Source: Spirochaetales bacterium (lineage in GTDB: Bacteria; Spirochaetota; Spirochaetia; Sphaerochaetales; Sphaerochaetaceae). Taken from it: a stretch of DNA of 64,000 nucleotides. Position numbers and translations under genes: made by a program. Location: NCBI GenBank assembly GCA_022788185.1, contig JALEVV010000027.1, positions 1-64,000 of the forward strand, in the 5' to 3' direction. Of the stretch, positions 1-64,000 are shown one piece after another (position 1 is the first letter of the stretch; each line of letters begins with the position of its first letter). The notes beneath the pieces were generated by a model. The model saw only the letters and a program-made list of their open reading frames with translations, made no database searches and had not been told where the DNA came from.

Positions 1-2
1 GC

Positions 3-176
3 GTGAACATACAGAAGAAGGGGTACGAAATGATGACAATACCCGTGGACGGCGGGAAATCAACGCCTGTGGAGACGAACATGGTGGACGACCGTGCGAA
101 CGCACCTAAGAAGCCCAACGTCGAGAAAGCAGGAATAGTTCCTGAGAATACGACTCAGGAAGCTCCCTGCCTTTAG
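3..176 (+). CDS. 3' end of a hypothetical protein, truncated at the window edge
   Basis: Open frame from the window start: VNIQKKGYEMMTIPVDGGKSTPVETNMVDDRANAPKKPNVEKAGIVPENTTQEAPCL*, stop TAG 174-176. Not in the supplied ORF list. Confidence 0.35.
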   Translation: MNIQKKGYEMMTIPVDGGKSTPVETNMVDDRANAPKKPNVEKAGIVPENTTQEAPCL

Positions 177-186
177 GCGGGAAAGT

Positions 187-372
187 TGTCACATCCAGAT
201 TGCACAACGGATCAGCAGTGAGGAAACGGAAAGACGGGAGTATGGAAATATGCTTTCTATCGCAGATAACTACCCGAAGTATGTACTGAGAACCGATGTT
301 TTTGAAGGATGTAATTACGAGGGGATCAGGACGATGCATGTGGCAGATTTTCTGCTCAGTGAAGAATACTGA
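187..372 (+). pseudogene. C-terminal fragment of a DUF4143-type AAA ATPase
   Basis: Plus-strand frame reads CHIQIAQRISSEETERREYGNMLSIADNYPKYVLRTDVFEGCNYEGIRTMHVADFLLSEEY*, matching the usual end of this family (REyxxLxxIxDNYPKxVxxxD...GIxxxxxxDFLL). No start or ATPase domain remains. Confidence 0.65.
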
Positions 373-778
373 GATCTTACTTTTCGACCCGGATGCTCAG
401 ATAAGGAAGATATATACGTGTATCAGTAATCGGCAGAAAACCTGCTTTGGGTGGTTTCATGGGGAATAGAAACATCGCAGTTCGTTTTCACTTGCGGTGC
501 AGCCTTTCAGGAGCGAAGAGATAGCCTTTACCGATAGATTGCCATCCCTGTAATCTTTTCCGAATTTCTTCTTTACAGCCTCTGTCTGAAATTCCGCTGT
601 TCAGTCAATTATCAAAAAGGCAGGATCAATCAGAAGATCCTTATAGTCAGATCCGGCGTGGTGCATATGGTGTGCATCTCTTGCCTTATCCGCTTCTCTT
701 ACTTGGTGCACTCAGCCTAAATACTTTCCAAAGTCTGGGATTTTGTCCTCAGTTCCTTTGGGTTATTTTCTCCCGACG

Positions 779-910
779 CTAACAACGGCACCTGAAGGAA
801 GCATAAACGGGTGCAACTGCAGGATGCTCATCAATGAGCACGGAATAGAATACCCGTTCAATGAAGGGGAAAACACAATTGAATTTGTTCCCCTCAGTCA
901 AAAAGCCTGA
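779..910 (+). pseudogene. Fragment of a cupredoxin-like/heavy-metal domain protein
   Basis: Frame LTTAPEGSINGCNCRMLINEHGIEYPFNEGENTIEFVPLSQKA*; resembles the INGCNNxxxxxxYxIxxxFxxGENxIEFxP motif of cupredoxin-like domains in TauE/SafE-associated proteins. Confidence 0.45.
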
Positions 911-1252
911 AGGCTGATACCATAAGTAAGGCCATTACTTACGGATGATCAGTACTGGGGCCTGAGCTGAAACATAACAAATATCACTTTTTCCATCGGT
1001 CTGTTAATCAAACCTGTCAATGTAAGGAGGCTTAAGCGAATTACAATTCCAAAATGTTGATGTGACACGATTATCGTGTGTCGTTGCACAGGAGAAACAA
1101 AATATCAGAGCAAGCAGTGTAGAATTTTTATGTATATGCCGTAAACCGGACTATATATAATACATGACGGAACTGCAGTTGATAACAGAGGGACAGAAGT
1201 ATGAAATATCATGATATTTCCTTTAAATACTAGCAAATAACTTCAAACCTAT

Positions 1253-1281
1253 TGACTTTTTCCTCAAAAAATGGTTATTAT
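1253..1281 (+). promoter_or_regulatory. sigma70-like promoter
   Basis: TTGACT - 17 nt - TATTAT upstream of the 1430 ORF. Confidence 0.45.
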
Positions 1282-1429
1282 AGTTAGTTTTCTTTCGCAA
1301 AAAGCGGATGTCGCACCGATGGTTTTATCTGAAAAATCTCTTTACCGGATGTCCGGTCTTCTGATACCGGCAGTCATAATTATTGTTTATAGGCATTGAG
1401 TCGTCTTTCACAGATTAAGGAGAATTACC

Positions 1430-2047
1430 ATGAAGGACTATCTGATTCTGAATCCCGCACTGGATTCGCTTTCCAATGAGCACACTCTCGCGCTTTTTGT
1501 GGGAAAGGGACAGGAGCATTTTGTGGATGGCTTTCTGTCCCATTTCACGGAGTGTGTGCTGAGGACCAAAGGGCTGGAAGGAAATATCCAGCCGCTGGCA
1601 CTTGAGTATCCTCCCCCGGGATCCACGCTCATTGACTTTGAGCTTTTCTTTGATTCGCCATTCTCAGCATCGCGACTGGCTGCATTTGAAGGGCTTTTCT
1701 TCATAGACCTCTCAGCCTATGCAGGCTATGAGAATTCCCGGGAACTGAGAATGCTTCGTGATTACATCGCAGCGGAAAAGGACATTACCTTCGTCATTGC
1801 CACGGCCGGTACCGAAAGGTCTGCGGCGTTAAAGGTCTTCGAAGCGGTTTCACGGGGGCAGACTGCGGAACTGGTAACGGTCGATACAGTGGCACTGAAG
1901 GCTGATCTCGGAATCAGGAAGGGGGTGCTCACCGCAGAGGATGAGGATCTTATCGACTCGCTTTCAGGCATGATAGCTGACAGGGGCGCGGTTGAAAGCA
2001 TTATCTCTGCCGTAATGGGCAGTGCCGGAAGAGAGGTGTCACGATGA
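1430..2047 (+). CDS. Hypothetical protein upstream of the coupling protein gene
   Basis: 205-aa ORF with AAGGAG upstream of ATG; overlaps the next ORF by 4 nt. Confidence 0.75.
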   Translation: MKDYLILNPALDSLSNEHTLALFVGKGQEHFVDGFLSHFTECVLRTKGLEGNIQPLALEYPPPGSTLIDFELFFDSPFSASRLAAFEGLFFIDLSAYAGYENSRELRMLRDYIAAEKDITFVIATAGTERSAALKVFEAVSRGQTAELVTVDTVALKADLGIRKGVLTAEDEDLIDSLSGMIADRGAVESIISAVMGSAGREVSR

Positions 2048-3882
2048 GTCTTGGTTTTCAGAGTCATGTAAGCCGGAAGAGTGCGGGCTTTCAGACCGTG
2101 AACGGTTTCAGGTCAAAGCTTACGCAGGTAGATTCCAGAGCGGAAGAGTGTGATAAGGCAGGTATCGTTCTTGATGTGGGAAGGGACGGAAAGGTGTGGT
2201 GCACGCCTCCTGAGGACCATGTGTTCATCACGGGTACAACCGGGACCGGTAAGACACGCCGCCTCATCGTCCCTTCAGTCCATATGATCGCATCTGCGGG
2301 AAACTCAATGGTCATCACCGATCCCAAGGGGGAAATATACGGCATGACTGCAGGAAACCTGAAAAAGAAGGGGTATGAGATATCGGTCCTGGACTTCCGG
2401 TCTCCTGCAACAAGCACCAGGTGGAATCCGCTCGCGATAGCGGAACTCTACTGGGAAAGAGGGGATGTGGCAGGCAGGGACAGGGCACTGCTGCTGATCA
2501 GGACGATTGCGGACATGCTCTCAGCCGGTGTCGCTTCAGATCGGGACAGGTTCTGGGAAGCGACCGCAAAGTCACTCTTCACGGGCTTTGCACAGTACCT
2601 GCTGCTCCACGGTGAAAAGGGCCAGCTTTCATTTGAAGCGATTTCGGACATTGCCTTCAGTGCCTTTGACTGCGTAAGTAGCTTAAGTGATGATAACCCT
2701 GATCAAAATAATGCATCAGAGGTGAAATCAAAGGCGGGCACGTTCTGGTACTACTACCACCACCTGAGAGATGATGATCCCATAAAGAAGGCGCTTGCAC
2801 CGATGATGATTTCATCCGCGCACCAGACCTTTGAGAGCATAAGAGTTACCTTTGAGTCCATGATGGCACCCTATGTGAACCAGAAGGGGCTCTGTGACAT
2901 GATGTGCGAATCCCAGATAAGTCTGGATTCTCTTGCCAGAGACAAAAGTGCGCTCTTCATCGTGATTCCCGATGACGAGAGCACGCTCTATCCCGTCATC
3001 GATATCATGATCGATGAGCTCTATACTGTGCTTATCGATGAGGCTGACAGAAACGGAGGAAAGCTGGAAAAGGAAGTCTTCTTCCTGCTTGATGAGTTCG
3101 GAACACTGGTATCGGAGACCAGGACCATAATTCCGGGCTTTGCCTCAATGATGTCCGCCTCAAGAAGCAGGGGAATCAGGTTTGCCATAGTGTGTCAGTC
3201 AGTCATGCAGCTGGTAAAGGCTTATGGCGACATGGCTGCCGTGATAATGGAAAACTGCCGCACCTGGGCAGTGCTTGCCAGCAGAAGCCATGAGCTCACG
3301 CTCATGCTTCAGAGGGCAGCAGGAGTGAGGGTGAGCGAGTTCTCGGGAAAGGAGATGCAGCTCTTTTCAGAAGCGGACTTAAGACAGCTTCAGCTGGGAG
3401 AAGTCCTTATCCTCAATGATAACGGCCCGTATCTCGGTCATATCATTGATATCTCCGAATACGGCTTTGATGAGGAAGCCTTTGAGAAGGTTCCTCAGAT
3501 TAACGTCGGCAGAAAGAAGCAGATGAAGAATAAGAAGTTCAGGTGGTATCCCGGACATGGGAATGTATCTGCTGAGAGAGAGGAATCGAACGAGAGTGTT
3601 CAGATAGCTGCGGATATATCATATGATTATCATCTTGGCTCCGCCCTCAGGGATGCCTTCATTGCAATCATGCTGTCTCAGGATGTGAATGAGAATAGGG
3701 ATGCACTCCTGAAGCGGACCCGGGATGCAGTCAATAAGTTCGCCATGCAGCCTGCGCTGAAGCCCTATATGGATACCTTCTACAGAGCATACAGGCACAT
3801 CGGTATGATGAGAGACGACGTCCTGGAAAAGTCGAGACTGCTGTACATTGATCCGATTGACGATGACTCAATTCCCTTCTGA
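2044..3882 (+). CDS. Type IV secretion/conjugation coupling protein, VirD4/TraG family ATPase
   Basis: Walker A GTTGTGKTRR, DPKGE motif, Walker B-like FFLLDEFGTL, VCQS motif. Confidence 0.88.
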   Translation: MSLGFQSHVSRKSAGFQTVNGFRSKLTQVDSRAEECDKAGIVLDVGRDGKVWCTPPEDHVFITGTTGTGKTRRLIVPSVHMIASAGNSMVITDPKGEIYGMTAGNLKKKGYEISVLDFRSPATSTRWNPLAIAELYWERGDVAGRDRALLLIRTIADMLSAGVASDRDRFWEATAKSLFTGFAQYLLLHGEKGQLSFEAISDIAFSAFDCVSSLSDDNPDQNNASEVKSKAGTFWYYYHHLRDDDPIKKALAPMMISSAHQTFESIRVTFESMMAPYVNQKGLCDMMCESQISLDSLARDKSALFIVIPDDESTLYPVIDIMIDELYTVLIDEADRNGGKLEKEVFFLLDEFGTLVSETRTIIPGFASMMSASRSRGIRFAIVCQSVMQLVKAYGDMAAVIMENCRTWAVLASRSHELTLMLQRAAGVRVSEFSGKEMQLFSEADLRQLQLGEVLILNDNGPYLGHIIDISEYGFDEEAFEKVPQINVGRKKQMKNKKFRWYPGHGNVSAEREESNESVQIAADISYDYHLGSALRDAFIAIMLSQDVNENRDALLKRTRDAVNKFAMQPALKPYMDTFYRAYRHIGMMRDDVLEKSRLLYIDPIDDDSIPF

Positions 3883-4034
3883 AGAAGGGTACATGTCCGC
3901 TCCGGAAAGGAGCGTGATGACCTTTGCCTTTGCGTCATCCGTGAAACCGCTGAAAGAGAAATAAACATCAGATGCATTAAGTATTAGAATGGAGGATATC
4001 GGAATATGGGAAATACAGGAAGCTGGATATCATT

Positions 4035-4477
4035 TTGACGGAAGAACAGAGGAGTTCCCTTGAAATGATAGTAAGAGAAGGCATGGGCTCCGCAATGGAG
4101 ATAAGGCGTGCCAACGTCATCCTCATGGTTGACGGATCACTTGACAAAGGGATGAAGGATGTCGATGTGGCCAAGGCCCTTGGCATCACCCCCAGGCAGT
4201 CCACAACATCAAGGCCAGATTCATTGACAGCACGGCAGGACATGGGGAAGAAGTGGCAGGAAAGGCTGGGAATGCAGTGAAAAGAAAGGAGAGGAATACT
4301 CCTCCTATTCCGCCGAAGTGTACAGGCGATGTGGAGGCGAGGATAATAGCGCTTGCCTGCTCTGAGCCCCCGGAAGGGAGATCGAAATGGACGCTGAGGC
4401 TTCTTTCCGAAAAGTCCGTGGAGCTGAAGATAATAGACTCCATATCCCATATGCAGGTGGGAAGGATACTAAAATAA
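4035..4477 (+). pseudogene. Degenerate IS630-like transposase, N-terminal HTH part
   Basis: Two out-of-frame ORFs (4035-4280, 4253-4477) with IS630-like N-terminal sequence (RRANVILMVDGS...DVAKALGITPRQ; EARIIALACSEPPEGRSKWTLRLLSEKSVE); no DDE domain. Confidence 0.7.
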
Positions 4478-4478
4478 T

Positions 4479-4497
4479 AGCGGGTGTCTCACCCGCT
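4479..4497 (+). other. Perfect hairpin
   Basis: AGCGGGTG-TCT-CACCCGCT just after the IS630-like remnant. Confidence 0.5.
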
Positions 4498-4727
4498 CTT
4501 GAGGGGGACCCGGGTCTACCGACCAGCCCCTAACTGGTTATCCAGCTATCTATAATATAGATGAACGAGATATAAAATCAATGTATATTAATTGGGATAA
4601 TTGAAAGTATTATAGCTTCTATTGTAGAAATAGTCGAATTATGGCTATATCAATCAAACCGACTCTCGAACACTTCTTTCTTCTTTAATAGTTCATTAAC
4701 TGGCATCTCAGCAGTTTCCGCATCATC

Positions 4728-5683
4728 GTGGAGTCCTGCGTAATAGATGCGGGATACGGCACCGGAAGCAACATAAACTTCTTCTATGACGGCTCCCACA
4801 ATCTTAAGGTAGGCTATATCACCAGGGTGAAGTCCTGTGACGCAAACCTCAAGTCCATGATAGAGAAAGAGTTGCCCACTCTTGACAGCAGGGAGAATTT
4901 CGTCAGGTACTGCGACAGGTACCTCTTCATAAAGAGGCAGAAGGTCTGTGTGGGGTCGAAAAAGGACCAGCCTGCATGGCTATACCTGGGAATGGATCTG
5001 GAGAGGCTCAACGACGAGCAGAGGAAACTCTTCAGGAAGGCATCGAAGGAGAAGCTTACCGATGACGAGGTGTTCGATGCAATGGAGGGCGAAGGGTTGT
5101 TTGCGGTACTGTCCGGCAATGAATACTCAATAGATGAAATCTTTCCGGCATACTACCAGAGGCAGGCCGCAGAGCAGGTGTTTGACTTCGCCAGGAACTA
5201 CACCTAGCTCGTTCCTCTGAGGATACACAACGAGAACACCTTCAGGGGGCATGTCCTTCTTTCATACAACGCCACCTGCGTCGTGAAGATGATCCACATG
5301 AAGATGGGAAAGGAGGGATATATTTTCGGTTCATCGCTTTCGGTACTCAGGAACCTCAAGTGCACAGCATACACCTCAAAGCTGATAACCGATGTGCCCC
5401 CAAATGCCATAAACGACATATACAGACTTTTCGGCATAGGCCATAGACTTCACCTCCGAAGGCGGTCTTATTCTTGAGTCTGAACGAAAGAAGGAAAAGG
5501 GACGTAAAGCAGCAGCCGGCAACAAGGATGTGCCCAAGAGGAAGCCAGGACGCCCCAAAGGAAGCCTCAACAGGAAGACGCTTGCAAGGATGAGACTGGA
5601 GGCGGAAAACGCTCCTGAAAAGAGGAGGCCGAGGAGACCGAAAGGGTCGAAGAACAAGAAAGCGCAGGATACTGGTAATTGAT
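4728..5683 (+). pseudogene. Degenerate IS1634/IS4-superfamily transposase
   Basis: 4728-5207 (FDGSHNLKVGYI...YYQRQAAEQVFDFARNYT) continues in frame after TAG 5205-5207 as LVPLRIHNENTFRGHVLLSYNATC; a frameshift near 5450-5480 leads to a Lys-rich tail with two RPKGS motifs ending near 5683. Confidence 0.75.
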
Positions 5684-5751
5684 TCACATCATCCTCATTA
5701 TGCTTGAAGTTGTGTGCTTATAAAAAACGCTCGGGAATTAGAGATTATCGG

Positions 5752-5770
5752 AAAAGCCGTCGGGCTTTTT
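5752..5770 (+). terminator. Possible rho-independent terminator
   Basis: AAAAGCC...GGCTTTTT hairpin with U-run after the transposase remnant. Confidence 0.4.
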
Positions 5771-6011
5771 ACGATATGCCGAATAAGGTCACCGACAGTA
5801 ACGGGTGAATCAGCTCCGTTTATTATTTCTTTATCCGGACCTGATGTTATCAAAATACTGATAGTCTGATCGTAAGCAGTGAAATCATAATCAGATTATT
5901 CTGTCAGTGTGCAATTCCGGAGAAAATGGGTATTATGTTATCAGAAATATTTAATTGCCCATTATTCGGAAAAGATTGTATATATTCCGTATTTGGAGTA
6001 AAATTATTTTC

Positions 6012-6896
6012 ATGAAATATATCGGAGTCAAAGAAGCAGCTAAGAAATGGGGTATATCGGACAGAAGGGTCAGAATCCTCTGTGAGGATGGAAGAGTGGA
6101 GGGTGCGATCAAGCTTGAATGGTCGTGGACGATCCCGGCAGATGCACCCAAGCCGTTCGACGGCAGGGTCATGAGACCTTTCAAGAACTACAGCGTCAGA
6201 CTCGGTACGATCGACATCAATACGCTTGAGAGTCTGAAGGCATCAGAAGTGCCTGACAGGGAAAGTGAGCTGTACGGGCGTCTCATCGAGAACACGCTCT
6301 TCCTTGCGCTTTCACTCGGACATAGGAAATACGATGCAAAGGATGTGAGAACGATTCTGAGCGGCAGGGTGATCTCATCATACCCGCTCTCCGAACACCT
6401 GCTTTATTCCAACTTCCGCTCCCTTCTGAAAAGGGAGGAAGTGAACACGCTTCCCTGGGATTCGAAGAGGGTGCTTGCACTCAACAGGTCATTCCTGCAG
6501 GGTGTGGATGATGCTGGCGGCGGCATATACAGGGATGGCTTTGCGGAAGGCTGGACCGGGGAAGGGGAGAGACTGAAGGTGTCCCTTCAGATGGAAACTC
6601 TTTTCATGCAGTTCGAAAGGGACTGGAAGGCTGTCCATCCGGTTTTCAAGGCAGTGCTCATGTTCGGGGAAACGATGAAGATAAAGCCGTTTGAGGAATA
6701 CAACGAGGAGTTCGCACTCCTCCTGCTTTCAGCCATGATCGTGTCATACGGATACCTTCCTCCCGCCTTCGATCCCTCCATGGCCGATGAGATCAACGCG
6801 GCCCTCTCGCTGGCCCTGAGAAGGGGCTCCTATCAGGATCTTGCGAGAATCGTGGAAAGATCGATGATAACGGGTTATCATATGAGTCATGTATGA
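6012..6896 (+). CDS. HTH domain protein with a degenerate Fic-like domain
   Basis: MKYIGVKEAAKKWGISDRRVRILCEDGRVEGA HTH, then Fic-like order: IENTLF...VRTILSGR, LNRSFLQG...GGIYRDGF, and KIKPFEEYNEEFALLLLSAMIVSYGYLPPAF in place of HPFxDGNGRxxR. ORF track start is 5955; 6012 is preferred. Confidence 0.6.
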   Translation: MKYIGVKEAAKKWGISDRRVRILCEDGRVEGAIKLEWSWTIPADAPKPFDGRVMRPFKNYSVRLGTIDINTLESLKASEVPDRESELYGRLIENTLFLALSLGHRKYDAKDVRTILSGRVISSYPLSEHLLYSNFRSLLKREEVNTLPWDSKRVLALNRSFLQGVDDAGGGIYRDGFAEGWTGEGERLKVSLQMETLFMQFERDWKAVHPVFKAVLMFGETMKIKPFEEYNEEFALLLLSAMIVSYGYLPPAFDPSMADEINAALSLALRRGSYQDLARIVERSMITGYHMSHV

Positions 6897-8436
6897 TATT
6901 GTCATAAAGGGCGGCATCATAACGGATGGAACAGGGGGTGAACCCTTCGTCTCTGATGTCGCCGTAAAGGATGGAAGGATTGTGAGTGTTTCCCGCTCAA
7001 TAGACGGAAAAGCACTTAATGCCATAGCTGCAGAAGGGCTTCATGTGACGCCCGGCTTTATAGACTTTCACTGCCACAGTGAGGTTTACGGTCTTAAGGA
7101 CCCTTACATGAAGCACCGCATAGGACAGGGAATTACCACCGACCTCTGCGGTAACTGCGGAATAGGGCTTTTCCCTGCAAATGAGTATAAGGATTGGCTC
7201 TATCCCCTGAACAACGATGTACTCGGTCACTATGATTCGTACACCTGGAGTGATTTCGCCTCCTACCGGAAGCTCCTTGAGGGCAGGATGGGAATAAACC
7301 AGGCCTATCTTGTTTCCCATGCACCGCTGCGCGTGGCCGTGCTTGGACCTGAGTGCGGACGGGCTGCGGATGAAAATGAGATAAAGGCAATGTGCGCCCT
7401 GCTGGAAACCGCCCTTGACCAGGGGTGTAAGGGACTTTCCTCAGGACTCTACTACTCACCGTGCTCATCTGCCCGCCGGGATGAGCTTCTTGCCCTGTTA
7501 AAGACAGTTGCTTCCAGGGATAAGCTATTCTGTGTCCACCACAGAATAGAAGGTCCCGGAATAATAGGTTCGATCAGGGAAGTGCTGGAGCTTGCCCTTG
7601 AAACGGGAGTGCGCCTTGAAATAAGCCATCTGAAGATAATCGGAAAGAAGTACGGCTATCTTCTTGATGACATATTTGCGCTCATTGATGAATACATCGG
7701 TAAAGGCGTAAGGGTAAAGTTTGACCAGTATCCCTACCACTATGGATCGACGTCGCTTTTCTCCCTGCTCCCGGCGCATGTGCTGGCCCTTTCAAGACGC
7801 GAACAGGAAAGAGTGCTTAAGGATGAAGCAAAGCGAAGGCTCATAAAGGATGAAATGCTCCATCCAGACGGATGGGAGAGTCTCTATCCCGTCGTCGGAC
7901 CCGACGACATCTCGATCCTTGCCCTGGACCATACGAAAGCCTATGACGGCATGTCACTTTCCGAAGTGGGCAGAATGCTGGGAAAGGATCCGCTGGATGC
8001 GATGCTGGACCTCCTTTCCGATGAGGACGGGGCAGCCGTGATGATCGACATAACTGAAAGCGAGGATACGCTGAGAAGGATACTCGCACACCCGTTAATG
8101 TGCTTCGGAACAGACTCACTCTATTCCACACCCGATCCCCATCCAAGGAGCTTCTCGGCATCAATTCACCTGCTTGAGGATTATGTGCTGAGGGATAATG
8201 TGATATCATTTCCTGAAGCGATCAGGAAGATGACACATGAATGCGCCTCGAGACTTGGCCTCGATGACCTGGGCCTCATTAAGGAAGGTTGCCGCGCAGA
8301 CATCTGCCTCCTTGATCTGAAGAACCTTCACGCGGATGTGAAGCGGAACCGCGGCCTTGAATACGTCATAGTGAACGGCAGTGTTGCATATGAAAAAGGA
8401 GTGTACAAAGACACTCTGACAGGAGAGATAAAATGA
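6889..8436 (+). CDS. N-acyl-D-amino-acid deacylase/amidohydrolase family protein
   Basis: DIVIKGGIITDGTG, GFIDFHCHSE metal site, GITTDLCGNCGIG. Confidence 0.85.
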   Translation: MYDIVIKGGIITDGTGGEPFVSDVAVKDGRIVSVSRSIDGKALNAIAAEGLHVTPGFIDFHCHSEVYGLKDPYMKHRIGQGITTDLCGNCGIGLFPANEYKDWLYPLNNDVLGHYDSYTWSDFASYRKLLEGRMGINQAYLVSHAPLRVAVLGPECGRAADENEIKAMCALLETALDQGCKGLSSGLYYSPCSSARRDELLALLKTVASRDKLFCVHHRIEGPGIIGSIREVLELALETGVRLEISHLKIIGKKYGYLLDDIFALIDEYIGKGVRVKFDQYPYHYGSTSLFSLLPAHVLALSRREQERVLKDEAKRRLIKDEMLHPDGWESLYPVVGPDDISILALDHTKAYDGMSLSEVGRMLGKDPLDAMLDLLSDEDGAAVMIDITESEDTLRRILAHPLMCFGTDSLYSTPDPHPRSFSASIHLLEDYVLRDNVISFPEAIRKMTHECASRLGLDDLGLIKEGCRADICLLDLKNLHADVKRNRGLEYVIVNGSVAYEKGVYKDTLTGEIK

Positions 8437-9008
8437 GACTGTATATTTTTGACATGGGCGGAGTGCTCCTGAAGAACTTCCACACCCTTCCTGAGATGGC
8501 AGGCAAAATGGGAATAAGCATTGATGAAATGAATGCGGACTGGGAGCTCTATGCACGCCCGCTCATGGAAGGCTACATGAGCGTCTGGGATTACTACGAC
8601 CATCTCAGGACCCACTTCGGATATACTCCGGAAGGTGATTTCTTCAAAGACACCTTCCACCCTACCAGAAACGAAGTGATGATTGACATCGCTTCGCGCC
8701 TTAAGGCAAAGGGCAATAAGGTCGTCATCGGATCAAATACATTCGCACCCCACTGGCCCATCATCGATAAGCTCGGCTACAGGGATGCCTTTACCGGCTT
8801 CTATGCATCCCATGAGATACACTTGATCAAGCCCGATAAGGAGTTCTGGCAGTACATCATGGAAAAGGAAGGGGAAACACCTGAGAACACCACCTTCATC
8901 GATGACTACGTTGAGAACATCGAAGGGGCAAAAGCGCTGGGAATCGAGTGCTTCAACTACACAGGGGACGATAAGGCACTTCTTGAGTTCTTCTCCGGAA
9001 GGATATGA
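8433..9008 (+). CDS. HAD-superfamily hydrolase
   Basis: IFDMGGVLLK N-terminal motif, VVIGSNT, KPDKEFW, FIDDYVENIEGAKALGI; 4-nt overlap with the upstream gene. Confidence 0.8.
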   Translation: MRLYIFDMGGVLLKNFHTLPEMAGKMGISIDEMNADWELYARPLMEGYMSVWDYYDHLRTHFGYTPEGDFFKDTFHPTRNEVMIDIASRLKAKGNKVVIGSNTFAPHWPIIDKLGYRDAFTGFYASHEIHLIKPDKEFWQYIMEKEGETPENTTFIDDYVENIEGAKALGIECFNYTGDDKALLEFFSGRI

Positions 9009-9646
9009 TAAGGGACATCATAAACTTCGGCACTGAGGGTGGATTATCAGTCTTCCAGATCGCCGAAGTGCGTGACAGGGCCATGCTGGAGGAGGAAGTA
9101 AGACTCATAAAGACTCTTACGGACATCCCATTTTATCTCACTGCATTGCTGACTGACGACTGGAACAATGATCTCACTCCCTGGAAAGCCGAAGGTGTCC
9201 ATAACAGCGGCTCCTTCGGGGATAGGGCCCCTGATACCCTGTCCATCCTGCTTGAGCAAGCGGGAAAAAGGGAAGGAGAGAAGATCATTGCGGGCTACTC
9301 CCTCTCAGGGCTTTTCGCCCTCTGGACTTCCTTTCAGACCGATATCTTCAGACGTGCAGTGGCATGTTCCCCCTCCGTGTGGTACCCTGGCTTTCAGGAG
9401 TATGCCAAAAGCAGAAAACTGCTTGCTTCTCATGTATATCTCTCAATCGGGGACAGGGAAGGCTTTGCCAGAAACCCCATACTCAGGAACGTTGATGTCA
9501 GACTCAAGGAAATTGCGGAACACCTTGGTCCCGACAGGGCATTCTTCGAGTACAACAGCGGAAACCACTTTTCCGATGTGCCTCTGAGAGTCGCCAGGGG
9601 AATAGCGTGGGAAGCGGAAAGGGCTTGGAAAAACTTTCCTGAATAA
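9005..9646 (+). CDS. Alpha/beta hydrolase, putative esterase
   Basis: GYSLSG nucleophile elbow, SPSVWYPG, late His (NSGNHFSDV); 4-nt overlap with the upstream gene. Confidence 0.72.
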   Translation: MIRDIINFGTEGGLSVFQIAEVRDRAMLEEEVRLIKTLTDIPFYLTALLTDDWNNDLTPWKAEGVHNSGSFGDRAPDTLSILLEQAGKREGEKIIAGYSLSGLFALWTSFQTDIFRRAVACSPSVWYPGFQEYAKSRKLLASHVYLSIGDREGFARNPILRNVDVRLKEIAEHLGPDRAFFEYNSGNHFSDVPLRVARGIAWEAERAWKNFPE

Positions 9647-10034
9647 TTGTCATTACAAATTTTAAGATATTTATATATTCCGGTTATAAATAGATATGAT
9701 ATCAATTGGTCCGGAGTCAATAAGATGAGTTCTCATGATGACTTATACCGTAACGCTAACGGTAGTGGGTGAGGATTTCACTGAAATGACTGATAAAACA
9801 GCTCCCTGGGAAATACTCAGGAGTAAGACCTTGAACACATCCCCAAAGTGCCCTCAGCATGAGTATGCTGCCCCGGAATGTCGTAAGTCATCTTTTTTCA
9901 TACCCCTGCTTTGTCCGTCCAGACAGGTAAGCCTGATGATCCTGATTCGTAACTTGTGATCTACTTAAATAGCAGCAGGATGCAATTGAACGCCTCCATG
10001 ACAGTAACCGTGAGAGATGGACCGTGCCGGGTGT

Positions 10035-10424
10035 TTACTGAAGGATACCCTTCACAAGGTTCACTGCAGTGACATCGGCAGGAAGCCACTTCACATCATA
10101 TAGCTCTTCCGGGGTAAGCCATCTGGCATCCTCATGCTCCATGAGAGTGAGATTTCCTTCAAGCACAGTACATAGATAACAGTCCATTGAGAGATGAAAT
10201 GAGGGGTAATCATATTCAACAGTGCATAGAAGCTTATCAGCACTGATGAGAGTCCCCAGTTCTTCCTTTATTTCCCTGACGATGGTCTTATCCGAGGTCT
10301 CACCGGCTTCAACCTTTCCGCCCGGAAACTCCCACCAGTCCTTATACTCCCCGTATCCGCGCTGAACCGCGAATACCCTGCTATCCCTGATGATCACTGC
10401 CGCAGCAACCTTTATGGTTTTCAT
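10035..10424 (-). CDS. NUDIX hydrolase, MutT-like
   Basis: Nudix box GGKVEAGETSDKTIVREIKEELGT. Confidence 0.9.
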   Translation of the reverse strand: MKTIKVAAAVIIRDSRVFAVQRGYGEYKDWWEFPGGKVEAGETSDKTIVREIKEELGTLISADKLLCTVEYDYPSFHLSMDCYLCTVLEGNLTLMEHEDARWLTPEELYDVKWLPADVTAVNLVKGILQ

Positions 10425-10509
10425 GGATTGAAGGATAACACCAATGAATTGGAAAATACTACATACCCATGATAACCATCCATGATATACTCAGCCTTGG
10501 AGAGGACAG

Positions 10510-13320
10510 ATGATCTACAGAAAAACAGAAGCGAGGGTAATGGCATACCTTCCGGTTATAAAGAGCAGGATGTACAGGAGAGAAGGAACCTTCCCTCCTG
10601 TTTATGTAAAGAAATACAGGGAGTACACCGAAACAGAGACCGTCAATGTAACAAAAACAGATGGCTATCCGTACCGTTTCGGCTGTCAGGGAGAGGACAC
10701 GCTCTTTTCCTTCACCATGACAATTCCTGATGGGAATGAGGACTTTTATCTTCACTTCCCGCTGGAAACCGATGCGCTCTTAACCATAGACGGAAAGGCT
10801 GAGAGCAACATTAATCCAAGACACACTATGGTGTGCATGAATCCCTGGAAGGGGAAAACCATCGAGTGCGAAGTAAGGTGCTGGGATGGTTACATCTTCC
10901 CCGGCACCAGACCGCTTTTCGACACACACCTTCTTACCACTGTCGGCACACGGCAGGAGGATTATCCGATAATCCTCTCTGAGCCCGGGCTCCTTATAAA
11001 GAATCGGGAAAACTTTGCCCTTTACTACGATGTGCTGACACTTTCCGATCTGGCATCAAACCTTCCCGAGCACTCAATGGAAAGGGAAGTAATCTTTTCT
11101 TCATTAAGAAAGGCGCTTGCCTTCTACCCCATGTGCTCAGAAAACGATGAGGAGCAGAGTGCTTCTGAAGTAAGAAAGAAGATCGCACCGTTCTTTGAAG
11201 CAAAGAACGGCTTCTTTGCACCCTCATCATATTCAACAGGCATGTCCCATCTCGACCATGCCTGGCTCTGGCCGATCAGGGAAACGGAAAGAAAGGCGGT
11301 GAGGACCATCAGCGGCATGACTGCCCTGATGAGGGAGTATCCCGAGTTCATCTTCCTTTCAACCCAGCCAGTCCAGATGGAGTATGCCTTCAGGACAAGG
11401 CCTGAGCTCTATGAAAAGGTAAAAAACGCATTTGAAAAGTGACAGTGGGAACCCAACGGGGCAGGGCTTATCGAAGCTGACAATATGCTCTCATCGGGTG
11501 AAGGACTTATCAGGAACTTCCTTTACGGAAAGCAACTTACCGAGAAGCTCTTTCCGGGATACACCCCTGATACCTACGTCGTACCCGATTCCTTCGGCTA
11601 CAACGGAAACCTTCCGCAGATAATGAAGGGCTGCGGCATCGAATACTTCATCACAAGCAAGCTCAGCTGGAACGACACGAACCACTTCCCCTTTGAGAAG
11701 TTCATCTGGAGGGGAATAGACGGAAGTTCCGTGAAGGCCTACATGATACCGGGAACTTACAATGGTGAGATCACTCCCGGCTTTGTCATGTCGATGTGGG
11801 ATAAGATTACGAATAAGGATGTGCAGTCCGCCCAGATTCTCACAATAGGTGAGGGTGACGGAGGTGGCGGTACCACCCGGGATGACATTGAGGTCATGAG
11901 GCGCATTAAGGACATCCAGGGCTGTCCAAAGGCCTCCTGGTCAAAGGTCTCCGATTCCCTACGGAAGGTATTCTCAGAAATGGAAGATGTGCCTGTATAC
12001 GATGGGGAGCTGTACCTCGAGCTTCACCGTGGCACTTACACCTCCCAGGCCCGCACCAAGCAGGGCTACAGGAAGATTAACACCGCACTTCACAATGCGG
12101 AGTACCTCATCGCAGCTTCCTGGGCTGAAGGAAAGATCAGCGACAGTGAAGCTGAAAAGCTTAACGATGAAGTAAGGTCCCTCTGGAAGCAGACAGTTGT
12201 CTACCAGTTCCACGACATCCTTCCGGGCTCATCGGTTCATCAGGTGTATGAAGAGACTGAAGCATTCTTCTCCGCGGCCCTAAAGCGTCTAGATGAAATC
12301 ATAAGAAGCCTGGCCGGTGAGGGAGATGAAACACTCAATCTCTCACCTTTCATGCAGGAAGGCATAGCACCATACTCTTCTGGAAAAACAAAGACCGATT
12401 CCGTGAAGTGGGGCCAGGTCAGTTTATCACCTGACGGCAGGATCGAATCCCTGGTCTACAAAGGCCGTGAGGTTGTCTCTGATTCCTTCAACAGACTCAT
12501 GATAGGTGAGGATGTGCCATGCAGTTGGGATGCCTGGGATATCGAGAAGGATACAGTTGACAACTTAAGACCTGCACTCGCCAGGAACGGTAAGCTTGGT
12601 AAGGCTTCTTCCATAAACCAGCGGGCAGTGATCCACAGGGATAAGGCCCGTATCGATTTCGTTACCGACATCGACTGGCATGAGGACCATCAGCTCTTAA
12701 AGGCTTCCTTCGATACAAACATCAGAAGTCAGAATGCTGTCTTCGACATCCCGTTCGGTTTTGTATCAAGGAGCACGGGAAACAACAACTCCATTGAGGA
12801 AGCCCAGTTTGAGGTACCCGCACAGAAGTTCGTCGCCCTTTCGGATGAGAACGTGACGGTAGCCGTTCTTTCAGACAGTAAATATGGCTACAGTGCCAAG
12901 AACGGAACGCTCACTGTTTCGCTCCTCAAGAGCGCAAAGGCTCCCGATGCCACAGCCGATATGGGAAAACACTCCTTCACTTATTCCGTTTTCGTAACTG
13001 ACGAAGGAATAGGGGAGGTCATCAGGGAGGCTGAAGCCCTGAATAATCCATGTATCGTGAATACGGGAAAAGTAACTCCTCTAATTACGGTAAGCGATGG
13101 ACTTTCTCTTGAGACGGTAAAACTCTCAGAGCGCGGAGGCGACATCATCTTCCGTGTCAGGGAATACCTTGGCGTTCCCCGGAAAGGAACATACTCCTTT
13201 GCCGATTGCCTTGACATGTCAACTCTCACAGAGTGCATGATGACTGAGGAAAAAGACACAAATGTGACCTTCACCTTCCGTCCGTTTGAAGTAAAAACTT
13301 ACAGGATAAGAAGAAAGTAA
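10510..13320 (+). pseudogene. Alpha-mannosidase (GH38), interrupted by an in-frame TGA
   Basis: ORFs 10510-11442 and 11485-13320 share a frame, separated only by TGA 11440-11442: ...VKNAFEK*QWEPNGAGLIEADNMLSSGEGLIRNFLYGK. GH38 signatures SHLDHAWLWPIRETERKAVRT and DSFGYNGNLPQIMKGCGIEYFITSKLSWND. Confidence 0.85.
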
Positions 13321-13328
13321 TGGCAAAC

Positions 13329-13351
13329 AGTCCGGGGGATTTCCCCGGACT
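13329..13351 (+). terminator. Putative terminator after the alpha-mannosidase
   Basis: AGTCCGGGG-GATTT-CCCCGGACT hairpin; weak U-tract. Confidence 0.45.
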
Positions 13352-13455
13352 TAAATCATTATCAGAAAAAATATCCGTTTCTTTTTCCCAGACCGGTAAA
13401 AACCGTTCATTTTCCGTGTATTATTAGTATCAGATACTTCTGAAGGAGTTCATGA

Positions 13456-14445
13456 ATGGGAATGCGGCCATACACATGTCTTGAGATCTGCGCAGGTGCC
13501 GGAGGCCAGGCCTCCGGTCTTGAAAGTGCGGGCTTTCATCATGTCGCACTGGTCGAATATGAGAAGGCGTACTGTGACGTTCTGAGGGCCAATAGGCCTG
13601 ACTGGAACGTCATCGAAAGTGACGTGAGGGATTTTGATGCCACCCCATATAAAGGAGTGGATCTATTTGCAGGAGGAGTTCCCTGTCCTCCGTTCTCAGT
13701 TGCGGGAAAGCAGCTGGGACGGGATGACGAAAGGGATCTTTTCCCTGAAGCCCTGCGTCTCATAGGAGAGTGCGGCCCCCGCCTCGTCATGCTTGAAAAC
13801 GTCAGAGGGTTCCTGGATCCGGCATTTGATGATTACAGACACTTCATAATGACCTCACTGGAAAACCTCGGATATGACGTAATGATCAAACTCCTTAATG
13901 CATCTGATTACAAAGTGCCGCAGCTGAGGCCGCGTGCAGTCATAATAGGGCTGAGGAAGGATCTTGCCATGACCTTCTCTTACCCCGAAGGAAGCACCGG
14001 AGAAGCACCCACTGTGGGAGAAGTCCTTTATGATCTTATGAGCGCAAACGGCTGGGAAGCTGCTGATGAGTGGGCCCATAAGGCCAACCGCATCGCACCT
14101 ACCCTTGTCGGAGGCTCAAAGAAACATGGAGGTCCCGATCTCGGTCCCGTAAGGGCCAGGAATGCCTGGGCCGCCCTTGGAGTGGACGGAAGAGGTGTCG
14201 CCAATGAGGCACCATACCCTGGCTTCACCGGGATGCCCCGCCTGACAGTGAGAATGCTTGCACGACTGCAGGGATTTCCCGATGACTGGACCTTCGGCAT
14301 CAGAAAGACAGCGGCATGCAGAATGATAGGAAATGCTTTTCCTCCTCCGGTTGCCAAAGCCATAGGGGAAAAGCTCATGGAGTGTCTTTCAAATGCAGAA
14401 AAAGATCAGGAATGCACGCAGGAAGTTTCACGCGGTATTGTGTGA
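13456..14445 (+). CDS. DNA (cytosine-5-)-methyltransferase
   Basis: EICAGAGGQASGLESAGF, GGVPCPPFSVAGKQ catalytic PC motif, LENVRGF, GNAFPPPVAKAIGEKL. Confidence 0.95.
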   Translation: MGMRPYTCLEICAGAGGQASGLESAGFHHVALVEYEKAYCDVLRANRPDWNVIESDVRDFDATPYKGVDLFAGGVPCPPFSVAGKQLGRDDERDLFPEALRLIGECGPRLVMLENVRGFLDPAFDDYRHFIMTSLENLGYDVMIKLLNASDYKVPQLRPRAVIIGLRKDLAMTFSYPEGSTGEAPTVGEVLYDLMSANGWEAADEWAHKANRIAPTLVGGSKKHGGPDLGPVRARNAWAALGVDGRGVANEAPYPGFTGMPRLTVRMLARLQGFPDDWTFGIRKTAACRMIGNAFPPPVAKAIGEKLMECLSNAEKDQECTQEVSRGIV

Positions 14446-15154
14446 ACACGGGATTATTGGAAAAACCGGAGACGGAGTACCGTTTATCGCAGACTCACAC
14501 AACAGGTCATCGATAGCCATTGCCTCAGATATGTTAAGGGGAATCGGTGGAACTGAAAACACCATTCCGGCAAGACTGCCTGGACAGAAGGCGGGTAATC
14601 TCTTTGAGGCCGCTGTTTCCGGTTTCCTTCAGGATACACTGCGCAATCAGAAGTGGAACATAAAGCATGATGGATCATCCATACTCAGCGACTTTGCCCA
14701 GTACGAGCATCTTGCAGAACTTCAGGCCCTGTCCTCAGAATTCCCAGACTTGGCTGCAGCTATAGGCTATGACTATATGATCAGACCGGACATCACGATA
14801 TCAGAGATAACACAAACCCACAATAAGCCGGTCCTTATCGCAAGCATCTCTGCAAAACTCACAATGAGAAGTGACCGTGCCCAGAACAGCAGGACTGAGG
14901 CACTGAACATGATCAGAAACAGGAAAGGCCATCTTCCCCACATAGTCGTCGTGACGGCAGAACCGCTTCCCGGAAGGATCGCATCCATCGCCCTCGGTAC
15001 CGGTGACATTGACTGTGTCTACCACACAGCACTTGGCGAACTTCAGGAAGCAGTCAAGCAATCAGGCACCGAAGAATCCATGAAACAGCTGGATATCATG
15101 ATAAAAGGAAAACGCCTCAAGGACATAGCAGAACTTCCGGTGGATCTTATTTAA
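14393..15154 (+). CDS. Type II restriction endonuclease, NgoMIV-like
   Basis: IGYDYMIRPDITI...ASISAKLTMRSDRAQNSRTEALNMIRNRKGHLPHIVVVTAEP...RIASIALGTGDIDCVYH; adjacent to and overlapping the C5-methyltransferase gene. Confidence 0.82.
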   Translation: MQKKIRNARRKFHAVLCEHGIIGKTGDGVPFIADSHNRSSIAIASDMLRGIGGTENTIPARLPGQKAGNLFEAAVSGFLQDTLRNQKWNIKHDGSSILSDFAQYEHLAELQALSSEFPDLAAAIGYDYMIRPDITISEITQTHNKPVLIASISAKLTMRSDRAQNSRTEALNMIRNRKGHLPHIVVVTAEPLPGRIASIALGTGDIDCVYHTALGELQEAVKQSGTEESMKQLDIMIKGKRLKDIAELPVDLI

Positions 15155-15225
15155 CTTTTTAAGTTTTCCTTTATCCGTACATGTTTTCGTGCATATGGTT
15201 GTGTATTAGGAAAACGGAGGTAAAT

Positions 15226-15477
15226 ATGGCCAGATACTTTTGCAGGAACTGCGGAAAGGACTACTCTTCAATAAGGGACCTGACATCGTTCAGATGTCCC
15301 CGAAGTCCGCTGGGAGCAGGTAAGGGCCCTCATGAGCTTTATGAGGGCAGTGAAAAGGACAGATACACATGTAAGTACTGTGGAAAAACCTATCGTACGA
15401 TCATGGACATGACACTGATGGACTGTCCGCGTCATCCTTCAGGACCGGGAAAAGGTAAACATTCCCCCGCACTTTGA
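15226..15477 (+). CDS. Small tandem zinc-finger-like protein
   Basis: Two copies of CxxCGKxYxxIxDxTxxxCPRxPxGxGKGxH; GGAGG upstream of ATG 15226 (ORF track extends to 15181). Confidence 0.75.
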   Translation: MARYFCRNCGKDYSSIRDLTSFRCPRSPLGAGKGPHELYEGSEKDRYTCKYCGKTYRTIMDMTLMDCPRHPSGPGKGKHSPAL

Positions 15478-15493
15478 AGGTTAAGGGCATTCT

Positions 15494-15991
15494 CTATAGG
15501 ATGCCCTTTCTGACACGCCTCTTCTTCTTTATCATATACTCATCATCCGCCAGATTCTCTGCTCCTTTACGGCCGAAAAGAATTCTGCTCTGCATTTCAG
15601 AGTAAAGTCTGAATGATATTACAGGGGAACAGAGGTAAAGAAGGTCAGATGTAATGTATTCCGCAGATACACTGCCTGTTCCTATGATGAAATCAGCTCC
15701 CTTCATCATATACAGTTTGATGATCAGAGTCAGAAGATATCCTTCAGGTGTGTCGATCATCGGGACAATGTCATTGATGATAATCAGAAGTTTCCTGTCA
15801 TCAGAATTCCTGAATTCAGAAAGCAACCACCTCATCCCTTTTTCATAGGAGAACGCATAATCCCGTTTTTCATAGTTTCCAACGTTTACCCGAACCGTGT
15901 CATCATTGCATAGTTCATCAGCAAGTTTTTCCATGAGTGAAATCCTCCGGTTCTGATCCGCTCCCGCCACCAGTACAGCTTTCTTTTCCAT
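15494..15991 (-). CDS. Small degenerate FtsK/HerA-like motor-domain protein
   Basis: AGADQNRRISLMEKL in the Walker A region, LLIIINDIVPMID in the Walker B region, then ADFIIGTGSVSAEYITSDLLYLCSPVISFRLYSEMQSRILFGRKGAENLADDEYMI, collinear with FtsK ...ATQRPSVDVITGLIKANxPxRIAFxVSSKIDSRTILDxxGAExLLGxGDML. Confidence 0.55.
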   Translation of the reverse strand: MEKKAVLVAGADQNRRISLMEKLADELCNDDTVRVNVGNYEKRDYAFSYEKGMRWLLSEFRNSDDRKLLIIINDIVPMIDTPEGYLLTLIIKLYMMKGADFIIGTGSVSAEYITSDLLYLCSPVISFRLYSEMQSRILFGRKGAENLADDEYMIKKKRRVRKGIL

Positions 15992-17299
15992 TCATCCTCC
16001 AATTATCCTGTTTCTGATCACATCCATCGGTGTCATCCCTGATTCGTTTCTGTCTTCCAGCAATGAGTGAGGAAGGAACCTTAATGCATTCACAATATTG
16101 CAGAACTCATTTTTCAATGCCATAAGGTGAAGTGCATTATTTCCTTTCATGTCCTTTGCGTATGGGGCAGCTCCGATGGAGATCAGTTCTGCAATGCCGT
16201 CAGGATTGTCGGTCGCTGCGATAAGCAGTGCCGTACTTCCTGATTTGTTCCTTATTTCTAGATCCGGGGTTTCCCCGATAAGAATATGGTAATCAGTGGG
16301 AGCAAAGTTATCATTTGCAACTGCATACATAAGCGCTGTCATTCCACATTCATTCTGCTTCCTGCAGTATGAAGGATGCATTACAGCCTTCAGAACTGCA
16401 GGATCGGTTTTTCTCAGCCATACATAATCCGTGAATGCCTTATAAGCCTCATCGGTTCCGGGAGTCAGCTGTTCAAGGCCGAAGATCTTTCTGAGAAGTT
16501 TCATGTTCTTTTCAGGATAAACCGACAACTCAAGACTGCTCCTGTCAGCAAATTCCATGATTGCATCAAATGCCGCTTCATTGTCACTTCGCACACATGC
16601 ATCCAGCAACCGGTTTATATCACGCTTCATCCATTTCCGCTTCAGCAGCGGGAGTGTCTTTTTAAGCAGCCGTTTCATATCAGGATCCGCAATGCTTCTG
16701 TAAAACAGACCTCTTCTTATTTTATTTACAGTATCAGGTGTTGCTTCTGCAGAAACCAGATCAAGGAAATCACAGCACCAGGAATCCATATAGGAAGCGA
16801 AAAATGTTCTGTACCCATCATCCTCATCAATATCAAAAGGCACTCTGAAGACTGACTCTCCGTTATTCCGTACTTTGTGATAATAACTTATGTGCGCAAA
16901 TACTTCTTCGTACGGGTCTCCAAGTTCCGCATAGTGCTTTCTGAAGAAAGAAACCATTTCTGAAGGTGTGAGGCTGAAAAGTGATATCCGGGGCGGATAC
17001 ATGCCGAAAGAGTATCCGTTTTCTTCCAGCAGACTGATGATTTTCCCTGATGCCATCTCATTGACGGCAAACTCATCAGCCTGAGGATGATGACCGTCAT
17101 CCCGGACGTGAATCATATTAAGGCATTTATTCACGAGTCCTGCATCATCGTTTTTTATACCTGCAAGAAGAGCATCGAAAACATCCTCTTCCGTTGCATT
17201 ACCGTTTTCAATAAGACCTGAGTAAAAAAATGATATGTTCGTGTTCATAACATGATGGTATAACTTCATGTGTATAATAATCTGTACAGATATTATCAT
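15992..17299 (-). CDS. Ankyrin-repeat protein
   Basis: C-terminal repeats NECGMTALMYAVAN, NKSGSTALLIAATD, MKGNNALHLMALKN, NESGMTPMDVIRN. True start may be Met at 17269 or 17248. Confidence 0.78.
   Translation of the reverse strand: MIISVQIIIHMKLYHHVMNTNISFFYSGLIENGNATEEDVFDALLAGIKNDDAGLVNKCLNMIHVRDDGHHPQADEFAVNEMASGKIISLLEENGYSFGMYPPRISLFSLTPSEMVSFFRKHYAELGDPYEEVFAHISYYHKVRNNGESVFRVPFDIDEDDGYRTFFASYMDSWCCDFLDLVSAEATPDTVNKIRRGLFYRSIADPDMKRLLKKTLPLLKRKWMKRDINRLLDACVRSDNEAAFDAIMEFADRSSLELSVYPEKNMKLLRKIFGLEQLTPGTDEAYKAFTDYVWLRKTDPAVLKAVMHPSYCRKQNECGMTALMYAVANDNFAPTDYHILIGETPDLEIRNKSGSTALLIAATDNPDGIAELISIGAAPYAKDMKGNNALHLMALKNEFCNIVNALRFLPHSLLEDRNESGMTPMDVIRNRIIGG
17274..17296. promoter_or_regulatory. 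Inverted repeat, candidate WYL-regulator operator
   Basis: ATAAT-A-ATCTGTACAGAT-ATTAT between the divergent ankyrin and WYL genes; 12-bp perfect core palindrome. Confidence 0.45.
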
Positions 17300-17339
17300 A
17301 CTATCAGGATTGAACCTGAGGGGTAATGGAGGAGGGAAA

Positions 17340-18347
17340 ATGGCTTATCTGAGAAAACTGGTTAAACTTGCAGCCCTGCTGGCATCCGGAAACGGGGTAA
17401 CGGTTAATGAACTCCTGAATAACAGTGAATTTGGATATCACAGCAGATCGAGCATCTATCAGGATTTCAGGAATCTTGAGAACAGCTTTGGGTTATTTCC
17501 TGAAAGATCGGATGAGTTAAGGGGAAAAAGCGGCAGGGAAGCAGTATACAGGATAGACGGTGAACAATGGAAAAACTTCCGTTCAGAGTTCATTACATGT
17601 ACATTCGATACCAAGGACAGACGGCGTCTTGCATTTCTTCTCGAAAGCATAGGAAGCACTTCCCCGTTATTCGATGTTTCCGCTGATGATGTCATTGTCA
17701 AACTGCAGGGCTTACTTGGTGACATTAATGTCAGACCATCACGATACGGAGGGTATTTCAGCCTTGATACTGCCATGATCCTGGATAAGCTTCTGGAAGC
17801 TCAGGACACGAAGAAACTGATCAACATCACATATGATGGGACAGAAAGGGAAGTATTCGTCATAAGATGCTTCGTCTTTTCCGGTGGTACATACTGCTAT
17901 GTGATGAAAAAAACAGGATGGGTGTACATGATGTCCATTCCACGGATTGAAAGGGTCGGGCCGGGACAGCTTCTGAATACCAGAAACATACCTTACCCTG
18001 AACCAAGTATCGATGTGGAAAAAGCCCTTGCCGATCCTTTCGGGATTGTCAGGGGAGAAACTGAGTTTGATGCAGTTGTCCGGCTGAGTGACACACAGGC
18101 ATTCTATGAAAAGGAAAAACTTTGGCCTGACAGCGTTTCAATTGAAAGGAAAGGGGACCACTGGCTTTTCAAAGTCCATACATGCGGAGTATACTGGCTT
18201 AAAAGATGGGTAATGTCCCTGGGGACTGAAGCGGAACTGCTGGAGCCCGGCTGGCTTAGGGATGAGATAAGGTCTGACATGGAAACAATGTCAGTTCTGT
18301 ATAATGGTCATGAAAAAGGAGAAAACTCATGGACTGTCAGCAATTGA
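17340..18347 (+). CDS. WYL-domain transcriptional regulator
   Basis: N-terminal HTH-like region (SRSSIYQDFRNLENSFGL), WYL-like core (LINITYDGTEREVFVIRCFVFSGGTYCYVMKKTGWVYMMSIPRIERV), C-terminal region; GGAGGAGGG before ATG 17340. Confidence 0.78.
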   Translation: MAYLRKLVKLAALLASGNGVTVNELLNNSEFGYHSRSSIYQDFRNLENSFGLFPERSDELRGKSGREAVYRIDGEQWKNFRSEFITCTFDTKDRRRLAFLLESIGSTSPLFDVSADDVIVKLQGLLGDINVRPSRYGGYFSLDTAMILDKLLEAQDTKKLINITYDGTEREVFVIRCFVFSGGTYCYVMKKTGWVYMMSIPRIERVGPGQLLNTRNIPYPEPSIDVEKALADPFGIVRGETEFDAVVRLSDTQAFYEKEKLWPDSVSIERKGDHWLFKVHTCGVYWLKRWVMSLGTEAELLEPGWLRDEIRSDMETMSVLYNGHEKGENSWTVSN

Positions 18348-19099
18348 TAAGAGATCAGGAACTGGTTAACGATTACGTAAAGCGGATAGGGGAAAGCTTT
18401 ATTGCCGAATCCGGCAGTAAGGCATACCCGATATATGATGGTGTGATGAATCCGCAGCTTTATGCAGAAGCTAAACCGAGGATTTCATGGGTTCTGAAGG
18501 AGCCATACGATGTGATTGACGCTGATGGTACCCCGAAAGGAGGGGACTGGCCACTGAGTGCCATTTATGATACGGAAAATGTTTATGACAAAATAAAAGG
18601 AAACCGGACACTGAATACCATGTCGTATGTAACTTATGGAATCATGAACAACCTGGAATACGCTGATATGCCGTGGATATACGAAGACCCTGCTGTTGCC
18701 AACTCATTAAAATCAATAGTTCATATGAATATCAGCAAATTCCCCGCCAAAACATACACATCTATGGGAAATCTTGCTGCATATTATGAAACCTGGCGTC
18801 CGATCCTGCTTTTCCAACTGAAGGTATATAAACCTCAGGTCGTGATATTCGGTAACGTAATGCCATATTTTCAGAAAGATCTCGGACTGGAAGAAATCAT
18901 GAAATCTGATGATGATAGAATGGTTAATTATGCAGTGAAGGATAACTGCCTCTATATTGATGCATGGCATCCCTGTCTGCGGGGGAAGTCAGATGCCTAT
19001 AAAGAGAAATACGTGAATGGTATTGTAAAAACTGTAATGGAACACGCCTCAGAAATAAACCTTGATTTTCCTGCAAATCCGTTTAAGCCAGGCTTTTGA
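18329..19099 (+). CDS. Uracil-DNA-glycosylase-superfamily-like protein
   Basis: KPRISWVLKEPYD, NISKFPAKTYTSMGNLAAYYETWRPILLFQLKVYKPQVVIFGN, C-terminal DAWHPCLRG, in UDG-like motif order; overlaps the WYL gene by 19 nt. Confidence 0.55.
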   Translation: MDCQQLIRDQELVNDYVKRIGESFIAESGSKAYPIYDGVMNPQLYAEAKPRISWVLKEPYDVIDADGTPKGGDWPLSAIYDTENVYDKIKGNRTLNTMSYVTYGIMNNLEYADMPWIYEDPAVANSLKSIVHMNISKFPAKTYTSMGNLAAYYETWRPILLFQLKVYKPQVVIFGNVMPYFQKDLGLEEIMKSDDDRMVNYAVKDNCLYIDAWHPCLRGKSDAYKEKYVNGIVKTVMEHASEINLDFPANPFKPGF

Positions 19100-20072
19100 T
19101 CAGCAGGCTTTCAACGATATCGTCATCTGAGAGACTGTCATTAGGCTTGAAGTTGTAAACATACTGATTATGATAGCTCAGGAAATCGCCGACACCGTCC
19201 GGAACTTCCCTGAGCTTAATTGTATCATCGATGTGGAGCCTGTTGAAATTGCTCCACATCTGCTTTGATTGCTGCTCTGGGAGAATGATGTTCCCGGTCT
19301 TTGGTGAGAAAGAGATGATGCCCCTGTCGAATAGCTTGTCAAAGTTAGGCGTCAGCAGGAGAGAGTTCCTGGGATCAACACGTTCCTCGTTCGTGGATTC
19401 TCTCCATGGTTTGATATGGCTGGCAATTAGCCAGTCCGTATCATCAACACCGGTAACCGCACACTGACTGTGCCAGAAGGAAATCACATCCTTCCTGTAC
19501 TGAGTCTGGGCAGTCCTGACATTCATCAGAAGCTTTGATTCCGTTTTTTCAGGGACCACGATCTTACCATATGAGGGACTGACTGTCTGGACTTCATCCG
19601 AGGTAATGATCTTCTTCTCTGCAAATGAGTGTATTGCAGCCCATTCAGGAAGATCAAAGATAACATGTGATGGTTTTCCCGGCTCCCAGTTGATCTGCAT
19701 TCTCAGAGGTACGGCCCTTCCATAGTAAATATATGGCTGTTTCCTTGCTTTCTGGATTAACACGAATGTGTCGTGGGTACCGTCCTGAAGCTTTTTCTCT
19801 GCTGCCTTCTGACTGTTCTGCCCGGACCAGACCAGCAGGGACCCATCAAGGTGATCCTCATAGTTCTGAACGGAGTATGTGTCTTTTTCAAGAGTGACAA
19901 GCAGGATCTGAAAATCTGAATTCCTGCGGGTAAGAACACCCTTGCGGGAGATTGCGGTAACATCACAGTCCATCAGTTTTGCAAGATCCATGAGGGTATA
20001 GCTTTCACCCAATATGAGGGCATCCCTCAGTTTTCTTGCATAGCCATCCTGTTTTTCCGCAACACCATTCAT
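19083..20072 (-). CDS. HNH endonuclease with DUF3427-like N-terminal region
   Basis: HNH: CAVTGVDDTDWLIASHIKPWRESTNEERVDPRNSLLLTPNFDKLFDRGIISF. N-terminal DFQILLVTLEKDTYSVQNYEDHLDGSLLVWSGQNS resembles DUF3427. Confidence 0.78.
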   Translation of the reverse strand: MNGVAEKQDGYARKLRDALILGESYTLMDLAKLMDCDVTAISRKGVLTRRNSDFQILLVTLEKDTYSVQNYEDHLDGSLLVWSGQNSQKAAEKKLQDGTHDTFVLIQKARKQPYIYYGRAVPLRMQINWEPGKPSHVIFDLPEWAAIHSFAEKKIITSDEVQTVSPSYGKIVVPEKTESKLLMNVRTAQTQYRKDVISFWHSQCAVTGVDDTDWLIASHIKPWRESTNEERVDPRNSLLLTPNFDKLFDRGIISFSPKTGNIILPEQQSKQMWSNFNRLHIDDTIKLREVPDGVGDFLSYHNQYVYNFKPNDSLSDDDIVESLLIKSLA

Positions 20073-20331
20073 ACCTGCCAGGGTACCACAGAATCTGAAG
20101 CACTGCCAGATCTTTGCTGTAGGAATGTAAACAGCAATAACATATAATATAGGTATATGTAAGTATCGTTTGGATGCCTAAGTAAGTGATAGCTACTGCT
20201 TGTATGCTTTTTCTGTTTTGCGACTATTGAATTTGTATTAACATGTATGAAGTGGGAATGAATCTGAAAAGGAGACATTGCCACATTAATCCTATGAAGA
20301 TTATAGGACTGTCTGATAAAGAGGAATAATT

Positions 20332-21120
20332 ATGACTGAAGAACTGTACCTTGATTACCTGAGATATATTTATCGACAAAAAAATGGTTCATTCCTTGCT
20401 GACAGCTCTGTAAAAAAATATGGCAATGAAGCAATGCGACTCATTAATGGGTATATCGTGAAGCATTCATCTGCTATTGGTGTTTCATCCTTATATGAAG
20501 TAAATGATATTTTTCAATTACGGGCCATCAAAGATATGCTGATGAATGATCCTGGTTTTGTGAGGGTTGATACTGATGGACATCGTATGTATTCTGTTGG
20601 TTTGAAAAGATATACTGAATTTGCTGAAGGGGAATTGTTTAAAGGTCAGGAAAAGATTCTCTACAAATTGGATAAGCCTGAGCCTGTTATTCTGCAAGAT
20701 GCTGAAGCAATTGCTAAAGAGAGCGTTAAGAAAGTGATAACCACTCATGAACGGGATAGAATCAAGGTTATTCAGGTGGAGAAGGCCTGTAACTATACCT
20801 GTCAGATTGATCCTGAACACAAGACTTTCATCGTTGACAGAACCACCCATCAATATATGGAAGGACACCATATCATCCCGTTAAGTATGCAAGGAGAGTT
20901 TATGTACAGCCTTGATTGTTACGCAAACATTATTGTGCTTTGTCCTACCTGCCACAGGTTTTTTCATTATGCTGAAAAATCAAAAAGAACAGATAAACTT
21001 AAGATGCTTTACGATGAGCGAGCAGAGCGTTTGTGCAATTCAGGGATAAAACTTGACCGCCATGATTTCCTGGAACTCGTTGATCGAAGTTCTTCAGGCA
21101 TTGTCTATAGTTACAGTTAA
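20332..21120 (+). CDS. HNH endonuclease
   Basis: CNYTCQIDPEHKTF...YMEGHHIIPLSMQGEF...ANIIVLCPTCHRFFHYA. Confidence 0.8.
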   Translation: MTEELYLDYLRYIYRQKNGSFLADSSVKKYGNEAMRLINGYIVKHSSAIGVSSLYEVNDIFQLRAIKDMLMNDPGFVRVDTDGHRMYSVGLKRYTEFAEGELFKGQEKILYKLDKPEPVILQDAEAIAKESVKKVITTHERDRIKVIQVEKACNYTCQIDPEHKTFIVDRTTHQYMEGHHIIPLSMQGEFMYSLDCYANIIVLCPTCHRFFHYAEKSKRTDKLKMLYDERAERLCNSGIKLDRHDFLELVDRSSSGIVYSYS

Positions 21121-21133
21121 AGCCAAATTTCTG

Positions 21134-22033
21134 ATGGATGGTGAAATAGGAGGTTTGAGTCAAGTAATCATGAAGCAGGTCGTCATACCACCTTTAAACT
21201 TTACCAACTCCCGTCCAATGGAGTTCAATACTTATTCTCCTGAGCAGCACGCATGTGTTGTTTATGGCTGGATGGTGGATGGAAAGACAAATCGTGAACT
21301 TGACAGTCAGTACCTGTGTCCGGGGCATAATTACCATGGGTATCAGTCGATGGGTATTCTTCATTACCTGGGACTGGTACGTGAGCATCAGGGGATTTTC
21401 AGGGGAATGACACCGTTTGAGATACTGGCAAGCCTTTCCGAATACGCTTCTGATCCGAACTACTGCATGATCTTCTATTACATCAGGGACTATATTGCTG
21501 CACATGGCTCCGTGGTGGATCTTGATTGCAGTGAAGTGGAAAAGAGTTTCCCGAAGGATTCCCTTCGTGAGCAGTCCTGGATTAAGAATACCTGGACCAG
21601 AAATGTAATGGATAATGATATCAACGGAAGGCTGATATCATTGTCTGATGAGGGTGGGGCAGACAAGACCATCATGTGCAGGGATGTTGTTTATCACTAC
21701 AGTTCACAGACCATTAAGGAATCCCTGAAATGTCTTTATGATTTTCACTGTCAGGTCTGCGGTGAAGTCATACTTCGGACAGGCTGGAGCGGTAAGTACT
21801 CCAGATCAGAGCAATGGGTATACCTGAATGCGGATGTGCATCACATCCTTCCATTGTCAAAGCATGGTCCCGATCTCAGGTCCAATATGCTTTGTCTCTG
21901 TCCCACATGTCACAGGAAATTCCATACAGGTGAGTTTGAACTCCGGAATAAAGGTAAGGATACCATCTGTGTTGATCAGCTGCTTGGAATGGAAAAGCAG
22001 ATAACCAAAAAACACGTAATTGAATTGTATTAA
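21134..22033 (+). CDS. HNH endonuclease
   Basis: CQVCGEVILRTG...DVHHILPLSKHGPDLRSNMLCLCPTCHRKFHTGEF. Start uncertain (ORF track 21053; also 21170). Confidence 0.8.
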   Translation: MDGEIGGLSQVIMKQVVIPPLNFTNSRPMEFNTYSPEQHACVVYGWMVDGKTNRELDSQYLCPGHNYHGYQSMGILHYLGLVREHQGIFRGMTPFEILASLSEYASDPNYCMIFYYIRDYIAAHGSVVDLDCSEVEKSFPKDSLREQSWIKNTWTRNVMDNDINGRLISLSDEGGADKTIMCRDVVYHYSSQTIKESLKCLYDFHCQVCGEVILRTGWSGKYSRSEQWVYLNADVHHILPLSKHGPDLRSNMLCLCPTCHRKFHTGEFELRNKGKDTICVDQLLGMEKQITKKHVIELY

Positions 22034-22046
22034 GAGGTAGTTATTT

Positions 22047-23048
22047 ATGAACGTATCATTCGAAGAACTCTTCTCCGTGATGAAGGAGAAGCTTGTAAAG
22101 CATGGATGCTCTGAGGAAATTGCTGAAAGATCGGCAAGGAATCTTGCTTCTTCCACCAGAGATGGTGTGATGTCCCATGGAGTCTACAGGTTTACACGTC
22201 TTGTTTCCATGATAGACAGGGGGATAGTGAAGGCTGATGAGAAGCCGGTATGTGTAAAGAGTCTCGGCGCCATTGAGGTATGGGACGGTAAGTACGGTGT
22301 TGGAAACACCAATGCAGAGGATGCCATGAACAGGGCCATTGAGCTTGCTAATAAGAATGGTATCGGATGCGTTGCCATGAAAAACACCAACCACTGGATG
22401 AGAGGCGGAGCCTTCGGTATTCAGGCAGCGGAGAAGGGCTTTGCATCAATCTGCTGGACCAATACGATTCCGAACCTTGTTCCCTGGGGAGCCAGAAGCA
22501 AGGAGGTCGGAAACAATCCTCTCGTGATGGGTGTACCTTATGGAGACAGGTTCGTCATTTTTGACGGTGCAATGTCCCAGTTCTCCTACGGAGCACTGGA
22601 CAAGGCAATCATGGCCGGTAAGAAGCTTCCCGTACCGGGTGGTTATGATAAGGATGGAAAGATTACCGATGATCCCAAGGCGATTGCCGAATCGGGAAGA
22701 ATGTTCCCCACCGGATACTGGAAGGGCTCCAGTATATCGATTCTGATGGACATGATGCTTGCCTGCCTTGCCGAGGGTGATACCGTAAAGGATATCGGTG
22801 ACAGGGGCAGATCTCCCATGGATGAGTGCGGGCTATCCCAGATCTTCATGGTTTTCAAAGTCAGTGACAGGGAATATGCCGATGCTGCAATTGCAAGAAT
22901 CTGTGAATCGGTCAAGGATGCGGTGCCTGCCGAAGGCGTAAAAGAAGTCTACTATCCCAGTGAAAGACTCTTTGCCACCAGAGAAAGAAGCCTGAAGGAA
23001 GGAATGGAAATTCAGGATAAGGTCTGGGAGGAGATAAAAGCACTCTGA
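22047..23048 (+). CDS. Malate/L-lactate dehydrogenase family, 2,3-diketo-L-gulonate reductase-like
   Basis: SHGVYRFTRLVSMI, GAIEVWDGKYGVGNTNA, NTNHWMRGGAFGIQAAEKGFASICWTNTIPNLVPWG. Confidence 0.88.
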   Translation: MNVSFEELFSVMKEKLVKHGCSEEIAERSARNLASSTRDGVMSHGVYRFTRLVSMIDRGIVKADEKPVCVKSLGAIEVWDGKYGVGNTNAEDAMNRAIELANKNGIGCVAMKNTNHWMRGGAFGIQAAEKGFASICWTNTIPNLVPWGARSKEVGNNPLVMGVPYGDRFVIFDGAMSQFSYGALDKAIMAGKKLPVPGGYDKDGKITDDPKAIAESGRMFPTGYWKGSSISILMDMMLACLAEGDTVKDIGDRGRSPMDECGLSQIFMVFKVSDREYADAAIARICESVKDAVPAEGVKEVYYPSERLFATRERSLKEGMEIQDKVWEEIKAL

Positions 23049-23121
23049 TATTGTTTTGCATCCGATAATGAAATTATAATATCCTTGTTAGCACATCATT
23101 TAGAACTGTGTTGGAGGGGTA

Positions 23122-25950
23122 ATGTTATCAAAATATAGTGTGGAGAAAGCTTTCAGTGAACCGATAATTGGGACTGTGGCTTTCTCCGAAAATGAGATTG
23201 AGTATACCAAGGATAAGACCCGCAAATGTGTAGAAAAGTATTGTATTTCCAGTAAGGATGTTTCTCCTGACAATGACAGATTGGTTTTCCTTGGATGTGT
23301 GAATGCACTCAAGGAATGGGAAAAAGCTGATACTAAAAGCCTGTTTGCCTATTTGGCAAAAACTTTCGATACTGCTGAAGTAACTAAGTTCAGGAAATAT
23401 ATCTGTTCTGTCATAGACAGACTCTCCAATACAGATTTGTTTGTAGTAAAGGAAGGGAAGAATTACTACGCAACACTTCTGTTTCATTCCCTTGCCCCAA
23501 AGGAGTCGGCATACAGTTTTTTTGAACTTTGCTGGAATATTTTCTGCAATGAGCTGGGAGAGGTTTATGTTCCGGAGAATCTGATATATCAGAAAATGGC
23601 AGCCAAACTCAAGGAACTGTTTTCCGAAACAACTGAAAAAAGTGAAACTGAAATCTGTCAGATGAAACTAGGCTCCAATGTTTATTCCTTATTTTTGGGA
23701 ATGAAGGTGATGGCAAGGGAAAAACCGGAGCTGCTTGCGCGACTTATCGACAGAGTTATATGTCTTATTGATAAACTGTTCTATGGTCAGAAACTTGACC
23801 ATAACATTGATTATCTCTCTAAACTCGTTGCCTCATGGTGGAAATGCGAGAAGCAAAACACTCTGGGGGAAGAAGTTCGTACTGTACATGGCAGACAGGC
23901 CATTGTATCTGATGAAAGAAACATAATTCCTCATTTCAGATATAACGATGAAGATGAAGTAGTATTGGAGATACCTGCTTTTGCCATCGATGTTGATAGA
24001 AAATGTGATGTAATCCTTCGAATCCATAATGATGAGGATAGCAGTTATTGCGACCAGAAAATGCATGTCAGGACATCTGGATTATTATGTTCCGTTAAAG
24101 CATTTGAAGTGCCACTGGATAAATATCATTTTCCCATGCTTCGAGTTGAAATCTGGGCTGATAACAGATGCGTCCATAACTCAAAACATTCATTGTACAG
24201 GGATTTCATAGTATTCTCAGATAAGGGAAGAGAGATACGGCATCAGATCATTCAGCCAGGCAGATATTTCATGTACTGTCTGGCTTCCGGAGAGCTGAAG
24301 CAGAATCCGGATCTGGAGAAGTGCGCTAAGTATTTGTATGAATTTGAGGCAAAAGAAGGTGATGTACTCAGGAGTGGAAGTTATGCTGTATTTTTCAGTG
24401 ATGGGAAAAACAAAGCTGAGCTATGGATGGATTCTTCCATATGCAAGAATATCAGCTTCATTCTTAACGGTATCCCTTATTCTGTGGTTGATGGTGAAAT
24501 AAATATTGTACTTAACAGATTCGAAAACATAAATGATTATGGGATATCAATAAACAGCACAAATTTTCGTCTGGGGGAGTTTAACTTTACTGAAAGAGAG
24601 CAATGGTATTCATTTAACCTGACAGATTGCTGTATGCCAGGAGAACCAGTATATATTCGTGTGTTCAGGTTCTCTTCAAATAAAACCGTGTTTGAGCTTT
24701 ATCTGATACGGTTTGAAGATGTTAATCTAGAATTCAATCAAAAGTATTACTATGGTTCCTATTCAGGCAACGTAAAATTCAGGACGGCAAGATTTGATGA
24801 GTGCAGAAACTTCTGCTCCGTCGATGATCAGGTATTAATTCCTTTTGGAAAAGGAGAAATAGCCATTGACATACCTTCTGTATCCTGGAAAATGACAGGA
24901 TTTGGGCTTATGACTTCTGAGATTTCCCATCCTCTGTGGTATGAGAACATAAGTCCTGCTGCTGTAATGGAGTTTTCAGTTCCAGCCGGAATGGATAAAA
25001 CTCTGGTTCTGTCTGATCAGGGGAATGTACAAATTAATAAGAAAGGTGAGTATCTGATTGGTGCATATCTTCATGAGCTTCGGGCAAATGGACAGAAAGA
25101 ATCAGTGACAGCTTTTCTAAAACTGTCCGAAGGGAATATGCTTCCCATGTTTGAATGCTGCCTAAAGGAAAAATTCATTTCACCTCCTGTAATAATAGCC
25201 GGAAGTGATTGCAGAATTAGCTGGTATAACAAGGAGTATTTTGTCGGTCCTAAGGATTCCCGCTTCAGAGTTGATCTGGAGACTCCTACCGGAATACGTA
25301 AGGACATATTTCCCAATCCCGTTAATTTTCAGTCTTATTATTTTCCCGAAGTGGAAGGAAAGTGTTCCTGCAAGGTAATATATCTTAAGGAATATGGATT
25401 TGAAATCGAAGATCAGGTGGTTCTATGTCTTGATTTCTTCGCGGGTGATGAAAAATCTGTCAGGTTCAGGAATAAATCGTTTAAGCTCGACAGAGTAATC
25501 TTAAAAAACAGCTCTGAAATACGAAGCATTACATGGATTAATGTTGACCGTATTTCTTTTGATCAGGAGCTAAATAGATATACATGTACTTTGTACTTCA
25601 TGAATAAAGGAAACCGTATTGATTTCTACCGACATTATGATACTCAGACAAAGCTGACTCCTGTCGGATTTGATCTTCTTGAAGACGGAAGAATTAAACT
25701 GGTTCATGGATGTGATACAGGAATGGGAAAACCTTTCTATCTGGAGAATAATGGTCATTTGTCTCCTGTTGGAGATATGGAAATTGAATACTTCCTTCCT
25801 TATACATTTGTGATCCAGGAAAAGAAAGTAATCAAGCGGAATGCTGATTCAGATAATATTCATAGTTCAATCGAGCAAAAGAAAGACAGAGTTCCGAAGA
25901 CAATTTATGTTTCATCGGAGAAAATCAAAAAGTCAGGTTACAGGATATAA
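23122..25950 (+). CDS. Large protein of unknown function, possible DruH-like partner of the helicase
   Basis: 942-aa ORF ending 14 nt before the next ORF. No recognised catalytic motif; long beta-rich-looking central and C-terminal regions. Confidence 0.7.
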   Translation: MLSKYSVEKAFSEPIIGTVAFSENEIEYTKDKTRKCVEKYCISSKDVSPDNDRLVFLGCVNALKEWEKADTKSLFAYLAKTFDTAEVTKFRKYICSVIDRLSNTDLFVVKEGKNYYATLLFHSLAPKESAYSFFELCWNIFCNELGEVYVPENLIYQKMAAKLKELFSETTEKSETEICQMKLGSNVYSLFLGMKVMAREKPELLARLIDRVICLIDKLFYGQKLDHNIDYLSKLVASWWKCEKQNTLGEEVRTVHGRQAIVSDERNIIPHFRYNDEDEVVLEIPAFAIDVDRKCDVILRIHNDEDSSYCDQKMHVRTSGLLCSVKAFEVPLDKYHFPMLRVEIWADNRCVHNSKHSLYRDFIVFSDKGREIRHQIIQPGRYFMYCLASGELKQNPDLEKCAKYLYEFEAKEGDVLRSGSYAVFFSDGKNKAELWMDSSICKNISFILNGIPYSVVDGEINIVLNRFENINDYGISINSTNFRLGEFNFTEREQWYSFNLTDCCMPGEPVYIRVFRFSSNKTVFELYLIRFEDVNLEFNQKYYYGSYSGNVKFRTARFDECRNFCSVDDQVLIPFGKGEIAIDIPSVSWKMTGFGLMTSEISHPLWYENISPAAVMEFSVPAGMDKTLVLSDQGNVQINKKGEYLIGAYLHELRANGQKESVTAFLKLSEGNMLPMFECCLKEKFISPPVIIAGSDCRISWYNKEYFVGPKDSRFRVDLETPTGIRKDIFPNPVNFQSYYFPEVEGKCSCKVIYLKEYGFEIEDQVVLCLDFFAGDEKSVRFRNKSFKLDRVILKNSSEIRSITWINVDRISFDQELNRYTCTLYFMNKGNRIDFYRHYDTQTKLTPVGFDLLEDGRIKLVHGCDTGMGKPFYLENNGHLSPVGDMEIEYFLPYTFVIQEKKVIKRNADSDNIHSSIEQKKDRVPKTIYVSSEKIKKSGYRI

Positions 25951-25964
25951 CCAGGGAGGAAAGG

Positions 25965-28900
25965 GTGTTTAATCCGGCAATCGCATCAAACAACATAAAG
26001 AATGAGTTTATCGATTACATAACCACAGTTTATGGGTTTGAGGATAAACAACTATTGGAAAACTTTCGATCTGAACTGAATACTACAATAGCTCAGGGGC
26101 CGTTTCTGCAGTTGAACTATAACTTCAGGACTGCGGAAAGTATTAATGAACTGATTGATCAGAATATTCTGTCTCCATTGTTTCGTGACCTGGAGGAAGG
26201 AAAACCTGATACTCCTCTGTATCGTCGTGTTCTGCCTTTGGACAGACCGCTATATCACCATCAGGTAAATGCGATCAAAAAGATATCGCAGGGCTGCAAT
26301 GCCGTAATTTCCACAGGTACCGGTTCCGGAAAGACAAACTGTTTTCTCATCCCCGTAATCAATGAACTTCTCAGAGAACAGGAAAAAGGAACTCTTGATG
26401 ATGGCGTAAGAGCAATCTTCATATATCCAATGAACGCTCTTGCCAATGATCAGATAAAAAACATCAGGACACTTCTGATGAAATATCCTGCTATCACATT
26501 TGGTGTTTACAACGGCGGTACATTGTATGATGATGACTCTGCAAATCTTTCCTATGAGAAGCTTCACAGCGATGATCCTGTTCCTGAGTTAAGGACGCCT
26601 TTGGATAACGAGAGAGTATCAAGAGACACACTAAAAAAGCGTCCTCCTCATATTCTTTTTACCAACTATTCTATGCTCGAGTATCTTCTGTTAAGGCCGA
26701 AGGATGATGTTCTGTTCAGTAACAGTAATTTCAGGTTTGTTGTTCTTGACGAAGCTCATGTTTATTCAGGTGCGACTGGTATAGAGACGTCTTTTCTTCT
26801 CAGAAGACTGAAAGCCCGTCTATCCGCTAACAAAAAGCCTCAGTTCATTCTTACCAGTGCCACATTGGGTGGAGAAAACAGTGAGGATGATATTGTAACC
26901 TTTGCGCAGAATCTGTCTGGCGAGGAATTCAGCAGGGACTGCATAATCAAATCGGAAAGGGAAGGGATTATTCTTCCAAAAAACAAAATATCTGTCCCTT
27001 ATAGTGCACTCAATGAGCTTTCAGACGAAAGGAATATAGCAGGAGACGTTCTGATTAAATATGGATTGCCTTTTAATACCAAAAGTGATGAGGCTGGCAT
27101 ATTATATGATCTCATGATCCATACGGCAGAATTCGATTGGATCTCTCATAAGGTAGGAACTGTAACGAGCATCAGAGAGCTATCAGAGGAGCTTCATATA
27201 TCTGAAAATGCTGTTATTGACATAATTTCACTGTGCACGAGAGCAGAAAGAAATGGTAAATGCCTATTGGATGCAAAATATCATTTCTTCCTGAGAGCAC
27301 TGGATGGCTGCTTTCTTTCATTGTCACCATCAAGAACGCTGTCACTTACACGAAAACAGACCTGCACTGAAAATGGGAAGCAGTATATTGTTTCGGAAAT
27401 AGCTGTATGTGAAAACTGCGGGAAGATTGCGTTTACTGGTATTCGGGATAAGAAAGGATTCCTGAAGAATGCACCGTCCTTTGCTGATTCAGAGTATTAC
27501 GTTCCGATTGATGATGGTTGGAATTCTAAACTGATAATTGATGATGAAGATGAATTGAATACTGATGATAATGATTCTATGTTCTATCTTTGTCCTCATT
27601 GTGGGATGATGTTACCTGCAGATGAGGATCTTCCTTCATCATGTGAGTGTGGGTCGGAAGAATTCATAAAGGTTGTCAAAGCCAAAGCAGGAAAACGTGG
27701 AACAAGCTGTGTTGATTGCAGTGTTGGACAATACAGAAGGTTTTATCTTGGTAATGATGCTGCAACATCAGTAATAGCAACTGCCTTATTTGGAGAGTTG
27801 CCTGAACATAAGGTCAGTATACAGAGTGATGAATATGTTCCAATAACATCAGATGATGACCCATTCATGATAGAAACAGATTCAGTAAGGAAAAAAGAAC
27901 CGATGAGTTCCGGACAGCAGTTTCTGGTGTTCTCCGACAGCAGACAGGAGGCCGCAAAATTTGCCTGTTATCTCAGAAGTTCATATACGGAATTCCTCAG
28001 GAGAAGAGGGATGTATCATGTCCTCGCAAACCTGGGTAATGCCGACTGGGCCATTACTGATTTCGTGAAGGAGCTTTCAAACTTCTTTGCTGACAATAAA
28101 ATGTTTGCCAAGAAGAAAAATGATGGGAGCAATCTGGATATGGAAAGCCGAAGACAGGCCTGGATTGCAGTACTAAATGAAATGAGCCGCTTCAATTCAT
28201 CTACATCACTGACCTCATTGGGTTTTATTCAATTTTATCTGAAAACTGCCGACCAATTGGCTAGGAATATCCACAACAGCCAAAAATATAATGTGAAAAA
28301 AGTCAGCGAGGAAAGTATCAGCACTTTGCTGAATCTGCTTGCTTTTCAGTTTATTAAGGCAGGTGTAATACAGCCTGATGAAAATGTAACGCTCAGTGAT
28401 GGAGACAGGGAATATATTTTCTATACTCCAAGGCAGCAAACCATCTCCCTTAATGCATCAGATGGAGTGTCTGCGCACTGGATGCCAAAAGATATTCTTT
28501 TGAAGGAAGGTGTCCGTACTGCACATTCCAGCAAGATAGAATATATAAAACGCGTTCTTGGCTGTGATGACAATACTGCAGGAGATTTCCTGGAGCAGTT
28601 TTTCCTATACCTTAGTAAAAAAAATAAAAATGAAAATGCTTTTCTTGTTCTAAAAGACAAAGGCTATGTTCTTCGTACGGCATCTTTCGGCATAAGAACA
28701 CCTAAATCAAAGGATGCCAAGTGGTATAAATGCCGGAAGTGTGGACACATTTCACAATTCCATTTGGATCATCATTGTGTACTCCTGAAATGTGAAGGGG
28801 ATGTGATGGAAGTTGATCCCATGGAACTCAGTAAGAATAATCATTATGCACATCTGTACCAGAGTGAGCAGCTGAATAATCTGTATATTGAGGAGCATAC

Positions 28901-30728
28901 TGCACAGCTGGGGAAAGAGAACAGTCTCCGGTATCAGGAAGAATTCGTTAAGAAGGAAATTAACGCTCTTTCATGCTCTACGACCTTTGAGATGGGCGTT
29001 GATGTAGGTGACCTGGAAACCGTATTCCTGAGAAATGTTCCTCCGATGCCTTCAAACTATGCTCAGCGTGCAGGCCGGGCTGGCCGTTCAAAAGATGCTT
29101 CCGCTTATGCAATCACATATGCCAAACAGAGTTCTCATGATCTAACATACTTCAATGATCCTAAAAAAATGATTGTTGGTACTATCAATCCTCCTCTGTT
29201 CAAAACAGAAAATGAAAAGGTGTTCCGCAGGCATATTTATGCTGTGGCCTTAAGTATGTTTTTTGCAGAATACGATGAAATGTATAATCATAATGACGCA
29301 GAAATTTTTCTGAATCAGAAGGGGTACGAGATATTTTCTGAATGGCTCAGATCAAAGCCTGAAAACCTTAAAAAGATGCTGTGGAGATCTTTTTCTGATA
29401 ATGAACTTTATTATACCCTGGACATAGATGGTTTTGGTTGGCTCGATGGCCTGATTGGACCTGAAGGTGTTCTTACAACACATATAGAGTATTATAATAA
29501 AGTAGTCCAGGAGCTCAGAAAACAGGAAAGGGCTGCCGCAGGTAATGGAAGTGAATTGAACCAGATTCAGAGAAGAATGAAGCTTTTCACAAGGAATGAA
29601 TTGGTGGATTTCCTTGCAAGGGGGAATATTCTTCCAAGGTATGGTTTCCCTGTCGATACTGTTGAACTGTATCAGAATTATTCTTCAGTAAATGGAGAAA
29701 AAGATCTCAGGCTTAATCGTGACCTGCTTATGGCGATTGCTGAATACGCACCTTCATCTGAGATCGTTGCTAACGGAAAGCTTTATACAAGCAGATATAT
29801 CAGGCCCGAAAAGACAGATTCTCAGACTGCAAATTTTCATGAATCATTCCTTGCAATCTGTGAAGAGTGCGGTTCGATGAATTGTTCTGAAGCTGTTGGT
29901 AAAGAAGGGCAGGAATGTATTGTATGTGGTAGGATTATCCCAAGGGATAGTTTTCATAAGAGCATTGAGCCAAGGGCCGGTTTCATTGCTGAACCTGATG
30001 TTAAGGATGTTCCGATGAAGAAACAGGAGAAGAACTATAAAAGTGATGTCTTCTATCTTCATAACAGTGAAGCCCGGTCGGTAGAGAAGCATTCATTTAT
30101 TTGCGGTGATGTTATTGTAGATATAGAGTCCACTGTAAATGATTCCCTTATGGTTCAATCTGAGTCATCATTTTATGTGTGCGGTAAGTGTGGATATGCA
30201 AAAGAAAGCAGTGAGGATTTTTCCGTTAAAGGTCCGGCCAGAAAAAGAAAAAGCTTCAATAGAGTTGATTATCCCCATAAGACACCAACCGGTGCTGAAT
30301 GCAGCATGGAACATCTTGAGCAAAGAAAAATACATCACACTTTTCATACAGATGTGGCCAGAATAGGATTCAGCTGTGATACAGGAAATTACAATACTAT
30401 GCTTTCCGTTATGTATGCGATTCTTTACTCAATAAGTGATGTACTGAATATTGAAAGAAAAGATATCAGTGCATGTTTGACGAGAACGAAGGGCCGGCAG
30501 AACGACTGGCAGATAATCATCTATGATGCAGTCCCCGGAGGTGCCGGTCATTCAAGACGAATTGTCAGTAATGATGGTGCTGTTTTGTCAAGGGTTTTTG
30601 AAGCAGCCTACTCTAGAGTAAGTGAATGTGAATGCGATCCTTCATGTTATAAATGTCTGAGGAGTTATGAGAACCAGAAGGTGCATGATAAGCTTAACAG
30701 GCAACTGGCTAAGGATTTTCTGGCTTGA
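25965..30728 (+). CDS. DEAD/DEAH helicase with C-terminal DUF1998-like domain, possible DruE-like
   Basis: STGTGSGKT, VVLDEAHVYSG, LTSATLG, YAQRAGRAGRS; several Cys clusters; C-terminal IIIYDAVPGGAGHSRRI...CECDPSCYKCLRSYENQKVHDKLNR. Confidence 0.85.
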   Translation: MFNPAIASNNIKNEFIDYITTVYGFEDKQLLENFRSELNTTIAQGPFLQLNYNFRTAESINELIDQNILSPLFRDLEEGKPDTPLYRRVLPLDRPLYHHQVNAIKKISQGCNAVISTGTGSGKTNCFLIPVINELLREQEKGTLDDGVRAIFIYPMNALANDQIKNIRTLLMKYPAITFGVYNGGTLYDDDSANLSYEKLHSDDPVPELRTPLDNERVSRDTLKKRPPHILFTNYSMLEYLLLRPKDDVLFSNSNFRFVVLDEAHVYSGATGIETSFLLRRLKARLSANKKPQFILTSATLGGENSEDDIVTFAQNLSGEEFSRDCIIKSEREGIILPKNKISVPYSALNELSDERNIAGDVLIKYGLPFNTKSDEAGILYDLMIHTAEFDWISHKVGTVTSIRELSEELHISENAVIDIISLCTRAERNGKCLLDAKYHFFLRALDGCFLSLSPSRTLSLTRKQTCTENGKQYIVSEIAVCENCGKIAFTGIRDKKGFLKNAPSFADSEYYVPIDDGWNSKLIIDDEDELNTDDNDSMFYLCPHCGMMLPADEDLPSSCECGSEEFIKVVKAKAGKRGTSCVDCSVGQYRRFYLGNDAATSVIATALFGELPEHKVSIQSDEYVPITSDDDPFMIETDSVRKKEPMSSGQQFLVFSDSRQEAAKFACYLRSSYTEFLRRRGMYHVLANLGNADWAITDFVKELSNFFADNKMFAKKKNDGSNLDMESRRQAWIAVLNEMSRFNSSTSLTSLGFIQFYLKTADQLARNIHNSQKYNVKKVSEESISTLLNLLAFQFIKAGVIQPDENVTLSDGDREYIFYTPRQQTISLNASDGVSAHWMPKDILLKEGVRTAHSSKIEYIKRVLGCDDNTAGDFLEQFFLYLSKKNKNENAFLVLKDKGYVLRTASFGIRTPKSKDAKWYKCRKCGHISQFHLDHHCVLLKCEGDVMEVDPMELSKNNHYAHLYQSEQLNNLYIEEHTAQLGKENSLRYQEEFVKKEINALSCSTTFEMGVDVGDLETVFLRNVPPMPSNYAQRAGRAGRSKDASAYAITYAKQSSHDLTYFNDPKKMIVGTINPPLFKTENEKVFRRHIYAVALSMFFAEYDEMYNHNDAEIFLNQKGYEIFSEWLRSKPENLKKMLWRSFSDNELYYTLDIDGFGWLDGLIGPEGVLTTHIEYYNKVVQELRKQERAAAGNGSELNQIQRRMKLFTRNELVDFLARGNILPRYGFPVDTVELYQNYSSVNGEKDLRLNRDLLMAIAEYAPSSEIVANGKLYTSRYIRPEKTDSQTANFHESFLAICEECGSMNCSEAVGKEGQECIVCGRIIPRDSFHKSIEPRAGFIAEPDVKDVPMKKQEKNYKSDVFYLHNSEARSVEKHSFICGDVIVDIESTVNDSLMVQSESSFYVCGKCGYAKESSEDFSVKGPARKRKSFNRVDYPHKTPTGAECSMEHLEQRKIHHTFHTDVARIGFSCDTGNYNTMLSVMYAILYSISDVLNIERKDISACLTRTKGRQNDWQIIIYDAVPGGAGHSRRIVSNDGAVLSRVFEAAYSRVSECECDPSCYKCLRSYENQKVHDKLNRQLAKDFLA

Positions 30729-30784
30729 TTAACAGGAGAATGTGTTCCTATAAGTGTTGATGAGCATTGTGCTGCTGAGAATTA

Positions 30785-30820
30785 ATAAAACAAAGCCGGA
30801 GGTCAACTTGGGCCTCCGGC
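30785..30820 (-). terminator. Rho-independent terminator for the Vsr-like gene
   Basis: GCCGGAGG-TCAACTTGGG-CCTCCGGC; on the minus strand followed by TTTGTTTTATT. Confidence 0.7.
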
Positions 30821-30929
30821 AGGCAGCTGAGTATAACTAACACGTAATTGGGATCCTTTGTGTGTTCATTGGGTAATGGGGGTTGCTGCCTGAGTGTAGT
30901 TTAATGTGGTGGAATCAATTATTCAATAG

Positions 30930-31616
30930 TCAGGTTTTCCGATTTCTGATTAATAATTCTTCTGTTTCCGTGAACCCCATCTGGAAAAACAGCTTGTCTT
31001 TTTCCGTATTTTCTTTCGATGCCTTGAGTTCGGTAATGTTTCTCCTATGTGCTTTAGTGATCATGAAGGAGAGGGCGGCCCGGGCAAGTTCCCTGTCGTT
31101 CAGGTCAGTCTCCAGCTGAGAGTCCTTAAGGGCCACATAACCCGCCTTGATCCCGTCAACAGAGACAGTGTAATTGTCTTCAGACGATTCAGTGATGGTG
31201 ATGTGCATTACCTTTCTTATTTCTTCCTCAATCCTTGCAATGCACTCCTCAGTATCCTTTTTGATGGACTTTCCCCAGAACCTGATCACGGTCCATCCAA
31301 GGGCGGCAAGATCGGTGTCGTTCTTCCTGTCCCGCTCCATGTTGCGGGCTATCTTGGCAATCCAGAAATCAGGGTTGTTTCCTTTGGCAAGTGTTTCCTT
31401 CAGACTGTCCCAGTCCTTTCCATGAAAGAATTCACCGTCACAGAATACCGCGATGCGGTACTTCGTGAGGGTAATGTCGGGTTTGCCCGGAAGATCCTTT
31501 TTGTTCTTGCGGTATCTTATGCCCCGTGCCCAGAGGGCATGGCGGAGGAGGACCTCTATGGATGTGTCCTTTGCCCTTATCCTGCTCATATTGTAGTGCC
31601 GTGCTTCAGATACCAT
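30930..31616 (-). CDS. Vsr-type endonuclease with a C-terminal extension
   Basis: MSRIRAKDTSIEVLLRHALWARGIRYRKNKKDLPGKPDITLTKYRIAVFCDGEFFHGKDW...GWTVIRFWGKSIKK; about 90 further residues at the C-terminus. Confidence 0.85.
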   Translation of the reverse strand: MVSEARHYNMSRIRAKDTSIEVLLRHALWARGIRYRKNKKDLPGKPDITLTKYRIAVFCDGEFFHGKDWDSLKETLAKGNNPDFWIAKIARNMERDRKNDTDLAALGWTVIRFWGKSIKKDTEECIARIEEEIRKVMHITITESSEDNYTVSVDGIKAGYVALKDSQLETDLNDRELARAALSFMITKAHRRNITELKASKENTEKDKLFFQMGFTETEELLIRNRKT

Positions 31617-31827
31617 GGAGTGATGATAGCACTTTTCTCATGTTAAGAGAAAACGGGATGAAACTGGATGAAAGCCGTTCCATGGGATTTACTTACAGAG
31701 CAGGTTGCTGAGCAGTGTTATCAGGTATGCCTTCTGATTAATAGAACAACATTAAACGAATACAGTGATTTTCTATTGTGTGTGGAAACACTATGCACCA
31801 TAATTGTGGCAGAAGGGGGAGATTGTT

Positions 31828-34176
31828 TTGAAAAGAAAAGCAATAGGTCTGTTCACAGTCATTCTTGTGTTACTCTGTTTTGTTTCATGCAGCAATAACA
31901 GCAGTGTCCCGGCAACGGGATCAGTCAGCATTGTCCTGAATAACAATGCAAGGGGAATAGAACCGAACATTTCCCTGGATACCGCAAAGTACAGTGTTGC
32001 GATATCAGGAACAGGGTATTCGAGCGTCGAAGATGTTGCCACTTCGGTTTCTGTTTATTCAAAGAAGGATATCCCGGAAGGTAACTATACTGTTACCGTC
32101 AGTGCCATTAACAGTGTCGGCATAGTAATCGGGGAAGGATCGAAAGAGTTCTCAATTACCCGGAATAATACCACCGAGGTGAGTGTGACAGTCGATGAGA
32201 TTGCCGGAAACGGTAAGCTGACCGTAACACTGTCAGGTACTGTTATCGAGGGTAAGACATACACGCTTAATGTGTATGACAGTAAGGATTCTCTGGTTAA
32301 GAGTACACTCTTTACCGATAATGTGGCAGAACTTGAGATCGGTAATGGTTACTACTACTTCATGGTAAGCGATGGAATCGGAACCGTATCGGACCCTGAA
32401 GCGTTCAGAATGCTTAAGGGTGACCATCTCCGTGCTGAGGCGAAAGTGTATTCAGGAGGCGATGGTTCCTTTCGTCTTGAGATAACCAATGTCATAAAAC
32501 CTACTCCTGAACTTAAGCTTGCATTTTCCTCACCGAATGTTCATGCAGGAGACGGTGTCACTGTTTCCGCTGTCGGGATGGAAGGGAGTACTCTGACTTA
32601 TTCCTGGTTCATAGATGGTGTGGAAGCTGAAGGTGAGAATGGTGCAGCCATCACTTTTTCGAAGAATGTTTCAGGGGAGTACAGTATCAAATGTCTTGTT
32701 AAGGACAGTGCTTCCAACCTGGTATGGTCCGCTGACAGGATGCTTACTGTCTATGATGTCGGATATAAGCCTCTGACATTATGCCTTCAGGGAAATGTGG
32801 AATTCTGGTGTGTGGGTGATGTCCTGATTCCTGCGGACCTTCAGGTTTCAGTAAATAAGGACAGCGCGGAGCTCTATTCATTCCAGTATGGACATGGGCA
32901 TCGTGCATTCACGTTTGATAAGGAATCAGTCATTACCTGTACGCTTTCAGGTGTTGATGGTTACTCCTACTATCTGGAAACAGAGGAAGATGGTGATTAC
33001 ACTGTCGTTTACATCGTGATTGACAGGGAAATTGAAGACCCTGCATTTGTGAAAGTAAATTTTGATTACGACTACAGATTCCATCGGGAAAGGAACGAGT
33101 ACAGAGGATTCTATCTTTGCCCTGAAGGTGCCTCATACCGCAGTGAGGGCAGTGGCATTGTTTCAATGACAAACAATACTGCTTCAAGGATAATTAAGGT
33201 AAATCCCGGTTATTACAGGCAGAATGGCATGACGGGAAATAATGGTACCCTGGATCCTTCTGTTTCACCTTCAAATTTCACTGTTGCATCAGGTGAGACA
33301 AAGGAAGTAACGGTCACTCTTCCTTATGCGACGGTTGTGCTTGAGGGTTTTGATGGGGATGCCGGATATTATGGTATTAAACTTGGGGACTATGATGTTG
33401 ACAGGGGTTATGTTGATGAAATGGATGGTAAGAAGGTTATTCTGCTGCCTTCAGGTAATGTTGGGTATAGCCATTATTCCTTATGGAAAGCCTTCAATCC
33501 TGATTACAGATATGATTTCTCAACAACGGCAGGTATTGGAGAGACCCAGAATGTAAGCACGATAAAAAATGAAATTGACTGGATTGATTCCGGTGTCACG
33601 ATTCCGGCAGGAAGAACTCTTATCAGAGTAACATCTGCAGTGGTTCTTGACAGGACATTTCAGGAATTGTACTGGAAAACAGTCACACCGGATGGCTCCT
33701 TGTATGACAGCGGTATTATGGATCTCAGTTGGCCATCCTGGATTAATTTGAATCAGAGTTTCCGTCTGTACTGTACTGACATCACAGGACAGAGTGGTTA
33801 CAAATACAAATGCTCAGTGGAAAAGCAGAGTGACGAATCCGGAGAATACAATCTGGTAACGATTAATATCGATAAGGATATGTCAGATTATGCGACTCTG
33901 AAGGTAAACCATTCATTTGATGAATCCCTGCTGGTAAACGGTACGTATATAACCGCAAGAAGGAACAGTGATAATAAATATATCCTTATTCCTGTATACT
34001 CCGGAGGTTCTTCGGAATACAAAACAGAGCCGGGAACTTACCGTTCCAATGGGTACTGGAACTCAATTCTGGATCCTCAGACAGGAAAAGAATATGCTCC
34101 CAGGATTCCTGAGAACTTCATATGTACTTCAGGTAAGACAACTGAGCTGAGTGTCAGACTGGAGGAAAGGAATTAG
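31828..34176 (+). CDS. Lipoprotein with repeated beta-rich modules
   Basis: TTG start with GGGGGAGA upstream; MKRKAIGLFTVILVLLCFVSC lipobox; Ig/PKD-like region. ORF track starts 31804. Confidence 0.72.
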   Translation: MKRKAIGLFTVILVLLCFVSCSNNSSVPATGSVSIVLNNNARGIEPNISLDTAKYSVAISGTGYSSVEDVATSVSVYSKKDIPEGNYTVTVSAINSVGIVIGEGSKEFSITRNNTTEVSVTVDEIAGNGKLTVTLSGTVIEGKTYTLNVYDSKDSLVKSTLFTDNVAELEIGNGYYYFMVSDGIGTVSDPEAFRMLKGDHLRAEAKVYSGGDGSFRLEITNVIKPTPELKLAFSSPNVHAGDGVTVSAVGMEGSTLTYSWFIDGVEAEGENGAAITFSKNVSGEYSIKCLVKDSASNLVWSADRMLTVYDVGYKPLTLCLQGNVEFWCVGDVLIPADLQVSVNKDSAELYSFQYGHGHRAFTFDKESVITCTLSGVDGYSYYLETEEDGDYTVVYIVIDREIEDPAFVKVNFDYDYRFHRERNEYRGFYLCPEGASYRSEGSGIVSMTNNTASRIIKVNPGYYRQNGMTGNNGTLDPSVSPSNFTVASGETKEVTVTLPYATVVLEGFDGDAGYYGIKLGDYDVDRGYVDEMDGKKVILLPSGNVGYSHYSLWKAFNPDYRYDFSTTAGIGETQNVSTIKNEIDWIDSGVTIPAGRTLIRVTSAVVLDRTFQELYWKTVTPDGSLYDSGIMDLSWPSWINLNQSFRLYCTDITGQSGYKYKCSVEKQSDESGEYNLVTINIDKDMSDYATLKVNHSFDESLLVNGTYITARRNSDNKYILIPVYSGGSSEYKTEPGTYRSNGYWNSILDPQTGKEYAPRIPENFICTSGKTTELSVRLEERN

Positions 34177-34194
34177 AAAGCAATTCCTGATTGT

Positions 34195-34225
34195 CAGGGC
34201 GGAAAGACTGTTTCTTTCTGCCCTG
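34195..34225 (+). terminator. Rho-independent terminator after the lipoprotein gene
   Basis: CAGGGCGGAAAGA-CTGTT-TCTTTCTGCCCTG hairpin, then ATGTTCTTTT. Confidence 0.65.
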
Positions 34226-34532
34226 ATGTTCTTTTATCCCTTCCTGATCGGTCAATGCAGGAAACAGATATGGTTAGAAGTATGTCTTCTTCCTGGCGGG
34301 GTAGTGGGACCTCATCGCTTTAGGTATTGTACCGCTTCGCGGATAGACTGCTGCTTTATTCAGTGGTGAAGTGAAGGAAAGTGCGGGGCCACGTAACCTG
34401 CTTTGATAATGCAGTTATCATCAGTGACAGTGCTGTTACTTGTCTCTCTCTGTTTTTATCTCATGTTTTGGTTTACCGCGACATCATGTGTCGTGGTAGG
34501 GATGAGAGAATGGGGATAAAGGAGAAACGATA

Positions 34533-34697
34533 ATGAACGAGATGAAGCTGGTTGAAAGCTGTTTCAGGAACATGGGACTCACGAGACGTCAGGTTAAGGC
34601 ACTCAGTGACAAGATTGCTGAGTACATTGCCTCGAACAGGGCAGCAGGCATTTCCGGTGATATGGATGATTCCCGACCGGAGCGTCACAGGTCCTGA
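34533..34697 (+). CDS. Small hypothetical protein (54 aa)
   Basis: AAAGGAGAAACGATA-ATG; MNEMKLVESCFRNMGLTRRQVKALSDKIAEYIASNRAAGISGDMDDSRPERHRS*. Confidence 0.4.
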   Translation: MNEMKLVESCFRNMGLTRRQVKALSDKIAEYIASNRAAGISGDMDDSRPERHRS

Positions 34698-34877
34698 TAT
34701 TTTGTTGTTTTTCAAGATTTAATGCATGTTTTTGAATATTTGTCCTTGCCTGTGCCGGGAGGACTTGTTTGAATATTCTGTGAAAATAAATACATTTTTT
34801 TGCATAACACATTGACTTTTTCGGGGGAAAAGAGGTAAAAGACAAGCTATCGGATACGGTTCACAAGGAGGTCAAAG

Positions 34878-34964
34878 ATGACAGGTTCACAGTTAATTCA
34901 GAAAAAACACCTTCCTTTGATCGCTCTTATTTCCCTTATTCTCGTAGTACTACTTAGAAACTAA
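34878..34964 (+). CDS. Branched-chain-amino-acid-rich leader peptide (attenuator)
   Basis: CAAGGAGGTCAAAG-ATG; MTGSQLIQKKHLPLIALISLILVVLLRN*, 28 aa with 14 Leu/Ile/Val, directly upstream of ilvN. Not in the supplied ORF list. Confidence 0.75.
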   Translation: MTGSQLIQKKHLPLIALISLILVVLLRN

Positions 34965-34992
34965 ACCACTGGCTTTAGTTCTTTTTTGTTGT

Positions 34993-35029
34993 AGCCCGTG
35001 GTAAAGAAAAAACCACGGGTTATTTTTAT
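34993..35029 (+). terminator. Attenuator terminator of the ilv/leu operon
   Basis: CCCGTGGT (34995-35002) pairs with ACCACGGG (35012-35019), followed by TTATTTTTAT. Confidence 0.75.
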
Positions 35030-35040
35030 AGGAGGTCCTG

Positions 35041-36571
<1,531 letters not shown>

Positions 36572-36596
36572 TACTTAATATTACAGGGATGATAAG

Positions 36597-38195
36597 ATGG
36601 CAGACAGAGTCTATTTTTTTGATACAACGCTGAGGGATGGTGAGCAGGCTCCCGGTTACTCAATGAACCTGGAGGAAAAGATAAAGATCGCAAAACAGCT
36701 TGAAGCCCTTGGTGTGGATATAATCGAGGCAGGTTTTGCCATCTCATCTCCCGGAGACAAGGAGAGTGTGACGGCAATTGCGGGTGCGGTGAAAAACTGT
36801 ACCGTCGCATCCCTGGCGAGGGCACTGCGCAAGGACATCGATGCCGCGTATGAAGCGGTAAAGCATGCAGAGAGCCCCCGCATTCACCTCTTCCTTGCCA
36901 CCAGCGACCTCCATCTCGAGTACAAACTCAGGATGACCCGTGAGGAGGCCCTGGACAGGATCAGAGAGAACGTGCGCTACGCCGCTTCCCTCTGTTCCAA
37001 CATCGAGTTCTCACTGGAGGACGCAACCAGAACCGATCTTGACTACATGTGCCGTGTGGTCGAGCTTGCGATCAAGGAAGGTGCCACCACGGTCAACCTT
37101 CCCGATACGGTCGGTTATTCGACACCTCAGGAGATCGCCCACATGGTCTCCTACGTGAAAAATCACGTACCCAATGTCGACAAGGCAATTCTTTCCATGC
37201 ACTGTCACAACGACCTTGGCCTGGCAGTTGCCAACTCCATGGCAGGCGTAAACGCAGGTGCCCGCCAGATCGAGTGCACGCTCTGCGGTATCGGTGAGAG
37301 GGCAGGTAATGCGGCAATGGAAGAGCTTGCGATGCTCATGCATACCCGTCCCGACCTCTATCCCTATGAGAACAGGATCGTGACCACCGAGATCACGAGA
37401 GCTGCAAGGCTGCTTTCATCCACGACCGGCGTGAAGATCAACCCGTCGAAGGCAATTGTCGGTGCCAACGCCTTTGCCCATGAATCGGGCATTCACCAGC
37501 ACGGCGTTATGGCAAACAGCAAGACCTATGAGATCATGACGCCGGAAAGCGTCGGTCTTACCCAGACCAATCTCGTGCTTGGAAAGCACTCCGGTCAGCA
37601 TGCCTTCACAAAAAAGCTTGCCGAACTCGGTTATGAGCTGCCCAAGGAGGAAATCGACCGCCTCTTTGCAGAGTTCAAGAAGCTCACTGACAGGAAAAAG
37701 ACAGTTTCCGACAGGGACATCATCGCCCTGGTCGAGTCCACTGAGGACGTTAAGAGCCAGCTCTGGACGCTCGAGAACTTCGTCGTCAATAGCGGCAACC
37801 ACATGACGGCAACTGCATGCATGACCCTGAGAAAGGGCGAGAAGACCTATCAGGAGGTTGCTGCAGGCACAGGACCCGTCTATGCGGCGCTCAGAACCGT
37901 CGAAAAGATCATACGTCACCCGTTCAGCCTTGAGGATTATCAGCTTCAGGCCGTTACGGAGCACCGCGATGCGCTTGGCGAGGTGCTTGTCAAAATCAGT
38001 GACGGAACCGGCATATTCCGCGGACGCGGTGTTTCCACCGACGTCATCGAGGCAAGCATCCTGGCATGCCTTAATGCGGTCAATAAGATGCTCGATGAGA
38101 ACCAGAAGGGCATGAGGACCGGTGAATGCGCATCCAAAATGAGTTTTGAAAATGATATGCTCATGGGGCATACGGATAAAACGGAGGATAAGTGA
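36597..38195 (+). CDS. leuA: 2-isopropylmalate synthase
   Basis: [33 protein letters not shown]-terminal regulatory domain. Confidence 0.96.
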
Positions 38196-38196
38196 T

Positions 38197-39456
38197 ATGG
38201 GAATGACCATCACTGAAAAGATACTGGCCAAGGCTGCCGGTGAGAAGTGCGTCCATCCCGGACAGCTCATCATGGCTGACCTTTCAATGGTGCTCGGCAA
38301 CGACATCACGAGCCCTGTCGCCATAAGGGAGTTCCCGAAGTTCGGCGCGGCGGATGTCTTCGACAGGGAAAAGATCGCGCTCGTTCCCGACCACTTCACC
38401 CCGAACAAGGACATAAAGGCAGCTGAGCAGGCAAAGTGCGTGCGCTGCTTTGCCCGTGAGCACGAAATAAAGAACTACTTCGAGGTAGGTGATGTGGGCA
38501 TCGAGCATGCCCTCCTGCCCGAGAAGGGACTTGTCACTGCCGGTGACGTCGTCATCGGTGCCGACAGCCACACATGCACATACGGTGCCCTCGGCGCCTT
38601 CTCAACCGGTGTCGGTTCCACCGACATGGCATGCGGCATGGCAACGGGAAAGGCCTGGTTCAAGGTACCTTCCTCCATCAGGTTCGTCCTGAAGGGCTCC
38701 CTGCAGAAATACGTTTCCGGTAAGGACCTCATCCTCCACATCATCGGCATGATCGGAGTGGACGGTGCCCTCTACAGGAGCATGGAGTTCACCGGGGAAG
38801 GCGTGAAGAACCTTTCAATGGATGACCGGTTCACCGTGTGCAACATGGCAATTGAAGCCGGTGCCAAGAACGGAATCTTCCCCGTTGACGAGAAGACAAT
38901 TGAGTATCTGAAGGCAGCAGGAGCAAAGGATCCCGTCATCTTCGAAAGCGATGAGGATGCTTCCTATGAGATGGAATATGAGATCGACCTTTCGGCTCTC
39001 ACTCCCACGGTTTCCTTCCCGCACCTTCCCTCAAATACAAAAACCTTTGACGACATGCCCGAAGTTAAGATTGATCAGGTAGTAATCGGTTCTTGCACCA
39101 ACGGCCGTTACTCCGACCTAGAGGCTGCGGCAGAGGTCCTTAAGGGACGCCACATCGCCCGTGACGTCAGGGCCATCGTCATTCCCGCAACCCAGAAGAT
39201 CTACAGGGAGGCCATGCACAACGGACTCTTTGACATCTTCCTTGATGCGGGCTGTGTCATCTCGACACCGACCTGCGGTCCCTGTCTCGGAGGTTACATG
39301 GGTATCCTGGCAGCAGGGGAGAGGGCCATTTCCACGACCAACAGGAACTTCGTCGGCAGAATGGGACATGTCGAGAGTGAAGTATACCTTGCTTCCCCCG
39401 CGGTAGCGGCGGCAAGCGCGGTGACGGGTTATATCACTGACCCGAGGAGGATATGA
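38197..39456 (+). CDS. leuC: 3-isopropylmalate dehydratase large subunit
   Basis: Aconitase-type motifs [53 protein letters not shown]. Confidence 0.95.
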
Positions 39457-39947
39457 TGGAAACCAGAGGAAAGGTCTTCAGATATAAGGACAATGTCGAT
39501 ACTGACGTTATCATCCCGGCACGCTATCTCAATACAAGTGCCCCCGCAGAGCTTGCGGCCCACTGCATGGAGGATATCGACACCTCCTTCGTGAAGAGGG
39601 TTGAGCAGGGTGATATCATCGTTGCGGACAGGAACTTCGGCTGCGGCTCATCCCGTGAGCACGCACCCCTTGCCATCAAGGCAAGCGGTATCGGCTGCGT
39701 CATCGCACGCTCCTTTGCCCGCATTTTCTACCGCAACGCCATAAACATCGGACTCCCGATTCTTGAGTGCGAGGCCGCATGTGACGGCATTAAGGAAGGA
39801 GACATCGTTTCCGTAAACTTTGATAACGGTGTCATAACCAACGAGACAAAGGGCGAGAGCTATCAGGCAGAGCCGTTTCCGCCCTTCATGCAGGCCCTCA
39901 TCAAGGCAGGCGGGCTTGCTTCATACATGGCAGGGGAGGGCAGATAA
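39453..39947 (+). CDS. leuD: 3-isopropylmalate dehydratase small subunit
   Basis: [45 protein letters not shown]. Confidence 0.95.
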
Positions 39948-41014
39948 TGGAACTCAGAATAGCAGTCGTACCCGGTGACGGAATCGGACCGGACATCGTT
40001 CGTGAAGCAGTCAGCGTACTGAAAAAGGTATGTGAGGTTTTCAACCACACCCTCGTGACCGAGACCGTCCTGGCTGGCGGTGCCGCCATCGATGAGTACG
40101 GAATCCCCCTTCCGGAGAGCACGCTTGATGCATGTAAGCGTGCCGATGCCGTTCTGCTCGGCGCAGTAGGCGGTCCCAAGTGGGATAACGTCGAGTCCTC
40201 AAAAAGACCCGAGAAGGCCCTGCTCGGACTCAGAAGCGCCCTCGGACTCTTCTGCAACCTCCGCCCGGCACTTCTCTATAAGCAGCTGAAGTCAGCCTGC
40301 CCCCTTAGGGCAGACATCATCGGGGAAGGCCTCGACATCATGGTGGTGCGTGAGCTCACCGGCGGCATCTACTTCGGCGAGAAGGGTAAAAGTGAGGATG
40401 GCGAGAGCGCATATGACATCATGGCCTACTCAAAGCCCGAGGTCGAGCGCATTGCCAGAAAGGCCTTTGAGATCGCAAGGAAGAGAAACGGCAAGGTAAC
40501 AAGCGTCGACAAGGCCAACGTCCTTGAGACCAGCAGGCTCTGGAGGGCTACGACCGAAGCAGTCCATAAGGAGTATGAGGATGTGGAGCTCAACCATCTC
40601 TACGTTGATAACGCATCGATGCAGCTTGTGAGAAATCCCCACCAGTTCGACGTCATCCTGACGGAGAACATGTTCGGGGACATCCTCTCCGATGAGGCCA
40701 GCATGATCACGGGTTCGATCGGAATGCTCCCGTCCGCTTCCCTCAGGGAGGACAGCTTCGGCATGTACGAGCCGATTCACGGATCCGCTCCCGACATTGC
40801 CGGAATGGACAAGGCCAACCCGATCGCAACGATTCTTTCAGTTGCCATGATGCTCCGCTACACGTTCGGCCTTTCCGATGAGGCTGCCTCCGTCGAGAAG
40901 GCAGTGTATGACGCCCTTGAGGACGGTCTCAGGTGCGCCGATATCTACTCGGAGGGTACGACCCTCCTCGGCACTGCCGCCATGGGCAGCGCAATTGCAG
41001 CAAGGATAAGATGA
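39947..41014 (+). CDS. leuB: 3-isopropylmalate dehydrogenase
   Basis: [41 protein letters not shown]. Confidence 0.96.
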
Positions 41015-42693
41015 TGAAAAGAAGTGATGTAATGACACAGGGCCCCGAAAGGGCACCGCACAGAAGCCTCATGAAGGCTCTCGGATGGACTGACAGGGAA
41101 ATCAACATGCCGATGATCGGCATTGTCTCAGGCTACAATGAGATCATCCCGGGCCATGTCCAGCTCAACAGGATCGTTGAGGCAGTCAAGGCCGGTGTAA
41201 GGGAAGCAGGCGGTAATCCCGTGACCTTCCCCGTCATCGGAGTGTGTGACGGTATCGCCATGGGACACACCGGAATGAAGTACTCCCTTGCATCGCGCGA
41301 GCTCATCGCTGATTCAATCGAGGTCATGGCAACTGCCCATCCCTTCGATGCACTGGTGCTGGTTCCCAACTGTGACAAGATCGTTCCCGGCATGCTGATG
41401 GCAGCCCTCCGCCTCAACCTCCCCACGATCGTGGTATCCGGAGGTGCGATGCTGGCAGGACACCTTCCCGGAGGCGATAAGAAGGGCATGAGCCTTTCAA
41501 GTATGTTCGAGGCAGTCGGTAAGCACGCTGCAGGAAAGATGAGCGATGAGGAGCTCCTGCAGTGGGAGAACAGCGTCTGTCCTTCCTGCGGTTCCTGCTC
41601 AGGCATGTACACCGCAAACAGCATGAACTGTCTCTGCGAGGCAATCGGTGCCGCCCTTCCCGGAAACGGAACCATTCCGTGCGTATATGCCGCGCGTGAA
41701 CGCCTTGCAAAGGAATCCGGATACAAGATCATGGAGCTTCTCGAGAAGAACATAAGGCTTCGTGACATAATGACACTCGATGCCTTCGAGAACGCACTCA
41801 AGGTCGACATGGCCCTCGGCTGTTCAACCAACACGATGCTCCATCTGCCCGCACTCGCCCACGAGGCAGGCGTTAAGATCGACATCTTCCGCGCAAACGA
41901 AATCTCTGCAGAGGTTCCCAACCTCTGTCACCTTGCACCTGCAGGTAAGGACCACATCGAGGACCTTAACCTGGCCGGCGGCGTAATGGCAGTCATGAAG
42001 GAGCTTGATAAGAAGGGTATTCTGAAGAGGGATCTCATGACAGTTACCTGTCACTCCATCTCCGATTCCTTCGATAAGGCAGTCAACTACGATCCTGAGG
42101 TCATCAGACCGATCGACAACCCGTATTCTGCCACAGGCGGAATCGCAGTGCTGAAGGGCAACCTGGCACCGGACGGAGCCGTCGTCAAGCGCTCCGCTGT
42201 CGCAGCCGAGATGCTCGAGCATACAGGTCCCGCAAAGGTCTATGAGAGTGAGGAAGAGGCTATTGCCGCAATCTTCTCCGGAAAGATCGTATCAGGCGAC
42301 GTGGTCGTCATCCGCTATGAAGGTCCCAAGGGCGGTCCCGGCATGAGGGAGATGCTTTCCCCGACTTCCGCAATTGCCGGAATGGGCCTGGATAAGGAAG
42401 TTGCCCTCATCACGGACGGAAGGTTCTCAGGTGCCACGAGAGGTGCTTCCATCGGACACGTCTCACCCGAGGCAGCCCTCGGCGGAACCATCGCCCTCGT
42501 GAAGGACGGAGACCTCATCCACATCGACATCAATAACGGAGTTCTCGAGCTCAAGGTAAGTGATGAGGAGCTTGAGGCGAGAAGGGCAGCTCTCGTGCCC
42601 CACCAGCCCAAGATCACGAAAGGCTACCTTGCCCGCTATGCCCAGCGCGTCACAAGCGCAAGTCAGGGCGCCATTTTCAGGGAGGATATCTAA
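41011..42693 (+). CDS. ilvD: Dihydroxy-acid dehydratase
   Basis: [69 protein letters not shown]. Confidence 0.96.
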
Positions 42694-42694
42694 G

Positions 42695-44380
42695 TTGCAG
42701 ATAACAGGTGCACAGCTTATCATCGAGTGTCTCGTCGAACAGGGAGTTGACCGCGTCTTCGGCTACCCGGGCGGTCAGGTCATCCCCCTCTACGATGCGC
42801 TCTACATGAACAGGGACAGGGTGAAGCACATCCTGACAGCCCATGAGCAGGGCGCAAGCCATGCCGCTGACGGTTATGCCCGCTCCACCGGAAAGGTGGG
42901 CGTGTGCATCGCGACCTCGGGTCCCGGTGCGACCAACCTCGTCACCGGTCTTGCCACCGCCTACATGGACTCATCCCCGGTCGTTGCCATCACCGGTAAC
43001 GTGCCCATCTCACTGCTTGGACGCGACAGCTTCCAGGAAGTTGACATCACCGGCGTCACGATGCCGATAACGAAGCACAACTACATCGTAAAGGACAAGA
43101 ACGAACTGGCGTCCACGCTCCGCGAAGCGTTCCGTATCGCCCGTGAGGGACGTCCCGGTCCCGTTCTCGTGGATATTCCCAAGAACATTCAGGCCGACAT
43201 GATTGAGTATGAGAAGGCTGAGATCGAACCCGTGAAGCGCGATACTTCCCGCCTCCGCGATGAGGATGTGGAGAAGGCGATCAACCTGATCGGCACTTCC
43301 GAGCGCCCGATGTGCTACATCGGCGGCGGTGTCATAAGGTCAGATGCTTCAGCTGAGCTCCTTGAGTTCCTGGAGAAGATCGATGCACCCGTATGCTCAT
43401 CCCTGATGGGCCTCGGTGCCGTTCCCAGCGACAATCCCCGCTTCACGGGCATGGTCGGTATGCACGGAACTAAGGTCAGCAACCTTTCGATCAATGCATG
43501 TGACCTCCTGATCGTAATCGGTGCCCGCTTCTCCGACAGGGTAATAAGCAAGGGCTCAACGTTCGCAACCCAGGCAAACATCCTTCATCTCGACATCGAC
43601 CCGGCTGAGTTCGACAAGAACATCATTTCCGACAGCCACGTCATCGGAGACGTAAAGGAAATCCTTACCGTAATGAACAGCCGCCTTGAGAAGAGGGAGC
43701 ATAAGGATTGGATGGAGAAGGTAGAGAGCTACAAGAGACGTTTCCCCATGAAGGTCACTCTCGAGTCCAGACGTCCCCGTGAGATCCTGCGTGCCCTTGA
43801 CAGGGTGCTCTCCCGTGAGAAGGAGGCCTTCGTGGCCACTGAGGTCGGTCAGCACCAGATGTGGGCTGCCCAGTACCTTAAGCACCAGAAGCCGAGACAC
43901 TTCCTGACTTCCGGCGGACTGGGAACGATGGGCTTCGGAACAGGTGCCGCCATCGGTGCCCAGGTCGCAAATCCTGAGGCGAGGGTTTGTAACGTGGCAG
44001 GTGACGGATCCTTCAGGATGAACTGCAACGAGCTTGCGACAATCGCACGCTATCAGCTGCCTGTCGTCATCCTGGTCTTCAACAACCACTGCCTCGGCAT
44101 GGTACGCCAGTGGCAGAACCTCTTCTTCCAGAAGCACTACAGCGAGACCACGCTGGACACACCCCTTGACTGGGTGAAGCTGGCCGAGGCCTACGGTGTG
44201 AAGGGTATGAGGATGAGGGCCGATGACGATGCTGAAGCAATCCTTCAGTCAGCCTTTGACCTGAAGACGGGCGTGGTCATTGACTGCGAGATCCCCATCG
44301 ATGACAAGGTCCTGCCGATGGTTGCTCCCGGAGCTTCCATCAACGACATGATGGGCTTCATCGACAACGAAAACCCCTGA
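42695..44380 (+). CDS. ilvB: Acetolactate synthase large subunit, TTG start
   Basis: LQITGAQLIIECLVEQGVDRVFGYPGGQVIPLYDAL, ThDP-enzyme motifs; TTG one base after the ilvD stop. Confidence 0.95.
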   Translation: MQITGAQLIIECLVEQGVDRVFGYPGGQVIPLYDALYMNRDRVKHILTAHEQGASHAADGYARSTGKVGVCIATSGPGATNLVTGLATAYMDSSPVVAITGNVPISLLGRDSFQEVDITGVTMPITKHNYIVKDKNELASTLREAFRIAREGRPGPVLVDIPKNIQADMIEYEKAEIEPVKRDTSRLRDEDVEKAINLIGTSERPMCYIGGGVIRSDASAELLEFLEKIDAPVCSSLMGLGAVPSDNPRFTGMVGMHGTKVSNLSINACDLLIVIGARFSDRVISKGSTFATQANILHLDIDPAEFDKNIISDSHVIGDVKEILTVMNSRLEKREHKDWMEKVESYKRRFPMKVTLESRRPREILRALDRVLSREKEAFVATEVGQHQMWAAQYLKHQKPRHFLTSGGLGTMGFGTGAAIGAQVANPEARVCNVAGDGSFRMNCNELATIARYQLPVVILVFNNHCLGMVRQWQNLFFQKHYSETTLDTPLDWVKLAEAYGVKGMRMRADDDAEAILQSAFDLKTGVVIDCEIPIDDKVLPMVAPGASINDMMGFIDNENP

Positions 44381-44386
44381 ATTATG

Positions 44387-44417
44387 TGTCCCGGATGGAT
44401 TAAACCCGTCCGGGACA
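44387..44417 (+). terminator. ilv/leu operon terminator
   Basis: TGTCCCGGA...TCCGGGACA hairpin right after ilvB. Confidence 0.6.
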
Positions 44418-44446
44418 TGAAATTATCACTGTTTTTCTGATTTTTC

Positions 44447-44474
44447 TTGACAATTTTCCAAGTTGTGTTAATAT
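44447..44474 (+). promoter_or_regulatory. sigma70-like promoter upstream of rpmF
   Basis: TTGACA - 16 nt - TAATAT. Confidence 0.6.
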
Positions 44475-44524
44475 TGGTGTCAGGTTAGCAGATTTTTTTC
44501 GGTTGAATAAGAAGTTGCACTGTA

Positions 44525-44553
44525 TTGACGAACGTGTCTGTTACTGTTAATAT
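44525..44553 (+). promoter_or_regulatory. Second sigma70-like promoter upstream of rpmF
   Basis: TTGACG - 17 nt - TAATAT. Confidence 0.65.
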
Positions 44554-44600
44554 CGTGAAAGTGTCTTATCACGAGAATAAACTAGAGAGGTTAAAATAAA

Positions 44601-44786
44601 ATGGCAACTCCAAAGTATAAAACATCAAAATCTAAGGCAGCATCACGCAAGGCTGCTAACATGAAGCTTGCAGCTCCTACCCTTTCTCCTTGCCAGACAT
44701 GCGGTAACCTTGTACCCTCACATCAGGTATGCCCTAAGTGCGGTTACTACAACGGTAAGCAGGTCGTTGAGAAGGATGCTGAATAA
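44601..44786 (+). CDS. rpmF: 50S ribosomal protein L32
   Basis: [20 protein letters not shown]...[25 protein letters not shown]. Confidence 0.95.
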
Positions 44787-44797
44787 GGAGAATTGAA

Positions 44798-45040
44798 ATG
44801 ACACAGGATCAGGTTCTTGCAAAAGTTAAAGATCTCGTCGCTGAAAAGCTTTCCGTCGATCCCGCCAAGGTAGTTCCTTCTGCATCTTTCAGAAAGGATC
44901 TCGGCGCTGACAGCCTTGACACATATGAGCTCGTCTATGCCATCGAAGAGGAACTCGGCGTTACCATTCCCGATGACATGGCTACAGAGTTCGAGACTGT
45001 AGGCGATGCAGTGAAGTTCCTTGCAGAGCAGCTCGGCTGA
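44798..45040 (+). CDS. acpP: Acyl carrier protein
   Basis: [26 protein letters not shown] phosphopantetheine site. Confidence 0.97.
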
Positions 45041-45042
45041 TC

Positions 45043-45786
45043 GTGGAAAAGTATTACTTAAAGGCTCCTCAGCTTACTCAGAAGCGTATTGAGGAGCTTT
45101 CCTGTTTTCAGGAGACGATAGGAATAAAGTTCAGTGAGCTGAGATTGCTGAATCTCGCTTTTACCCACACATCCTATGCCAATGAGGTTTTCGGTGATGT
45201 GGATAACAACGAGAGACTGGAATTTCTTGGTGACAGCATACTCGGTATGGTGACTGCCGAGTATCTCTTTGAGAATCTTCCCGATTTCAGGGAAGGGGAC
45301 TTTTCACGCATAAAGGCAACAGTGGTTTCCGAAGAGAGCCTCGCCGAGGTTGCGCTTAAGCTTCACATCTCCGATTACCTTCTCTTAAGCAAGGGTGAGG
45401 AGATGCATCAGGGAAGGTTCAAGAAGGCAATTCTTGCAGACTGCATGGAAGCGGTCATAGCCGCCATCTACCTGGATAAGGGCTTTGAAACTGCCAAGGC
45501 ATACGTACTTTCCTTCATAGCCGGACAGGTCGAGAAGGTCCTGGCGGGAAGGAACTCCAATAAGGATTACAAAAGCCTTCTTCAGGTTTACTTTCAGAAA
45601 AAGAAGAACAAGGTTCCCGAGTACTTCCTCGATCATGTGGAGGGCCCGAACCATGAACAGAAGTTCTTCGTCAAGGTCTTTCTCGGACAGAAGTGCTACG
45701 GTATGGCTGAAGGGACCAACAAGAAAAGTGCAGAGCAGAATGCAGCCCGGCTGGCACTTAAGGAGCTGGGATTAATCGAAGAATGA
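45043..45786 (+). CDS. rnc: Ribonuclease III
   Basis: NERLEFLGDSILGMV signature; C-terminal dsRBD. Confidence 0.96.
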   Translation: MEKYYLKAPQLTQKRIEELSCFQETIGIKFSELRLLNLAFTHTSYANEVFGDVDNNERLEFLGDSILGMVTAEYLFENLPDFREGDFSRIKATVVSEESLAEVALKLHISDYLLLSKGEEMHQGRFKKAILADCMEAVIAAIYLDKGFETAKAYVLSFIAGQVEKVLAGRNSNKDYKSLLQVYFQKKKNKVPEYFLDHVEGPNHEQKFFVKVFLGQKCYGMAEGTNKKSAEQNAARLALKELGLIEE

Positions 45787-45811
45787 CCTCCTGTACGGAG
45801 GCTTCTTTTTT
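45787..45811 (+). terminator. Terminator after rnc
   Basis: CCTCC-TGTAC-GGAGG followed by CTTCTTTTTT. Confidence 0.6.
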
Positions 45812-45884
45812 CCCATGCAGGGAATTCCGACACTTTTCCGTGTATTATATATAGAGGGTAGTGAATCCCTCTGAAGGATAGTAC

Positions 45885-46790
45885 ATGGAATACCTGGAAA
45901 TCATAAAGGGCAGTGCCGACGACAGGTTGGATGAGACATGCAAGACCATCCTGAGGATTCCGGAACTGACGGCAAGGACACTTGTCATCGCGCTACCTCA
46001 TTTCCGCAGCATCCCGCTTGCCGGGATAATATCATCACTTCCCGTTGAGGGAGATCTGGTGGTTCTGGGAGATGGAGACAAACGGAAGGTGCGTATGGAT
46101 ACCTATTACCGCTGCTTCCTTCCCGACGGAAGACAAATACGCATCAACACTGAAGTTCAGGGTAATGTGGGGCGGGACAACACACTCGTGAACAGAGGGC
46201 TTGCAACCATGTCCCTTATTCTGATCGATGAGTGCAGAAAGCACATCAGAAATCAGGAGTATGGGAAGCTGACTGACATGTGCTCGATCTGGATATGTCC
46301 TAATGCTGCCGAAGACAGAATAGAGCATGCCGTGATGGCGCCTTCGGACGGTAAGTCGTATTTCGCTGACGGATCCTATGACCTGATGCGGCTCTGCTTC
46401 ATTTTCATGAGTAAGGACGGAAGCGATGAGACCCTGGACAGATCAATAGCAGGGGGAGACAGGGTACTTGAAGAATCATTGTCTTGCCTTTGGGCAGTTT
46501 TTTCGACACAATATGATCAGGAAGAGAAGAAAAGAATTCTCAGGGACCGGTATGGTCTGTCACATTTTGCAGTAGAGGAGAGCATTAAGATGTGTACTTA
46601 TTCACAGATGATCCGCAGCAGCAGTTTTCAGGAAGGTGAAGTACTTGGTGAAAAACGCGGCGTACGTAAATCCTTTATCGAATTATACCTTGATGGAGAT
46701 TACCCTCTGGAAAAGGCGGCGGCAAAGTGTTCTCTTCCTGTTTCTGAGTTTCTAATACTTGTCGATAAATATAAGAACGGGCAGTTCTGA
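45885..46790 (+). CDS. Rpn-like PD-(D/E)XK nuclease family protein (transposase-annotated family)
   Basis: RMDTYYRCFLPDGRQIRINTEVQGN (D...ExQ core) and family-typical layout. Confidence 0.65.
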   Translation: MEYLEIIKGSADDRLDETCKTILRIPELTARTLVIALPHFRSIPLAGIISSLPVEGDLVVLGDGDKRKVRMDTYYRCFLPDGRQIRINTEVQGNVGRDNTLVNRGLATMSLILIDECRKHIRNQEYGKLTDMCSIWICPNAAEDRIEHAVMAPSDGKSYFADGSYDLMRLCFIFMSKDGSDETLDRSIAGGDRVLEESLSCLWAVFSTQYDQEEKKRILRDRYGLSHFAVEESIKMCTYSQMIRSSSFQEGEVLGEKRGVRKSFIELYLDGDYPLEKAAAKCSLPVSEFLILVDKYKNGQF

Positions 46791-47009
46791 GATTATATGG
46801 TTGAAGGTAAGGACTGAGCAATGTGTACTTATTCACAGATGATCCGTAGCAGCAGTTTTCAGGAAGGTGAAGTATGTGGCGTACGTAAAGCCGCTATCGA
46901 AGTGTACCTTGATGGAGATGTCACGTTGGAAAAGGCGGCGGCAAAGTGTTCTCTTCCTGTTTCTGAGTTTCTCATGCTTGTTGATATATACAGGAAGGGG
47001 CTGTTCTGA
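46590..47009 (+). repeat. Tandem duplication of the 3' end of the Rpn-like gene
   Basis: ATGTGTACTTATTCACAGATGATCCG at 46590 recurs at 46821; both copies encode MCTYSQMIRSSSFQEGEV...KAAAKCSLPVSEF, the second lacking 12 nt (ACTTGGTGAAAA-type segment). Confidence 0.9.
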
Positions 47010-47023
47010 GCCTGCCTGATCAT

Positions 47024-48379
47024 TCAGGCAAGCTTAGATGCATGGATTCTGGCAAGGTTAATGAGTTTATCCCTTTCATTGAGGGATGGATCCTCAATTA
47101 CTTCGTCCAGAAGGTAATTGAGTACCTGACCGAGCTTTTTGCCTTCCGCAATTTTTTCGTTTTTAAGGTCATTCCCGTTCACGGCAAGATCCCGGAGGGT
47201 CATGGCACTCTGTTTTTCAACTTCAGTCTCTATCCTTTGTTCAAAGGAGTTCAGGAGGGTGAAGTCCGCTTTCGGATCCATTGAAAGGGCATCTGAGCGC
47301 CGCACGTCGAAAAGCTCGGGAATGTCGTTAAGTCCCACCCTGATGATGAAGCGCCTGACTGCGCTGTCAGACCACTCGGGAGTGTAGGCGAACATGTGGT
47401 TTCTAACCAGTGAACACGTCTTTCTTATCTCCTCAGTCGAGCACTTCAGTGTCTTCAGTGTCCTTTCGGCAATTTTTTCAGAGATGTTCTCATGACCGTA
47501 GAAGGTATATCCTGACTCCCTGTCCCCGCGTCTTGCCTCAACCTTTCCAAGATCATGGAAGAGGACGGCCAGCTTCACGGAGAGGGGGTATCCGAGACGC
47601 TTTGCTTCCTCGAGAGCCTTAAGGGTATGGTGGTATACATCATCGCTGTGAAGGCCTAGCTGCTCAAAGCCGTATGCGGCCTCCAGTTCGGGAAGTATGT
47701 ATTTAAGAAGACCGGAGGTTCTTAAAAGCTCCAGCCCCCTTGCAGGCTCAGGACTGTCGATCAGGCGGAAGAACTCCTCCCTGATGCGCTCTTTTGATAT
47801 GAGTGTGATTCTCTCAGCATCCTTCTTTACTGCCTCAAAGGTTTTTTCCTCGATTTCAAAGCCGAGCTTTGCGGCAAAGCGCACTGCACGCAGCATCCTC
47901 AGCGCATCCTCGTCGAAGCGGTCCTTCGGCTCTCCGATCGCCCTTATCGTCTTATTCTTCAGGTCATCAAGACCTCCGTGGAGGTCTATGATGGTGCCGT
48001 CTTCGGTGGAGGCGGCAAATGCGTTTACCGTGAAGTCCCGTCTTGAAAGGTCCTCCGCGAGATCGCGGACGAAGGAGACACTGTCAGGGTGTCTTCCGTC
48101 GCTGTAGGCTCCTTCAGTCCTGAAGGTCGTTATCTCATAGGCTTCCTTTCTGTAGAGCACGGTCACGGTGCCGTGCTTTATCCCCGTGGGGATGGTGGAG
48201 GAGGGGAAGAGGGCTGTGACTTCCTCCGGAGTCGCATCGGTCGTGAAGTCATAGTCATGGTTCTCCCTGCCTAACAGGAAGTCCCTGACGGCGCCTCCCA
48301 CTATGTAGAGCTTATGACCGGAATCGGAGAATTTCCTTCCAAGGCTTAAGATGTCTCTGGTGAACACATATCTTTTCAT
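47024..48379 (-). CDS. cca: tRNA nucleotidyltransferase (CCA-adding) family
   Basis: YIVGGAVRDFLLGRENHDYDFTTDATPEEV, RRDFTVNAFA, HDLGK in the HD-like domain. Confidence 0.9.
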   Translation of the reverse strand: MKRYVFTRDILSLGRKFSDSGHKLYIVGGAVRDFLLGRENHDYDFTTDATPEEVTALFPSSTIPTGIKHGTVTVLYRKEAYEITTFRTEGAYSDGRHPDSVSFVRDLAEDLSRRDFTVNAFAASTEDGTIIDLHGGLDDLKNKTIRAIGEPKDRFDEDALRMLRAVRFAAKLGFEIEEKTFEAVKKDAERITLISKERIREEFFRLIDSPEPARGLELLRTSGLLKYILPELEAAYGFEQLGLHSDDVYHHTLKALEEAKRLGYPLSVKLAVLFHDLGKVEARRGDRESGYTFYGHENISEKIAERTLKTLKCSTEEIRKTCSLVRNHMFAYTPEWSDSAVRRFIIRVGLNDIPELFDVRRSDALSMDPKADFTLLNSFEQRIETEVEKQSAMTLRDLAVNGNDLKNEKIAEGKKLGQVLNYLLDEVIEDPSLNERDKLINLARIHASKLA

Positions 48380-48520
48380 CTTTATTGGATTTTATGTGAT
48401 AAATACATGTTTTTCAATTGTGAAGTCACCCTCCGTATCCGGATGCACACCTTTGGTTTATATTGAATAAAATCAGCGTATGGAATAACATGAGAGCAAT
48501 ATCTTTTAGGAGATCATACA

Positions 48521-51500
48521 ATGTTCAAGAGCGTAAACAATAAAGTTGATTTCGCGACAATGGAAGAAGGCGTTCTCAGTTTCTGGAAGGAGAACGACAT
48601 CTTCAGAAAGTCAGTCGATATGAGAAGCGCGGATAACGAATATGTCTTCTATGACGGACCTCCGTTCGCAACGGGACTCCCTCATTTCGGACACTTCGTT
48701 CCCGGCACGATCAAGGATGCCATCCCCCGTTACCAGACCATGAAGGGCAAGAAGGTCGTCAGGGGTTTCGGATGGGACTGCCACGGACTTCCCGTTGAGA
48801 GCCTCATTCAGAAGGAGCTGGGTATCTCCGGTCACCGCGCCATCGTAGAATATGGTGTTGACCGCTTCAACGAGAAGTGCCGCTCTTCCGTTTTAAAGTA
48901 TACAAAAGAGTGGGAAGAAGCCGTAAACAGAATGGGCCGCTGGGTCGATTTCGAGAACGGCTACAGAACGATGGACAAGGACTACATGGAGTCCATCTGG
49001 TGGGTCTTCAAGACACTCTACGACAAGGGCCTCATCTATGAGGGCTTCAACATCCTGCCTTATTCACCCGCACTGGCATGTCCTCTTTCCAACATGGAGG
49101 TCAACCTCGGCGGTTATAAGGATGTTACCGATCCTGCCGTAACGATCCGCTTTGCCGTTGACGGTGAGGAGAACTCATACTTCCTCGCCTGGACGACGAC
49201 CCCCTGGACGCTTCCCTCAAACCTCGCCCTCTGTGTCGGACCGGACATTGACTATGTCAAGGTCGAGGACCTGGAGAGCCATGACTTCTACTACCTGGCA
49301 AAGGCCCTCATCGGTAAGTACTACAAGGATGCGAAGGACTACAGGATCGTGCGTGAGGTCAAGGGCTCAGAGCTTAAGGGCATGACCTACGAGCCTCTCT
49401 TCCCGTACTTCGCCGACCTCAAGGCACAGGGTGCCTTCGTCGTCGTCTGCGGTGACCACGTCACCACTGAGGACGGCTGCGGTATCGTCCACACGGCTCC
49501 CGGCTTTGGTGAGGAGGACTATCAGGTACTCAAGGGTACCGGAATTCCCACAGTTTGTCCGATCGATGAGGAGTGTAAGTTCACATCCGAAGTTCCCGAC
49601 TGGGAAGGCGTCTTCGTAAAGGATGCCGACAAGCCCATCATCCAGTGGCTCAAGGACCATGGCAAGCTCGTGAAGAGGGAGAACTACCTCCACTCATATC
49701 CCTTCTGCTGGAGAACCGGTGCGCCCCTCATCTACAGGGCAATGAGCTGCTGGTTCGTTGACGTACCCAAGATCAAGGAGAGGATGCTTGCCGCCAATGA
49801 GCAGATCACATGGGTTCCTGATCACATCAAGCACGGCCGTTTCGGTAAGTGGCTTGAGGGTGCACGCGAGTGGGCCATCAGCCGCAACAGATTCTGGGGT
49901 AACCCGATCCCGGTTTGGAAGTGCGACGGCTCCGATTACATCGAGGTCATCGGTTCCTGCGAGGAGCTGGAGAAGAAGAGCGGCGTGAAGGTAACCGACC
50001 TTCATAAGCACTTTGTGGACAACATCACCTGGCCCAGCCCGGACGGAAAGGGTACGATGAGACGTATCCCCGACGTTCTCGACTGCTGGTTCGAGTCAGG
50101 TTCGATGCCCTATGCCCAGATGCACTATCCGTTTGAGAACAAGGAAAGGTTCGAGAAGAACTTCCCTGCCGACTTCATCAACGAGGGACTCGACCAGACC
50201 AGAGGCTGGTTCTACTCCCTTACCGTCATCGCTGCCGGTATCTTCGACAAGCCTGCATTCCTGAACTGTATCTGTTCCGGTATCGTGCTCACTGCAGACG
50301 GCAAGAAGATGAGTAAGAGCCTCCACAACTACACAGACCCGATGGAGATCGTTAAAAAGTACGGCGCCGATGCACTCCGCTTCGCACTTCTGAACTCAAC
50401 GGTTGTCAAGGCCGACGACCTCAAGTTCAGCGAGGACAGCGTAAGTGAGGTCATCAAGACCCTCCTCCTGCCGCTCTGGAACGCATATTCCTTCTTCGTG
50501 ACCTATGCGAACATCGATGGTTACGTGCCCTCCGAGACCTCCTACGACAGGCTGGAGAACCCGCTTGACAGATGGATCATCAGTGCCGCAAACCACCTTG
50601 TTGAGGATGTAACCAAGGCCTTCGATTCCTACGACGTGCAGGCAGTGTGCCAGGCAGTCGTTGCCTTCATCGATGACCTCAACAACTGGTACATCAGAAG
50701 ATCGAGAAGGAGATTCTGGAAGAGCGAGAGCGATCAGGACAAGAAGAGTGCATATGACACCCTCTACAAGGTGCTCATGACCTTCATCAAGGTCGCATGC
50801 CCCGTTATCCCGTTCGTGACCGAGGAGATCTATCAGAACCTCAGGACCGCCGACATGCCTGAGTCCATCCATCTCTGCGACTTCCCCGTCGCAGCCGAGA
50901 GCGAGCGCGACAGTGCGCTTGAGAAGGAAATGAGCCTCGTCATGAAGGCAGTGGCCATGGGCCGCTCCCTCAGGGCAAGCTCCAACCTCAAGGTCCGTCA
51001 GCCGCTGAAGTCCTACTTCATCGTCGACAGGGATGATGAGGACAGGGCCATCCTTTCCAAGGACAGTGAGATCATCAGGGAGGAACTCAACGTCAAGAAG
51101 GTTGTTCTTGAGAGCGATGAGTCAGCCCTCGTATCATACTCATGCAAGGCTAACTTCAAGGTGCTCGGTTCCAGACTCGGAAAGAGCATGAAGGAAGTTG
51201 CGGGCATGATCCAGGCATTCCCCACCGAAACCATCGCGGCAATCCTCGACGGTAAGGCTGAGAGTGTCACATACTCTGCCGGAACGATTGACATCACGAA
51301 GGATGACATCCTCGTGCAGAGAAGCGAAAAGGAAAACGTCAAGGTCGTAAACGACGGTGCGCTCACCGTAGGTTTCGATACCGAGATCACACCCGAGCTT
51401 CTCGAGGAAGGTCTTTCCAGGGATCTCGTCAGATCGGTCCAGACCAAGAGAAAGGAAATGAATCTTGCCGTATCAGACCATATCACGCTCACTGTCTTCG

Positions 51501-51649
51501 GCAGTGAAACGGCCAATAAGGCATTCGAGCACTTTGCCGCATACATCTCAAATGAGACGCTTGCGGACGAGATGACGATTGCCGACAATGACGGTGAAAC
51601 GGCTGAATGCGGAGAAGAAACGGTAAAGGTAAAGGTAGAAAAGAAATGA
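48521..51649 (+). CDS. ileS: Isoleucyl-tRNA synthetase
   Basis: [46 protein letters not shown]. Confidence 0.97.
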   Translation: [1042 protein letters not shown]

Positions 51650-52560
51650 AGAAGCACCACCTCTTTCTGGCCATCGCAGTGCTTTTGACGGCACTTCTCG
51701 CCTCATGTACGAACACGCACGTATTTGAGGATGGATACTATTTCCAGGCTATGGGAGAGGAGGCTGAAATCGTTGTTACTGTTGATACCCAGAAGGCGAG
51801 GGCTGCAAGGCCCTCCATTCTGGGTGTGGATGATTCCCTGCTTACATCACTCCTTGACAGGAGCACCCGCGTGTCGGTGTCTCTTTCAAAGGACGAGTAT
51901 TCAGAGGATGATCCCTATCCTGCAGACATCTCCTCGATGAACGTATCGGGAGCTGTCGAAGGGGATTACAGCAAGTTCATGATCAACACGGGACTTGGCT
52001 TTTCAAAGGAGTTTTCCAAGGTGAAGGAAGATGGGGTGAAGTTCTACACCGACAAGGAAAACTCAATCGAGGTGGCATCACCGACCAGCGGTGTCATCCT
52101 GTTCACGAACGACAGTTATCCTGAGCTCTATGACAGAACGATAAAAAACAGGGTAATCAACATAAGTGCCGAGAAGGCTGCCCTTATCGGGGAAAGCGTG
52201 ATGGGCCTTTATGTAAGGAGTCCGAGGACGATGATACAGCTCGGCTTCGAGATCCCGCTTACCGTAATCGTTCAGATGAGCGATGCGGTGATGTATGTGG
52301 TCGAGAAGGAAGGGGTGTTCTATCTCAATGCGGACATTACCATGAAGAGCGACAGTCTCGCAAAGACCCTTAACACACTGCTCCGCAACCAGGTTGTTGC
52401 CGAGATAAAGAGAAACGGCGGAAAGCCCGATTTCAAGGTCCTCGGACAGCAGTACATGGCGGACGGAGACAGAGTGCTCATCAGGGACCGGGAGATGAGT
52501 GAATCTGATCTTCAGGCCTTTGAGGCACAGATAAAACTGGCAAGCGGGAGTTTGATTTAA
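51646..52560 (+). CDS. Predicted lipoprotein of unknown function
   Basis: MKKHHLFLAIAVLLTALLASCTN lipobox; ATG overlaps the ileS stop by 4 nt. Confidence 0.7.
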   Translation: MKKHHLFLAIAVLLTALLASCTNTHVFEDGYYFQAMGEEAEIVVTVDTQKARAARPSILGVDDSLLTSLLDRSTRVSVSLSKDEYSEDDPYPADISSMNVSGAVEGDYSKFMINTGLGFSKEFSKVKEDGVKFYTDKENSIEVASPTSGVILFTNDSYPELYDRTIKNRVINISAEKAALIGESVMGLYVRSPRTMIQLGFEIPLTVIVQMSDAVMYVVEKEGVFYLNADITMKSDSLAKTLNTLLRNQVVAEIKRNGGKPDFKVLGQQYMADGDRVLIRDREMSESDLQAFEAQIKLASGSLI

Positions 52561-52561
52561 A

Positions 52562-52789
52562 ATGCCGATCTATACTTACAGATGCAAAAGCTGTGAAAAA
52601 GTATTTGATATGGAGAGGAGCATCTCTGATGCTCCCCTCACTGACTGTCCCTACTGCGGGGCAAAGGATACACTTAAGAAGGTGTACTCCGACGTTGCTG
52701 TCGTCTACCATGGTTCGGGCTACTACTGCACCGACCACCCGCATGACGGCGGCTGCTGCGGAAACTGCAATTGCGGGGGTAATCATTGA
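52562..52789 (+). CDS. FmdB-family zinc-ribbon protein
   Basis: MPIYTYRCKSCEKVFDMERSISDAPLTDCPYCG. Confidence 0.88.
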   Translation: MPIYTYRCKSCEKVFDMERSISDAPLTDCPYCGAKDTLKKVYSDVAVVYHGSGYYCTDHPHDGGCCGNCNCGGNH

Positions 52790-53802
52790 TGAAAAGGATT
52801 CTGACCGGAGACAGACCGACCGGCAAACTTCATATCGGTCACTATGTGGGTTCCCTGAAGACCAGGGTCGAGCTTCAGGATCAGTATGAGACCTTCATCC
52901 TGATCGCGGATGTACAGGCACTGACAACGCACTTCAGCAAGCCTGAACTCATCAACGAGAGCATCTACAACGTGGCCATGGACAATATTGCCGCAGGACT
53001 CGATCCCGAGAAGGTTACCTTCATCCAGCAGTCCATGGTTCCCTCCATAGCGGAACTGACAATCTTCTATTCGATGCTCACGACCGTCAACCACCTCCTG
53101 ATCAATCCCACGATCAAGAGTGAGTCCAGGAACTACGGCTTCGGCGAAACCGATGGGGATTTCAGCTATGACTTCTCAAAGCTGACCTACGGCTTCCTCG
53201 GATACCCTGTTTCCCAGACTGCGGACATCACGTTCTGCAATGCGGATCTCGTACCGGTAGGTGAGGATCAGGTACCACATCTGGAGTTCTCCAGAAAGCT
53301 CGTGAGAAAGTTCAATGAGCTCTACGGAACCTCCATCACCGTTCCTGACTACAAGCTCTCATCGGTGCCCCGTCTGGCAGGCCTGGACGGAAATGCCAAG
53401 ATGGGTAAGTCCCTCGGCAATGCACTCTACCTTTCAGACACTCCCGAGGAGGTCTGGAACAAGGTAAGAAACGCAAAAACCGATACCAACAGGATAAGCG
53501 TTAAGATTCCGGGTAATCCCGATGTGTGCGCAGTCTATCACTACCATGAAGCATTCAATGCGGAAGAAAAGGACAATGTATGCTCAATGTGCAAGAATGC
53601 GGCAATGGGATGTGTGGCATGCAAGAAGCTGCTGAACGAGAAGCTCAACGCCCTCCTCGATCCCATGAGGGAGCGCAGGGCAAAGTATGAAGCAGATCCT
53701 TCCCTGGTAAAGGAAATCGTTGCGGAAGGCACGAAAAAGGCCAATGAGATCGGAAACGAGAACATCAGGCTGATAAAGGAAAAGATGCACGTCACGATGT
53801 GA
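52789..53802 (+). CDS. trpS: Tryptophanyl-tRNA synthetase
   Basis: TGDRPTGKLHIGHYVGSLKTR, GLDGNAKMGKSLGNAL. Confidence 0.95.
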   Translation: MKRILTGDRPTGKLHIGHYVGSLKTRVELQDQYETFILIADVQALTTHFSKPELINESIYNVAMDNIAAGLDPEKVTFIQQSMVPSIAELTIFYSMLTTVNHLLINPTIKSESRNYGFGETDGDFSYDFSKLTYGFLGYPVSQTADITFCNADLVPVGEDQVPHLEFSRKLVRKFNELYGTSITVPDYKLSSVPRLAGLDGNAKMGKSLGNALYLSDTPEEVWNKVRNAKTDTNRISVKIPGNPDVCAVYHYHEAFNAEEKDNVCSMCKNAAMGCVACKKLLNEKLNALLDPMRERRAKYEADPSLVKEIVAEGTKKANEIGNENIRLIKEKMHVTM

Positions 53803-53812
53803 CAGCGGAAAT

Positions 53813-53847
53813 GCCCTCAGACATCAGAAACGGTCTGGGGGCTTCTT
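53813..53847 (+). terminator. Terminator after trpS
   Basis: GCCCTCAGAC...GTCTGGGGGC hairpin then TTCTTTATT. Confidence 0.65.
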
Positions 53848-53988
53848 TATTGTACAAAGTTTGTTCATTAATTGTACATATGTCAGAAGAATCTCTCCTC
53901 AAATTGAAAATAGCTGATATATCTATAAAAATGGTGAAAAATCAAATTATCATTTGACATAAGTTTTACATAAATTTATAATTATCAC

Positions 53989-54525
53989 ATGAAACACAGG
54001 GGGCTTCTTATTCTGGCGGTATTACTTGCACTTTTACCGCATGTTTTATTTGCCGGAACTATTTCGGTATCAGGTTCACTTAACCAGACGGTGGAAATAG
54101 AACCGACTTTTGCCGTAGGTTTCACTTCTATGGAAATAACGAAAGTAACCGAACTGAATCAGAATAAATACAATGAAACCTATGAACATGTGCTCTCCAC
54201 TGTTCAGTCAGCTCCCGGTGACAGCACAAAGTCCATTATTACTAATATTGATAATCCTCTGTGGCTTTCTGTAGTAACCAATACCAAAGTTAACATAAAG
54301 GTCGAAGCATTAAATAATGCAAAACTGTCCAATGGAGGAAGCGGGGAGATACCCCTTTATTTCTATAGTGAGTCCATTAATGATCCGTTGAATGTTTCTG
54401 TTGAAGGTGGAAGCTATCGGGCAATCTCATACCCACTGATAGTTTATGTGTTTGAATCAGATGTGAAAGCAGCACCCGGCGGTGAATATCACGGTACCAT
54501 CGGGGTAAGTATTTCGGCAGTATGA
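53989..54525 (+). CDS. Exported protein, first of the small secreted set
   Basis: Signal peptide MKHRGLLILAVLLALLPHVLFAG; C-terminus GGEYHGTIGVSISAV. Confidence 0.65.
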   Translation: MKHRGLLILAVLLALLPHVLFAGTISVSGSLNQTVEIEPTFAVGFTSMEITKVTELNQNKYNETYEHVLSTVQSAPGDSTKSIITNIDNPLWLSVVTNTKVNIKVEALNNAKLSNGGSGEIPLYFYSESINDPLNVSVEGGSYRAISYPLIVYVFESDVKAAPGGEYHGTIGVSISAV

Positions 54526-55073
54526 GAGGATGTGAGATGAAGAAGACCATTACTTTGATTATCATGTTTTTCCTGATCACATTATCTGTATCGGCGGTTG
54601 TATCAGGTACCGGTCCCAGGAAGTTCACATTCACTGTTAAAAGAGACATCAAGGATCCTTTCAAGGTGATGTTCGTGGACAGGAATTCATCTGTCTCAAT
54701 GCTTTATCAGATTCAGGATCCCTCCATTTCACTTTCCACAACTCCTGAGCTTGCCTATTATCTGGTATTTGCAGTCAAGCAGCCATATTCCAGTTACAGC
54801 GTGAATGTGCATGTCACTGCATTTGCCGATGCAGCGAACATTCTGCCTGCAAGCCTGTATGTTTCCAATGAAAGGGGAACTTCACGTACCGTAGCGAATG
54901 ATATCACTGACGCTGGCTGTGATGTTAATCTCAGTGGGTTTTACGGCCCTGCAATGGAAGGAGATGGGGCCGAATACTATTTCTTCGGATTCTTCTATTC
55001 TTTTCCTGACATGTCCAGATATATTCCCGGAACTTATGTGTCCAATGTGACTGTGGAGGTTAGCGGTGAGTAA
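54522..55073 (+). CDS. Exported protein, second of the set
   Basis: Signal peptide KKTITLIIMFFLITLSVSAVVSG; C-terminus PGTYVSNVTVEVSGE. Confidence 0.65.
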   Translation: MRGCEMKKTITLIIMFFLITLSVSAVVSGTGPRKFTFTVKRDIKDPFKVMFVDRNSSVSMLYQIQDPSISLSTTPELAYYLVFAVKQPYSSYSVNVHVTAFADAANILPASLYVSNERGTSRTVANDITDAGCDVNLSGFYGPAMEGDGAEYYFFGFFYSFPDMSRYIPGTYVSNVTVEVSGE

Positions 55074-55785
55074 GAAATACATACTGATACTATTGTGCAT
55101 TATCTTCTGCCTTCCCATATACTCCTCAGGAACGGATCAGGCAACTGTTGAAGTTATGGCATACAAATCACGTGAGTACGATACTGATGCAACTCTTAAT
55201 GTGTGGGTAAAAAACTGGGTTGACAATGGTATCAAAATTGAAGGTATGGGAACAGTAATACCAATACCGGAGAGCAAAATCGGGAACATGGAACTTGATC
55301 CGTTTTCCGTATACATAGTTTCCAATCTGAAGAACACTGTGACCATAACCGTTACCTGGAGTGATTTTGTGAATTCACGGCTTGAAACAAGTTTCAGCCC
55401 TCAATTCTGGACCTGGAGTAAGCTTGCGGGAGTTCAGTACTCATCACCTTATCAGGAATCGATAAAGGGTCCGTATTACAAATATCAGTTCACACCGACA
55501 TTTGAATGCAGTACTAAGGATAAGGTGACAACCATAAAGTACTACTACAGATACAGGAAAGCTGAGTGTGATCCTAACGGAAATGTGAAAGGACAGTTCA
55601 GTGGAGACTATTCCACATTCAGCGGGTACAGCGGACTTGAAGTTCTTCCCGGAATAGAAGCCAATAAGTCAATGGGCCAATCAGAAATGGTATTCAGAAG
55701 GCCGATAACCAAAGAGCAGTATGAAAGTCTGCCCGAAGGCATTGAGTTCGTCTCAACTGTCACCATCAGCATAGGAGTTGATTGA
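55066..55785 (+). CDS. Exported protein, third of the set (GTG start)
   Basis: Signal peptide KKYILILLCIIFCLPIYSSG; C-terminus FVSTVTISIGVD. Confidence 0.6.
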   Translation: MSKKYILILLCIIFCLPIYSSGTDQATVEVMAYKSREYDTDATLNVWVKNWVDNGIKIEGMGTVIPIPESKIGNMELDPFSVYIVSNLKNTVTITVTWSDFVNSRLETSFSPQFWTWSKLAGVQYSSPYQESIKGPYYKYQFTPTFECSTKDKVTTIKYYYRYRKAECDPNGNVKGQFSGDYSTFSGYSGLEVLPGIEANKSMGQSEMVFRRPITKEQYESLPEGIEFVSTVTISIGVD

Positions 55786-56408
55786 TGAAAAAGTTACTGT
55801 TTTCCATCCTGATGGTATTATGTTTCACAGTGGGCATATTATCTGCCACCCAGCAGTATGTTCCCGGTCTTAAGCGCGGATTCATGATTGAAGGTGGTGT
55901 AGGCAAGTACAATCAGATTAATGTCAGTACTATCATCAATAATTCAAAGAATATGTCTGATCTGGACAAAATCAAAACAGGTGTTCCGTTCAATCTTTCC
56001 GATTCTTCCGTAGCCTATACGGAAATACAGGGTGGAGGTCGTCAGATCGGGACCTGGTCAGTGGCAACGAACTATTCGAATGTGAAGCTTACTATTTCAG
56101 CAACTGATCTGGTATGTTCTGCTGATGCCTCCTATCCGGTAAAGTACTGGATTGTCTTCCATATTATGTATGCTTCCTTCAATGAGGATGGCAGCTTCAA
56201 GGAAAACAAGCATGAGGATTTCAGGGTGCTTAGCGGAGAAACCGGAGTTTTTGAAATTGATAATAATCTCGGAGACGAGCCGTTCCCCGTTGTTTCCTAC
56301 AATCAGGACATAAGGGTCTTCCTTGCAAAGGATGTCAATCCCGGTGATGAGAAGTATCCTTATGGTATTTATGAAAGTACCGTGACGATACAGGTTTCAG
56401 GAGAATAG
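55782..56408 (+). CDS. Exported protein, fourth of the set
   Basis: Signal peptide KKLLFSILMVLCFTVGILSA; C-terminus YGIYESTVTIQVSGE. Confidence 0.65.
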   Translation: MMKKLLFSILMVLCFTVGILSATQQYVPGLKRGFMIEGGVGKYNQINVSTIINNSKNMSDLDKIKTGVPFNLSDSSVAYTEIQGGGRQIGTWSVATNYSNVKLTISATDLVCSADASYPVKYWIVFHIMYASFNEDGSFKENKHEDFRVLSGETGVFEIDNNLGDEPFPVVSYNQDIRVFLAKDVNPGDEKYPYGIYESTVTIQVSGE

Positions 56409-56410
56409 TG

Positions 56411-57685
56411 ATGAAGCATGCCATTTCCATTTTATTATTGATGCTTTTGTGCCTTCCGGCTTTTGCCGAGGCCTCATACTTCCTGGAACAGAAGGCAGAT
56501 TGCTTCAACGTTGACCTGGGCTCAGATAAATACATTCATCATACCGATAATGCCTCGTGGATTAGCGGAGGATCAGGAAATGCACCTACTGATTACAACA
56601 GGTATCATGATGATCAGATAATCTGCGTAGTGGGTGTTGAGGGATCTGAATCTGAAACTACACTGAATTTCGAATTTACAGGTCAGGACTGGTATTATAT
56701 TCTCAATGGAACCGATACCAGATATAAGCGTCCGTTCGGAGTTGATCTGGTAGTTCGCGGAAATGTCGGAGGCACTCATACAACCATCTCGGATGTCCAG
56801 CATCTTGGAAGGCAGTCATCCAGTCAGGGCGGTATATCAGCATCAGTCACCCTTCCCAAAACGGACGGGACTGTAACATATAACGGAAAAGCAATTACGT
56901 CTGCATGGCTTGATGTCGTTCTGGTCATGGATCCTTTTGTAAATCCCGACACAGGACTCATCACCCAGAACGGAAGTGATATCACTGATAAGAAGAACGA
57001 AAACTACGGCTTTATAATCGGAACTCAGGATATCTATACATCTTCTTTTATCGTGAAGGTGCAGGATACGAGTCAGAGCTATCTTTTCAATCTGAACGGT
57101 TATTATCAGAGGCGTGATCCGGATGTCAGCAATAATGGATATTCCTCAATCATCAGTGTGTTTCCAAATGCCAATGCCACAAGCTTTGATATTAAGACCC
57201 TCAAAGCCGATAACAGTTCAAAAAGCGTTGAAACAGTAATCGGAGGCTATAATTTCACAACTAACAGTAAAGTAGTATCAAACAAACCGACAGTGGATGT
57301 GGCAAAAGCTTATTTCTTTGTTTCATCAAGTCCGGACGGAAATGTCGAGGGCAAAGAGTTCACGCTGAAGTATGTGAGTCCGATATCAGGTGTAACGGTA
57401 GCTAATCTGAATCAATACAATTCCGTAACTTATGAGGTGGGACTGTCGGGAAAGTCAGGAACTGAAATATGGTTTGACGGGAAGGCTAAATACGGAACCC
57501 TTAATCTTCAGAAAAACGCCATTAAGGCTGTTACGACTGTAGAAAAAGCTTCAAAACAGAACAAGTACACTATAAGGGTATTTGATGAAGGTAACATACT
57601 CCTGCGCATTTCCGGTGATGTGGAAAATCTTTCCGCCGGACGATACCGGTCTGATATTTACTTCCACGTAGTCACCGACTGGTAG
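56411..57685 (+). CDS. Exported protein, fifth and largest of the set
   Basis: Signal peptide MKHAISILLLMLLCLPAFAEA; C-terminus SAGRYRSDIYFHVVTDW. ORF track start 56408. Confidence 0.65.
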   Translation: MKHAISILLLMLLCLPAFAEASYFLEQKADCFNVDLGSDKYIHHTDNASWISGGSGNAPTDYNRYHDDQIICVVGVEGSESETTLNFEFTGQDWYYILNGTDTRYKRPFGVDLVVRGNVGGTHTTISDVQHLGRQSSSQGGISASVTLPKTDGTVTYNGKAITSAWLDVVLVMDPFVNPDTGLITQNGSDITDKKNENYGFIIGTQDIYTSSFIVKVQDTSQSYLFNLNGYYQRRDPDVSNNGYSSIISVFPNANATSFDIKTLKADNSSKSVETVIGGYNFTTNSKVVSNKPTVDVAKAYFFVSSSPDGNVEGKEFTLKYVSPISGVTVANLNQYNSVTYEVGLSGKSGTEIWFDGKAKYGTLNLQKNAIKAVTTVEKASKQNKYTIRVFDEGNILLRISGDVENLSAGRYRSDIYFHVVTDW

Positions 57686-57693
57686 CTGTCTGG

Positions 57694-57720
57694 GCCTCTG
57701 AACTGTTCAGGGGCTTTTTT
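57694..57720 (+). terminator. Terminator of the secreted-protein operon
   Basis: GCCTCTGAA-CTG-TTCAGGGGC followed by TTTTTT. Confidence 0.75.
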
Positions 57721-57851
57721 GATGTGCTTCCTTAATCAAAGAAAAAGGCTGGTATCTCATCCACCAGCCAAAGGAGGTGCAAACCGATATGGTCTACAAA
57801 ACTACATATTTATTATGTATGTTACTTTGTCTCTTACGTCAAGAAAATATT

Positions 57852-59102
57852 TCACTCACTTTGCTTATCGAGGTTCTCACGGGCAACGGCCAGCATGAGC
57901 TTGATCCTGTTCTCCTGATTGACCTTCGTCGCTGACGGGTCATAGTCGATGGGGACGATGTTGCTCTCGGGATATCTTTCCTTCAATGGCCTTATCATTC
58001 CCTTGGCGACGATGTGGTTGGGCAGACAGCCGAAGGGCTGCGTGCATACTATGTTGGAGTATCCCTTTTCGATGAGCTCAACCATCTCAGCGGTTAATAG
58101 CCAGCCTTCACCCATCTTGCATCCCAGGTCTATGATGCCTTCAGTATTGCCCTGAAGCTCCTTTATTGATGCGGGAGCAAGGAAGCCGTTTCTGTGAAGT
58201 GCATCCTCAAGGGCCTTTTCAAAGGTGTGGAGGTAGGGAAGTGCGATGTGCTTCATGAAGAATGCATATCCGGCTTTCCTTCCATAGTACTCATGATCCT
58301 TTATGCCGTTGGAAAAACCGTAGAGGAAGAAGCCGAGCATCGGAGGAAGCATTACCTCACAGCCCTCGCTTTCCAGAAACTGTTCAAGACTGTTGTTCCC
58401 GAGCGGAGCATACTTCATGTAGATCTCTCCCACGACACCTACCTTTACTTTCTTTTCCTTCGTTACCTTTATGGCGGCAAAGTCATCGCTCATCCTGTTG
58501 AAGTTCTTCCTGAGGTTATGGCCGAAGTATCCCCTGTTCTTCCGGTACATCCTTGTGAGTTTCTGTGTCCACTCTTTTACCAGGGCATCGGTTTCACCCT
58601 TATTGACTTCATAGGGCCTGACCTGATGGGAGAGCATCATGAGCATGTCACCGTAGAGCAGACCGGAAAAGGCCTGCACCAGCATGGGTATTGTAATCTT
58701 GAAGCCGGGATTTTTGTTCATTCCCTGGAAGTTGAGGCTTATCACGGGAATCTGGGGGTATCCTGCCTTTTCAAGGGCCTTGATCAGTAGGAAGTAGTAG
58801 TTGCTTGCCCTGCAGCCGCCGCCTGTCTGCGTGATGACCACGGCACACCGGTCGGGATCGGCAACGTTGTTCTTAATTGCATCTATCATCTGTCCGATTA
58901 CGAGAAGTGCAGGGTAGCACATGTCGTTGTGGACGTACTTGAGACCTTCCTCAATGACGTGGTGTGAGGTGTTCTCAAGGAGAATGCATTTATAACCGTG
59001 AAGGGCAAAGGGTGCCTTCATGATTTCAAAGTGTATAGGGGACATGTTGGGAATGAGGATCGTGTAATCCTGCTTCATGTCCTTTGTGAACGGAGTGCTC
59101 AT
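57852..59102 (-). CDS. 2-hydroxyacyl-CoA dehydratase (HgdB-like/double-cubane cluster) family protein
   Basis: HNDMCYPALLVIGQMIDAI, TQTGGGCRASNY, CTQPFGCLPNHIVAKGMI. Confidence 0.78.
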   Translation of the reverse strand: MSTPFTKDMKQDYTILIPNMSPIHFEIMKAPFALHGYKCILLENTSHHVIEEGLKYVHNDMCYPALLVIGQMIDAIKNNVADPDRCAVVITQTGGGCRASNYYFLLIKALEKAGYPQIPVISLNFQGMNKNPGFKITIPMLVQAFSGLLYGDMLMMLSHQVRPYEVNKGETDALVKEWTQKLTRMYRKNRGYFGHNLRKNFNRMSDDFAAIKVTKEKKVKVGVVGEIYMKYAPLGNNSLEQFLESEGCEVMLPPMLGFFLYGFSNGIKDHEYYGRKAGYAFFMKHIALPYLHTFEKALEDALHRNGFLAPASIKELQGNTEGIIDLGCKMGEGWLLTAEMVELIEKGYSNIVCTQPFGCLPNHIVAKGMIRPLKERYPESNIVPIDYDPSATKVNQENRIKLMLAVARENLDKQSE

Positions 59103-62002
59103 TTCCTGTCCTCCAGTGCTGCCAGCAGGGACCTCAGTCTTATCCTGACCGCTCCCACGTTGGTTATCTCATCGATTTTGATCTGGGTATATATCCTGTC
59201 CTTCTCCCTCAGGATGCTTCTGACCTCATCGGTCGTGACGGCATCGAGTCCGCAGCCGAAGGAGACGAACTGTACCAGATCCATGTCCTCCTGACCGGTG
59301 ATGTACCTGGCGGCATCGTAGAGCCTTGTATGGTATGTCCACTGGTTGAGGACGTTGACATCATGCCTTGGGGAAAGGGCACTGACGGAATCCTCCGTGA
59401 TCACGGAGCAGCCCAGGCTGGTCACCAGCCTGTCTATACCGTGGTTCGTTTCCTCATCGACATGGTATGGGCGTCCTGCAAGCACAAGGATGTGTCTTCC
59501 TTCCTCCCTGGATCTCTTTACGATCTCAGCGGCCTTACGGGACACCTTCTCATGGTAGCCTGCAAGTTCCTCATAGGCTTTTTCGGCTGCCTTTTTCACA
59601 TCCCTCTTCGGAAGGCCGAAGGTTTCGGCAATTCTCTTAATGAAGTGCTTCTCATTGTCCAGTGAAAGGTACGGGATCAGGAGACGGCTCTTTCCCGTAT
59701 CCTGATTTGCCCTTATCACTTCACCGTAGTAAGCTACGACGGGACAGTTGAAGTGGTTGTTTCCCTTCTCCTCGTCAACGTTGTACGTTGATGAGGGATA
59801 GAAGATGATGTCTGCACCCTTTTCCTTTAGCAGGGCGATGTGTCCGTGCATCAGCTTTGCAGGGAAACACACCGTATCACTGGGCATGCTGCCCTGACCG
59901 AGGGTGTAGACGTCCCTGTTAGACGTGCCGCTCACGATGACCTTATATCCCAGTTCGGAGAAGAGAGTGTGCCAGAAGGGCAGAAGCTCATACATTCCCA
60001 ATGCAAGGGGAAGTCCTACAGACTCCCTCGTGCTTCCTGTGGGCTTTGTCTCATACTCATGGATCAGCTTCTGCTTGTAGGTATAGAGGTTGTACTCATC
60101 GTTGCTGCCGCCGTTCTTCGATACCGGACGGTCACAGCGGTTTCCGCTGATGAGTCTTCTGTCCCTGAAACTGTTGATCGTGAGCAGACAGTGGTTCGTG
60201 CACCCTTTGCATGTGGTGTTCGTGACCTTGTGGCTGAATTCATCGAGCTCTTCCTTTGAAAGTATCGTGCTCTCTGTTTTTCCGTCCCTGTCCGCATGTT
60301 TCTTTGCGTGGAGGGCCGAGCCGAAGGCACCCATCAGACCTGCGATGTTGGGCCTGATGACATCGTGTCCCATCTCAAGCTCGAAGGCACGGAGCACTGC
60401 ATCGTTTAGGAACGTTCCGCCCTGGCAGACGATGTTCTGCCCGAGGGAATCGGCACTCGATGCCCTTATTACCTTATATATGGCGTTCTTGACGACTGAG
60501 ATGGCAAGACCTGCGGAGATGTCCTCGATTGACGCACCGTCCTTTTGGGCCTGCTTGACTGAGGAATTCATGAATACGGTACATCTTGAACCGAGTTCAA
60601 CGGGAGCCTTAGCGTCTATCGCACGGCGTGCGAAGTCGGAGACGCTGACGCCCATTGCCGCTGCAAAGGTCTGAAGGAATGAGCCGCAGCCCGATGAACA
60701 GGCTTCGTTGAGGAATATGTCATCGATTACCCCGTCCCTGATCCTGAAGCACTTGATGTCCTGTCCTCCGATGTCGATTATGAAGTCCACGTCGGGACGG
60801 AAGAACTTCGCACCCAGAAAGTGTGCCTGGGTTTCGACCAGAGAGTAGTCGAGACGGAAGGCGGTCTTCAGAAGGTCCTCACCGTATCCTGTCGATGCGG
60901 CTGCCCTGATCTTTATGTACGGGAACTCCTCATAGAATGTGTTGAGAAAGGAGCTTACTGCCTGTACGGGATTTCCGTTGTTCGGGGAGTATCTGGTGAG
61001 AAGGAGTTTTCCTTCCTCACTGATGAGGCACATCTTGATCGTGGTTGAGCCTGCATCGACACCAAGGTATGCATTTCCCTTGTATGCTCTCGGATCGGTG
61101 CTTTCCACCATTGCCCTGGCATGGCGCTCCTTAAAGGCATTGTATACATCCTTATTCTCAAAGAGCGGGGATAGCTGGTTGAAGTTTCCCTTGCCGCTGT
61201 ATGCGGTGATGAGGGAGATTATCTCATCGATCGTGAGCCTGGTCGTTGTAGGGGAAAGGGCTGCTCCCAGTGCCACGTAGTAGAGGGAGTTCTCAGGGCA
61301 TATTCCCTCAAGCTTCAGTTCCCTGTCAAAGAAGTATCTGAGGCGGGATAAGAAGGTGAGGGGACCTCCGAGGTACACGACCTTTCCCTCTATCTTCCTG
61401 CCCTGTGCCAGACCTGCTATGGTCTGGTTCACTACGGCAAGGAGGATTGAGGAAGCAATGTCCTCAACCTTCGCTCCCTGGTTGATGAGGGGCTGGATGT
61501 CCGACTTGGCGAATACTCCGCAGCGGGATGCGATCGTATAGGTCTGAGTTGATTTCTTCGAGTAGTAATCGACTTCGTCACGGCCGATTCCGAGCAGGGT
61601 TGCCATCTGGTCGATGAATGCACCGGTTCCGCCTGCGCAGGTACCGTTCATCCTTACCTCCAGACCGTTTTTCAGAAAGAGGATCTTGGCATCCTCGCCT
61701 CCGAGTTCTATGATCGTGTCGGTGTCGGGAATGTACTCCTTTGCCGCAACTCTTGTGGCATATACTTCCTGTACGAAGTTAATTCCGCACTCGGTTGCGA
61801 CTCCCATGCCTGCCGATCCTGAAATGGAAAGCGTGACGCTCTCGCCCTTGGCATATGGTCTTACCGACTCCAGCATCTCGGCACTCTTCTGTTTTATCTG
61901 AGAAAGGTGGCGCTGATAGTCAGTGAAAAGTATCTCTTTCTTATCATTCAGAAGGACAACCTTAATGGTGGTTGATCCCACATCAATCCCCAAATGTAGC
62001 AT
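59099..62002 (-). CDS. Acyl-CoA dehydratase activase-related protein with two BadF/BcrA-type ASKHA domains
   Basis: Two nucleotide-binding starts (LHLGIDVGSTTIKVVLL; AYLGVDAGSTTIKMCLI); NGTCAGGTGAFIDQMA and NEACSSGCGSFLQTFA; C-terminal CoA-activase-type domain. Confidence 0.88.
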   Translation of the reverse strand: MLHLGIDVGSTTIKVVLLNDKKEILFTDYQRHLSQIKQKSAEMLESVRPYAKGESVTLSISGSAGMGVATECGINFVQEVYATRVAAKEYIPDTDTIIELGGEDAKILFLKNGLEVRMNGTCAGGTGAFIDQMATLLGIGRDEVDYYSKKSTQTYTIASRCGVFAKSDIQPLINQGAKVEDIASSILLAVVNQTIAGLAQGRKIEGKVVYLGGPLTFLSRLRYFFDRELKLEGICPENSLYYVALGAALSPTTTRLTIDEIISLITAYSGKGNFNQLSPLFENKDVYNAFKERHARAMVESTDPRAYKGNAYLGVDAGSTTIKMCLISEEGKLLLTRYSPNNGNPVQAVSSFLNTFYEEFPYIKIRAAASTGYGEDLLKTAFRLDYSLVETQAHFLGAKFFRPDVDFIIDIGGQDIKCFRIRDGVIDDIFLNEACSSGCGSFLQTFAAAMGVSVSDFARRAIDAKAPVELGSRCTVFMNSSVKQAQKDGASIEDISAGLAISVVKNAIYKVIRASSADSLGQNIVCQGGTFLNDAVLRAFELEMGHDVIRPNIAGLMGAFGSALHAKKHADRDGKTESTILSKEELDEFSHKVTNTTCKGCTNHCLLTINSFRDRRLISGNRCDRPVSKNGGSNDEYNLYTYKQKLIHEYETKPTGSTRESVGLPLALGMYELLPFWHTLFSELGYKVIVSGTSNRDVYTLGQGSMPSDTVCFPAKLMHGHIALLKEKGADIIFYPSSTYNVDEEKGNNHFNCPVVAYYGEVIRANQDTGKSRLLIPYLSLDNEKHFIKRIAETFGLPKRDVKKAAEKAYEELAGYHEKVSRKAAEIVKRSREEGRHILVLAGRPYHVDEETNHGIDRLVTSLGCSVITEDSVSALSPRHDVNVLNQWTYHTRLYDAARYITGQEDMDLVQFVSFGCGLDAVTTDEVRSILREKDRIYTQIKIDEITNVGAVRIRLRSLLAALEDRK

Positions 62003-62251
62003 AATATGAAAAATGGCGATTGTTTATCCTTTTGTCAACTGTCAGATTATGGTTTTTCCCTGTTAATTTTATTTATTAAAAAGAACTGAATGATACTATT
62101 TTATATTGACGTAAAAAATAATATCTGTCAGGAAAAGAATAGGACAAATCATGGCCGTTTTGTATCACAATACAGTCAGTCTGTTACCATGGCGGAAAAA
62201 AGCACGTCAATCGTAATAAACTTCTTTCTGGATTGACGGGGGCTTGCGAAC

Positions 62252-62527
62252 TTGTCCGAGCTTCAGAAATCAGTGTGTCACACTACGAAGAATGAGGCAG
62301 AGTGTGACTTTCAGACGTTAACGAAGGTGTTTCTGAGAGATTATCAGGATTATGATCAGCTGGAAAGAGGATTGCAGGAGTTTGTGGACTTCTTCAACCA
62401 TGAGAGGATTCATCATGGACTGGATTACCATACACCGGATGAGGTATATGAACAGGGAACTTTCCCTGATATTAAGGAGAATGAGGTAGCTAAACTGTTT
62501 CGGATAATTTTACTGATACTGTCCTGA
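62252..62527 (+). pseudogene. IS3-family transposase, C-terminal remnant
   Basis: AECDFQTLTKVFLRDYQDYDQLERGLQEFVDFFNHERIHHGLDYHTPDEVYEQGTF; rest of the integrase core absent. Confidence 0.75.
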
Positions 62528-62686
62528 CGTGTCTCTTGGCTTTAATGTCTGCTGCGTCAGGATAAAAGGAAATGAGGAAAATAAGTGTAAAAATTTTACA
62601 ATATAATTGTTGATATGTGTAATAATATTGCATATATTATTGGTAAAAAGCTTAAGAATCCTTTCTGGCTTTTATCAGGAGTGAAT

Positions 62687-63826
62687 ATGCTGAAAAAGGT
62701 AAGGTTCAGGAACTACAGGTCATTTATTCGGGAGACAGTAATCTCTCTGGAGAAATCTAAACTATCGATTCTTGAGGGAGTCAATACTGAAACCGGTCTC
62801 CTGAAAGGCTGTGCTTTTTTTGGCTCCAATGCATCCGGTAAAACAAATGCCCTGTATTCGATTTCCCTGTTGCTTGAGCTTCTTTTCCTTAATGCACCTG
62901 TCGATCTGGCTTCCCAGATAACTGTTTTTAATGATGAACCTACGGCCTTTTTTGAGTATACCTTCTCTTTTGATGGCGATGAAGTTATTTATTATTTCGA
63001 AATTGACAGGAGCGGGAGGGTTGTCAAGGAAAGTCTGGTCCTGAATGGCGACCGACTGTTGCTCAGGCTTACCAATTCGGCTGAATCATCTCTTACTGAT
63101 AAAAGGTTCTATGATAAGGATGACATAGACGAATATACGCTGTTTATAAGGAATATCTATTTCAATACAAAATTCATGACATTTCCTGTTCTGAGGAAGT
63201 GGTTTGACAGTCTTTCCAAATCGATTTTCATTAATCTGGCTCAGAACAGGACAGTTTCTTTCGGTTTGAGGGCAGAAGAACTGAATCTTCCCACTTATCT
63301 TGATACCTACGGGGATGCGGAAATAAATGCATTCCTTAATTCATTTGGGTTTCCTTACACCATACGATATGATAAAGGTCAGGATAATTCTCCTGCCAAG
63401 CGTTCTTTCGAGGCAAGACTTTCTTTTGTCCGTAAGGATCTGCCACCTGTTCTGTATTCGATGGAGTCATATGGTAACCACATTCTGCTGACGCTTCTGC
63501 CTGCAGTCATTTCCGCAATGAGGAATGGTTCAATGCTGCTTATTGATGAATTCTCAAGTGGTCTCCACAACGAACTGGAAGAGTTGCTGATCAGATATAT
63601 CTACAGGAATTCCTCATGCCAGCTGTTTTTTGTGTCACATTCCACAAACCTGCTCAAAACCAGTCTTCTCAGACCGGATCAGCTATATTCCGTTGACTTT
63701 GATTCCTCCGGAAGTTTTATCAGAAAATTCTCAGAGGAGCATCCCAGGGAATCTCAGAATCTGGAGAAGATGTATCTGGCCGGAGTATTTGGGGGAATTC
63801 CGCTGTATGACAGATCTGATCTTTAA
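62687..63826 (+). CDS. AAA ATPase, AAA_15/RloA-like family
   Basis: FRNYRSF start, Walker A GSNASGKTN, MESYGNHILLTLLP, Walker B LLIDEFSSGLH, SHSTNLL, C-terminal PRESQNLEKMYLAGVFGGIP. ORF track start 62615. Confidence 0.85.
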   Translation: MLKKVRFRNYRSFIRETVISLEKSKLSILEGVNTETGLLKGCAFFGSNASGKTNALYSISLLLELLFLNAPVDLASQITVFNDEPTAFFEYTFSFDGDEVIYYFEIDRSGRVVKESLVLNGDRLLLRLTNSAESSLTDKRFYDKDDIDEYTLFIRNIYFNTKFMTFPVLRKWFDSLSKSIFINLAQNRTVSFGLRAEELNLPTYLDTYGDAEINAFLNSFGFPYTIRYDKGQDNSPAKRSFEARLSFVRKDLPPVLYSMESYGNHILLTLLPAVISAMRNGSMLLIDEFSSGLHNELEELLIRYIYRNSSCQLFFVSHSTNLLKTSLLRPDQLYSVDFDSSGSFIRKFSEEHPRESQNLEKMYLAGVFGGIPLYDRSDL

Positions 63827-64000
63827 CAGAGACAAATCAATTGGTCAGGTGATATATATTGTAGAAGGCGATAAGACGGAGCATTTGCTTCTTAGAAGAG
63901 TTTTTTCAATACTCGGCTATTCTGTTGTTTCTTACAATAAGAATAATGATTCAGGTATATATCTTCAGGGCCGGAATAAGTATTCCAGAGTATTTATTAT
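63807..64000 (+). CDS. Truncated partner gene of the AAA ATPase, possibly TOPRIM/RloB-like
   Basis: ATG 63807 overlaps the ATPase gene; MTDLIFNRDKSIGQVIYIVEGDKTEHLLLRRVFSILGYSVVSYNKNNDSGIYLQG..., open to the window edge. Not in the ORF list. Confidence 0.5.
   Translation, partial: MTDLIFNRDKSIGQVIYIVEGDKTEHLLLRRVFSILGYSVVSYNKNNDSGIYLQGRNKYSRVFI

Follow-up and report, generated by a model that had tools for sequence, protein, structure and literature searches.

A divergent Druantia III-like gene pair with a nuclease-less DruE-type helicase and a putative DruH-like sensor in a member of the Spirochaetales

One known relative of the locus studied here is Druantia type III of Escherichia coli, for which recent work described a helicase-nuclease, DruE, and a sensor, DruH, whose nuclease activity depends on dimerisation. 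The domain order of E. coli DruH is helical, Ig array, helical, and the C-terminal residues R1064 and K1067 help to form an ATP site where the two subunits of the dimer meet; DruH was reported as the faster-diverging protein, and synergy against T3 came mainly from DNA engagement by DruE (PMC13192584). A second described pair, MSMEG_1253/1254 of Mycobacterium smegmatis (1132 and 1667 aa), has a helicase with DExD/H, Helicase_C and DUF1998 domains only. This DruH–DruE pair protects its host, is triggered by the minor tail protein Gp25 and blocks phage DNA circularisation and replication (PMC13316683). Bell et al. (2025) distinguished a "Druantia Type III-like" branch of the YprA family, the helicases of which are mostly nuclease-free (PMC12458937).

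We analysed a window of 64,000 nucleotides from a Spirochaetales bacterium of the family Sphaerochaetaceae (contig JALEVV010000027.1). The original prediction had pointed to two tandem genes 14 nt apart, and open reading frames at 23122–25950 and 25965–30728, both on the + strand, bear this out. We interpret the pair as a two-component module of the Druantia III-like/III-B branch, consisting of a divergent DruH sensor and a nuclease-less DruE with a putative antiphage role, and assign this reading a probability of about 0.72. The features of the module are:

23122–25950, + strand: 942-aa partner, DruH-like putative sensor, ATG start (open reading frame, partner-family profile and profile comparisons; no library match)
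23131–23880, + strand: helical domain at the N-terminus of the partner, aa 4–253 (AlphaFold2 model, family conservation)
23932–25599, + strand: Ig/FnIII-like array of beta-sandwiches in the partner, aa 271–826 (AlphaFold2 model and Foldseek)
25708–25947, + strand: low-confidence tail of the partner, aa 863–942, without a C-terminal helical domain (model, profile comparison, family lengths)
25951–25964, + strand: 14-nt gap with the ribosome-binding site GGGAGG (sequence)
25965–30728, + strand: DruE-like (YprA family) helicase, 1587 aa, GTG start (open reading frame, PADLOC, Pfam, structure match, tree)
26250–26882, + strand: RecA1 domain, aa 96–306, with Walker A K123 and DEAH 262–265 (Pfam and motif positions)
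28980–29087, + strand: RecA2 motifs V and VI, aa 1006–1041 (Pfam and motif positions)
30414–30659, + strand: MZB/DUF1998 zinc-binding domain, aa 1484–1565 (Pfam)

The helicase had the full set of SF2 motifs: GTGSGKT (118–124), YPMNALA (154), TNYSMLE (233), DEAH (262–265), TSAT (297), TTFEMGVDVG (1006) and QRAGRAGR (1034). Its Cys motifs comprised eight CxxC pairs, CEC at 560, and CEC at 1555 with CYKC at 1561. Pfam searches detected DEAD (4e-25), Helicase_C (3e-10) and MZB/DUF1998 at 1484–1565 (2e-13). Complete SF2 motifs, Cys clusters and a C-terminal Cys motif of DUF1998 type were present, as noted in the original prediction. Canonical DruE, about 2100 aa long, carries two PLD domains at its C-terminus; these, a feature of Druantia III-A, were absent from the window helicase according to Pfam. 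The protein stops 22 aa past the MZB/DUF1998 domain, and therefore there is no space for a fused nuclease. With PADLOC, the DruE1 and DruE3 models scored 577 and 536 bits and the top non-Druantia model 84. The closest solved structure (1e-70) was 9tu7, a 2108-aa helicase; it is presumably E. coli DruE, given that DruH 9tud has an accession from the same series. The helicase core and MZB domain are common to MrfA/YprA and would also suit a role in DNA repair or another housekeeping process, with the partner as an accessory to the helicase; the score of 577 bits for DruE against far lower ones for other families, together with the patchy occurrence, low GC, recent gain and island setting described below, makes this very improbable.

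When the genome collection was scanned, 80 related loci were obtained. A tree was built from 102 helicases; in it, the window helicase and 76 relatives formed one clade of 77 rows, next to but separate from canonical DruE III, Druantia I and ARMADA (SH-aLRT 97; the tree search was a quick one that used no mixture model, and the program warned of long branches). The nearest rows belonged to Bacillota and Bacteroidota and were 47–51% identical to the window helicase, and members from Mycobacterium and Streptosporangium fell inside the clade. PADLOC and the tree both make the 1587-aa protein a DruE-like helicase, though not one of the canonical DruE III clade, and it lacks a C-terminal nuclease. 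The original prediction of a Druantia III-like system or a divergent relative was therefore right in the divergent sense. By its features, the window clade probably corresponds to the published III-like/III-B branch, whose representative is GIH50614.1: a nuclease-less DruE-like helicase is the commonest state in that branch, and it too is placed beside Druantia III, Druantia I and ARMADA. Shortened and N-terminally extended partners are not described in the available, helicase-centred text of PMC12458937.

ARMADA types I and II likewise have a YprA-family helicase rich in zinc motifs; the ARMADA components sought together with the window module (BrxHII-like helicase, PglX methylase genes, fused Vsr) were not found. 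The same genome carries, on another contig (L024:3104-11077, contig C44), an ARMADA I-like pair: a YprA-like helicase of 1716 aa and, after it, one of BrxHII/DpdE type with 936 aa. No match was obtained when E. coli genomes were searched by megablast with an ARMADA helicase.

The 942-aa protein, in which the original prediction had recognised no motif, indeed gave nothing above noise with the DruH, Pfam, NCBIfam and PHROG models; matches to AbiEi (0.017) and Med1 (0.25) were dismissed as noise. Searched alone against 296 genomes of the phylum it retrieved only itself, and a search of plasmids and viral contigs gave no match; its relatives were therefore reached via the helicase. Most of the 80 helicase loci, and nearly all of those that include the upstream side, have a large gene, mostly of 900–1500 aa, directly upstream of the helicase, and this recurrence argues that the pair is more than a chance arrangement. 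An iterative profile started from the 942-aa protein collected 57 family members in 57 loci, window included, all upstream of the helicase, from Bacillota, Actinomycetota, Chloroflexota, Bacteroidota and other phyla. The best-conserved region across the family was the N-terminal domain. The partner is the faster-diverging gene of the two (19–27% identity vs. 36–49% for the helicase). Upstream genes of 1523–1650 aa in three loci (L113, L119 and L122) were rejected as DruH; they resemble ARMADA II methylase genes, and the one tested, that of L119, encodes an IIG/DrmMI-type methyltransferase.

PADLOC DruH3 models matched none of 26 partner-family members at E 0.1, and the positive control, L134, scored 2539 bits. 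We compared three profiles: A2, the window partner family (26 rows); A4, mainly actinobacterial and chloroflexal partners (17 rows); and A3, canonical DruH (8 rows, including E. coli DruH adjoining Zorya II), which matches the solved DruH 9tud. The comparison of A2 with A4 gave E 6e-25, by which the window family is firmly tied, at the profile level, to the actinobacterial partners, and that of A4 with A3 gave E 1e-5. Between A2 and A3 the match was weak (E 2e-4, probability 44%), with 485 collinear columns starting near the N-terminus; reversed and column-shuffled controls gave E 0.7–1. The merged A2+A4 profile kept the register but scored lower against canonical DruH (E 0.008). Homology of the 942-aa protein with canonical DruH is, on these comparisons, likely but not certain. 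The complete failure of the DruH models, the weakness of the direct profile match and the C-terminal regions, between which profile comparison found no match, could also be explained if the partner were an unrelated Ig-array protein joined to a DruE-like helicase in a separate defence family, rather than a DruH descendant. We consider this quite unlikely, as two related partner profiles match DruH collinearly in the same register, far above the controls, and both gene order and domain order are as in Druantia III. The 942-aa protein is best read, though not beyond doubt, as a divergent, C-terminally shortened DruH. Of the two options left open by the original prediction, a divergent DruH is thus favoured over a new partner family; the proposed HMM comparison gave strong matches to DruE, none to the DruH models and the weak profile match to canonical DruH. 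The PADLOC DruH models miss a partner family present in several phyla, and Druantia III-like systems are therefore likely under-counted.

The AlphaFold2 model of the 942-aa protein (mean pLDDT 74.6, pTM 0.47) contained the helical N-terminus and Ig-like core of the DruH layout given in PMC13192584. Beyond position 780 the model had no helix as long as four residues. Canonical DruH (1119 aa) has a C-terminal domain that contributes to the ATP site, and this domain is missing in the window partner. In 27 of the 28 family members matching the profile to its end, at most 122 residues were left past that end. Foldseek returned generic Ig/FnIII arrays only, with low TM scores, and therefore we make no claim at the fold level; DruH 9tud was not among the 50 best fold matches, from a library that possibly does not contain it. 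The model of a mycobacterial relative, L064 (pLDDT 81.1), showed a helical N-terminal domain, an Ig array and a helical C-terminal domain at 814–1126, arranged as in E. coli DruH (PMC13192584).

The M. smegmatis system resembles the window pair in having two genes in the same order and a helicase with DExD/H, Helicase_C and DUF1998 domains only. The mycobacterial homologues L060 and L064 belong to the window helicase clade and to the linked partner family. The M. smegmatis partner is of 1132 aa, and the mycobacterial relative L064 has the C-terminal helical domain, whereas the window partner of 942 aa does not. Size, domain content and a small number of residue positions suggest that the M. 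smegmatis pair belongs to the window clade. K119, A292, A1016 and C1516 occurred together only in L060, and the DruH residue positions gave nothing clear. With canonical Druantia III of E. coli (PMC13192584) the window pair shares the gene order, with the putative DruH before DruE, a helicase core with DUF1998, and a partner with a helical N-terminus and Ig-like domains.

Neither protein of the window pair has a recognisable nuclease domain. From the sequences we infer that the pair also lacks nuclease activity, which goes a step further than domain content because PMC13192584 leaves the nuclease site of DruH unplaced. By analogy with the trigger and block reported for M. smegmatis (PMC13316683) and with DNA engagement by E. 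coli DruE (PMC13192584), we propose that the pair may act in defence as a sensor-gated translocase. The partner would most likely be the phage sensor, with its Ig array recognising a phage protein. Once activated, the sensor would license loading of DruE on ssDNA-containing phage replication intermediates, and ATP-driven translocation or occupancy by DruE could then block phage DNA circularisation and replication. Any DNA cutting would be left to host or third-party nucleases.

Sister loci differed in their additional parts. In six of them (L099, 13199–14923; L032; L033; L039; L076; L090) a gene for a NERD nuclease-SF1 helicase lies within 13 nt downstream of a DruE with a tail of 120–160 aa; the association between gene and tail has p = 2e-4, a statistic that ignores kinship among the loci. 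The NERD nuclease-SF1 helicase is a possible third component there. The DruE of L051 had a longer, Vsr-like tail, as judged by eye. Partner N-termini also varied. Those of L030, L031 and L099 have extensions of 440–590 aa with two or three RNA-polymerase-alpha-CTD-like repeats, those of L034 and L043 carry tandem repeats with a CxxC motif, and those of L034 and L035 a BspA-type LRR, features that are odd for an intracellular defence protein. A tentative and rather doubtful reading of the whole is that a sub-branch of Druantia III, mainly in Bacillota, lost the DruE nuclease and the DruH C-terminal domain and defends by sensor-gated translocation without cutting, and that its sisters re-equip themselves with a NERD-helicase gene or a Vsr-like tail and swap the N-terminal modules of the sensor. 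A common branch without the cutting-linked parts would separate DNA engagement from cleavage. Widespread and little studied, such a nuclease-less Druantia III-like branch would make it possible to test cleanly whether translocation is enough for protection.

The pair was acquired horizontally. The GC content is 39.9% in the module vs. 49.5% outside the island; in G510, a genome of the same genus, the module is absent, and about 0.5 kb separates the dehydrogenase gene from ilvN on either side of the site, vs. about 12 kb in the window; and the partner was present in 2 of 139 genomes of the host's family. Within the family the module was present in just one further genome (G482; L022:942-16067), where it adjoins brxA, brxB and brxC and has a partner of 1170 aa. 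Upstream of the window module, genes for a WYL/WCX-type regulator and three HNH endonucleases (17268–18347, 19083–20072, 20332–21120 and 21053–22033) resemble a defence island. Genes for a cytosine-5 DNA methylase (13456–14445) and a Vsr mismatch endonuclease (30930–31616) flank the module about 17 kb apart. The same defence pair might have the DNA cut in trans, by a nuclease from its neighbourhood or from the host (Vsr, HNH or a housekeeping enzyme) that is recruited to DNA unwound by DruE. The supply of nuclease looks exchangeable because sister loci vary between a NERD gene beside a tailed DruE and a Vsr-like tail, and the Vsr and three HNH genes share the island of the window module. We regard this as rather unlikely: the Vsr gene is convergent to the module and not co-transcribed with it, and the window neighbours do not recur beside the module in related loci, where a distant Vsr, HNH or WYL match was found in four loci only and none was adjacent. 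For this lack of recurrence, Vsr and HNH were also rejected as fixed components.

Two other parts of the window can be mentioned. At 10510–13320 a GH38 alpha-mannosidase extends over two open reading frames (Glyco_hydro_38N positions 5–69 and 89–269), probably owing to a frameshift or an assembly error. A gene at 2044–3882 encodes a TraG/VirD4-like coupling protein of type IV secretion and hints at a conjugative element at the left end of the window.
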